From IMG/VR virus record IMGVR_UViG_3300034061_001841, positions 1 through 36,166 of that record: a stretch of DNA of 36,166 bases, one strand, 5' to 3'. The notes under the pieces are model-generated. The model did not search any database. It saw only the letters and a list, made by a program, of their open reading frames with translations, and was not told the origin of the DNA. The DNA comes from a virus. Each line of letters opens with the position of its first letter. Position 1 is the first letter of the stretch. A program made the position numbers and the translations under genes. This document shows positions 1 through 36,166 of this stretch, in pieces.

Positions 1-127
1 TGAGGTCCTTGAGGTATGCCCAGGCAACGCGCTTGGCCTGGTCACGCTGGGGCGCCAGGTACGCGAACTGCGGTTTTGGCAAGGCCGTCTCGAGCGCGCC
101 CAGCACCAGGTCCGCGCACATGGCCAC
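1..127. repeat. Left copy of the 127-bp terminal overlap
   Basis: These bases are identical to 36040-36166, so the window is a circular molecule opened inside the large terminase gene. The unit length is 36,039 bp. The length of exactly 127 bases equals a word size commonly used by short-read assemblers. I therefore read it as an assembly overlap and not as a phage terminal repeat. The terminase reading frame continues without interruption across the join, which supports true circularity or circular permutation of the packaged DNA. Confidence 0.95.
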
Positions 128-229
128 CGTCTTGCCCGCGCGCCGGTGGGCGACGACCACCGTCCAGCGCTTGTCGCGGTTGTGCAGGGGCTTGAACACG
201 TCCCGGGGTTGGTATTCGCGCAAGTCCAT
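1..229 (-). CDS. terL: Terminase large subunit, N-terminal part (continues across the circle junction)
   Basis: This is the beginning of the DNA-packaging motor gene; the rest is at 34931-36166. The ATG at 229-227 starts MDLREYQPRDVF, followed by a Walker A-type loop HRRAGKT at about residues 28-34, typical of TerL ATPases. Bases 1-127 duplicate the right end, so only 128-229 is unique to this side. After joining, the protein is 445 residues. The start overlaps the stop of the upstream small membrane gene by one base (TGATG), which suggests translational coupling. Reading this as a separate truncated gene would be an artefact of where the circle was cut. Confidence 0.93.
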   Translation of the reverse strand, partial: MDLREYQPRDVFKPLHNRDKRWTVVVAHRRAGKTVAMCADLVLGALETALPKPQFAYLAPQRDQAKRVAWAYLKDL

Positions 230-327
230 CAGTCAGCCCTTCGCATGTCCAACCAGGTCAGGATGCCCAGCAGGGCAAGCGCGGCCAGGCCCGCAATGGC
301 CAGCGCGGCGACGATCATCCACATCAT
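229..327 (-). CDS. Small single-span membrane protein (32 aa) upstream of terL
   Basis: The ATG at 327 (a second ATG follows at 324) is preceded by AAGGGG at good ribosome-binding distance. The product is 32 residues, nearly all one hydrophobic segment (MIVAALAIAGLAALALLGI), then a short charged tail with RR. It is translationally coupled, overlapping the 88-aa gene upstream by 4 bp and terL by 1 bp. No enzymatic function can be read from it. A tiny membrane protein next to terminase could be a lysis or entry accessory, but that is only a guess. Confidence 0.6.
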   Translation of the reverse strand: MMWMIVAALAIAGLAALALLGILTWLDMRRAD

Positions 328-590
328 TGCTGTCCCCTTGCGCGGATGGCGGCGGCGCAACCGCTTGCTGAGTATTGATCCAGCACAAGGTCGTCGCACA
401 CCTTCGCGCACGCCTCGCGCTCGGCTGCAATGGCGGCGTCTATGGCCTTCTCGGCAGCGGCAAAAGCTGCGGCCGTCAACCGCTCACGCTCGGCTGCGGC
501 GACAAGGGCGGCGAACTTGAACATGGACTCGGCAGTCTCAAAACTGGCTTCAGCCTCCCGCGCCATGCGGATGATGTCGTCGCGGGTCAT
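324..590 (-). CDS. Conserved small phage protein, Ala/Glu-rich helical (88 aa)
   Basis: The start is taken at ATG 590 (MTRDDIIRMAREAE), because the frame upstream is Arg/Pro-rich shadow of the neighbouring gene. The protein is predicted helical, with an Ala/Glu/Arg-rich coil (AAAERERLTAAAF) and a short Cys-containing motif, EACAKVCDDL. Proteins of this style are frequent among small accessory genes of betaproteobacterial phages, but I know of no assigned function. It overlaps the upstream gene by ATGA and the downstream membrane gene by 4 bp, so it sits inside a coupled leftward string feeding terL. Confidence 0.75.
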   Translation of the reverse strand: MTRDDIIRMAREAEASFETAESMFKFAALVAAAERERLTAAAFAAAEKAIDAAIAAEREACAKVCDDLVLDQYSASGCAAAIRARGQQ

Positions 591-889
591 AGCAGGTCCT
601 TGATCGCGCCCGTCACGTTGCGCCAGCGCTCGGCGAAGGTGGCACCCGCGGGCGGCACATCGGCCAGGATGCGGCCGCAGCGGGTGCATTCGATGCGCGA
701 GGCGTGCTCCAGCTCCAGCACGCGGGCGTGCAGGCGGCGCAGTTCGGCGGCGGCTTCGTCTATCGGGTGGTCGCACAAATCTGACTCAAGCAATTCAGCC
801 AGCCGCAGTGCGTCGGGTTGCGGCCACGCTTCAGGCGGCACCTCGGCCATCTCGTCAATCCACTCGCCGGGCTTCAGTTGCTCAGTCAT
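587..889 (-). CDS. Hypothetical protein with a CxxC pair (100 aa)
   Basis: The start ATG is at 889, giving MTEQLKPGEWIDEMA. The middle is a helical stretch, EAAAELRRLHARVLELE, probably a coiled coil. It is followed by CTRCGRI, a CxxC that could be half of a zinc site. The N-terminal part has an acidic, proline-containing region. It overlaps the next gene by 4 bp (ATGA) and the previous one by 8 bp. It resembles other small proteins of phage accessory operons. I do not recognise a defined family or role. Confidence 0.75.
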   Translation of the reverse strand: MTEQLKPGEWIDEMAEVPPEAWPQPDALRLAELLESDLCDHPIDEAAAELRRLHARVLELEHASRIECTRCGRILADVPPAGATFAERWRNVTGAIKDLL

Positions 890-1220
890 GCTCACCCCCG
901 ATCCCGTGGGCGCGGTCCTGAAACCCAAGCGATCCCCTGTTGGGGCTGTTGATGCCATCACGCTGCTGACGCTGCGCCTCCGTCAGCGGCTGGCGCTGGG
1001 GCGGGGCGCGATAAAACCTGTCGCCGTCCTTGTAGTGCGCCATCGGCTCACGGGTAACGAATGTCACGGTCTGGCCGTAAACCCGGATCTCAATCGAGTG
1101 CTCCTGCTTCTCCAGCTCAGCGATCGCGCCACGCAGCTCCTGCATGTGCGCCTCCATCCCCAGCAGGTCATGCGTCTCGTAGGCCGTCAGCACGCGGCGC
1201 ATCACGTCGAGCGCGCTCAC
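882..1220 (-). CDS. Hypothetical protein (112 aa), GTG start
   Basis: Translation most likely begins at GTG 1220, which overlaps the stop of the preceding 42-codon gene as GTGA and has GAGG about eight bases upstream. The protein has an N-terminal helix, a Glu-rich helix (ELRGAIAELEKQE) and a beta-like strand region IEIRVYGQTVTFVT. The C-terminal tail is Gln/Arg-rich and looks disordered. No family recognised. Its place in the coupled cluster between terS and terL suggests it is expressed with the packaging genes. Confidence 0.7.
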   Translation of the reverse strand: MSALDVMRRVLTAYETHDLLGMEAHMQELRGAIAELEKQEHSIEIRVYGQTVTFVTREPMAHYKDGDRFYRAPPQRQPLTEAQRQQRDGINSPNRGSLGFQDRAHGIGGEHD

Positions 1221-1345
1221 AGCAGTGCCTCCTCAATGTCGCCGGGGTAGCGGTTGGCCGGCTGCGGGGTGGGTGCGGGTGCCGGCTCCAGACGCCGGCC
1301 CAGGGCGTCGTACTGCGGGAAGGGCCATAGGGGGTCGTGGGTCAT
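1217..1345 (-). CDS. Short hypothetical protein, Pro-rich (42 aa)
   Basis: This small gene starts at ATG 1345 and is preceded by a clear AAGGAA ribosome-binding site. It encodes MTHDPLWPFPQYDALG followed by a proline/alanine-rich segment, then an acidic end. It closes with TGA overlapping the next GTG start as GTGA. Good initiation signals and exact coupling make it credible despite its size. No family or function can be assigned. Confidence 0.6.
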   Translation of the reverse strand: MTHDPLWPFPQYDALGRRLEPAPAPTPQPANRYPGDIEEALL

Positions 1346-1573
1346 CGAAATTCCTTTTTGTTTCAGGGCGTTGCGATTATTTGTCAGCGGTGCGGATTTC
1401 GCAATAGGGTGGGTGGGGGTTCAGAAATTTGCGGAGGGGCCCCGGCCCTGGCCCCCTCCCCCCACCCCGGCTCGAGGGGGGGATGGGGGTCAGAAATGCC
1501 AGGCCTCGGACCGGCCCCACGCACGGCCCGCCAAGCCCGCAGGAGACGCGATCGGATGCGTGGCCTGGCCACC
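1346..1573. other. Non-coding 228-bp gap with a long C/G-tract hairpin and a repeated TTTCTGA motif
   Basis: No convincing gene lies here. Read on the minus strand, 1457-1492 can fold C-runs against G-runs around TCGAGCC, giving a very stable hairpin. It is flanked by two copies of TTTCTGA followed by runs of C (at about 1424-1432 and 1489-1497). There is no U-tract, so it is not a classical terminator. Its place just downstream of terS fits a packaging recognition site, an mRNA end or a slow site for polymerase. None of these can be decided from sequence. Confidence 0.4.
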
Positions 1574-2185
1574 CTACGTGCCCTCGCCCTGCGCGCCTCC
1601 TGGGCCGCTCTGGCCAAGGCCCGGCGCCGCCGTGCCGGCACCCCCCGCCGGCGGCACCCCCTCGGCGACCCCTGCCGGCGACCCAGCCGGATCTTTAATC
1701 CGGTAACCACCGTCGGAATCCTGTTCTAGATCAAGCACTTGCGTGCGGGCCTCCGGAATTTGTGCCGTCGTTGTGCCGATGGACCGGCCGCCGAGCCAGC
1801 TCAGCTCGAGCTTGATGCCGCCCTCGACGTTCTGGTTGATTTGCGTCGGCAGCACCTTGGCCACCAGGCTGGTGAACGCGGCCCGATCGCTCTGCGTGCC
1901 CTCAGCCAGGCGCACCAGGTACTCGGCGCCGCCGACGGTGTCGAACGCCTCGAGCACGGCGTCGCGCAGGTTCGTCAGCTTGTTGCGCACGCCCTTCGGC
2001 CGCCCGCTCGGCGTCCTGACGCCGTTCAGCGGGCTCGTCGCCCCATTCTGTCCCTGTTTTTCTGCCGATTTGTTAGTGTCCACAAACGTAGGGATCTCAA
2101 GCTCCGGCATCGCTGTTTCCAGCGCCGCTCGATTGATCGCATCCTGCAACGCATCACCGCTCATCAGTTCAACTTTCTGCTCCAT
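1574..2185 (-). CDS. terS: Terminase small subunit-like protein (203 aa)
   Basis: Probable DNA-recognition subunit of the packaging machine. The start ATG 2185 has AGGAGA upstream. The central part contains GRPKGVRNK, followed by a helical stretch ending in KVLPTQINQ, a pattern I associate with small-terminase-like proteins of betaproteobacterial podo- and siphophages. The N-terminal 45 residues are acidic and variable. The C-terminal 40 are a Gly/Ala/Pro-rich tail, probably flexible. It lies about 1.3 kb upstream of terL in the same direction, with small coupled genes between. The assignment rests on motif memory and position. A direct homology search would settle it. Confidence 0.65.
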   Translation of the reverse strand: MEQKVELMSGDALQDAINRAALETAMPELEIPTFVDTNKSAEKQGQNGATSPLNGVRTPSGRPKGVRNKLTNLRDAVLEAFDTVGGAEYLVRLAEGTQSDRAAFTSLVAKVLPTQINQNVEGGIKLELSWLGGRSIGTTTAQIPEARTQVLDLEQDSDGGYRIKDPAGSPAGVAEGVPPAGGAGTAAPGLGQSGPGGAQGEGT

Positions 2186-2214
2186 GCTGTGATTCTCCTA
2201 TCGCGACATCCGAC

Positions 2215-2352
2215 CGGGACAGGGATTTAGCCGGGACATCGGGACACCCTATAGGGTGTGTCCCGATGTGTCCCGTCAAAATTGATCCCGGCGTCCCGAT
2301 CCGTCCCGTTCTGTCCCGGCAAATGTCCCGGCTGTGTCCCGGTCGTGTCCCG
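2215..2352. repeat. Iteron array: twelve TGTCCCG-type heptamers
   Basis: Forward copies begin at 2259, 2269, 2312, 2324, 2335 and 2346 (exact TGTCCCG), with variants at 2284, 2292 and 2302. Reverse copies (CGGGACA) begin at 2215, 2232 and 2240. Most neighbouring forward copies are 10-12 bp apart, about one helical turn. A perfect 16-bp palindrome (2244-2259) separates the reverse set from the forward set. The array fills the gap between divergently oriented terS and the small MerR-like gene. It could be a replication origin, a partition or packaging site, or an operator for the MerR-like protein. The repeats themselves are certain; the function is open. Confidence 0.93.
2244..2259. promoter_or_regulatory. 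Perfect 16-bp palindrome ACACCCTATAGGGTGT at the centre of the iteron array
   Basis: The sequence reads identically on both strands. It is the point at which the heptamers change orientation, so the whole array is a large imperfect inverted repeat. With the adjoining heptamers it could extrude a cruciform or form a strong hairpin in either transcript. The central CTATAGGG resembles part of a T7-type promoter, but no single-subunit RNA polymerase gene is present and the rest of that consensus is absent. Confidence 0.7.
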
Positions 2353-2387
2353 GCATGATTGCTGTTCGCTCATCATGTGGCTGCAAG

Positions 2388-2393
2388 TACAAT
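2388..2393 (+). promoter_or_regulatory. Possible -10 element (TACAAT) for the MerR-like gene
   Basis: TACAAT differs from the sigma70 -10 consensus at one base. The best-spaced upstream hexamer, TTCGCT at 2365-2370 (17-bp spacer), is a poor -35, so an activator or the adjacent heptamer array might help. If used, transcription would begin near 2400. This excludes ATG 2392 as the start codon and leaves a short leader before ATG 2422. Weak evidence. Confidence 0.3.
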
Positions 2394-2421
2394 GTCCGCT
2401 CTTACTCAACTTTGTACGGCT

Positions 2422-2598
2422 ATGACCAACTTCCTCAATCCTCGACAAGCCGCAAGCCTGCTGGGCGTTTGCACCAAGACTTTGCTGCGCTGGGAGGCCG
2501 CTGGCCTGCTCAAACCGCATCGAACGCCAGGCGGCCATCGTCGTTATGTCCTGGCCGAGCTGTCGGCCTTGTTGGCCGGGCAGTCTCGACCCTGCTGA
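2422..2598 (+). CDS. Stand-alone MerR/BldC-like helix-turn-helix protein (58 aa)
   Basis: The protein is little more than one winged-HTH domain: NPRQAASLLGVCTKTLLRWE as the HTH, then AAGLLKPHRTPGGHRRY as the wing. That wing signature is typical of MerR-type DNA-binding domains, including BldC-like proteins and the IS607 resolvase head. There is no effector or dimerisation domain. No strong ribosome-binding site is visible; ATG 2392 is the alternative start. It is transcribed rightward, against all its neighbours, and its end overlaps the end of the 64-aa gene tail to tail by 55 bp. The TGTCCCG heptamer array lies immediately upstream. BldC and phage excisionases bind direct repeats head-to-tail, so this array is its most likely target. 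That is inference. Confidence 0.8.
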   Translation: MTNFLNPRQAASLLGVCTKTLLRWEAAGLLKPHRTPGGHRRYVLAELSALLAGQSRPC

Positions 2599-2738
2599 CA
2601 GTTTTGAGTGCACGGCGGGCAGGCAGGTCTGGCTGCCACCGGCTGGTCACGCCCAAAAATGGCGTCCCAGCGCGCGGCGTACTCAGCGTTCGACACGCTG
2701 AACGGGCGCGGTGCTGACCCTTTTCCGCCGTCACTCAT
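2544..2738 (-). CDS. Conserved small phage protein with C-terminal cysteines (64 aa)
   Basis: The N-terminus MSDGGKGSAPRPFSV and the following WDAIFG motif match a small protein family I have seen repeatedly in tailed phages, with no known function. The C-terminal third has four cysteines in CPPCTQNCQQGRDC, which could bind a metal. The start ATG 2738 overlaps the end of the primase-helicase gene by 8 bp, so the two are co-transcribed leftward. The last 55 bp are antisense to the MerR-like gene. Confidence 0.8.
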   Translation of the reverse strand: MSDGGKGSAPRPFSVSNAEYAARWDAIFGRDQPVAARPACPPCTQNCQQGRDCPANKADSSART

Positions 2739-4785
2739 GGCTGTCCTCCAACATTGACTTGACCACGCCGGCCGCGGACACGGCCACCAGCGACTTGCTC
2801 ATCAGGTTCTGAATGGCCCGGGCATAGGCCTTCTTGGCTGTGTCCTGCTTGTATTCCTTGCCAGCGCGCTGGGCGTCCTGGCCCAGGTGGTTGTAGAAGG
2901 CGTGACGCAGGTCGGTGTCCAGCATGGCGCCACTGGACTGCGCCAGCAGGCCCATGAGCAGCTGCTCGTTGCCGGCCACCTTTTGGGCCGCGTTGGTCAA
3001 GAGGCGTTGGGCGACATCGTTGTGCTCGGCAGCCAGGCTCGAGATCTCCTCACCGTCCTCATCGTGGCCCAGGACAATGCGCTCGAGCTTGAAGGCGATG
3101 TTGGCGGCCTTGTCGCCGTCTTTCTGCTTGATGAAGTCCAGGCGGGCCATCAGGCTGGTGCCGTCAGGCTTGTAGACGCCAGCCAGGAAGTCCACGTTGG
3201 CGATGATCGATGACGCGCCCCGCGGCCGCTCGGTGGCGCTGTGGCCTGAGTGGTGGATCACGACCACCGTGCATGTGAACCTGGCGCGAATGAGCGCGTT
3301 GATGTTGCGCAGGTAGGCACTGATGTCTGTGTTGCTGTTCTCGTCCCCGCTGAACGTCTGGGACAGGGTGTCGATGTAGATCAGGCTGGGCTTGTCTGGC
3401 AGGGCCGCGATCGATGATGCGAGCGCCTCAAGGTGGTCGAGTTCGCTCAACACCAGGGGCGTGACGCAGACATGGAAGTTGGGCGCCAGGTCCAGGTTGT
3501 GGTGCTGGTGCCAGGCCTGCACACGCCGGAAGATGCCGGCACCGCCCTCGGCGGCCACGTAGACCACGCCACCCTGCTTGGTCTTGTTGCCCATCCACTG
3601 CAGGCCGTGGGCAACGTGCAGGCAGTGGTCCAGGGCCACGAACGACTTGTAGGTGCCAGAGGCCCCGAACAGCATGCCGAGCGAGTCCTCAGGGATGACG
3701 TGCTTGACCTGCCACTTGATGGTGCCTGAGCGGGCCTGCAGCTGGGCCAGGTCCACCAGGAGGCCGTGATCCTGGCCAGGCTCACCTGGTGACCCAGGCT
3801 CATTGGGTGAGCCTGCCGTGCCTAGGTTGACCGTGATGGCGGGCGCCTTGCGCTCGGCTGGCGCGAACTTCTCGGCCGTCTTGACTGCCCGCGGGATCTC
3901 GGCACGCCGGGCTTCCCACCGCCGCAGCTCATCGATGTCCCGCGTGGCCGGCTTGACCATGTCCATGAGCGAGTACAGGTGCTCGACCGCGGCACCAGGG
4001 AACATGCCACCAGCCACCAGGTTGGCGGCCAGCTTGATGATGCTGTCGTGATAGACGCGCTGCGTCGGGTCGGGGTTGGTCAGGTCCGCCACCAGCTCGC
4101 CGGCGTGGTTGCCGGTGGCCGTGTGGGCGCTCAGCTTGGGCGCTGGTGCTGCTGCGCGCATCGCGTCCAGGTCCAGGCCCACAGCAGCGCACGCGTCCTC
4201 GAGGGACCAGCGTGTGTTGGGGGACCAGGCCTCCAGCTGCACTTGCCAGATGCCTGCGGCGCGCGGCTTGGTGTTGGATCCGATAGGCAGTCGGACATAC
4301 CTCACACAGGCGTTGCCTGACGCATCATTACTGCGCCCGCGGGCCGCCAATGCCGACATAATCCGGTCAACAAGCTGCCTGTTTCGGGTATCCGCATCCT
4401 CCCCATCGAGGAAGATACCTATCTGGAACTTCCCCGGGCTGGTCTGGATCGCGTAGCTGAAGCCCGTCACATCCGAGAGCTGGACATCATCTAGGACCAG
4501 TACTGCCAGGCGCACAAACGAATCTTTGCGCCTGACGATCTCACCGTCGCTGGTCGCCGTTAGAACGGCGGTGCAGTAATAGGTGTTGTCATGTCCAGCT
4601 TTATCGATCAGGGCCGCCTGTTGCGGCAGGCCCTTGTACGGCCGCCCCGCCCACACGCCCGGGTCAGCATTGCTCGGGTCAGCGCGAAAGCTGGCGACCC
4701 AGCCATGTGTGCCTGGCTCGAGCTCGCCGTAAACCTCGGCCAGGAAATCGGAGTTGGTCATCGTGGTGTTGCTCTCGATGACCAT
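2731..4785 (-). CDS. Phage primase-helicase fusion (RepB-like primase plus RepA/AAA_25-like ATPase), 684 aa
   Basis: Likely the phage replication initiator enzyme. Residues 1 to about 210 resemble RepB/archaeo-eukaryotic-type primase domains, with an acidic LVLDD strand near 97-100 and VRYVRLPIGSNTK near 161-172. A Pro/Gly linker (GSPNEPGSPGEPG, about 325-338) leads to a RecA-fold helicase: Walker A GASGTYKS at about 374-381, Walker B LIYIDT ending near residue 472, and VVVIHHSGH further on, as in hexameric RepA-like helicases. The start is taken at ATG 4785, which has AAGG upstream and lies just after the Cro-like gene stop; ATG 4761 is an alternative. It plays the role of lambda O and P. 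Some phage relatives are annotated simply as AAA family ATPase. Confidence 0.85.
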   Translation of the reverse strand: MVIESNTTMTNSDFLAEVYGELEPGTHGWVASFRADPSNADPGVWAGRPYKGLPQQAALIDKAGHDNTYYCTAVLTATSDGEIVRRKDSFVRLAVLVLDDVQLSDVTGFSYAIQTSPGKFQIGIFLDGEDADTRNRQLVDRIMSALAARGRSNDASGNACVRYVRLPIGSNTKPRAAGIWQVQLEAWSPNTRWSLEDACAAVGLDLDAMRAAAPAPKLSAHTATGNHAGELVADLTNPDPTQRVYHDSIIKLAANLVAGGMFPGAAVEHLYSLMDMVKPATRDIDELRRWEARRAEIPRAVKTAEKFAPAERKAPAITVNLGTAGSPNEPGSPGEPGQDHGLLVDLAQLQARSGTIKWQVKHVIPEDSLGMLFGASGTYKSFVALDHCLHVAHGLQWMGNKTKQGGVVYVAAEGGAGIFRRVQAWHQHHNLDLAPNFHVCVTPLVLSELDHLEALASSIAALPDKPSLIYIDTLSQTFSGDENSNTDISAYLRNINALIRARFTCTVVVIHHSGHSATERPRGASSIIANVDFLAGVYKPDGTSLMARLDFIKQKDGDKAANIAFKLERIVLGHDEDGEEISSLAAEHNDVAQRLLTNAAQKVAGNEQLLMGLLAQSSGAMLDTDLRHAFYNHLGQDAQRAGKEYKQDTAKKAYARAIQNLMSKSLVAVSAAGVVKSMLEDSHE

Positions 4786-4787
4786 GC

Positions 4788-5027
4788 TCAAGCCTTGACG
4801 TGTGTGAGCTCCCGCAGGGTGACAGGCACGCGGCTGCGTTTACCCATCGCGATGAGTTGGTCCCAGTACCGCTGGGGAATCACGCCCCCAGTGCCACCTG
4901 GTGACGGCGCACACCAGCGCGAGAGCGTGCTCTTGTTGATGCCGAGCTCGTCTGCCACAGCGGCCTTGCCGCCCAACTTCTCAATCAACGGATAGGCCGG
5001 GGCCAGCATATGAATCGTGGGGATCAT
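4788..5027 (-). CDS. Cro-like helix-turn-helix regulator (79 aa)
   Basis: A small DNA-binding protein divergent from the repressor. The HTH is LIEKLGGKAAVADELGINKS, followed by STLSRW and a proline-rich turn. A KR-containing basic segment lies near the end. The motif IEKLGG with later VIPQRYW resembles the carph-isopro/Cro-like family of phage regulators. ATG 5027 has AGGAGA upstream. It is first in the leftward early operon and is followed directly by the primase-helicase, exactly the place of Cro or CII in lambdoid phages. Whether it acts as Cro or as a CII-type activator cannot be told. Confidence 0.82.
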   Translation of the reverse strand: MIPTIHMLAPAYPLIEKLGGKAAVADELGINKSTLSRWCAPSPGGTGGVIPQRYWDQLIAMGKRSRVPVTLRELTHVKA

Positions 5028-5046
5028 GTTGTTTCTCCTAATGCAT

Positions 5047-5059
5047 TGCGTTTGACGCA
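5047..5059. promoter_or_regulatory. Operator-like dyad TGCGTTTGACGCA in the repressor/Cro-like intergenic region
   Basis: This is a perfect inverted repeat, TGCGT and ACGCA with a TTG centre. It lies 20 bp upstream of the Cro-like start codon, between the two divergent regulators. The odd-length centre is usual for phage repressor operators. The dyad after the repressor gene (5705-5719) has the same TTG centre but different half-sites. Binding by either regulator is inferred from position alone. Confidence 0.55.
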
Positions 5060-5067
5060 TCAGCGAG

Positions 5068-5097
5068 TTTATGTCAGGCTGCACGATGACTAGTCAC
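5068..5097 (-). promoter_or_regulatory. Candidate leftward early promoter overlapped by palindrome TGACTAGTCA
   Basis: On the minus strand, GTGACT (5097-5092) and CATAAA (5073-5068) are separated by 18 bp, and each matches sigma70 consensus at four of six positions. The -35 hexamer overlaps the perfect 10-bp palindrome TGACTAGTCA at 5087-5096, a natural place for an operator. Transcription from here would reach the Cro-like gene with its AGGAGA site and then the primase-helicase. A weak rightward repressor promoter may overlap it. Confidence 0.45.
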
Positions 5098-5109
5098 GCG
5101 GACCAGCCG

Positions 5110-5691
5110 ATGAACACTGAATGGTTTCGAGACGTTCTCGCGCAGAAAAAGCTATCCCAGCGGCGCCTCGCGTCGCTGATGGAATTGGACCCGGCCGCAG
5201 TGTCGCTGATGCTGCGTGGCCAGCGACGCATGACGCCTGAGGAAGCCCATCAGATGGGCATCATCCTGGGCGTGAAGACCACCGAGATCCTGAGGCAAGC
5301 AGGCGTCGCTGTAAGTGATGACGTGCGCCATGTGAAGGTCACGGGATACGTTGATAAAGATGCTGTTGTCACGCTGTTCCCGCGCCGCACGTTCGACAAG
5401 GTGGTGGGCCCGGCCGACTGTCCTGAAGGCACGTACGCCCTGCAGATGCGTGCGACCAGCCACCCGGTTGATGGCTGGATGCTGTTTGTCTCGCCCGCCG
5501 AGGACGACCCACGCGGGCACGTTGGCCAGCTGTGCTGCGTGGCGCTGGAGAACGGCGAGCATGTGGTGTCCTTCCTGATGCGCGGCTACAGGAGCGGCAC
5601 CTTCAACCTGATGCGCCAGAGCGGAGACGTGCTGCGCACTGACGCGACCGTGGTCTGGGCCTCCCGCGTTCTCTGGATCAAACCGCTGTAA
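5110..5691 (+). CDS. CI-like phage repressor with S24-like C-terminal fold (193 aa)
   Basis: Prophage repressor candidate. Residues about 6-60 form an XRE-type HTH (LSQRRLASLMELDPAAVSLM), followed by a linker. The C-terminal 110 residues have the layout of LexA/CI-type domains, including MRATSHPVDGWMLFVSP. The region where the catalytic lysine is expected reads EHVVSFLMRG, with no obvious lysine, so self-cleavage may be lost; this is a tentative reading. The start is uncertain: ATG 5071, 5086 and 5110 are in frame and none has a strong ribosome-binding site. 5110 gives the cleanest HTH N-terminus and keeps the TGACTAGTCA palindrome outside the gene. Confidence 0.85.
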   Translation: MNTEWFRDVLAQKKLSQRRLASLMELDPAAVSLMLRGQRRMTPEEAHQMGIILGVKTTEILRQAGVAVSDDVRHVKVTGYVDKDAVVTLFPRRTFDKVVGPADCPEGTYALQMRATSHPVDGWMLFVSPAEDDPRGHVGQLCCVALENGEHVVSFLMRGYRSGTFNLMRQSGDVLRTDATVVWASRVLWIKPL

Positions 5692-5704
5692 CACTTTGTT
5701 TTGA

Positions 5705-5719
5705 TAGGGATTGTCCCTA
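5705..5719. promoter_or_regulatory. Dyad TAGGGATTGTCCCTA after the repressor gene
   Basis: Six-base perfect arms with a TTG centre, placed 14 bp after the repressor stop and 20 bp upstream of the strong rightward promoter at 5740-5768. No T-run follows, so it is a poor terminator and more likely an operator for the repressor or Cro-like protein on the recombination operon. Binding is inferred from symmetry and position. Confidence 0.55.
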
Positions 5720-5739
5720 GAAAATAGTTGGGCAAGACG

Positions 5740-5768
5740 TTGAGAAACCCGCAATGTGGCCATAGAAT
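5740..5768 (+). promoter_or_regulatory. Strong sigma70-type promoter of the rightward operon
   Basis: TTGAGA (5740-5745) and TAGAAT (5763-5768) are separated by exactly 17 bp. Each hexamer differs from consensus by a single base. Transcription would start near 5775, about 25 bp before the first gene of the operon (ATG 5801 with GGAG). It is preceded by the dyad at 5705-5719. It is the best promoter match I found in the window and probably drives the small-gene and recombination operon through to the integrase. Confidence 0.78.
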
Positions 5769-5800
5769 CACTACGTCAACAACGCAAACGGAGCAACGAC

Positions 5801-6046
5801 ATGAAACACACCGACAACTTCACCAAGGGTTTCAAGGCAGGCCTGCTGCGCCGGCATGGCCGCACCGCGCTGGGTTCGCGTGCCGCGAACGACGAGTTCC
5901 GCACGGGCAAGGCAGCAGGTTTCCGTTTCTTCCGCCACCTGGTCAACAACGCAATCGCAAACGACCGCATGGCCGACTTGCACAAATTGGTCGCCGCAGT
6001 GATTCGCCGCATTGACGCCGGCGACACCCGCGCAATGGAAGTTTGA
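5801..6046 (+). CDS. Hypothetical basic protein, first gene of rightward operon (81 aa)
   Basis: ATG 5801 is preceded by GGAG. The product is basic and helical, with TDNFTKGFKAGLL near the start and FRTGKAAGFRFFRHLVNN in the middle. It contains no cysteine and no transmembrane segment. First genes of phage early operons often modify or block host functions, but nothing in this sequence points to a specific target. It is followed after 11 bp by the next gene, which has its own AAGGAG site. Confidence 0.72.
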   Translation: MKHTDNFTKGFKAGLLRRHGRTALGSRAANDEFRTGKAAGFRFFRHLVNNAIANDRMADLHKLVAAVIRRIDAGDTRAMEV

Positions 6047-6057
6047 AGGAGAACGAC

Positions 6058-6318
6058 ATGACCGCCCTGCGCTCTCACACCGAAATCTGCTCGATGGAAG
6101 TCCGCCGCGCCTACACGGAGCGCTTGGGCAAAAAGGCGGGCTGGGCAAAAGCTGGCCGCGTCGTGGCCGGCCTCCTGAAGGCCGCCGCAAAGTCCGGCAG
6201 CATCAAGACCAGCACCCACTGCGGTCGCGTGAGCGGCTACAGCGTGTCCTACCTCATGGACGACCAGCAGCTCGCCGCCCTCCGCGCCGACGCCATCGCC
6301 CGCGCTGCAACCATCTGA
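6058..6318 (+). CDS. Hypothetical protein, Lys/Ala-rich (86 aa)
   Basis: It starts at ATG 6058 behind an AAGGAG site six bases upstream. The middle is rich in Lys, Ala and Gly (LGKKAGWAKAGRVVAGLL), and the end is a helix with MDDQQLAALRADAIARA. Two cysteines are present (residues 11 and 55). No family recognised. Its position as second gene after the strong promoter suggests early expression. Confidence 0.7.
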   Translation: MTALRSHTEICSMEVRRAYTERLGKKAGWAKAGRVVAGLLKAAAKSGSIKTSTHCGRVSGYSVSYLMDDQQLAALRADAIARAATI

Positions 6319-6323
6319 TCACC

Positions 6324-6515
6324 ATGACCCTCGACCAATACACCGCAGCGCTCAAGAGCCAGGACTGGTTCTACGAGTACAGCGACGACCACCGCGCCTG
6401 GCAGGCCGGCAAGGACGCGATGGAGGCCCTGCGCCTCGCACAGCGCCAGCTGGACCCCCAGGCCTTGATCTGGAACGAACACGCACCCAAAGAGTGCCGC
6501 ATCTCCCGCAACTAA
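6324..6515 (+). CDS. Hypothetical protein (63 aa)
   Basis: It starts at ATG 6324, five bases after the preceding stop. The N-terminus MTLDQYTAALKSQDWFYEYS and the following DDHRAWQAGKDAMEALR resemble small phage proteins that carry a DWxYxYSDD-type motif, for which I know no function. The C-terminus has one cysteine. No clear ribosome-binding site, so it is probably translated by coupling to the gene before it. Confidence 0.68.
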   Translation: MTLDQYTAALKSQDWFYEYSDDHRAWQAGKDAMEALRLAQRQLDPQALIWNEHAPKECRISRN

Positions 6516-6533
6516 AACGAAGGACCCACGACC

Positions 6534-6713
6534 ATGAAACCCTCACACACCACAACCCCACGCAACCTGGCTGAGTGCACGTTCGATGTCGGTTACCCGA
6601 TCGACTCGCCGCGTGCTGCTGAATCGCTGCGCGACATCGTGCTGGGCTACGGCCTGGCCGTGTGCATCGGCTTTGGCCTGGCGGCCGCGCTGGTTGCCTG
6701 GTGGTCTGCATGA
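6534..6713 (+). CDS. Small membrane protein (59 aa)
   Basis: ATG 6534 follows GAAGGACC. The first 35 residues are soluble and polar, then a hydrophobic span of about 20 residues (LAVCIGFGLAAALVAWW) ends the protein, giving a tail-anchored type topology. It overlaps the next gene by four bases (ATGA). A small inner-membrane protein in an early phage operon could be an exclusion or host-takeover factor, but no homology is evident to me. Confidence 0.65.
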   Translation: MKPSHTTTPRNLAECTFDVGYPIDSPRAAESLRDIVLGYGLAVCIGFGLAAALVAWWSA

Positions 6714-6916
6714 CTGAGCGCGACACCGGCGGCCCGGCCTACCCCACGGCCAACTACGAGGGCTACACCGAGGGCATGACCCTGCGTGACTATTTCGCGG
6801 CCAAAGCAATGCAGGCGTTTCTGTCACGAGCTGCGGCAATCACCTGCCCCGACGAAATCATCGCCGAGGATGCCTACAACGCAGCCGACGCCATGCTGAA
6901 AGCGAGGGCCGAATGA
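6710..6916 (+). CDS. Conserved small phage protein, TLRDYFAAKAM family (68 aa)
   Basis: ATG 6710 is coupled to the preceding stop (ATGA). The sequence GGPAYPTANYEGYTEGMTLR, followed by DYFAAKAMQAFL and a C-terminal YNAADAML, is a very common short protein of tailed phages of Gram-negative bacteria. Its function is unknown. It ends in ATGA overlap with the next gene, so it is translated as part of a chain. Confidence 0.82.
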   Translation: MTERDTGGPAYPTANYEGYTEGMTLRDYFAAKAMQAFLSRAAAITCPDEIIAEDAYNAADAMLKARAE

Positions 6917-7122
6917 AGTGCCCGCGCTGCGGCGCGTGGGCCGAGGTGCTCGACACGCGCACACGCTCTGATGAAACCAAGCGCCGGCGCTACGAGTGCG
7001 CCAACCTCCACCGATTCTCAACCCTCGAGGCATTCCATGAGTTCAGCAAACGAGACGCAAGTGGCGGGCAACCACTACAAGACAAAACAGATTCAACCCT
7101 GGGACTACATCGCAGCAAATGA
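6913..7122 (+). CDS. Zinc-ribbon-like protein (69 aa)
   Basis: It begins MKCPRCGAWAEVLDTRT and continues with RYECANLHRFST. This looks like a zinc ribbon of the NrdR N-terminal or Ogr type, with the first CxxC clear and the second pair reduced to a single cysteine followed by His. Metal binding may therefore use C3, C6, C29 and H33. The last 86 bp overlap the DUF3310 gene in another frame, so the C-terminus may carry little constraint. A role in DNA binding is possible but not shown. Confidence 0.68.
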   Translation: MKCPRCGAWAEVLDTRTRSDETKRRRYECANLHRFSTLEAFHEFSKRDASGGQPLQDKTDSTLGLHRSK

Positions 7123-7249
7123 GCTCGGCTACTTCGAGGGCAACATCGTCAAGTACGTCTCGCGCTGGCGGGACAAAGGCGGCATCGATGACCTGCGCAA
7201 GGCCGCGCACTACCTACAAAAATTGATCGAGCTTCAGCTCGACCGTTGA
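7037..7249 (+). CDS. DUF3310 family protein (70 aa)
   Basis: The start ATG 7037 has GAGG upstream. The sequence AGNHYKTKQIQPWDYI, then FEGNIVKYVSRW and GIDDLRKAAHYLQKLI, is the full signature of DUF3310, a short protein widespread in phages and sometimes annotated as a nucleotide kinase or SaV-like protein. Its biochemical role is unsettled. It begins inside the zinc-ribbon-like gene and is followed after 34 bp by the Sak4-like gene. Confidence 0.88.
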   Translation: MSSANETQVAGNHYKTKQIQPWDYIAANELGYFEGNIVKYVSRWRDKGGIDDLRKAAHYLQKLIELQLDR

Positions 7250-7283
7250 GATTTTCTAAACGACCCACGACAGGAACACCATC

Positions 7284-8027
7284 ATGGCTTTCAACCTTCA
7301 ATCCATCCAGCGCACGAAACGACTGCGCGCCCCCAAGATCGTCATTGCCGGCCCCGGCAAGATCGGCAAGACCACCTTCGCGGCCTCGGCCCCCACCGCG
7401 ATCGGCATCCTCACTGAGGACGGCGCCGATTACGTGGACGCGAACGCCTTCCCCCTGGCCAGCTCGCTCGAGGAGGTCTACAGCGCGATCAAGGTGCTGC
7501 TGACCTCGGACCACAGCTTCGAGAGCGTGTTCATCGACTCGCTCGACTGGCTCGAGCCCCTGCTGCACCAGCACGTGTGCGAGCAGAACAAGTGGACCAA
7601 CATCGAGGCGCCAGGCTACGGCAAGGGCTACGTGGCCGCGGCTGAGGAGTGGCGCACGCTGCTGTCGGGCCTCGAGGCCCTGCGCCAGCAAAAGAACATG
7701 GCCGTGATCTTGATCGCGCACGACAAGATCAAGCACTTCGAATCACCCCTGCACGACGGCTATGACCAGTACGTCCTGAAGCTGCACGACCGCGCTGCTG
7801 CCCTGGTGCAGGAGTGGGCGGACGTGATCGGCTGGGCCAACTACCAGATTGTCACGACCGAGTCTGATGCCGGCTACGGCAACAAGGAAGTGAAAGCCCG
7901 CACGACCGGGAAACGAATTCTTCATGTCGAGCCGCACCCCGCGCACATGGGTGGGAACCGGTTCGGTCTGAAGAACATGCCTCTCGACTGGGAAGCATTC
8001 GCTGCCGCGCTCGCGGCCAACAACTAA
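7284..8027 (+). CDS. Sak4-like RecA-fold ATP-binding recombination protein (247 aa)
   Basis: A RecA-like ATPase of the type annotated as AAA_24 or Sak4. Walker A is GPGKIGKT at residues 23-30. Walker B is SVFIDSLDW around D85. VILIAHDKIK at about 139-148 resembles the polar motif after Walker B. Sak4-type proteins are single-strand annealing recombinases that work with a cognate SSB. Here a DUF669 protein follows directly and a Cas4/RecB-type exonuclease one gene later, matching a phage recombination cassette. An alternative reading is a generic phage NTP-binding protein, as the family is broad. SD and ATG 7284 fit (AGGAACACC). Confidence 0.83.
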   Translation: MAFNLQSIQRTKRLRAPKIVIAGPGKIGKTTFAASAPTAIGILTEDGADYVDANAFPLASSLEEVYSAIKVLLTSDHSFESVFIDSLDWLEPLLHQHVCEQNKWTNIEAPGYGKGYVAAAEEWRTLLSGLEALRQQKNMAVILIAHDKIKHFESPLHDGYDQYVLKLHDRAAALVQEWADVIGWANYQIVTTESDAGYGNKEVKARTTGKRILHVEPHPAHMGGNRFGLKNMPLDWEAFAAALAANN

Positions 8028-8049
8028 GCCATCAACCAGGAGTAATCAC

Positions 8050-8529
8050 ATGGCCAACTTCAACTTCAACGCTGCCACCGTCGAGCCGATGGCCCCCCGT
8101 TCGTACGCGCCGCTGCCCAATGGCGAGTACGAGATGATCATCACCAAGTCGGACCTCAAGGCCACCAAGGCCGGCACGGGCCAGTACCTCGAGCTGGAGA
8201 TGCAGGTCGTCGGTGGCGAGCACAGCGGCCGCCGGCACTGGGAACGCCTGAACGTCAGCAACCCGAACAAGCAGGCTGAGGACATCGCCAAAGCCGCGCT
8301 TGCGTCGCTGTGCCTGGCGATCAACAAGCCCGACATCGAGGACACGGCTGACCTGCACGACACGCCGTTCATTGCGCACGTCGAGATCGACCGCAAGGAG
8401 CCGGACCGCAACCGCATCGTGGGCTACTCGAGCTCGGAAGCCGTGCCCCCTGCGCCGGCCGCCAAGCCCGCCCCCGCAGCCCGCCCGGCCGCACCTGCAG
8501 CGACTGGCGGCAAGAAGCCCTGGGCCTGA
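8050..8529 (+). CDS. DUF669 family protein, probable single-strand DNA-binding partner (159 aa)
   Basis: It begins MANFNFNAATVEPM and has PLPNGEYEMIITKSDLK and YLELEMQVVGGEHSGR, the pattern of the DUF669 family, whose members sit beside phage recombinases and are thought to act like SSB. The C-terminal 45 residues are an Ala/Pro tail ending in GGKKPWA. Classical SSBs have an acidic tip there, so this basic/aromatic end differs. It follows the Sak4-like gene by 22 bp and has AGGAG upstream. DNA binding is inferred from family and context. Confidence 0.85.
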   Translation: MANFNFNAATVEPMAPRSYAPLPNGEYEMIITKSDLKATKAGTGQYLELEMQVVGGEHSGRRHWERLNVSNPNKQAEDIAKAALASLCLAINKPDIEDTADLHDTPFIAHVEIDRKEPDRNRIVGYSSSEAVPPAPAAKPAPAARPAAPAATGGKKPWA

Positions 8530-8578
8530 TTGCACCAGGCATCCCTGTGTTCTCGCAATCAACTGAAAGGAAGTCACC

Positions 8579-8704
8579 ATGAAAAAACTGATCGCTATCG
8601 CCCTGCTGCTGGCGTCCGGCATTGCTGCCGCGGCTTGCCCCATCAACCAGCCGTACCGCTGCTACACCGGCATGAACGGCAAGCAGATCTGCGGCTGCTT
8701 CTGA
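8579..8704 (+). CDS. Secreted small four-cysteine peptide (41 aa)
   Basis: It starts at ATG 8579 behind AAAGGAAG. Residues 1-19 are a typical signal peptide (MKKLIAIALLLASGIAAAA). Cleavage before C20 or A19 would leave about 22 residues with cysteines at 20, 28, 38 and 40, ending KQICGCF, enough for two disulfides. C20 could also be a lipidation cysteine, though the AAAC box is a weak lipobox. It sits oddly between the SSB-like and exonuclease genes. A periplasmic exclusion or signalling peptide is possible; nothing here proves a role. Confidence 0.68.
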   Translation: MKKLIAIALLLASGIAAAACPINQPYRCYTGMNGKQICGCF

Positions 8705-8709
8705 GCTTC

Positions 8710-8785
8710 GGGGCCGAAAGCGGATGCTGTCGCCGGGTCCTTCGGGTGTGTGTAACCCCGGCGGCGGACGCAGCGAGTAGGCCCC
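8710..8785 (+). ncRNA. Candidate structured RNA leader upstream of the exonuclease gene
   Basis: The 99-bp gap can fold into a closed structure. GGGGCC (8710-8715) pairs with GGCCCC (8780-8785). Inside, GTCGCCGGG (8729-8737) pairs with CCCGGCGGC (8757-8765) with one G-U, and GGATGCTG-side bases can pair with CAGC (8771-8774). The loop contains TCCTTCGGGTG. No T-run follows, so it is not a plain terminator. The exonuclease start has only a weak ribosome-binding site (GAAAGAAAACG), so a translational control element or an RNA processing site would make sense. It matches no RNA class I can name. Confidence 0.4.
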
Positions 8786-8803
8786 ACCTCTTGAAAGAAA
8801 ACG

Positions 8804-10000
8804 ATGGCAACAATTCCCGAATCCCAACACACCACCGCGGCCGCGATCGTGCGGTGGTACGACAGCAAGCCCCAGGAGCACCGGCCACACATGGGCGCGT
8901 CGCTCATCGGGCACGCGTGCGAGCGCAGCGTCTGGCTGACCTGGCGCTGGGCCATGACGCCCGAATTCTCTGGCCGCATCCTGCGCCTGTTCGACACCGG
9001 CAAGCGTGAAGAGGCGCGCATCCTCGAGGAGCTGCGCGGCATCGGTGCCCAGGTCTGGGACGTGGACCCCGAGACGGGTGACCAGATCCGCGTGAGCGCG
9101 CTCAATGGCCACTTCAGCGGCAGCCTGGACGGCATTGCCAAAGGCCTGCCTGATGCGCCCAAGAGCACCGCCGTGCTGGAGTTCAAGACGCATTCGAACA
9201 AGTCCTTCAACGACCTGGTCAAGAAGAAGGTGCGCGAGGCCAAGCCGCAGCACTTCGATCAGATGACGGTCTACATGGGCCTGATGGAGATCGACCGCGC
9301 CCTGTACATCGCGGTCAACAAGGACACCGACGACCTCTACACCGAGTGGGTGCACCTGGACACCGATCGCTTCGCTGTCCTGATGGCCCGCGCTGAGCGC
9401 CTGGTCGGCATGACTGAGCCGCCCCCACGCATCAGTGATGACGCGGCCTACTTCGTGTGCAAGATGTGTTCGTTCTGGAAGCACTGCCACAACGGACTGG
9501 CTGCCGAGGCCAACTGCCGCACCTGCTGCCACGCGACACCCGTTGAGAATGCAGCATGGCAGTGCGGCAAGCACAGCAAGGAGCTCACGCATGCCGACCA
9601 GCTGGCCGGCTGCAAGCAGCACCTGATGATCCCGGCCCTGGTGCCCTATGGGGAGCCGGTGGACGGTGGCGAGGACTGGGTTGCCTACAAGCACAAGACG
9701 ACGGGCGAGTACTTCTCCAACTCCACCGGCGTCTGCAGCGACTACGGCCCCGTGTTCTCGAGCAAGGAGCTGCACAACTGCAACGGCACCCTCATGGCTG
9801 ACGTGATCGCGGTGAAGAACGAGATCCCCGGCAGCAAGGTGGCCAACGGCACGACCAATGGCCCGGACCACACGACCATGTGGGACGACATCGCCACGAA
9901 CCCGGACGACATCCCGGTCAAGGCTGAGCACCCGGCCAAGCAGGAAGAGCGCAAGAAGATCGCCCGCACCGTCAAGGCTATGGAGTCATTCAAGAAATGA
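8804..10000 (+). CDS. Cas4/RecB-type Fe-S exonuclease of the PD-(D/E)XK superfamily (398 aa)
   Basis: Recombination nuclease that probably resects DNA ends for the Sak4-like annealing protein. Nuclease motifs are visible: SLDG with D109, and LEFKTH with E126 and K128. A cysteine before the nuclease core (C39 in GHACERSVWL) and three after it (C219, C222, C228, spaced CxxCx5C) reproduce the four-cysteine iron-sulfur arrangement of Cas4 and AddB. A further cysteine cluster follows (238, 241, 242). The C-terminal 140 residues are extra to a minimal Cas4 domain and have no assigned role. The stop overlaps the next start as ATGA. Confidence 0.85.
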   Translation: MATIPESQHTTAAAIVRWYDSKPQEHRPHMGASLIGHACERSVWLTWRWAMTPEFSGRILRLFDTGKREEARILEELRGIGAQVWDVDPETGDQIRVSALNGHFSGSLDGIAKGLPDAPKSTAVLEFKTHSNKSFNDLVKKKVREAKPQHFDQMTVYMGLMEIDRALYIAVNKDTDDLYTEWVHLDTDRFAVLMARAERLVGMTEPPPRISDDAAYFVCKMCSFWKHCHNGLAAEANCRTCCHATPVENAAWQCGKHSKELTHADQLAGCKQHLMIPALVPYGEPVDGGEDWVAYKHKTTGEYFSNSTGVCSDYGPVFSSKELHNCNGTLMADVIAVKNEIPGSKVANGTTNGPDHTTMWDDIATNPDDIPVKAEHPAKQEERKKIARTVKAMESFKK

Positions 10001-10116
10001 AGAACCTGTCCTATGTGTTCGCGTGGTTTCTGATCTGGTTCATCGCCTTGACCGCGTTCGGCTTCATCGGCCGCGTCATGTACGAGGTCCTGCGTCTGGG
10101 GTGGAACCTGCTGTGA
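9997..10116 (+). CDS. Small membrane protein (39 aa)
   Basis: ATG 9997 overlaps the exonuclease stop (ATGA) and the gene ends GTGA over the next start, so it is coupled on both sides. Residues 6-25 are one hydrophobic span rich in aromatic residues (VFAWFLIWFIALTAFGFI). A basic/amphipathic end with RVMYEVLRLGW follows. Exact coupling favours a real gene. Function unknown. Confidence 0.6.
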   Translation: MKNLSYVFAWFLIWFIALTAFGFIGRVMYEVLRLGWNLL

Positions 10117-10619
10117 AGTTGTCCCTACTTGAGCGCCTGCAGCGCATGGTGATCGAGGTGGGTGAGTGTTGGGAGTGGCAAGGCGCCCTGCAGTCCAACG
10201 CGCCCGTGCCCACGATGAACTTCAACGGCAAGGTGGGCCCGGTGCGCCGGCATATCGCCGAGCACCTGGGCCTGCCGGTCGAGGGCAAGCTGGCCACCTG
10301 CAACTGCGGCAACCCGCTGTGCGTTAACCCTGAGCACGTCATCCTGGTGACCCGCAAGAAGCTGCAGCAGCGCATTGCCAAGGACATCCGGCACGCGGTC
10401 AACCCGGTGCGCATGAAGAAGCTGTCCGATCGCGCACGCGCCCAGGGCAAGCTGACGCTCGAGCAGGCCCAGGCCATACGTGACGCCGCCGGCACGCAGC
10501 GAGACATCGCGACCCGGTTCGGCGTGACCCAGGCGACGGTGAGCTCGATCAAGCGTGGCCGGACCTGGCGCGACTACACCAACCCATTCGCGCAACTCAT
10601 CGGAGGATTGAACAAATGA
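10113..10619 (+). CDS. HNH-like zinc domain fused to a C-terminal HTH; catalytic His apparently missing (168 aa)
   Basis: It starts at GTG 10113, overlapping the preceding stop as GTGA. The N-terminal half has ECWEWQGALQS and later ATCNCGNPLCVNPEHV, the layout of phage HNH endonucleases (CWEWTG then HxCxNPxCVNPxHL). Where the first catalytic histidine is expected, this protein has alanine or threonine, so cleavage activity is doubtful. Residues about 110-150 form an HTH (QAQAIRDAAGTQRDIATRFG then VTQATVSSIKRG) of the type that follows HNH domains in freestanding phage proteins. It may be a DNA-binding regulator or a dead homing endonuclease. It overlaps the RuvC-like gene by 4 bp. Confidence 0.75.
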   Translation: MKLSLLERLQRMVIEVGECWEWQGALQSNAPVPTMNFNGKVGPVRRHIAEHLGLPVEGKLATCNCGNPLCVNPEHVILVTRKKLQQRIAKDIRHAVNPVRMKKLSDRARAQGKLTLEQAQAIRDAAGTQRDIATRFGVTQATVSSIKRGRTWRDYTNPFAQLIGGLNK

Positions 10620-11092
10620 GCTTCATCATCGGCATCGACCCAGGCGCCGGCGGCGCCATCGCCATCCTGGAGCGCAGCGGGCGCCTGGTCCACGTCTTCG
10701 ACATGCCGGCCGTGGAGGTGGTCACCGGCGGCAAGGCCAAGCGCCGCGTGAGCCCCGAGATGCTGGCCGCCGAGCTGCGCCTGTACAACGTGGACGGCAC
10801 CGTGGCCTACATCGAGCAGGTGGGCGCCATGCCTGGCCAGGGGGTCAGCTCCATGTTCGCGTTCGGCGAGGCGTTCGGCCTGGCCAAGGGCGTCCTGGCC
10901 GGCCTGGCCATCCCGGTCCAGTCAGTCACCCCCGGCAAGTGGAAGAAGGCCCTGCAGCTGAACGCCGGCAAGGACGGCGCCCGGGCCAAGGCGGCCGCCC
11001 TGTGGCCGGACCAGGCTGGCGAGTTCCGGCGGGTCAAGGACGACGGCAAGGCTGAGGCAGCCCTGATTGCCTACTGGGGCCTGGCCGGGTAG
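10616..11092 (+). CDS. RuvC-like Holliday junction resolvase (158 aa)
   Basis: Phage RuvC-type endonuclease acting on four-way junctions during recombination or packaging. It begins with the first active-site strand IIGIDPGAGGA (D8). The second acidic residue is in AYIEQVG (E67). The C-terminal helix DDGKAEAALIAYWG carries the last acidic residues (about D143 and E147). Length is normal for bacterial RuvC (about 170). ATG 10616 overlaps the upstream stop (ATGA) and GGAGG lies upstream. It completes the recombination module. Confidence 0.9.
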   Translation: MSFIIGIDPGAGGAIAILERSGRLVHVFDMPAVEVVTGGKAKRRVSPEMLAAELRLYNVDGTVAYIEQVGAMPGQGVSSMFAFGEAFGLAKGVLAGLAIPVQSVTPGKWKKALQLNAGKDGARAKAAALWPDQAGEFRRVKDDGKAEAALIAYWGLAG

Positions 11093-11165
11093 CCGTTGGT
11101 CGGACTGGTGAGGTTTTCGCAATGTTGTGGTACATTCCCCATTACCGGATTAACGAGGCACAACT

Positions 11166-12122
11166 ATGGCAATCAAACCCCGCAACGGCATCTACTGGCT
11201 GGACGTGACGATCAACGGCAAGCGCATCCGCGAATCGCTCAAGACCAGCGACCCCAAGCAGGCCCAGGAGCTGCACGACATCCGCCGCGCTGAGCTGTGG
11301 CGCACCGGCATGCTCAAGACCAAGCCCAAGCGCACGTTCAGCGAGGCGTGCGACCGCTGGGAGCGCGACCGCGCCGGCAAGAAGTCGTTCTCCGACGACC
11401 AGGACAAGATCCGCTTCTTCAAGGAAAAGTTGGGCAAGCGCCAGTTGTCAGAGATCACCGCGGACGACGTGGAGGACCTCCTGCCCAAGGACGTGAGCCC
11501 GTCCACCCGCAACCGCTACCGCGCCCTAGTGCGCGCCATCCTGCGCCGCGCCAACCGCATCTGGCTGTGGATCGACACGGTGCCGGTGTTCGTGAACGAG
11601 GAAGAGCCCAAGCGCCGCGTCGCGTTCCTGACACACGATCAGGCAACGGCCCTGCTCGCCGCGTTACCGGAAAAGTACCGGTCTCCAGTCCGTTTCGCTT
11701 TGCTCACCGGGTTGCGAAAGTCGAACGTCTTCAATCTGCGCTGGGAGCAGGTCAACCTGGAGCGCGGCTGCGTGATCCTCGAGGCCGACGAAACCAAGCC
11801 TGGCGTGCGCTTCCTGGTGCCGCTGAACACCCAGGCCAAGGAGCTGCTGGGCGCCTACCCAGAGCCCCGCCATGGCCTGGTGTTCGGCGAGATCGAGCGG
11901 ATCTCCCCCAGCGTGTGGCAACGGGCCACCAAGGCCGCAGGAGCCCCGTGGCTGCGTTTTCACGACCTGCGCCATACCTGGGCCACCTGGCACGCCATCG
12001 CGGGCACTCCGATCGCTACACTGCAGGAGCTGGGCGGCTGGCAGACGATCGAGATGGTGCGCAAGTACGCGCACCACACCGACGAGCACCTGGCTGCTGC
12101 AGCGGAAAAGGTCGGGATCTGA
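11166..12122 (+). CDS. int: Tyrosine integrase (318 aa)
   Basis: Site-specific recombinase for integration at a tRNA-Ser gene. All core residues are present: R184 in TGLRKSN, K211 in DETKPG, H266 and R269 in HDLRH, W292 in GGW, and the nucleophile Y301 in VRKYAHHT. The N-terminal 50 residues form the arm-binding region (GIYWLDVTINGKRIRESL) and residues about 57-135 the SAM-like core-binding domain. The start ATG 11166 has GAGG upstream. The attP core begins 79 bp after the stop, as usual for integrases that sit beside their own site. It is last in the rightward operon. Confidence 0.95.
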   Translation: MAIKPRNGIYWLDVTINGKRIRESLKTSDPKQAQELHDIRRAELWRTGMLKTKPKRTFSEACDRWERDRAGKKSFSDDQDKIRFFKEKLGKRQLSEITADDVEDLLPKDVSPSTRNRYRALVRAILRRANRIWLWIDTVPVFVNEEEPKRRVAFLTHDQATALLAALPEKYRSPVRFALLTGLRKSNVFNLRWEQVNLERGCVILEADETKPGVRFLVPLNTQAKELLGAYPEPRHGLVFGEIERISPSVWQRATKAAGAPWLRFHDLRHTWATWHAIAGTPIATLQELGGWQTIEMVRKYAHHTDEHLAAAAEKVGI

Positions 12123-12123
12123 T

Positions 12124-12140
12124 GGGCACGTTTTGGGCAC
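12124..12140 (+). repeat. Left pair of GGGCAC direct repeats (putative integrase arm sites)
   Basis: GGGCAC occurs at 12124-12129 and again at 12135-12140, 11 bp apart. The same pair in the same orientation and with the same 11-bp step occurs at 12332-12348 on the other side of the attP core. Symmetric flanking pairs one helical turn apart are what arm-type integrase sites look like. The first copy begins just after the integrase stop codon. Confidence 0.6.
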
Positions 12141-12200
12141 AGTCGCCGGACGGGCCCTGTCACGGGCGCCGCGCCGGCCGCGGCCAAGTGCCTGATTATT

Positions 12201-12261
12201 TGGCGGAAGGGGTGGGATTCGAACCCACGGTACAGCAATGCTGTACACCGGATTTCGAATC
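12201..12261 (-). other. attP core: 3' half of a tRNA-Ser
   Basis: Read on the minus strand, this stretch ends in the T-arm GGGTTCGAATCCCA, an acceptor strand and CCGCCA. It is preceded by the long variable arm (GTACAGCATTGCTGTAC) and by an anticodon loop TTCGAAA with anticodon CGA. The 5' half of a tRNA is absent: the expected partner arm CCGGA reads TCAGA. It is therefore not a functional tRNA gene but a segment identical to the 3' part of a host tRNA-Ser(CGA). Integration there would rebuild the host gene. It lies directly after the integrase. Confidence 0.88.
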
Positions 12262-12270
12262 TGATCCGGC

Positions 12271-12297
12271 AAAAAAGAGCCCGGATTTCCCGGGCTC
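12271..12297 (-). terminator. Rho-independent terminator of the leftward late operon
   Basis: On the minus strand, GAGCCCGG and CCGGGCTC form a perfect 8-bp stem around a 5-base loop, followed at once by six T residues (12276-12271). It stands downstream of the holin gene and just before the attP core, so it ends the long leftward late transcript and keeps it from running antisense into the integrase. In the prophage it would mark one edge. Confidence 0.9.
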
Positions 12298-12319
12298 AAG
12301 GTCGCATGGCAACTGCGAA

Positions 12320-12348
12320 GGCACATGTGCCGGGCACATCCCGGGCAC
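12320..12348 (+). repeat. Right pair of GGGCAC repeats plus palindrome GGCACATGTGCC (putative arm sites)
   Basis: A perfect 12-bp palindrome GGCACATGTGCC (12320-12331) runs into GGGCAC at 12332-12337 and 12343-12348, 11 bp apart. This mirrors the left pair near 12124-12140. Together they flank the tRNA-derived core at roughly equal distance. Integrase or excisionase binding is inferred from geometry. Confidence 0.6.
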
Positions 12349-12352
12349 AAAA

Positions 12353-12790
12353 TTACTTGGCGGCGACGCCCTTGGTCTTTTCGAATGAGCGCATGCCGGC
12401 GATGCCCAGTATGCCGCTCAGGATCACCCACAGCTGGTCCGCGTCCAGCACCGGCGGGGGCTTGAGCCCGGCCGGTATCCAGCCCATGCCCTGCAGGTAC
12501 GTCCACGCCCACAGGCACATCGGGTACAGCAGGAACTGGTAGGCCATCGCGGCCGCGCCGATCCAGCCGATCGCCGGGCGCCAGCCGGCCACGAACACGC
12601 TGTTGCTGGCTGCCTCGATCTTGTTGACCTCGACCTGGGCCAGGTCAGTGCGCTGGTCGATTTCCTTCTCTTTTAGGTCGAGCTCGCGATTCTTCAGCGC
12701 CAGCTGCATGCGCTCTTCGTCAGTGGTCGTCAGAGAATCTGCCACCTTGCCGACAGACTCGATGATTGATCCAATACCAAGCAGATTCAT
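12353..12790 (-). CDS. Holin, 3-TM GTA-type family (145 aa)
   Basis: Inner-membrane pore protein for lysis. The N-terminal half is a soluble, charged, coiled-coil-like region (LALKNRELDLKEKEIDQR). It is followed by VFVAGWRPAIGWIGAAAM, where the WRPxxGW motif is the hallmark of the 3-TM holin family first described in gene transfer agents. Hydrophobic segments follow at about residues 68-86, 88-103 and 120-135. It overlaps the endolysin gene by 4 bp and is the last gene before the terminator at 12271-12297. Confidence 0.85.
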   Translation of the reverse strand: MNLLGIGSIIESVGKVADSLTTTDEERMQLALKNRELDLKEKEIDQRTDLAQVEVNKIEAASNSVFVAGWRPAIGWIGAAAMAYQFLLYPMCLWAWTYLQGMGWIPAGLKPPPVLDADQLWVILSGILGIAGMRSFEKTKGVAAK

Positions 12791-13290
12791 ACGACCCCCT
12801 GCAGCGTGCGGTTGAGCCAGCCGAGCAGGAACTTGCCTTGGCTGCGATCGCGATTGACGATGTCCCGGTAGCGGGCGATCTTGGCCAGGGCGTAGGCCAT
12901 CACGAACTTGTCCTCGGGGTAGTTGTTCAGGGCCGCGACCGTCTTGTCGCCGATCGACCCGTCGGGCGTCGCACCGACCACCAGCTGCGCCAGCTTGCGG
13001 GCGACTGCCCCTGCGTTGACGTGGAAGTCGAATATGGTCTGAGCGATTACCTGGCTGGTGAGCTGGTCGCCCTTGATGGGCTGCCAGTAGTTGGCCTTGT
13101 AGAAGTCGCGCACCAGCGGCGCCGGCACGTCCTGCTTGGCGTCAATCAGCGCCCAGCCTGGCCACTGCGGGTTCATGTTGCGGGCGATGCCGGCGTAGGT
13201 CATGCCGCCGCGGTCGCCCTGCACGTCGTGCAGAACGTAGCCGCCCTCGTTCTTGATCATGGCCTCGAAGGCCGGCAAAAAATCCGCCAT
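12787..13290 (-). CDS. Endolysin, glycoside hydrolase 108 family (167 aa)
   Basis: Peptidoglycan-cleaving muramidase. The active-site region MIKNEGGYV contains the catalytic Glu (E15), followed by GDRGGMTYAGIAR as in GH108 (pattern EGGyvndp.D.GG.T..GI). A C-terminal region (VARKLAQLVVGATPDGSIG and after) fits the predicted peptidoglycan-binding domain usually linked to GH108. There is no signal peptide, so export would depend on the adjacent holin. ATG 13290 overlaps the upstream stop (TAATG) and the holin follows with a 4-bp overlap. Confidence 0.92.
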   Translation of the reverse strand: MADFLPAFEAMIKNEGGYVLHDVQGDRGGMTYAGIARNMNPQWPGWALIDAKQDVPAPLVRDFYKANYWQPIKGDQLTSQVIAQTIFDFHVNAGAVARKLAQLVVGATPDGSIGDKTVAALNNYPEDKFVMAYALAKIARYRDIVNRDRSQGKFLLGWLNRTLQGVV

Positions 13291-13910
13291 TACTGTTTAC
13301 TCCTTGCGAGCATCGTCGCTGCGATCTGCAAAAGGACGCGGTACTGGTCCACGTCCGGCGGTTCTTCTTTCCATCCCACAGTGATCTGTCCCACGAACTT
13401 GCCCTGCTCAGGCGGCACGCTGATGCGGCAGCCGTAGGCCATGCCCTTCTCGATGTACCAAAGGCCGATCTCGCTTTGCGCCGTGCTGTAGGGGTTGCAG
13501 GGGATCTCGCCCGCCATCAGGGCCACGATGTCGCGGTTGTTCGCGCTGTTGCTTGTGAACAGCCCGACATCAAGCCCTTCATGCGTCTTGTCGCGGCCCT
13601 GCTTCGTGTACGCCCGGTACAGCACACGGTTGCCGAAAATTGGGTTCACCTTGAAGATCGCCACCACCGCGGCGTCGGTGTTCTTGAACAGGTGCGCGGC
13701 TGCATCCTCGACGCGGTCCTCGGCGATCGTCGGCAGCTTCTTTTGCTCCTTGTATGCGCCAAGCAGCAGGGCCTGGTTCTGCCAAACGAAGTAGCCGGCG
13801 AACGTAAAGATCGCCATGAGCAAGATGGCGAACAGCTTGAAAGGCGAATCCACATACCCGAGTACCTTGTCGATCAGGCTGCTGTGATTGATTCCTTTTT
13901 CATCGCTCAT
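13290..13910 (-). CDS. Membrane-anchored protein of the lysis cluster (206 aa)
   Basis: An N-terminal cytoplasmic segment of about 22 residues is followed by one membrane span (FKLFAILLMAIFTFAGYFVW). A mixed alpha/beta domain of about 150 residues then presumably lies in the periplasm. Inside it are DAAVVAIFKVNP and ISVPPEQGKFVGQITVGWKE, which recall small sensor-type folds, but I cannot assign a family. It is coupled to the endolysin by TAATG and to the upstream gene by 4 bp. A lysis-timing or spanin-like function is possible; neither is shown. Confidence 0.78.
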   Translation of the reverse strand: MSDEKGINHSSLIDKVLGYVDSPFKLFAILLMAIFTFAGYFVWQNQALLLGAYKEQKKLPTIAEDRVEDAAAHLFKNTDAAVVAIFKVNPIFGNRVLYRAYTKQGRDKTHEGLDVGLFTSNSANNRDIVALMAGEIPCNPYSTAQSEIGLWYIEKGMAYGCRISVPPEQGKFVGQITVGWKEEPPDVDQYRVLLQIAATMLARSKQ

Positions 13911-14368
13911 GTGACTGCTTGTTTAACGATGAAAATGATGAGCGTGCCCAGGATGATCACAGTGATGAGCGCGCCGAAGATCTGCGCGGCCAAGACGCGC
14001 TGGGCGACAAGTTTCTTGCGGGCAACACGGGCTTCGCGCTCAGCCTTTTCGCGGGCCTGGCGGATCTTGCCGCGCTCGATGAGCATCTGCTCCCACAGCT
14101 CGGGGTAACCGCCGTAAACCAGCTGGTGCTTGAGCTGCTCCTCCATCTCGCGCAGCTGGTTGGCCTGCATGACAATTTCCATAGCTTTCCCCGTGTCGCT
14201 CTGGCCCTTCTTGGCGTTGTCGTTCGCGGCCTTTTGCACCGCGTCCTTGGCGTCGAAGAACTTGCCGAACTCGCCGACCAGGCCTTGGATGTCTTTGCCG
14301 AGCTTGAGCGCCTTCTGAATGCCGGCGACCGCGGCCTGGGCGGTGGCAAAAGCGGTGAACGGGTCCAT
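13907..14368 (-). CDS. Coiled-coil protein with C-terminal membrane anchor (153 aa)
   Basis: The N-terminus MDPFTAFATAQAAVAGI and a helical segment through about residue 45 precede a long charged coil (QLREMEEQLKHQL and IRQAREKAEREARVARKK). The last 25 residues are one hydrophobic span (IFGALITVIILGTLIIFIV). Tail-anchored coiled-coil proteins like this recur in podovirus lysis or late modules. It is coupled with both neighbours by overlap. Candidate for a lysis accessory protein, without direct evidence. Confidence 0.76.
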   Translation of the reverse strand: MDPFTAFATAQAAVAGIQKALKLGKDIQGLVGEFGKFFDAKDAVQKAANDNAKKGQSDTGKAMEIVMQANQLREMEEQLKHQLVYGGYPELWEQMLIERGKIRQAREKAEREARVARKKLVAQRVLAAQIFGALITVIILGTLIIFIVKQAVT

Positions 14369-14460
14369 CAGCGCAGCACGTAAATACCGAGCTTGATCAG
14401 CCCGATCAACGCAGCGACTAGGCCGCCAGCCACCAAGAATCCGAGCAGCCAGTCCAGCAT
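14368..14460 (-). CDS. Very small membrane protein (30 aa)
   Basis: ATG 14460 to TGA 14368, with the stop overlapping the next start by one base (TGATG). The product is one hydrophobic helix (LLGFLVAGGLVAALIGLIKLGI) with short ends. It is four bases downstream of the 64-aa membrane protein gene. Size and composition recall a class of tiny holin-like or pinholin-like proteins, but no sequence family can be claimed. The coupling on both sides argues that it is translated. Confidence 0.55.
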   Translation of the reverse strand: MLDWLLGFLVAGGLVAALIGLIKLGIYVLR

Positions 14461-14464
14461 GGCG

Positions 14465-14659
14465 TCAGGCCTTGGGCAGTGCGTTGTGCCCGGCCAGCCA
14501 CATGGCCAGGCCGATGACCGCGGCGCCGGCCAGCCAGGCGAGCTTCTTGAGCACGCTCTTGCCGACCTCGGTGTAGACCTTGTTGAGCGCGACCTCTGCC
14601 GCGCGCTCGGCGATCGCTTCGATTTGCTCGTCAGTCAGTTGAACTTCTTTGGTCGCCAT
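14465..14659 (-). CDS. Small membrane protein with N-terminal helix (64 aa)
   Basis: The start is taken at ATG 14659; GTG 14665 is a credible alternative, since GAGGGG lies nearer to it at normal spacing. The first 45 residues are charged and helical (TDEQIEAIAERAAEVALNKVY). A hydrophobic span (LAWLAGAAVIGLAMWLAG) follows. It overlaps the 59-aa gene upstream by 29 bp and precedes the 30-aa membrane gene by four. It belongs to the small membrane-protein cluster ahead of the lysis genes. Function unknown. Confidence 0.68.
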   Translation of the reverse strand: MATKEVQLTDEQIEAIAERAAEVALNKVYTEVGKSVLKKLAWLAGAAVIGLAMWLAGHNALPKA

Positions 14660-14810
14660 CTCCACTTTTCCCCTCCGCGGGCAGCTGCGTCTGGGCTTGC
14701 GCTCGGATGTTTGCCGCGACGGGCCAGACGTTCGTGCTGGTGGGCAGAGCCCCTAGCGCGTCGAGCACGGCGTTCACTTCAGTCAGCTGCAGTTTCAAAA
14801 CGATTTCCAT
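14631..14810 (-). CDS. Conserved small phage protein, MEIVLKL family (59 aa)
   Basis: The start MEIVLKLQLTEVNAVLDALG with LPTSTNVWPVAANI matches a short protein found in many tailed phages near lysis or tail genes, always of unknown function. ATG 14810 follows TGAGGATC, a fair ribosome-binding site. Its C-terminal 15 residues are Ser/Asp-rich and overlap the next gene in another frame. Too short for a confident domain call, but the N-terminal match is good. Confidence 0.7.
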   Translation of the reverse strand: MEIVLKLQLTEVNAVLDALGALPTSTNVWPVAANIRAQAQTQLPAEGKSGDGDQRSSTD

Positions 14811-14862
14811 GTGATCCTCAGTAGGTGTCGTGGGTTGCGGGAATTCTTATAGGTTGTGATTG

Positions 14863-15933
14863 TCACACCGGCGCAGGCGCGTTTGAAGAGCCTTCAAGCG
14901 CGGCGATGCGGGCGGCTTGACTATCTACGATTCCTCTGAGTTCTTGAATCGCAGCGGTCAGCGTGGCGACTAGGAAGCTGGTGTCGATGCCCTGGGGCTT
15001 GATTGAGCCGTCTTCAAAAACAGCGTCCTTTTCACCCGTCACGCAATCAGGAACAACAGATTGCAGTTCATGGGCGATAAAGCCCTGTCCCGAAGTTCCA
15101 TCCGTCTTCCATGTGTAGGTGCATGGTTTGAGTTGCGCCACGGTAGCCAGTGCGTTCTGCATCGGCTGGACATTTTCTTTTAGCCGGTAATCCGAGGTTG
15201 TCGAGTAGGTCGTGCCGCTCCCAGAAGTTCTGATAAATCCAACTAGCGCCGCCGACGTGTAAAAGTAAAATGCATCTGATGCTACTGTGGTATTACTACG
15301 CCACGTTAACGTTGATGTTCCAGAAACAGAAATATTAGGCTCCACGGCAAAACCATAGCTTCCCGCGCCGCCGGTCGATGGCTTTACAGTACACCCCACC
15401 AGCAGGTCCCCGGTGGAGGCGATGCGGGCGCGTTCGGTGTTGTTGGTCCCAATCGAAATGAAGCTGTTGGAGTAGTTCCACAAGTACGCGTCGCCGCCGG
15501 AGCCGCCCTGAAGCTGGAAGCCGGAAGCGGCCGCGGTGCCGGTGGTCGCGTTGTTAAGGCTGATCGCCGCGCCGCCCGACCGATACACAGTGAGGCCTGA
15601 CGCGCCAGGCGTACTCGTTCCGATTCCCACGTTGTACGAGCCCGTGATCCGCATGGCTTCGGAGTTTCCAACCTGAAACGCATGCCCGTTGGTTGATCCG
15701 CTCGAGTACGTGCTGTTGTAGGTCGAGACGCCGGCCTCCTGCGTGATATGCAGGCGGTTCGCGTTGCCGGTCGAAGTCTCGAGAATGCGCATGCCAACGC
15801 CAGACGCGCCCTGGACATCCAATTTGAATTGCGGCGTCGCTGTGCCCAGGCCCAGGCTGCCGGTCAGGCTAACGTCTCCGCTGGTTACTGTTACTACGCC
15901 GCCCAGGTCTCCAAGTTCGCGTGCGGTGGTCAT
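14863..15933 (-). CDS. Tail fibre/spike protein with C-terminal peptidase S74 chaperone domain (356 aa)
   Basis: Residues about 20-235 are Gly/Ser/Thr-rich beta-structure with repeated phrases such as GLGTATPQFKLDVQG and VGIGTSTPGASGL, typical of trimeric fibres. From S247, SDYRLKENVQPM begins a 110-residue intramolecular chaperone of the S74 family, which trimerises the fibre and then cuts itself off just before this serine. GFIAHELQSVVPD is the second conserved block. The end has a short coiled coil (SQAARIAALEG). ATG 15933 has AAGGAAG upstream. It may be the distal part of the host-recognition apparatus together with the 1037-aa fibre. Confidence 0.88.
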   Translation of the reverse strand: MTTARELGDLGGVVTVTSGDVSLTGSLGLGTATPQFKLDVQGASGVGMRILETSTGNANRLHITQEAGVSTYNSTYSSGSTNGHAFQVGNSEAMRITGSYNVGIGTSTPGASGLTVYRSGGAAISLNNATTGTAAASGFQLQGGSGGDAYLWNYSNSFISIGTNNTERARIASTGDLLVGCTVKPSTGGAGSYGFAVEPNISVSGTSTLTWRSNTTVASDAFYFYTSAALVGFIRTSGSGTTYSTTSDYRLKENVQPMQNALATVAQLKPCTYTWKTDGTSGQGFIAHELQSVVPDCVTGEKDAVFEDGSIKPQGIDTSFLVATLTAAIQELRGIVDSQAARIAALEGSSNAPAPV

Positions 15934-15968
15934 GCTGGTACTTCCTTTACTGCTTAACTATTTCAGCA

Positions 15969-16247
15969 TCAATACTTGCCTTCAGCGAAGACGTTCACGA
16001 ATACTGTCCCATCCTCAAGTGCTTCGATCTCATGCCATTCAGACCCGACCAGATTGACCGGCTGCGTGTCCTTAGTCATCACCAGCTCGCGGCCTTCCTT
16101 GCGCACGATGCAGCTGCCTGCGTGGCACATGGTCAGGTGCGCGTAACGATGCTCATGGCGCGGCAGGCCCTGCCCCTTGTCGGCGTGGTAGACGTTCAAC
16201 GTCGTGCCGTCTTGAATCACGGAGAACCGAGGGGCTACGGAGTTCAC
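15969..16247 (-). CDS. Cupin-fold protein in the fibre cluster (92 aa)
   Basis: Translation starts at GTG 16247, overlapping the previous stop as GTGA. The sequence LPRHEHRYAHLTMCHAGS gives the first cupin motif (HxH then the Gly turn), and GSEWHEIEALEDGTVFVNV the second. H31, H33 and H72 could bind a metal. Single-domain cupins occur beside tail-fibre genes in several podoviruses. Whether they act as structural caps, fibre-assembly helpers or enzymes is unknown. Confidence 0.78.
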   Translation of the reverse strand: MNSVAPRFSVIQDGTTLNVYHADKGQGLPRHEHRYAHLTMCHAGSCIVRKEGRELVMTKDTQPVNLVGSEWHEIEALEDGTVFVNVFAEGKY

Positions 16248-16540
16248 AGCGTCTGCGCTCCATCTACAGAGGGCTGAACAGGCGGGGGCGGCATCGGTTC
16301 GTTGGTGGTCAACGCCACGCCGTCCCAAGTAAAGCCGACTCCACCGCCGCCAACTTGTTCCTGAAGAACCCATTGCTGGATTTCATTGTTCCAGTCCCAC
16401 AGCTTGGCGGGAGTCGTTGCCTGGACCAACATAAGCTGCCCGGGCGGGGGCGTCCACGTATCCGTGTTTCCATCCCAAACGCAGATGTTGTCGCAGACGT
16501 TGGTCTCCGTATCGACCATGCAGTAATTTTGCGTGCTCAT
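16244..16540 (-). CDS. Tail-fibre-associated small protein (98 aa)
   Basis: The stretch NICVWDGNTDTWTPPPGQLM resembles the repeated VxNxIVWDGDTSxWTPP pattern of short phage proteins encoded next to fibres, some of which act as fibre-assembly chaperones. A second copy-like segment, KLWDWNNEIQQWVLQ, follows. The C-terminus is Pro-rich. It lies directly after the 1037-aa fibre gene and is coupled to the cupin gene. Structural or chaperone role inferred. Confidence 0.7.
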   Translation of the reverse strand: MSTQNYCMVDTETNVCDNICVWDGNTDTWTPPPGQLMLVQATTPAKLWDWNNEIQQWVLQEQVGGGGVGFTWDGVALTTNEPMPPPPVQPSVDGAQTL

Positions 16541-16549
16541 GGTTTAACC

Positions 16550-19500
16550 TCAATACTCAAACACAACTACACCAGCGCCGCCCGTACCTCCGTTAGCGGC
16601 TCCCGCACAACCGTCATCGTTTCCTCCGCCGCCACCGCTACCATAGCCTTGTCCAGTCGTCCCTGTTCCAGCGCTCAAGGTAAGCGTGCCATATCCATAC
16701 AACGACCCTCCGCCCGGAACTTCGCCGCGACGACCTCCATACCCGCCACGAATATTTAAATCACCCCCAGAAGCGGTTCCACCAGATGTGCCTGTGCCGC
16801 CGTTGCCGGTAATAGTGCTAATCGTTTGTGTGCCAGAAGAAACTGAAGACGCCCCGCCAGTACCTCCAGTACTAGAAGTTCCTCCCCCGCTACCGCCGCC
16901 ACCAACAGTTACGCTAAGTGTGTTGCCGGGCGTTAAACCAGTTAACCATTTGATGGAAGTCCCGCCACCACCGCCACTAAATTTCAAGTTGGTGCCCGCG
17001 CCGCCCCCACCGCCGCCAATTACAGTGACCTTGACCGCAGTAATCCCGCTGGGGATGGTGAACGTACTGTTGCTGGTATAGACGTTAGCGCGAGGGCCGG
17101 AGAAGCCCGACACCGTCGCCCAAGTCTGGTCACCACGCAGGTATGTGCTCGAACTTGCCGTGCCCGTAGCAAGTCGCGCAGTGGCAACAGTGCCGCTGGA
17201 AATGTTGGAAGCATTCAGGCTCGTCAGTGATGCGCCAGAACCGCTAAACGCGGCGGCGGTAACAGTTCCAGACGCACTGACGTTGCCGCCCGACACAGCC
17301 AGCTGAGTGCTGCCGACCGTCAGGCCGTTGCTGGGCAGGTTCAGGGCGCCAGTCATCGTGTCGCCGGTCTTGGCCACCATGTTGGCCAACGAGAACGCGC
17401 CGTAGGCGACGACATCGACAATGTCACCAGCTGCCGCGCCCGTGGCCAGGACGACAGAAGTGCCGCTGGTCACGTTCACGTCGGTGCCGTTCACCAGCTT
17501 GGAGCCGTTGAGGTACACGTCCGCGTAGCCCGCGTCATAGCCACCAGTGATGGTGAACGTGGTCTGAGAGGCCGTGGCGGTAAACGTCTGGCGCTTGCTG
17601 GTGCCGTTCACAGCTGAGCCAGTCGCGATCCAGCTCGAGCCGGTGTAGACCCGCATCTCGTTGGCGGTCGTGTTGAAGTACAGCGCGCCAGTGATCAACG
17701 GGTTGCCGTCGTTATCCACCGTCGGGTTGCTGGCCTTGGCGCCCAGGTACTGGTCCTCGAACTGATCGAGAGACGTGGCGGCCGACGCGGCTGAGGACGA
17801 TGCCGAGATGGCGCTGGACGATGCCGACGACGCGCTGCCGGAGGCCGCCGAGGCCGACGATGAGGCCGCCGACGCGCTGGAAGCAGCGTTGGAAGCTGAA
17901 GTTGCTGCCGCCGATGCCGACGCGGCCGCCGATGCGGTCGAGCCGAAAATCGTGTCGATGTAGTTCTTGGTCGCGGCGTCCTGCGGGTTGGTCGGATCAC
18001 CCATGCCGGTGATCTTGTTCGTGCCCATCGCGATCGCGCCGGACATCGTGCCGCCAGTCAGGTTCAGCTTGAGCGCGTCAGCCGTGTCCACATAGGTCTT
18101 GGTGGCCGCGTCATCCGAGTTGCTGGGAGCACCCAGGCCAGTGACCTTGAAGCCGCCCATCGCCACGTTGCCCGACATCGTGCCGCCAGTCAGCGAGAGC
18201 TTGGCCGCAAGCAACGTGTCGGTTTGCGTCGTCGTGTAGGCATCAGTGATGCCGTAGCCGGACAGGGTCGTCGGGTTGGTTCCACCAGTCACGCGGCCGT
18301 ACACATCGACCGTGACCGACTTGTACGTGCCGGCCGACACGCCGGTGTTGGCCAGGTCAATCTCGTCAGCGCCCACGACAATGCGCGAGCTCGAGGCCGA
18401 CTGCACGTTGAGCGTGTTGCCGACCTTGACCATGCCCGCGCCGGCCGTGATCTGACCCGCGCCCGAGAACTGCTCGAAGGTGACAGCAGTGCTGCCCAGC
18501 GTGCCGCCGGCCGGCGAGGTGCACACCCAGCCGCTGTTGTCGTTGGTGGTGCCTTCTTCCACGAAGGTGAACGCGCCCACCAGCTCCGCCCAGGTGTCAG
18601 CATCAGCAGAGCGTGACCAGGAACCAGACGCCACGACATAGATGCCGTTGTTGGCTGCGGTGGACTGGTCCTTGACCAGGACGCGATCGCCAGCGATCAG
18701 CGCCACACCGTCCACAGTCTGCGTGCCCGACAGCGTGATGTTGGCGGTGGTCGCGGCGCGGCAGGAGCCCTTCACGTCCAGGCCCTGGGCCACGCTGTCC
18801 ACATAGGCCTTGGTGGCCGCGTCGCCATCAGCGGTGGGAGTGCCCAGGCCCGTGATCTTGCTCGAGCCCATCGCAATGGCACCGGACATGGTGCCGCCAG
18901 CCAGGGCCAGGCGGGTGGCGACCTGGGTGTCCACATAGGACTTGTTGGTCGCGTCTCCGCTGGCTGACGGTGCCGCCAGGCCAGTGATGCTGTTGCTGCC
19001 CATCGCGATGCTGCCGCTCATGGTGCCGCCAGTGAGCGCCAGGCGCAGCGCGTCCTGCGTGTCCACATAGCCCTTGTTGGCTGCGTCGGACGCGTTGGTG
19101 GGCGTGGATAAGCCAGTGATGGTCGCCGAGCTGCCGGCGGTCATGTCCAACGAGCCAGTGATGACGACATCGTTGAAGCTCGAGGAGCCGGCCGCGGCCG
19201 TCACGTTGCCGGTGACGTTGCCAACAACACCACCCGTTGCGGTAATCGCTCCAGTGACCGCAAGCGTAGAGCTCAGGGTCGTGGCGCCAGTGACACCAAA
19301 GGTGCCGCCCACGCTCGCGTTGCCTTGAGCGGTCAGGGCCTTGGTCGAGGGGATCGTCAGGCCGACCGTCGAGAACGTGGCCGTGTTGACGCCCAGGATC
19401 GACACTGCTGTGGTGCCAGCCGATGCGCGATACAGGCCAGTGTTGGTCTCGTTGAGGAACGCGACACCAGGCGTGGTGACGGTGCCGTCAGCAACGCGGA

Positions 19501-19663
19501 ACGGGGCAATCATGCCGCCGGCGCCGGTGCGCGAGAGCGAGTTCGTGAGCTCGGTGGCGATGTCGCTCAGCGTTGAGTTGGCCCATGCCGCGTCAACAAC
19601 GTCGCCCGGCGTGACCGGGTTGCCCGCCGGCAGCGTGTAAATCCCTGATGCGTTGCGTGGCAT
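16550..19663 (-). CDS. Large tail fibre protein with glycine-rich tip (1037 aa)
   Basis: Probable receptor-binding fibre. The N-terminus MPRNASGIYTLPAGNPVTPG and the following VVDAAWANSTLSDIATEL are typical of virion-attachment ends of podovirus fibres. The central part carries repeated units of about 36 residues (GGTMSGxIAMGxxxITGL, DAATKxYVDT) at about 182-290 and 485-572. An Ala/Ser coiled-coil-like segment spans about 575-632. The C-terminus from about residue 885 is a glycine-rich domain with GGGGGGAG and GGGGSGGG runs, comparable to polyglycine-II receptor-binding tips. No S74 domain is present here; the separate gene at 14863-15933 has it. Start by SD GGAGAG before ATG 19663. Confidence 0.92.
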   Translation of the reverse strand: MPRNASGIYTLPAGNPVTPGDVVDAAWANSTLSDIATELTNSLSRTGAGGMIAPFRVADGTVTTPGVAFLNETNTGLYRASAGTTAVSILGVNTATFSTVGLTIPSTKALTAQGNASVGGTFGVTGATTLSSTLAVTGAITATGGVVGNVTGNVTAAAGSSSFNDVVITGSLDMTAGSSATITGLSTPTNASDAANKGYVDTQDALRLALTGGTMSGSIAMGSNSITGLAAPSASGDATNKSYVDTQVATRLALAGGTMSGAIAMGSSKITGLGTPTADGDAATKAYVDSVAQGLDVKGSCRAATTANITLSGTQTVDGVALIAGDRVLVKDQSTAANNGIYVVASGSWSRSADADTWAELVGAFTFVEEGTTNDNSGWVCTSPAGGTLGSTAVTFEQFSGAGQITAGAGMVKVGNTLNVQSASSSRIVVGADEIDLANTGVSAGTYKSVTVDVYGRVTGGTNPTTLSGYGITDAYTTTQTDTLLAAKLSLTGGTMSGNVAMGGFKVTGLGAPSNSDDAATKTYVDTADALKLNLTGGTMSGAIAMGTNKITGMGDPTNPQDAATKNYIDTIFGSTASAAASASAAATSASNAASSASAASSSASAASGSASSASSSAISASSSAASAATSLDQFEDQYLGAKASNPTVDNDGNPLITGALYFNTTANEMRVYTGSSWIATGSAVNGTSKRQTFTATASQTTFTITGGYDAGYADVYLNGSKLVNGTDVNVTSGTSVVLATGAAAGDIVDVVAYGAFSLANMVAKTGDTMTGALNLPSNGLTVGSTQLAVSGGNVSASGTVTAAAFSGSGASLTSLNASNISSGTVATARLATGTASSSTYLRGDQTWATVSGFSGPRANVYTSNSTFTIPSGITAVKVTVIGGGGGGAGTNLKFSGGGGGTSIKWLTGLTPGNTLSVTVGGGGSGGGTSSTGGTGGASSVSSGTQTISTITGNGGTGTSGGTASGGDLNIRGGYGGRRGEVPGGGSLYGYGTLTLSAGTGTTGQGYGSGGGGGNDDGCAGAANGGTGGAGVVVFEY
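17948..19120 (-). repeat. Intragenic repeats of the tail fibre (about 36 aa per unit)
   Basis: Units of roughly 108 bp recur within the fibre gene, each encoding a phrase such as LTGGTMSGAIAMGxxKITGL followed by xxPTxxxDAATKxYVDT. Two to three consecutive units lie near 18790-19120 and two more near 17948-18210, separated by a non-repeat insert. The copies are similar but not identical in DNA. Such arrays can shorten or lengthen by recombination and so change fibre length. Confidence 0.85.
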
Positions 19664-19671
19664 GTTCTCTC

Positions 19672-21543
19672 CTACTCGGTGTCTGCTTGGATCGCGACCT
19701 GCGCCATGTACGGCTGCAGGATCTGGGCGATCGTTTTCGGATCTTTTGCTGCCATGATTTTCGCAGCAACAGCGGGGTCAGTTAGCGCCTGCGCGAGCAG
19801 CTGCTCGGTCTTGCTTTGGGTCCAGCGGAAAGGCGTCCCCATGAGGCCGGCAGCCACGCGGCCAGCCATCGAGTCAGCAGCCGTCTCCGGCAGCCCCAGC
19901 GGGCCCATGAACTGCCGCAGCACGTTCTGCGCGCCCAGGTACTGAGCGGTAGGCGAGCCTGGCACCTTGGCCAGCTCCTGCGCCGCGGCGTAGCGGGCCA
20001 TGTCTTCCCCGACGTTTTGCACCGCACGCAGCTGGTCCGGGTCCAGGACGTTGGCCATCTTGGCGCTGCGCAGGCCCGTGGCCCGAGCGGCCGTGGCGTC
20101 GGCGTTGCGCAGGGCGTTGGCGTAGCTGTTGGCATTGACGCGGGCCAGGGCACCATTGCTCAACGCATCCAGCGGCGGTAGAGCCTTCTCGGCCAGCTCC
20201 TGGCCAATAGCCATTTGGTTTACAGGCCGGGACATGGCCTGGAACTGCCGGCGCGCCTCGCCGTAGGCAGGCGACGCCACATCCAGGAAAGCCCGCAGCT
20301 CGTTTTGCGTTTCCTTCAGGGCATCCGCGAGCTCGCCCCTACCGGCGCGCACAGCGTCGCCGATCTGGTCGCCCAGGGCCCGGTCCACGTACATCAGGCC
20401 CGCAGCACTGCCGGCCGGGTCCGCAATGTCCTGGCCCTTTTCCTTGGCCAAGACTTTGGCCTGAGCGATGGCCGACTGAATGGAGGGACGCTGCATCAGC
20501 TGCGTCACCGTGCTCTGCAGCTCGGGGGTCATGTTCAAGCCGCCGGCGCGCGCTTGGGTGTACAGCGAGTCGGCCGTGCTATCGCGCATCTCAGTGAAGA
20601 ACGCCCGCTTGCCCTCATCGCCCGCCAGCTCGTCCAGCACGCTGCGATAGCCGGCAACTTGGCGGCCGCGGGCCTCGGCCAGTGCGCTGGCCACGTCGCT
20701 GGACGCGGCGGCCGCGCCGCGCTGCAGCTGGGCAATGCCCGGGTCCATCGTGGCCTCGGCCAGGGTCTGAGGCCGCAAAGTCGGGAAGCGCCCCGGGACC
20801 GTCACGTCACTGGCCGCCTCGACAGTGCGGCGCACCGCTGCCGGGTCAGTCGCGAACCGCTCAAGGGTGCGCTTGAGGATGCGTTCGCGTCCGCCTTCGT
20901 ACAGGGGCTCCAGGATCGCCTTGGCGCCGCCGTAGCCGGCCGACAGTACCCTGCCCCCAACCTCACCACCAACGCCCGCCAGAGCGCCCATCCCGGCCCC
21001 GCCAGACATGTCCTCAGGCGACAGGGCCGCGCCGGCCACCGCGCCAGCACCGGCTGCGCCGATGTACGGGGCCGCGCCGCGGGTCGCCGCGGCAGCAGCC
21101 CGGGGCAGCATCGTGGCCCCGGCCGTGACGCCGCGAGTAAGGGATTGTTGAGCGCGATAGCCAGGCACGGCCGTGAGCGCGAGGTCGCCAACCACTTTGC
21201 CGGCCTGGCCAGCCCCGGTGTCCATCAGCGGCTTGTCGAGTTCTGCGTCCGCCTTGGCGGCCGCTTGGTCATAGTTGCCAATGCCGACCATGTTGCCCAG
21301 ACGCATGGCAGTGCGGCCCAGGTCGGCGAACGACTTGCCCATGCCGGCGCGGAACTTGTCCAGGCCGGACATGCCCTCAGTCGGGTCAATGCGCTGCGTG
21401 TCGTAATCGATGCGGCTGTAGAACTGCCCCGGCGGAATGTCGGAATAGAACTTCTTGCGCAGCGCGATGAGCAGCTGGTCGTCGCTCATGTCCCCATACA
21501 TCGGAAACTGCTGGCGGATGGCGGAGAGCTTGATCTTTTCCAT
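19672..21543 (-). CDS. Putative internal virion/ejection protein (623 aa)
   Basis: A large, mainly helical protein coded between the tail hub genes and the fibre, the usual place of ejection proteins in podoviruses. The N-terminus (LSAIRQQFPMYGDMSDDQLL) carries a short motif also found at the start of other phage internal proteins. Residues about 150-205 are a long Gly/Ala-rich hydrophobic stretch (YIGAAGAGAVAGAAL and onward) that could enter membranes. The rest is charged helix. The lack of any tape-measure gene supports a short-tailed phage whose internal proteins form the DNA conduit. No enzymatic motif seen. Confidence 0.75.
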   Translation of the reverse strand: MEKIKLSAIRQQFPMYGDMSDDQLLIALRKKFYSDIPPGQFYSRIDYDTQRIDPTEGMSGLDKFRAGMGKSFADLGRTAMRLGNMVGIGNYDQAAAKADAELDKPLMDTGAGQAGKVVGDLALTAVPGYRAQQSLTRGVTAGATMLPRAAAAATRGAAPYIGAAGAGAVAGAALSPEDMSGGAGMGALAGVGGEVGGRVLSAGYGGAKAILEPLYEGGRERILKRTLERFATDPAAVRRTVEAASDVTVPGRFPTLRPQTLAEATMDPGIAQLQRGAAAASSDVASALAEARGRQVAGYRSVLDELAGDEGKRAFFTEMRDSTADSLYTQARAGGLNMTPELQSTVTQLMQRPSIQSAIAQAKVLAKEKGQDIADPAGSAAGLMYVDRALGDQIGDAVRAGRGELADALKETQNELRAFLDVASPAYGEARRQFQAMSRPVNQMAIGQELAEKALPPLDALSNGALARVNANSYANALRNADATAARATGLRSAKMANVLDPDQLRAVQNVGEDMARYAAAQELAKVPGSPTAQYLGAQNVLRQFMGPLGLPETAADSMAGRVAAGLMGTPFRWTQSKTEQLLAQALTDPAVAAKIMAAKDPKTIAQILQPYMAQVAIQADTE

Positions 21544-22802
21544 TACTGCCCCTTAGAGCGCACCCCCAGCGGGTCCTGCGGGTTAAAGCCTCCGCCCGGC
21601 GCGGCGCCGCCGCCAGCACCCGGCAGGGCGCGGCCAGCGCGGATGCGCGCCGTCTCGATGATCTGAGCCAGGCGCTGCCTCTTGTCCGCGATCGTCTTCG
21701 GGTCGTCGCCGATCTGGGTGAAGTAGGACTTGGACAGCCCCTCGAGCTGCTCTTTGGTGTATGCCGCGCCGGTGGCCAGCGTCAGCGCCGCATCCAGCAT
21801 GTCCAGCTGTGCCGCTTCAACGCGCTGGCGCGCCTCCGGCGTGATCATGTTGGACGCCATGTTGCCGACTACCGGAATACGCGACATGGCTGTGGACGTG
21901 GCGCCAGGTTTAGCCGCGCTGGGCGTCTCCTGCGTGATGATGTTGAGCAAGCGCAGTCCTTGGTCAATGCGCTGCATGTAACCGGCGGCCTTGCGCTCAT
22001 CCTGATCAGGACCAGAGCTGTCAGCCTTGGGCAGCACCGGACCGGTGTACACCGTAGCCGCACCCTGCTGGTCATAAGTGAACAGGCGGCCGTCCCGCAT
22101 CTTGAAGATCGGCTCGCGGTTCGGGCCGGAGCCGACCTGCGTGGCCGTGCCGCCACCCAGCTCGCCGCCGCCGGCCGCCGCATCGGCACGGGTACGCGCC
22201 GCATCGGCTTGAATGCGACCCGTCTGCGCCATGTAGGCGCGCAGCTCGTTCATAAACGCATCCTGCCGCTCGCGGTAGGCCTGCTGGTCCGCCCGCGTCT
22301 CGGCCTGGTTCGCCATCTGGCCGTAGGCCTGCGCCTGGCGCAGCAGAAACTCGGCCTTCTTGTCCTGGGCCGCGAACGGGTCCTTGATGAACTTGCCGTC
22401 AGCCGTCAGCATGCCGCCACCGACCTTCATCGGATCTTGCGCAGCTGCGGCACGCTTGAGGTACTGAGCCTGCACAGGCTGGAAGCTCTCGCCAGCGAAC
22501 TGGGCCGCCAGGGCGTTGAGCATGGCGCCTTCGCCCTCTTGGCCGCGGGTGCGGGCATAAGCCTGCAGCTCGGTCATGTCGGGCTCGGCGTTGTAGAGGT
22601 CGGACCCCTGCTTGTACAGCGCAGCCTCACGCTGGCGGTAGCCGGCGATCGTCTGCGGCAACGTCGAGGCCGCGCCGGGTTGAACGGTGTTGGTCAGCGT
22701 GCCGCCGCGGGACTTCTTGACCGCCTGCTTGAGGACGGTCCCCTCGGGCGTGCCCTCTTCAGGCAGCACGCCTTCGTTGCTGTACAGGCCGTAATAATCC
22801 AT
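21543..22802 (-). CDS. Putative internal virion protein, Gln/Ala-rich helical (419 aa)
   Basis: It starts at ATG 22802 and its last base overlaps the next start codon. The protein is mostly alpha-helical with a Gln/Ala/Arg-rich core (KKAEFLLRQAQAYGQMANQA). A Gly-rich linker (about 210-222) precedes a region with PIFKMRDGRLFTYD, a short strand motif seen in phage internal proteins. A hydrophobic helical region near TLATGAAYTKEQLEGLSKSY follows, and the tail is Gly/Pro-rich. Position among ejection-protein candidates supports a virion role. Confidence 0.72.
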   Translation of the reverse strand: MDYYGLYSNEGVLPEEGTPEGTVLKQAVKKSRGGTLTNTVQPGAASTLPQTIAGYRQREAALYKQGSDLYNAEPDMTELQAYARTRGQEGEGAMLNALAAQFAGESFQPVQAQYLKRAAAAQDPMKVGGGMLTADGKFIKDPFAAQDKKAEFLLRQAQAYGQMANQAETRADQQAYRERQDAFMNELRAYMAQTGRIQADAARTRADAAAGGGELGGGTATQVGSGPNREPIFKMRDGRLFTYDQQGAATVYTGPVLPKADSSGPDQDERKAAGYMQRIDQGLRLLNIITQETPSAAKPGATSTAMSRIPVVGNMASNMITPEARQRVEAAQLDMLDAALTLATGAAYTKEQLEGLSKSYFTQIGDDPKTIADKRQRLAQIIETARIRAGRALPGAGGGAAPGGGFNPQDPLGVRSKGQ

Positions 22803-22805
22803 GAT

Positions 22806-23174
22806 TTAAGTCTCGCTGGGGTATGCGAACTGGCTGTACGGGTTGTAGGGCGTGCCCGTGTCAACGGTGCTCCCGCCCAGGCCTTGCCTGCGTCGCAGGT
22901 CTGCAAGGCGACGACGCTGCTCTGCGTTCATTTCCTGATAGCGAGCATCCAAGCCCTTCTGCTGCTGGCCGGCCATGTACGCGCTGCCCATCTGAGCGAT
23001 CGCGTTGGCGATGCCAGGAGCCACGTAGTGCTTGCCGACCATCTGGCCCTCAAGCGGTTTCATGGCGCTGCCGCGCAGGGCCTCGACCATCGCCTGGCGG
23101 CGCTTCATCTCTTCCTGCTCAGGCCGCATGGCGCCCATCTCCAGCAGGTAATCAAACATCAGGTTGTCGTTCAT
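22806..23174 (-). CDS. Small putative internal virion protein (122 aa)
   Basis: The start is taken at ATG 23174, overlapping the previous stop (TGATG) with GGAGG upstream; a GTG at 23177 is also possible. The protein is Met-rich and helical (PEQEEMKRRQAMVEALRG), then AIAQMGSAYMAGQQQ. The C-terminus is Tyr/Pro-containing. It sits between two larger internal-protein genes and shares their composition. Specific role unknown. Confidence 0.7.
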   Translation of the reverse strand: MNDNLMFDYLLEMGAMRPEQEEMKRRQAMVEALRGSAMKPLEGQMVGKHYVAPGIANAIAQMGSAYMAGQQQKGLDARYQEMNAEQRRRLADLRRRQGLGGSTVDTGTPYNPYSQFAYPSET

Positions 23175-24481
23175 CACAGGCCTCCGTAATTGACCATCAG
23201 GTAGCCGTTCGCGTGGCGCTTGACCAGGTCAGGGCGAACCTTGGCAACCTCTTGCGCAATCACACCGCGTTGCGCAACTCCCATCATTGTGTAGTCGTAA
23301 ATGCCCACGCCAATCGAGTGCGTGCCGACGCGGCGGACGTTGCGCTTCAGGCGCGCGTCCGAGAAAGCAAACGCGGGGTTGCTCAGCACAGCGCCGCCCA
23401 GCTGAGCACCGGCGCCAAGCAAGTTGCCGAACGCGGCCTGGTCAGCGTTGTAGGCACCCAGCTGCGCGTCGTAGCCCATCTGCATCGCGCCCAGCAGGTT
23501 GGGCGTCTCGGCTTTGCTGGCGGCCGAAAAACTCGGCATGGTCGGCATGGCCACTTGCTGGCCCGACAGCAGTGCGTTCATCTCGTTGAGCGACATGCCG
23601 CGACGCTGCATCTGCTCGGCGATCGCCTGCTGACGCAGACGGTTCTGCGCATCAGCGAACTGCTGGTTCAGGCCATACTGCTGAGACATTGCCTGGTTGC
23701 CAGCCTGCATGTTGGCCAGGTCCAGCGCAGATGCTTGGCCCAGAGCCTGGTTGCGGAACTGCGCAGCCTGCAGGTTTTGGTTGTAGCCCTGCTGCGCGGT
23801 CCCCATCTGCATGTTGTACAGACGCTGTGCTTCGCTGCCGGCGTTGTCCAGAGCGTTGAAACGCTCGCCAGCCTGCCGCTGGTTAAGCTCAGTGAGCGCA
23901 CGGTTGTAGGCCTCACTGCCTTGCGTGAAGCCTTGATTGGCCAGCTTGGTCTCGAGCTGGCGCTGCTGATAGTCGTGCACCGGCTGCATGCGAGTCATCA
24001 GCTGGTTGGCCACGTTGTCGCGGAAGCTCGAGTCCACCTGAGGCAGCGGCGCGCCAAAGTTAAACCCAGCCGCCAAGTCCTGCGAGTAGTTGCGGGCGTC
24101 CGTTTGCAGTTGGCCCGGCCCTTGAGCCTGAGCCATAGACGGCAAGTTGCCGTAGCTGAACGGCTGCGAGTACTCGTTGGCGACGCGGCCCATGAAGCTG
24201 TTGGCCAGGTCACTGCGACCAGCCTGCAGCTCGAGCTGGTCATTGAGCGCGCCCTGCAGCTGCGGCGCGAGCGACGTGTTCTGCGTCCAGGCCGTTACCG
24301 TTTGACCCGAGGCCGGGTCCACCGTCGCGTTGGCGTTCCAGGTCGTGCTGCCCCAGGGCGTGTTTTGCGTGGGCCGGTTGGCCCACGTCTGCATGTTGGT
24401 GATCTCTTTCGAGGCCCCCGCTTGCGCCTGCGCCGCGCCCGTGTAATCAGGCGGCGGCGGCGGTGACGATTTTCCGCCCAT
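23174..24481 (-). CDS. Internal virion protein with a C-terminal S74-like remnant (435 aa)
   Basis: The first 370 residues are Gln/Asn/Ala-rich helices (QQGYNQNLQAAQFRNQALGQ and similar) after a Pro-rich start (GGKSSPPPPPDY), as in podovirus internal proteins. From about residue 374, SDARLKRNVRRVG, then GVIAQEVAKVRPD, match the two conserved blocks of the peptidase S74 chaperone domain. The domain is only about 62 residues long, ending shortly after the second block, so the coiled-coil end of a full S74 domain is missing. It could still self-cleave or may serve as a folding cap. It overlaps the GNAT-like gene by 35 bp. Confidence 0.8.
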   Translation of the reverse strand: MGGKSSPPPPPDYTGAAQAQAGASKEITNMQTWANRPTQNTPWGSTTWNANATVDPASGQTVTAWTQNTSLAPQLQGALNDQLELQAGRSDLANSFMGRVANEYSQPFSYGNLPSMAQAQGPGQLQTDARNYSQDLAAGFNFGAPLPQVDSSFRDNVANQLMTRMQPVHDYQQRQLETKLANQGFTQGSEAYNRALTELNQRQAGERFNALDNAGSEAQRLYNMQMGTAQQGYNQNLQAAQFRNQALGQASALDLANMQAGNQAMSQQYGLNQQFADAQNRLRQQAIAEQMQRRGMSLNEMNALLSGQQVAMPTMPSFSAASKAETPNLLGAMQMGYDAQLGAYNADQAAFGNLLGAGAQLGGAVLSNPAFAFSDARLKRNVRRVGTHSIGVGIYDYTMMGVAQRGVIAQEVAKVRPDLVKRHANGYLMVNYGGL

Positions 24482-24887
24482 GAGCGTTCTCCTTAATCCA
24501 CCGACACTCGTCGGCCTTCATTTCAAACATGATGCAATCGACCGTTTCGGCGATCTGCCGAAAGCCCAGCTTGCGATTCATCGCGACCGCGTCAGGCAGG
24601 TGCTTTGGCGTGAGGCCGTACACCGCATCCTTGCCACAGTGGATGAACGGGTACTCGAAAGCCGCACGCCAAAGCGCCCGGGTTAAACCGTGCGCACCAT
24701 CAAACGCGACATGCATCCAGCACGCATTTTCGGTCCACGCGTTGTAGGCCACCGCGCTGGCGATGGTCCCGTCATCACGCATGGCGGCCATGCACCGCAG
24801 GTCGCTGCTCCAGGGCAGCTTGGCCTTGCGATGCATCCATTCCCACACGATGGGGGGCTGGCCGGGTTTGTCAGTGACCAGCTGCAT
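24447..24887 (-). CDS. GNAT-fold acetyltransferase-like virion protein (146 aa)
   Basis: The second half, GLTPKHLPDAVAMNRKLGFR and the following strand CIMFEMKADEC, has the typical end of a GNAT acetyltransferase (asparagine-helix, LGF, then a beta strand). The first half contains IASAVAYNAWTENACWMHV. The acetyl-CoA loop (Q/RxxGxG/A) is not clear, so catalysis is uncertain. Proteins like this lie at the same place, between tail hub and internal proteins, in several podoviruses and may be packaged. The start is ATG 24887, overlapping the tail hub stop; a GTG at 24890 is the alternative. Confidence 0.72.
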   Translation of the reverse strand: MQLVTDKPGQPPIVWEWMHRKAKLPWSSDLRCMAAMRDDGTIASAVAYNAWTENACWMHVAFDGAHGLTRALWRAAFEYPFIHCGKDAVYGLTPKHLPDAVAMNRKLGFRQIAETVDCIMFEMKADECRWIKENAHGRKIVTAAAA

Positions 24888-26482
24888 CACATCACCCCGC
24901 CCGTTTCCATCATCATGTGCGACGACGTGAAGGTGGTCGCCGGCAGGCCGCGCACCTTCATGCGCAGGGCCCCGTAGTAGCCCAGGCCCGCCAGGCCGAC
25001 CCAGCCCTGGTACGTGTTGTTGCCGGCCCAGGTGGCCTGGTTCCAGCGGCTGGTGTTCCAGATGGCCACGTCCGACTCGAAAAACGCCGGCGAGCCGGGC
25101 ACCGCATCGAACTGGAACTGCGTGTTGATGATGACCTTGATGCTGGGCGCGTCGGGCGCGATGAAGATCGGCCGCGCCATGCTGAACTTCTTGTTGTTGG
25201 CCGGCGTCCCGTAGTGCTGGAACGCGGTCATCACGTCGCCCTCAATCGAGTTGCCGCCGGCGCCCAGCTTGTCCACGCCATCCAGGTCACCGAACAGGCC
25301 CTTGCAGAAGAACCCGTCCTCCGTGCCGAAATACACGTCGCCGCCGATCACGGCCGCGCAGCGCATTGGGATGCCGGTGAAGTCGCACCAGGCGCCGGTG
25401 GTGACGTTCATCGCGAACTGGCGATACGTGCCCCCGTCGTTGGGCAGCTTGATCACCAGCACGCCGGAATCAGGCGCCACGAACACGTTGAAGTACTTGC
25501 CGTTGCGCAGCTTGCGCACCAAGGGCGCGAACACCGGCTGGATCTTGGACGCGGGGCCGGCCGCCTGGTTGTCCTGGGAGTACTGCCCGGTGATCAGCTT
25601 GGACATCGGCACCAGGCCGAGCTCCGAGACGATGAACACGTCGCCGCCGTAGGGCGTGAAGTACTGGCCATACTTGGGCACCGGGCCCACGTACCAGGCG
25701 CCCTTCAAGCCGAACGAGCTGGCGCTGGTCGGATCAGTGCCCTCCCACACACCCACGTCGCCCTCGGTGCCCACGGCCACCAGGTAATCGTCCACGCTGA
25801 ACCCGGCGTCGATGGTCCAGTTGAACAGTGCCGAGACATACCCGCCACTGCGCAGGATCGAGCCCATCGGGAACGACGTGCACGATCCCGAGATGGCGTT
25901 AACCGTGTCCAGGTAGTACACGCGGGAGTCGTCCACCGCCGTGAACCACACGCGCTGCTTCCACACCGCCACCGTGCGCACGTTGACGGGCAATCCCGTC
26001 ACGGCCGCGGTGCGATTGACCCAGCCGCTGCTGGTGCTGTAGGTCCAGTAGCCGGCGCCAGGCGAGACGGCCAGCAGGAACGTGTCCGCGGGCGTGGAGA
26101 ACTGGGTTGTCCACCAGGCGTCCTCAGTGCTGCCAGTCGATGCCACAACCTCCACCGGCGTGCCGCTGGTCACGTCAAAGATCTTGCCGCCGCGGGCCGT
26201 GAATCGCTTGTCGTTGGCCGAGTTGGGGGCCTTGTAGCCGAACACCGACTCGATGCCCGACGCGGCCGCGGTGGTGAGCTGCTGCCAGCCCTTGCGCATC
26301 TCCACGCCCTGCTGGCGCGGGATCATGTTGGTCAGCACCAGCGCGTCCTGCGGCGACATCGCCGAGATTGGGTCGCGGTAGTTCAGGCCGCCCGTGGGCG
26401 CCGGAATGACGGTCGTCTGCGACACCTGTGCAGCGGCCGCCAACCGGGGAACTCGCGCTGGCCGGAGGGGTACGAGCGGCAT
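24887..26482 (-). CDS. Tail hub/stabilisation protein (531 aa), P22 gp10 / T7 gp12 type
   Basis: Nozzle-like short-tail protein. MIPRQQGVEMRKGWQQLTT near residues 53-71 is the shared opening of podovirus tail tubular/stabilisation proteins. It is followed by a run of beta strands with regular VYY, VYF, VFI and Gly-Asp turns (for example GGDVYFGTEDGFFCKG), consistent with a beta-propeller. No signal or membrane segment. It lies directly after the head-tail adaptor gene and before the internal proteins, the expected order. Assigned by fold pattern and synteny. Confidence 0.85.
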   Translation of the reverse strand: MPLVPLRPARVPRLAAAAQVSQTTVIPAPTGGLNYRDPISAMSPQDALVLTNMIPRQQGVEMRKGWQQLTTAAASGIESVFGYKAPNSANDKRFTARGGKIFDVTSGTPVEVVASTGSTEDAWWTTQFSTPADTFLLAVSPGAGYWTYSTSSGWVNRTAAVTGLPVNVRTVAVWKQRVWFTAVDDSRVYYLDTVNAISGSCTSFPMGSILRSGGYVSALFNWTIDAGFSVDDYLVAVGTEGDVGVWEGTDPTSASSFGLKGAWYVGPVPKYGQYFTPYGGDVFIVSELGLVPMSKLITGQYSQDNQAAGPASKIQPVFAPLVRKLRNGKYFNVFVAPDSGVLVIKLPNDGGTYRQFAMNVTTGAWCDFTGIPMRCAAVIGGDVYFGTEDGFFCKGLFGDLDGVDKLGAGGNSIEGDVMTAFQHYGTPANNKKFSMARPIFIAPDAPSIKVIINTQFQFDAVPGSPAFFESDVAIWNTSRWNQATWAGNNTYQGWVGLAGLGYYGALRMKVRGLPATTFTSSHMMMETGGVM

Positions 26483-27241
26483 TTAGATGCCTCCGGCGTA
26501 CCCGGTGTCGGGCGTGTTGACCAGGGGCTGGATGTACGGGAAGCGGAAGTCGCGAGCCATCGACAGCACCGGCGCCCCGCGCTCGCTTGCCTTGCGGTTT
26601 TCGAACGCGGTCTGGAAGTCGCGCATCGCGGCGCTGGAGTCCAGGCCCTTCATCTCGAGCCACTTGACGCGAGTGAACAGCGTCATCAGGTTGGCATCAA
26701 GCAGGAACTTGTCGCCGTTCTTCGTGGCGCGGTTCTTGTACAGGTCCGCGTCGTCCTGGTCCTGCACGTACGCGTTGGACAGGTAGAAGAACTTCATCGT
26801 CTGCGGCGAGTTGGGCGGCGCCAGGACATAGAGCCTGTTGCCGCGCACTTGCCAGTAGAACGACAGGGTCGGCAGCGTGATGCGAATCAGCAGCTGCTGC
26901 CAGGTCTGGGGCGACACCGGGCCCAGCGAGGGAAACTGGTTGGTCGCGTTCCAGTTGGTTTGATCGATCCAGTCGTAGAAATCGACCGGCAGCGCGAACG
27001 ATTTCTCGCGCTGGTTGTTCTCGTCAGAAAAGATGCTGATCTCGTACGGCTTGACCAGCTCCTGCCAGTCATACATGGCCAGCAGGTCCACCGCGGCGAT
27101 GTTGGCCGCCTGGACAAACTGCTGCACCGTCGGATCGCTGTCGCCGGCCGGGTCATTAGGGACGGGGAACGCCACCATCGACGCGACGTTCTGCACGATC
27201 GCGGAGAGAGTCGTGTCGTCGATGATTTGATAGCTCGGCAT
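26483..27241 (-). CDS. Head-tail adaptor / tail tubular protein A-like (252 aa)
   Basis: The N-terminal helices (TVQQFVQAANIAAVDLLAMY) lead to DWQELVKPYEISIF and ALPVDFYDWIDQTNW, a pattern of podovirus adaptor proteins (P22 gp4 / T7 gp11 type) that extend the portal. It is 252 residues, near the usual size. It lies just upstream of the tail hub gene on the same transcript and two genes after the major capsid. No catalytic residues visible. Confidence 0.8.
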   Translation of the reverse strand: MPSYQIIDDTTLSAIVQNVASMVAFPVPNDPAGDSDPTVQQFVQAANIAAVDLLAMYDWQELVKPYEISIFSDENNQREKSFALPVDFYDWIDQTNWNATNQFPSLGPVSPQTWQQLLIRITLPTLSFYWQVRGNRLYVLAPPNSPQTMKFFYLSNAYVQDQDDADLYKNRATKNGDKFLLDANLMTLFTRVKWLEMKGLDSSAAMRDFQTAFENRKASERGAPVLSMARDFRFPYIQPLVNTPDTGYAGGI

Positions 27242-27255
27242 TCCCCGCCTCCCAA

Positions 27256-27864
27256 TTACTCAGCTTCAGCCGTTGCTGCAACCTTGCGCTTGCTCACCTG
27301 AGAGGCTTGCAGCGCTTCCACCATCGTCTTGAGGTTCTCGATCTCGGCGTCGCGCTTGCTCAGCTCCTCGTTCATCTTCTCGATCGGGGCGTTGTTCGCC
27401 GCGACCTCCATGAACGCCTTGGCGCGTGCCTTGTCCTGTTGGAAGGACATGAACTTCTGTCCCAAGTTGTCGTTCGCTCCCGCGAGCTGCTCGACCGTGA
27501 CGATCTTGAAGTACTTGTACTCCTCGACCTTCGCGGGCGTCATGCCAGGCAGTGCCGTCAGCGGGGTGCCGATAACGGCCTCAGCCTGGCCGGCCTGCCA
27601 CTTCTTGTAACGGTCAGCAAAACGCTGCACGTCCATTTCGGTGACAGGACGCTCAACGACCGACGACTTGTCGCCGGGCACGTGGATGCGCACGTAGTCG
27701 GCTTCCTCGTAAATGGCGCGGCCTGCTTCGCGGCTTTTGGCCGGGTGCAGGCGCGGCTTGCGAGAGAACTCGACATACAGCTTGTTGTCTGCCGCGTACC
27801 GACTCTCGTCAGCGCCCGGCAGGTCGGACATTTCCTCAAACGTGGTGGGGGTCGTGGGTTGCAT
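27256..27864 (-). CDS. Conserved structural-module protein with coiled-coil end (202 aa)
   Basis: The N-terminus is acidic. The middle contains YVRIHVPGDKSSVVERPVTE, then FADRYKKWQAGQAEAVIGTP and LPGMTPAKVEEY, a short helix-hairpin-like phrase. The C-terminal 60 residues form a coiled coil (KMNEELSKRDAEIENLKTM). Proteins with this layout follow the capsid gene in many podo- and myophages and are usually annotated as hypothetical. It is probably a virion or assembly component. Confidence 0.75.
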   Translation of the reverse strand: MQPTTPTTFEEMSDLPGADESRYAADNKLYVEFSRKPRLHPAKSREAGRAIYEEADYVRIHVPGDKSSVVERPVTEMDVQRFADRYKKWQAGQAEAVIGTPLTALPGMTPAKVEEYKYFKIVTVEQLAGANDNLGQKFMSFQQDKARAKAFMEVAANNAPIEKMNEELSKRDAEIENLKTMVEALQASQVSKRKVAATAEAE

Positions 27865-27875
27865 TTTTTTCTTTC

Positions 27876-28061
27876 TTAGACGTTGGTTTCGATCTTCAGA
27901 TCGGTGCCGGGGGCGCCGCCGATGCGGGAACCGCCGATCGATGCGCCATCGGCGCCGGTGAGGCCGATGCCTTCACACACTGCACCGGTGTCTTGGCTGA
28001 CGTTGGTGTCAACGACTGCCGGGGCTGCTGCGGACACTGCCGCGCCATAAGTTGCTGCCAT
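27876..28061 (-). CDS. Small Ala/Gly-rich protein downstream of the capsid gene (61 aa)
   Basis: ATG 28061 has AGGAG at 28072-28068, which directly abuts the U-tract of the terminator hairpin at 28079-28110. The protein is Ala/Gly/Val-rich with a SIGGSRIGGAPGTDLKI end. No family recognised. Its location after the capsid gene and the dedicated upstream RNA structure suggest that it is expressed at a level different from the capsid protein. A decoration or head component is possible. Confidence 0.62.
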   Translation of the reverse strand: MAATYGAAVSAAAPAVVDTNVSQDTGAVCEGIGLTGADGASIGGSRIGGAPGTDLKIETNV

Positions 28062-28072
28062 TTCGTTCTCCT

Positions 28073-28124
28073 AAAAAACCCGAGGGGTGTGGGTCACCCC
28101 ATCCCTCGGGAAAGGGTGACCCAC
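28073..28124 (-). terminator. Terminator with an overlapping competing hairpin after the capsid gene
   Basis: In the leftward transcript, CCCGAGGG (28110-28103) pairs with CCCTCGGG (28086-28079), and an inner TGGG/CCCA stem closes a GTGA loop. Six U residues follow, giving a good intrinsic terminator. A second, perfect 11-bp pairing, GTGGGTCACCC (28124-28114) with GGGTGACCCAC (28099-28089), interleaves with it. Connecting loops are only 2-3 bases, so both stems can hardly coexist as a full pseudoknot. They look like alternative terminator and antiterminator forms. The U-tract abuts the ribosome-binding site of the next gene. Confidence 0.8.
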
Positions 28125-28147
28125 GACAGGCCTACCAAATAACGCGA

Positions 28148-29122
28148 TTAGTTCTGCAGACGGCCCTGGAACTGGGCGCCGTTCGAACAGAGGTTGCCGG
28201 CCCAGGCCAGGATCTGAACTTCAGCGTCCTGGTTGATGGCATAGCGACGGTTGGGCGACAGCGGCACCATGTTGCGCTGCGCATGCGGGCGCCACTTGAT
28301 GTACTTGGTGTTCAGCATGAAGCCGGTGTTGGCCGGGCAGTAGCCGCCAATACCGCCGTCGAGCACCACGTCCGCGTCCATGAACTTCAGGCTGGGGAAG
28401 CCGAGGTTGCCGGTTTCGGGCGAGGTGAAGCGCTGCTGAGCCTGCAGGCTGGACATGTAGAAGGTCCAGTAGTTGTTGTCCAGCACGATCAGGTCGGCGC
28501 GATCGGTGCCGCGGGTCAGGGAGGCCCACAGCTTGTTCATGCCGGCTTGAATGTTCGAGGCAGAAGCGTTGCCGCCAGTCTCGGTGCTGAAGTCGTACAG
28601 CTTGGAGCGCCAGAAGGTCCAGGTCGCACGGTCGATCGCGCCGTAGGTGCCGGTGGTGGGATCGGAGGGCACAGCGGCGTTCAGGCCGGTGACTTCCTTA
28701 CCGCCGGAGCCGGTGCCGTCGGAGTACAGCGACTGGGCCAGCTTGTTGGCCATCGTGGACTCAGCGACGTTCAGGCGGGCCTCGAGCAGGTCGATGAACG
28801 CTTCCTTGCCCGAGTTCTGCAGCATCTCCAGGCCGCTCATAACGACCGGGACAGCGAACTGCTTGATCTGGAACTCGGCGGCGCTGATCACGTCCTGAGC
28901 AGCGACGGGCAGCAGGTCGTAGCCCGAATAGAAGCCGGCGTTCGCGTTCTCAGCGAAAGACAGTTCTTCCAGGATGACGTTACCGCCAGAGATGGTCTTG
29001 ACGTTGCCGCGCTGGTTCAGGCGGGTCAAGAGGGCGTTGTTTTTGGTGACGTTGTCCGCGATCTGACGCGAACGGTTTTGGATCGTCGTTGCGACGATGT
29101 CGCTAACGTTTGGGAAAGCCAT
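28148..29122 (-). CDS. Major capsid protein, HK97-like fold expected (324 aa)
   Basis: Head shell subunit. The sequence has the phrases expected of this group: an N-terminal helix (DIVATTIQNRSRQIADNV) with LLTRLNQRGNVKTISGG, a central YDLLPVAAQDVISAAEF, a long spine-helix-like FIDLLEARLNVAESTMANKL, and a conserved late block ADLIVLDNNYWTFYMSSL. It directly follows the scaffold gene in the leftward late operon. There is no separate protease gene, in keeping with a scaffold-based assembly. ATG 29122 has GAGGAG upstream. Confidence 0.9.
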   Translation of the reverse strand: MAFPNVSDIVATTIQNRSRQIADNVTKNNALLTRLNQRGNVKTISGGNVILEELSFAENANAGFYSGYDLLPVAAQDVISAAEFQIKQFAVPVVMSGLEMLQNSGKEAFIDLLEARLNVAESTMANKLAQSLYSDGTGSGGKEVTGLNAAVPSDPTTGTYGAIDRATWTFWRSKLYDFSTETGGNASASNIQAGMNKLWASLTRGTDRADLIVLDNNYWTFYMSSLQAQQRFTSPETGNLGFPSLKFMDADVVLDGGIGGYCPANTGFMLNTKYIKWRPHAQRNMVPLSPNRRYAINQDAEVQILAWAGNLCSNGAQFQGRLQN

Positions 29123-29124
29123 GA

Positions 29125-29308
29125 TGAAAACTCCTCATCTGATTGAAAACGAGCTTGCGCTCACCTTTTTTCAGATGCGCCTACGCGAACCTGTCACAGT
29201 CCGGCTGTGTCGTAGGTGGGACGCCGTGGCGTCTCCTAGGAGCTTGCGGTGGCTGGGGTGCTTGGGCACACCAGTTGAGATTTCTCTCAACGTGGTGTGA
29301 TTATGGCA
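29125..29308 (-). promoter_or_regulatory. Structured leader of the capsid gene
   Basis: This 184-bp gap between scaffold and capsid genes has several hairpins. CACACCA-GTTGAGA (29267-29280) pairs with TCTCAAC-G-TGGTGTG (29285-29299), 14 bp with one bulge and a TTTC loop. GACGC/GCGTC is at 29220-29233. CCTACG/CGTAGG (29180-29216) encloses CACAG/CTGTG (29195-29209). None is followed by a U-run in the leftward direction except a short A/T stretch near 29165-29171. It may stabilise or process the capsid mRNA. Confidence 0.6.
29300..29308 (-). promoter_or_regulatory. Candidate extended -10 promoter (TGCCATAAT) before the capsid gene
   Basis: On the minus strand, TGC precedes CATAAT, giving an extended -10 with five of six bases matching. 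The -35 region is not recognisable, which is tolerated in extended -10 promoters. Transcription would begin near 29293, inside the arm of the 14-bp hairpin. It lies immediately after the scaffold stop codon. A late capsid-specific promoter is plausible but unproven. Confidence 0.4.
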
Positions 29309-30451
29309 TCAGCGTGAAGACATCGATATGGCTGCCTCGATCGCGGCACGCACGTCGGTGGGCTCCTGCTTGAGCGCGCCCAGCGGTGCACCGCCGGAAA
29401 CGCTCACCGCGGCCGCCTTGGCGCGCTGGGCTGCCTGGGTGGTGACGCTGGCGCCCTGGGCCGCCTGGCGCTGTTGCATCACCTTGCGCACGCTGTCGTT
29501 GAGGTAGCAGGCCTTCTCGTACGCCTGCTGCAGGGTCAGGGACTGACCCTTGCGCTGGGCTGCCTCGAGCAGGTCCGCCATGTCCTCGCGCACGTCGTCG
29601 CCGAACTCGGCTTGGGAGATGAACTGCGCCACCTCGTTCTGAGCGCGCTCGGCGACCTGCTGCTGCTGGTACACCTGGGCCTGCTGGAACTGGGTCAGCA
29701 TCTGCTGCACCGGCGCCAGGCGCTGGTTCAGGACCTGCTCGATGGCGGCCTGCTGTGGGTCCACACGTGGCGCCTGGCCGGCCAGGGCGCCATCGAGCTG
29801 CTCGATGAACGCGTTGCCGAAACGGCCGGTGCCGAACTGGTTGATCAGCTGGGCCATCATGGTGGCCAGCTCGGGCGCAGTGCCTGTGCGCAGTTTGGCC
29901 GCCGTGCTCATCATGTTGTCGATGGCCTGCAGAGGATTAGAACCTTCGGCCTTAATAAACGACATGTAGGGCGAGATAACGCGGTCAATAGACTCAGCCG
30001 TCTTGCGCGCCTCGGCTGTCTCTTGCAGTGTGCGCTGGACCTCGACCTCGCGCCGGGCGATCTCGGCGCGCACAGGCTCAGGCAGTGAGCCCCAGTGCTC
30101 GCGGATCTCGGGCTTCCACGACGCGGGCGGCCGCTCGCCCTGCGGTTTCGGGCCCGGTTTCGGGCCCGGCACCATGCCGTCGGTCTTCTTAAATTTTCCT
30201 TGGTCGTCGCGGGCTTGTTGCTGTGCCTGCTCGTTGTCAGGCTGCTCGGCCTCGGAAATCTCGTTCAGATCCGCCGCGGGCTCAGCCTCTGCGCTGGCCT
30301 CTGCGGCGGGCTCTGCGGCCGCCTGGGGCTCGAGATCGAGAGGCGCTTGGACTGGCGCAGGCGCCGCCTCTGGCGCCGGCGTGGTGGCTTGCTCGGGCTC
30401 TTCGATCGCAGAAGCGATCGCGTCGCGCAGGGAGGTCGTGGGTTCACTCAT
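29309..30451 (-). CDS. Putative scaffolding protein (380 aa)
   Basis: An acidic, Ala/Pro/Glu-rich N-terminal 90 residues (APEAAPAPVQAPLDLEP) is followed by GPKPGPKPQGERPPASWKPE, where the PPASWKPEIREHW phrase is a frequent feature of phage scaffold proteins. A long Gln-rich coiled coil follows (QQMLTQFQQAQVYQQQQVAE). The C-terminus is Ala-rich. It is immediately upstream of the capsid gene, the normal place for a scaffold. No protease motif is visible. Confidence 0.85.
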   Translation of the reverse strand: MSEPTTSLRDAIASAIEEPEQATTPAPEAAPAPVQAPLDLEPQAAAEPAAEASAEAEPAADLNEISEAEQPDNEQAQQQARDDQGKFKKTDGMVPGPKPGPKPQGERPPASWKPEIREHWGSLPEPVRAEIARREVEVQRTLQETAEARKTAESIDRVISPYMSFIKAEGSNPLQAIDNMMSTAAKLRTGTAPELATMMAQLINQFGTGRFGNAFIEQLDGALAGQAPRVDPQQAAIEQVLNQRLAPVQQMLTQFQQAQVYQQQQVAERAQNEVAQFISQAEFGDDVREDMADLLEAAQRKGQSLTLQQAYEKACYLNDSVRKVMQQRQAAQGASVTTQAAQRAKAAAVSVSGGAPLGALKQEPTDVRAAIEAAISMSSR

Positions 30452-30454
30452 GGG

Positions 30455-30781
30455 TTATCGCCTGTTTTGGAGTTGATGAATTGCGCGCTCTACGTCGCTT
30501 CGGCTAAATGACCCGCCCTGCTGCATGTAGCGTTCGCGGGACACCTGAGCTTTCGCCCAAGTCTCTTTGAAGTCGTCGGCCGTCGTCAGGCCGGTCGCCT
30601 TCATGTAGTCGCGGTGCTTGGTCCGCGAGCTGATGTCAGTGCCGTCGGGCGCCTTGAGCCCGTCATAGCTGCGATCGCCCCACAGCGCGCCGGAATCGGT
30701 GCGCAGCTCGGGCTGGTAGTCGGCGGTGATCTCGATCAGCTCACCGGTCTGGCGGTCCTGCACGTAGCGCCTACGCGTCAT
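30455..30781 (-). CDS. Hypothetical structural-module protein (108 aa)
   Basis: It starts MTRRRYVQDRQTGELIEITA with an N-terminal strand-like segment, then SGALWGDRSYDGLKAPDGTDIS and a basic helix with RTKHRDYMKATGL and DDFKETWAKA. The pattern of YVQDxxTGELIE followed by a charged helical end is a small phage protein type that sits between portal and scaffold genes. Function unknown. It overlaps the 614-aa gene by 4 bp and precedes scaffold by 3 bp. Confidence 0.72.
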   Translation of the reverse strand: MTRRRYVQDRQTGELIEITADYQPELRTDSGALWGDRSYDGLKAPDGTDISSRTKHRDYMKATGLTTADDFKETWAKAQVSRERYMQQGGSFSRSDVERAIHQLQNRR

Positions 30782-32622
30782 TTGTCTTCCTCATCACGTT
30801 CGCTCTTCTTACGCAGCGCGGAAATCGCTGCACCCTTGATTTCCCTCTCGAGGACCCGGCCCATGTCCGGCGCCTTGTCAGAGGTGAACCCGTAATACAG
30901 CCGGCGCCAGTCGCCACCGTCCTTGATCGGCGCCGTGCCCGTGTAGCCCAGCTCCTTGTGCGCGCTCAGTGCGTCCTGCAGCTCGTTGAACGACTGCCGC
31001 GGCAACTTGCGCCAGTCAGGGTGGGCCATCTCATGCGGCTCAATGCGGCCGCGGTAGCGGTCCCACAAGCGCCACTGCTCAGGGAACAGCTCAATGGCGG
31101 GATTCGCGCCACGCGACTGGTCCACGTAGTCCATGATTCGCCGGTAGTACGGCGACGCGACCGTGAACTTGTCCGGCTCAAACGCGAGCTTCTCGGGCGC
31201 AAGCTCAGGCGGCACGTTGGGGTTGAGCTCGCCACCCTTGAGTCGATATTTCCACTCGGGGTGTGAAGAGATCACGCTGATGGCGGCCTCCTCCTCACTC
31301 ATCGGCGCCTTGCGTGCTTTGCTGTCCACCAGGCTGCGCACGCGGGCTGCGAATTCGGGGTCTTCCTGCATCAGGCGCGGGTAGCCGTGCCGGATCATGT
31401 GCAGGTCCACCGCGCTGGTGTTGGCGCGCGCCAGATCAGTCCACGGCACGCCCAGTGAGGCCGTTTTCACCGACAAGCCTGGCACCTGGTTCATCACGCG
31501 CCAGCCAACCTCGCGCAAGGTCTCGCCCTCATGCGGCGCAAACATCTCCGGCTTGTCGCGCAGCAGCTTGGCCAGCATGGCCTGGTTCTCGATCGCGGCC
31601 GTGCCCTTCACGCCGAGGCCACCGCGTGAGGCAGCACCGACACCGGACTCGGCATCCATCACGGGGCCCAGGTTCGGCGTGCCAACACGGGCCGCGAGCT
31701 GGTCAAGCTCCTCGGGCGTGCGCACGCGAAAGCGCTGCGCCAGGAATTCGTTGGGCGTCAGCGGGGCATTGGGTGACAGCAGCGCGAAATTCAGGTCATT
31801 GAAGACATCGACCGGGTCACGCGCGCCGGGGCGCTCATACGTGCGCAGGAATTTCTGCATCAGCGCGTTGTGCACGTCCTGCGGCAGCGCGTTGGGGTCG
31901 AAGTTGTTTGCCTTGATGCGGAACAGGTCGGGAATCGTGAACTTTCCCTCGAGCCCGCCAGGAACCATGATTTCTTTGCGTGTCGTCAGGTCCGAAATGC
32001 CCAACGACTGCATCGGCGACTGGCTGAAGTCAGCACCGTGACGCGCGCCAAACTCAGCCCAGTCCTGGTCCGTCATCTCGGTCGGCTTTTTTGGCAGCGT
32101 TTGCGGCTCCTGCCGATACCGGGCCCGGTTGGCCACAGCCGTCTCGACTTCTTGCCGCGGCACTGTGCCATCGCCCTTCAGTCGCGGGTCCGCCTTGAAC
32201 GATCGGACGATGTCTTCCTCGCCTTCCGGGATCACGCGCTGAACTTTGGCGCGGTCCAGGTTCTTCACGCCCTTGCGCAGCGCGCCGACTGTCGCTTCAG
32301 TCGCTCGCGAGCCACCACGCGCAGCCATGCCGATGGTCTGGCCACTGGGAATCGGCGCCAGCATCGCCAGGTCAAACGTCTCAGGCCGAATCTTGAGGGT
32401 TTGGCCGCGGCCGCTGGTCATGCGCTCGCCATACGCGAACCGCTCCGCGCCTTCCGGTGCCTGGCCCAGGAAGATGTCGCCCAATTGCGCGCCGCCTAGG
32501 AGCGGCACACCTTCAGGCACAGCCACGTTGTTGCCGAACTCGCGAGCGCTGCGCAGGGCTTCGGCCAAAGCCATTGCCCAGGGCCGCTTGACTGGGGTGG
32601 CGCTGACGTAGGTTTCTTCCAT
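30778..32622 (-). CDS. Large uncharacterised protein between portal and scaffold genes (614 aa)
   Basis: This is the largest head-region protein I cannot assign. The first 110 residues are helical with small residues and GVPLLGGAQLGDIFLG, which could be a membrane-active or structural segment. The remainder is a globular, charged domain with many Pro, Trp and Tyr. It includes DLARANTSAVDLHMIRHGYPRL and PAIELFPEQWRLWDRYRGRIEPHE. No nuclease, protease, ADP-ribosyl transferase or kinase motif is clear. Its size and place suggest a protein packaged in the head and possibly injected. Confidence 0.75.
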   Translation of the reverse strand: MEETYVSATPVKRPWAMALAEALRSAREFGNNVAVPEGVPLLGGAQLGDIFLGQAPEGAERFAYGERMTSGRGQTLKIRPETFDLAMLAPIPSGQTIGMAARGGSRATEATVGALRKGVKNLDRAKVQRVIPEGEEDIVRSFKADPRLKGDGTVPRQEVETAVANRARYRQEPQTLPKKPTEMTDQDWAEFGARHGADFSQSPMQSLGISDLTTRKEIMVPGGLEGKFTIPDLFRIKANNFDPNALPQDVHNALMQKFLRTYERPGARDPVDVFNDLNFALLSPNAPLTPNEFLAQRFRVRTPEELDQLAARVGTPNLGPVMDAESGVGAASRGGLGVKGTAAIENQAMLAKLLRDKPEMFAPHEGETLREVGWRVMNQVPGLSVKTASLGVPWTDLARANTSAVDLHMIRHGYPRLMQEDPEFAARVRSLVDSKARKAPMSEEEAAISVISSHPEWKYRLKGGELNPNVPPELAPEKLAFEPDKFTVASPYYRRIMDYVDQSRGANPAIELFPEQWRLWDRYRGRIEPHEMAHPDWRKLPRQSFNELQDALSAHKELGYTGTAPIKDGGDWRRLYYGFTSDKAPDMGRVLEREIKGAAISALRKKSERDEEDK

Positions 32623-32625
32623 GTG

Positions 32626-32985
32626 TCACTCCAAGGTGAGCAAGTACGCGGTGGTCTGGTACATGCGCAGGATCTCGTCAATGGTGTTCTGCATCGCGCT
32701 GTCCTCACGCTCGCACACCTGGTAGCGATACATCTCGATCCACTCGCACTGCTGCTCGAGCACCTCGCGAATGTCGTCAGACTGCTTGGCCTTGAGCTCG
32801 ATGGCCATGCGCTTGCCGTAGTAGCCCTGGTACTGCTCGACAAACGTGTCGATCAGCTCGAGCACGCCGTCATAGAACTCGTTCAGTGCCTTGTGCTCGG
32901 CATAGCTCTTGGTTTTCCAGTGCGCCAGGTGCGCCAGGTCGCGGCCCAGCAGGGCCATGCTCACAAATTCTTCAGCCTTGGTCAT
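32626..32985 (-). CDS. Helical bundle protein of DUF5856-like type (119 aa)
   Basis: The whole chain is alpha-helical (HLAHWKTKSYAEHKALNEFY and VLELIDTFVEQYQGYYGKRM), resembling ferritin/Dps-like four-helix proteins that podo- and myophages encode near the portal and which I believe are catalogued as DUF5856. H22, H31, E35 and D44-type residues could form a metal site, but the ferroxidase pattern is not complete to my eye. Start ATG 32985. Role unknown. Confidence 0.72.
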   Translation of the reverse strand: MTKAEEFVSMALLGRDLAHLAHWKTKSYAEHKALNEFYDGVLELIDTFVEQYQGYYGKRMAIELKAKQSDDIREVLEQQCEWIEMYRYQVCEREDSAMQNTIDEILRMYQTTAYLLTLE

Positions 32986-32993
32986 GGTTCACC

Positions 32994-34934
32994 TCACTGC
33001 AGCGGGGGCATGCCACCACCCACGGGCGGCATCTGGGGGGCGGCTGGCGGCAGCTGCGGCTGGGGCTGCATCATCCCCATGTGCACCGCCTTCATGCGCG
33101 CATCCATCTCGGTGTCGGCCGCCTTGGCCTGGCGCTCGCGTGCGCCAGCCTGCTTCTCGGCCACTTCAGCCTGCTGCAAGGGTGACGGCTGCGGGGGCTG
33201 GATGCCCTGCTGCTTCAAGCCGGCGATCGCCTGGTCCAGCACCGACTCGATCTGGCTCGAGACGCGGAACTTGCTGATTGCCCACTGCAGCATGGACAGC
33301 AGCACGGGTGCGGCGCCCGGCACGCTCTGCGCCATCGGGGCCACTTGCGACACGAACGCGCCCAGGCCCTGCATGAACTGCACGGCGGCGTCGCGCTCTT
33401 GCGCCTGGTCGAGGGCCGCCATCGAGTCAGCCTCGATGGTGATGCGGTACTCGCGCATCTCCTCCTCTTTCAGGAGCTGAATGCCAGCCATCGCCAGGGG
33501 CGCGTCAGGCGTGCGCTCGATGTTCGAACGCCGAATGATGGTTTCGGGCTGCCAGTGCTTGCAGATGATCTCGGCCTTGATGCGCAGGGCTTGCGAGATC
33601 CAGTCAGCGATGTAGAACTGCATCAGCTGCACACGCGTGCTGCCGAACTGCGCCTTGATCTGCTGTGCGGTGGCCGTCTCGCTGGCCTTGCTCGAGCCGC
33701 GCATCACGTCAGAGATGCCCAGCACCTCGTAGATCTGCATCACCTTGTCCTGGCGGTACTGGCGCAGGGAGTTGATGCAGTTGACGATCATGTCGATCGG
33801 CACGAAATCGACTTTGCCCTTGATGCCGCCGGACTCAGCGAACATCGCCCAGTTGTCCACGGGCACCAGCTGGTTCTCGACCGCTTGCGAGAACACGCGC
33901 TGCACGCCGTCAGCCGCCTTGTCGTACACGCCAGCCACCTTCGCCGCACGCGTGAGCCAGGTGATGCGGGTGTTGATCTCATCGAGCTCGTTGAACTGGT
34001 CCTGCGCGAACACGTAGTCAGCACGGGGCATGAAGTTCGATGTGGTGACGTTGGCCGCCAGGGGCTTGGGACACGGAAAGAACCCGTCCAAGCGCAGTGG
34101 GTCTTCCTTCACGTCCAGGATCACATCAGCACCGCGGGCGTACCAATAGACTTTCTTGTTCTCCTTGCACCAGATCTCGTAGACCTCAGCCTTGTTCCAC
34201 GGGTCGTGCTTGGGCGTCTCGGTGTTGGTGTTCTTGTCCGACGTTTTGTTGCCCTGCAGGGGCACGATGCGGGCAATCTCTTCACCGAACCGCTCGACCA
34301 GCTGGTCCTTGGTCATGTAGACGCGGCGCGCGACCCAGCGCACCTCGGGCCAGATACGCGCCGGTGACCAGAAGAAGTCGTCCCAGAACACGTAATCGAC
34401 GGGCGCATCCTCATCGACAATGCGCTCGGCCTCAGTGGCCGGCGAGAGCTCCTGGCCCAGCTCGTCAAACACGGCCGGCACTTCGTACTGCTCAGTCTTG
34501 ACCTCGTAGCGCAGCCAGATCTGGCCCATGCCGACGACCAACCAGTCCTCGATGCCGTTACGCACGGCCGCGTCCCAGGCCGAGGTGTCGTCATCGAACC
34601 CGCGGTTGAGGATCCGCTGCAACATCGTGCCGGCCACACGGGCCTGGTCATCCTCGTAGTCCTGGAACGAGCGCGACACATCCGCTTTCGGGGGCCGCGC
34701 ATACAGCATCGACAGCAGCACCTTCATCGTGGACCAGAACAGGTTCACGCGGGACTGGTCCTTGCCAAAGTCATCGCGCTTGTCCAGGTAGCGATGCACG
34801 ATGCGCTTGGCATCGTCATGGAACTTCTGCAGCTCCTGCTTGGAGGCGTCGATCTCAGTGCTCCAGCGCTGCGCAAGCCCAGCGGGTGTGTTCTGAAAAT
34901 CGCTCGCGCTGGTGATTCGTCCTGAGTCCATCAT
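32994..34934 (-). CDS. Portal protein (646 aa)
   Basis: DNA entry and exit ring of the head. It begins MMDSGRITSASDF at ATG 34934 (AAGGA upstream), whose next ATG overlaps the TerL stop. Typical portal features are present: WSTMKVLLSMLYARPP in the first quarter, VDYVFWDDFFWSPAR with the following WVARRVYMTKDQL, then PRADYVFAQDQFNELDEINTR and a long helical stem. Residues about 570-646 are a Gln/Ala/Pro-rich tail. Size fits podovirus portals (about 550-720). Directly downstream of TerL, as usual. Confidence 0.93.
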   Translation of the reverse strand: MMDSGRITSASDFQNTPAGLAQRWSTEIDASKQELQKFHDDAKRIVHRYLDKRDDFGKDQSRVNLFWSTMKVLLSMLYARPPKADVSRSFQDYEDDQARVAGTMLQRILNRGFDDDTSAWDAAVRNGIEDWLVVGMGQIWLRYEVKTEQYEVPAVFDELGQELSPATEAERIVDEDAPVDYVFWDDFFWSPARIWPEVRWVARRVYMTKDQLVERFGEEIARIVPLQGNKTSDKNTNTETPKHDPWNKAEVYEIWCKENKKVYWYARGADVILDVKEDPLRLDGFFPCPKPLAANVTTSNFMPRADYVFAQDQFNELDEINTRITWLTRAAKVAGVYDKAADGVQRVFSQAVENQLVPVDNWAMFAESGGIKGKVDFVPIDMIVNCINSLRQYRQDKVMQIYEVLGISDVMRGSSKASETATAQQIKAQFGSTRVQLMQFYIADWISQALRIKAEIICKHWQPETIIRRSNIERTPDAPLAMAGIQLLKEEEMREYRITIEADSMAALDQAQERDAAVQFMQGLGAFVSQVAPMAQSVPGAAPVLLSMLQWAISKFRVSSQIESVLDQAIAGLKQQGIQPPQPSPLQQAEVAEKQAGARERQAKAADTEMDARMKAVHMGMMQPQPQLPPAAPQMPPVGGGMPPLQ

Positions 34935-36166
34935 CCGATCCTTTGCGACTGGGTGGGCGCGGTGTCCCAAATGTCTTCAAGTGAGAAGGCATAGTTCGCC
35001 CCCCCGGCCTGCTTTGGTGCGATTTTAGAACCCGCTTGCTTTTTTCCCACCACTGGGCGCGCAGCCAGGGCCAAGTACCTGAACGCGTCCGCCGCGTGCG
35101 AGTGTTGGTCGTGTTTCGGCCGATTTCGGTAGGTCTGGGTCCGCTCATCCCACTCGCGCATGTAGGCGCGCAGGTGGTCCACCCCGTCATAGGTGGGTGT
35201 CTCATCAAACCGGCAGTGCGGCAGGATCAGCCTGGCGGCCTCAATCCCGTCCTGCAGGCTCATCTCAGTCACCAGGCGCGGCGTGATGCCGGCGGCCAGG
35301 AACTGCTCGATGATTGACTTGCCCGTCTGCAGCGACTTGGCCCGGGCGTCATGCGGCAGCCAGACCTGGCCGACCTTGTAGGGGCGGGACTTCACCCAGT
35401 CGATGTAGTGCCCGATCGCCTGGTTGTCGTCCTCCATGAACTCGACCACCCGATACCCGTCACCCGGCTCCTGCCAGCCCCACCAGCTGCAGGAGTCGGT
35501 GTAGCCCAAGTCCGCCACCAAGTGCACCGGCAGCTCGCGATCGACCGGGAACAAGCCAATGCGGCCCTGCTCATACGCCTCACCAATCTGCCGGGCGTAG
35601 TACGCACCGGGCACCGCGGCGTCGAAGCTGCACTCGTACTCGACCTCGAACGCCTCGGGCGTCATCTGGGCTTTGGCGTCGCGCAGTTCGTCGGGGTGAA
35701 TGATTCCTGTCTTGCTGGCCGGCAGCTCCAGCAGCATGTGAGTCTTTGGGTTTAACCGCGCCTCCTCACGCAGGTTCCAGAACAGGTTCTTGCCCTTGGG
35801 TGTGCCGGCAAAGATCGCCCAGCCGCGGCGGTCCGACAGGGCGGGGCGCAGCACCGTGTACCAGGCGCTCGGGCGGATGTCGCCGACCTCATCGAGCACC
35901 ACGCCGTCAAAGTACATGCCGCGCAGGGCGTCGTAGTTGTCGGCGCCCGCCACGTAGATCGTGCTCTCGCCACCGTGCCCGTTGTGCATCGAGAGCTTGA
36001 GCTCGGACTCGTTCGGTGCCTTAGACCACATCGGACGCGTGAGGTCCTTGAGGTATGCCCAGGCAACGCGCTTGGCCTGGTCACGCTGGGGCGCCAGGTA
36101 CGCGAACTGCGGTTTTGGCAAGGCCGTCTCGAGCGCGCCCAGCACCAGGTCCGCGCACATGGCCAC
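34931..36166 (-). CDS. terL: Terminase large subunit, main part (joins 1-229)
   Basis: Packaging ATPase and nuclease. The frame is open to the right edge and continues at position 128 after circularisation, giving 445 residues starting at 229. Walker B FDGVVLDEVGD lies at about residues 120-130 of the joined protein. The coupling motif AIFAGTPKGKN follows. The nuclease domain shows HLVADLGYTDS (about D253) and a C-terminal HSHAADAFRYLAL (about D394), two of the acidic metal ligands. The stop overlaps the portal start by TGATG. The short, T4/P22-like layout and absence of a visible cos site leave headful packaging as the likelier mode. Confidence 0.95.
   Translation of the reverse strand: MAMCADLVLGALETALPKPQFAYLAPQRDQAKRVAWAYLKDLTRPMWSKAPNESELKLSMHNGHGGESTIYVAGADNYDALRGMYFDGVVLDEVGDIRPSAWYTVLRPALSDRRGWAIFAGTPKGKNLFWNLREEARLNPKTHMLLELPASKTGIIHPDELRDAKAQMTPEAFEVEYECSFDAAVPGAYYARQIGEAYEQGRIGLFPVDRELPVHLVADLGYTDSCSWWGWQEPGDGYRVVEFMEDDNQAIGHYIDWVKSRPYKVGQVWLPHDARAKSLQTGKSIIEQFLAAGITPRLVTEMSLQDGIEAARLILPHCRFDETPTYDGVDHLRAYMREWDERTQTYRNRPKHDQHSHAADAFRYLALAARPVVGKKQAGSKIAPKQAGGANYAFSLEDIWDTAPTQSQRIG
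36040..36166. repeat. Right copy of the 127-bp terminal overlap
   Basis: Exact copy of positions 1-127. Both copies lie inside the terminase large subunit gene and encode its segment just after the Walker A motif. Joining the two ends gives one continuous 445-codon gene. Confidence 0.95.

Follow-up and report, generated by a model that had tools for sequence, protein, structure and literature searches.

Organization of the locus

The window analysed here spans all 36,166 bases of a virus record from IMG/VR, with genes of its own for terminase, portal and tail proteins. The gene for the large terminase subunit is split over the two ends (window positions 2-229 and 34931-36166), and the record therefore probably represents a complete phage genome, either circular or circularly permuted. 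Near its left end, an array of short repeats is followed by genes for a MerR/BldC-like protein, a primase-helicase and a Cro/XRE-like protein (Table 1).

Table 1. Features of the window around the repeat array.
Feature	Position	Strand	Basis or remark
Small-terminase-like protein gene, 203 aa, adjoining the array	1574..2185	-	Function assigned from position and from homologues beside terminase genes only
Iteron array, 12 TGTCCCG-type heptamers, predicted replication origin	2215..2352	.	Single-strand DNA fold, z = -5.1
Perfect 16-bp dyad ACACCCTATAGGGTGT at the switch in word orientation	2244..2259	.	In many relatives, a CTATAG/CTTTAG-centred core flanked by inverted words
MerR/BldC-like protein gene, 58 aa	2422..2598	+	Pfam MerR, E=2.8e-11; lies in an additional ~380 bp that separate the array from the helicase stop
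Primase-helicase gene, 686 aa, RepA-like (AAA_25, SF4) helicase domain; predicted initiator reading the array	2731..4791	-	Pfam AAA_25, E=5e-36; the array tracks this gene
Helicase C-terminal winged-helix-like domain, residues about 604-680	2752..2982	-	AlphaFold2 model
Predicted recognition helix QDTAKKAYARAIQNLMS, residues 649-665	2797..2847	-	AlphaFold2 model; the equivalent helix in relatives carries word specificity
Cro/XRE-like HTH gene, 98 aa, overlapping the helicase start	4788..5084	-	Several relatives have a small HTH gene of this sort ahead of the helicase

The twelve heptamers counted in the preliminary description, three reversed and nine forward, were all found. The reversed ones are exact copies of TGTCCCG on the minus strand (at 2215, 2232 and 2240); on the plus strand, six copies are exact (2259, 2269, 2312, 2324, 2335 and 2346) and three carry one or two mismatches (2284, 2292 and 2302). 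Start-to-start distances between forward neighbours are 10, 15, 8, 10, 10, 12, 11 and 11 bp, bearing out the description of most of them as 10-12 bp apart (six of eight). The palindrome reported at the change of orientation is likewise present and perfect, and the 58-aa MerR-type open reading frame runs against its neighbours as described.

The array is far above chance. Sixteen exact TGTCCCG words occur in the whole window, nine of them inside these 138 bp; shuffling the whole window gave a mean of 6.75 and never reached 16, and in 40 first-order Markov copies of the window the densest 138 bp held 2. Counted as hexamers, CGGGAC reaches 11 copies in the best 160-bp stretch while elsewhere no 6-mer exceeds 5. 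As single-stranded DNA, the array folds far better than its shuffles, a result to be expected since inverted words surround the dyad.

In a Foldseek comparison, the nearest solved fold of the helicase domain was RepA of plasmid RSF1010 (1olo, E=1.3e-10; top matches 1olo, 1nlf and 1g8y). The primase part gave only a sub-threshold match to RepB_primase (E=0.016). The MerR-like protein matches the NCBIfam BldC family with E=4.5e-14, under that family's cut-off, and its closest matches in described phages are Cro-annotated proteins of Giles-like mycobacteriophages (49% identity; Mycobacterium phage Giles, NC_009993, 36985-37137). The HTH protein that precedes the helicase has a sub-threshold NCBIfam match to the carph-isopro domain.

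The array follows the helicase gene

Relatives of the locus were gathered with three queries: the MerR-like protein, the small-terminase-like protein and the AAA_25 helicase. A GGGACA array was a consistent feature of the helicase relatives only, in which it lies right behind the helicase stop codon, even at 28-36% identity. Among named phages with such helicases, nine carry arrays at the same place in different words, including TTTGTAG (Roseobacter phage CRP-811), GTATAAA (CRP-821), GGCTGGAAA (CRP-406), GGTACA (Idiomarinaceae phage 1N2-2), GGTTCA (Alteromonas phage PB15) and CGGACA (Vibrio phage 1.076.O).

Wider profile searches yielded 294 loci that could be scored for a helicase and its downstream DNA, 242 of which had been chosen purely by helicase similarity. 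A locus was scored as having an array if some 6-mer was present six or more times in the region from -20 to +400 relative to the helicase stop. By this definition, 201 of the 242 loci carry an array, which is missing in the other 17%. With the same threshold, the control regions of all loci scored about 6-7% (16/250 at +800 to +1220; 18/276 within the helicase gene itself). In the relatives, the distance from the helicase stop to the first word has a median of 3 bp, as against ~380 bp in the window, where the MerR insertion intervenes. Spacing between words of the same orientation peaks at 9-10 bp, and more than 50 different words are represented among the related loci.

Many arrays are centred on a dyad in which pyrimidines precede and purines follow CT(A/T)AG. 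Its strict core was found in 81 of 238 arrays, compared to 5 of 233 in-gene and 1 of 195 downstream controls, and inverted words flank the core in 80 of these 81 arrays. A relaxed search detected a dyad in 188 of 238 arrays, yet also in 72 of 225 controls; we thus rely on the strict figure alone. The contigs bearing arrays are assigned to many bacterial phyla; most were assembled from metagenomes and some may be misplaced. Altogether, hundreds of related phages share the helicase-array arrangement, with dozens of words.

The TGTCCCG word alone does not identify the system, because it is also found beside other types of phage initiator lacking this helicase. When 39 TGTCCCG loci with 3 kb of sequence on both sides were examined, 15 had a RepA-like helicase, in every case within 600 bp. 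At ten loci (L015, L017, L027, L038, L040, L059, L087, L094, L107 and L115) the array lies within an open reading frame and is read in frame as SGT-, RDT- or GQ-rich peptides. The array-bearing frame of L027 has weak matches to MarR_2 and DnaT, and most of the others are similar to it in sequence, which suggests that these genes encode O/DnaT-like phage initiators and themselves contain the origin. At four further loci (L016, L067, L099 and L121), TGTCCCG arrays lie within ~200 bp of genes for VapE-domain-type helicases (Pfam E about 1e-69 for L016 and L067); by their sequences, these look like a third class of initiator with the same word.

The word changes with a helix in the C-terminal domain

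The C-terminal domain of the helicase matched no Pfam family. In the AlphaFold2 model of the window protein, helices at residues 608-618, 625-643 and 649-665 alternate with strands at 622-624, 669-671 and 676-679 (local pLDDT mostly 83-92). The corresponding domain of the big clade of 121 relatives is modelled with a pLDDT of 90.7 as helices at 12-26, 40-49, 55-61 and 70-76 followed by a wing at 80-89; in this compact fold, the segment LSEATAKQYL forms the third helix. Comparison with PDB folds gave nothing significant (best E=0.12), the top matches being mostly winged-helix regulators. By the topology of the models, the domain would be winged-helix-like.

To relate this domain to the array, pairs of loci counted as same-word when each word was present four or more times in the array of its partner, and as different-word when it was present no more than once. 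At 90-100% identity in the ATPase core, the median identity of the C-terminal region is 0.87 for same-word pairs (n=144) and 0.55 for different-word pairs (n=73; p=3e-22). The values are 0.76 and 0.55 at 80-90% core identity, and 0.60 and 0.45 at 70-80%; below 50%, the contrast is small or absent. In leave-one-out tests from which neighbours with a core identity of 0.85 or more were excluded, the word was predicted correctly in 65% of cases from the recognition helix, where accuracy was highest, in 18% from the ATPase core and in 7% by chance. The clade to which the window belongs comprises few loci (8 that include the C-terminal domain), and the helix there is unlike that of the big clade, from which most of the residue-level statistics derive. 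An independent clade of Rhodobacterales type shows parallel changes, with SESAARTAF accompanying CGTCACA, SESAKRKAF accompanying CGTTACC and SESAHRMAF accompanying CGTAAC.

The array as a proposed replication origin

We propose, with a probability of about 0.86 and from sequence comparisons, that the array is the replication origin of the phage, to which the phage-encoded primase-helicase binds through its C-terminal domain. Among the functions that the preliminary description had offered, the origin is the one that gains support, from the link to the helicase, from the covariation of word and helix and from the DnaA boxes of relatives; coating by the MerR-like protein and packaging do not. 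Iteron origins in general have direct repeats at helical spacing beside an initiator gene, and in these phages such repeats lie beside the gene of the helicase, the predicted initiator. The fusion of the helicase and the layout of the locus make an iteron origin the most economical reading.

The mechanism that we envisage is as follows. The fused primase-helicase would bind the heptamers through its winged-helix-like domain, and the predicted recognition helix would read the word. With copies loaded on both inverted halves, two helicase rings might come to lie on either side of the CTATAG dyad at the centre, which they could open or extrude and at which they could prime replication. Direct binding, melting of the dyad, ring loading and priming are all inferred steps.

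Of 202 array regions, 35 contain the E. coli-type DnaA box TTATCCACA, with 76 copies in all that nearly always adjoin the words on one side or the other; among control regions, the box is present in 6 of 169 and 0 of 195. Such boxes were seen at L123:1151, L124:5859 and L137:5683 and downstream of the helicase at L309 and L271. None was found at the window array; hence either host DnaA is not generally required or the sites in the window are degenerate. The GC-skew check proposed earlier for locating the start of replication disclosed no clear turn at the array.

Alternative readings

The array might instead be a transcriptional operator with no origin role; the protein binding it could be the C-terminal domain of the helicase, the small Cro-like HTH protein or a host protein. 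It is intergenic and lies upstream of a leftward gene, and ahead of the helicase there is often a gene for a small HTH protein that may regulate it. However, the Roseobacter phages have arrays yet no annotated small HTH gene before the helicase, and the best upstream open reading frame separates same-word from different-word pairs by a modest gap (68% versus 56%), where the recognition helix differs sharply. Moreover, near-identical phages differ in their words, which excludes a single invariant host protein as the reader, and many arrays are flanked by DnaA boxes. We regard an operator without origin function as very unlikely.

Another possibility is that the word and the C-terminal domain are coupled by mere physical linkage, being neighbours exchanged jointly by recombination, while something else reads the array. 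Mosaic exchange is indeed real in these phages. Nevertheless, the contrast between same-word and different-word pairs, computed per column in the clade of 121, amounts to ~0.06 for the core and 0.12-0.22 for the linker, has its maximum of 0.58 over LSEATAKQYL and declines to ~0.18 ahead of the C-terminus (helix minus C-terminal end, 0.26-0.41 by bootstrap over loci). Linkage alone is inadequate because the contrast drops at the C-terminal end, the part nearest the array. The helicases of loci L309 and L271 make the same point. They differ at 27 of about 680 residues, but within the last 190 only by V635Q, A641S and T642P, all in or beside the recognition helix; linker and end are identical. 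From L309 to L271 the array changes from GGAAC-type to GGTAAC-type words, with its flanks conserved, including DnaA-box-like TTATCCACA motifs. As far as the two sequences tell, changes at three positions, within the helix or next to it, would appear to alter the word. Linkage as the whole explanation is very unlikely.

The preliminary description had the 58-aa MerR/BldC-like protein coat the array and control its own gene or late genes. The MerR-like gene does adjoin the array, divergent from the small-terminase-like gene, and the protein falls in the same broad fold class as BldC and lambda Xis, which bind direct repeats. However, a phmmer search with the window protein matched only the window itself, as positive control (plus its two sub-loci), and L003, and no MerR-like frame occurred in the DNA covered at any of the 237 other array loci. 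None was found in 22 whole viral records either, a set with no positive control. The closest full helicase relative, L037 (66% identical), has the same word as the window in an array 3 bp beyond the helicase stop, followed by a small-terminase-like gene, and the MerR gene is absent from the locus. Conversely, L003, the sole relative of the MerR gene found in viral contigs, has no array within ~1 kb of that gene. The search of related phages suggested earlier therefore did not find gene and array together, the outcome that had been named as speaking against the proposal, and we consider a coating role highly improbable. Since the gene is absent from the 237 other array loci and from L037, and since ~380 bp containing it part helicase and array in the window, it is best read as an accessory insertion between the two, probably a later one, outside the origin. 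At L126, unrelated DNA likewise separates helicase and array.

That the array could be a packaging site of pac or cos type, read by the adjacent small-terminase-like protein, is hardly tenable: small terminases can bind repeated sites, and the array lies directly upstream of the gene in the window, L037 and L126, but at L123 an 86% identical protein sits beside an array whose TGCAC words are quite different. Many relatives have other genes after the array that follows the helicase, and the word covaries with the helicase helix.

Natural swaps also bear on the N-terminal half of the replication protein. Several loci with relatives of the small-terminase-like protein (L124, L128-L130, L133, L134 and L137) combine a window-like N-terminal half with another helicase and C-terminal part. 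Their arrays belong to a different iteron family, consist of TGCACA, GGTGCA, GATGCA or GAAGCA words around a GC-rich hairpin and lie farther downstream, beside the small-terminase-like gene. No such array was seen at L127, which has a mosaic protein of the same kind. Because the same parts go with other words at L123 and in the relatives with swapped helicases, neither the small-terminase-like protein nor the N-terminal half would seem to set the word.

Significance

We lean towards viewing these loci as a very widespread and so far undescribed class of tailed-phage origin, in which a fused RepA-type helicase reads the iteron word with a small winged-helix domain of no described family, and in which dozens of seemingly orthogonal specificities have arisen as word and helix changed together. 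The process could possibly have been driven by satellites, or by incompatibility in replication when phages co-infect a cell. If this is true, origins and initiator specificity could be assigned in hundreds of phages whose origins are unannotated. The more than 50 pairs of helix and word would also form a natural library toward a protein-DNA recognition code and toward orthogonal, mutually exclusive replicons. An evolutionary question is raised as well, namely why near-identical phages keep swapping the password of their origin.

Comparison with known systems

The mechanism is known in kind, from SaPI Rep, the PICIs, P4 alpha, RSF1010 and pRN1. For the array with RepA-like phage helicases, that is the SF4 RepA-type layout across tailed phages with its diversification of helix and word, no description was found in the open-access literature.

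The pri-rep-ori layout of SaPIs and PICIs is very like the one found here: there, as in SCCmec with Cch2, the array lies right 3' of the initiator helicase gene. A passage in PMC7581432, citing Ubeda 2007, has SaPI Rep recognise short iterons through its C-terminal domain, with the origin directly downstream of its gene. In the phages, the strong covariation of word and helix is consistent with the same manner of reading. SaPI Rep and Cch/Cch2, however, are DUF927 or D5/Primase_Cterm helicases of satellites and islands, whereas the present ones are AAA_25 SF4 RepA-type proteins of tailed phages. PICI origins have two iteron sets around a central region (PMC6092414). Their centre is AT-rich, while the phage arrays centre on a CTATAG-type dyad and use dozens of words.

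The alpha protein of satellite phage P4 has a Toprim primase, unlike the phage helicase described here, and its helicase class differs from the RepA type. No PDB sequence matched the whole window helicase, and the C-terminal profile gave no significant match that would relate the two. In the window model, a putative primase, the helicase and a predicted winged helix would follow one another in a single protein; the primase match is sub-threshold (E=0.016) and the winged helix is predicted by topology. In P4, a single protein binds the origin repeats by a winged helix, unwinds and primes (PMC4234260). The archaeal plasmid pRN1 has a small repressor gene, then a fused primase-helicase-winged helix, with an origin stem-loop just downstream (PMC4234260), a gene order like that of the phages. 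It differs from them in its SF3 helicase and in its large stem-loop without iterons, to which specific binding could not be shown (PMC4234260).

Finally, the IncQ plasmid RSF1010, whose RepA-type hexameric helicase is the closest solved fold, has an origin with iterons plus hairpins. Helicase, primase and iteron binder are three proteins in that plasmid (PMC4234260). In contrast to its separate RepC binder, specificity in the phages tracks the helicase's own C-terminal domain, in one protein that probably includes the primase as well.
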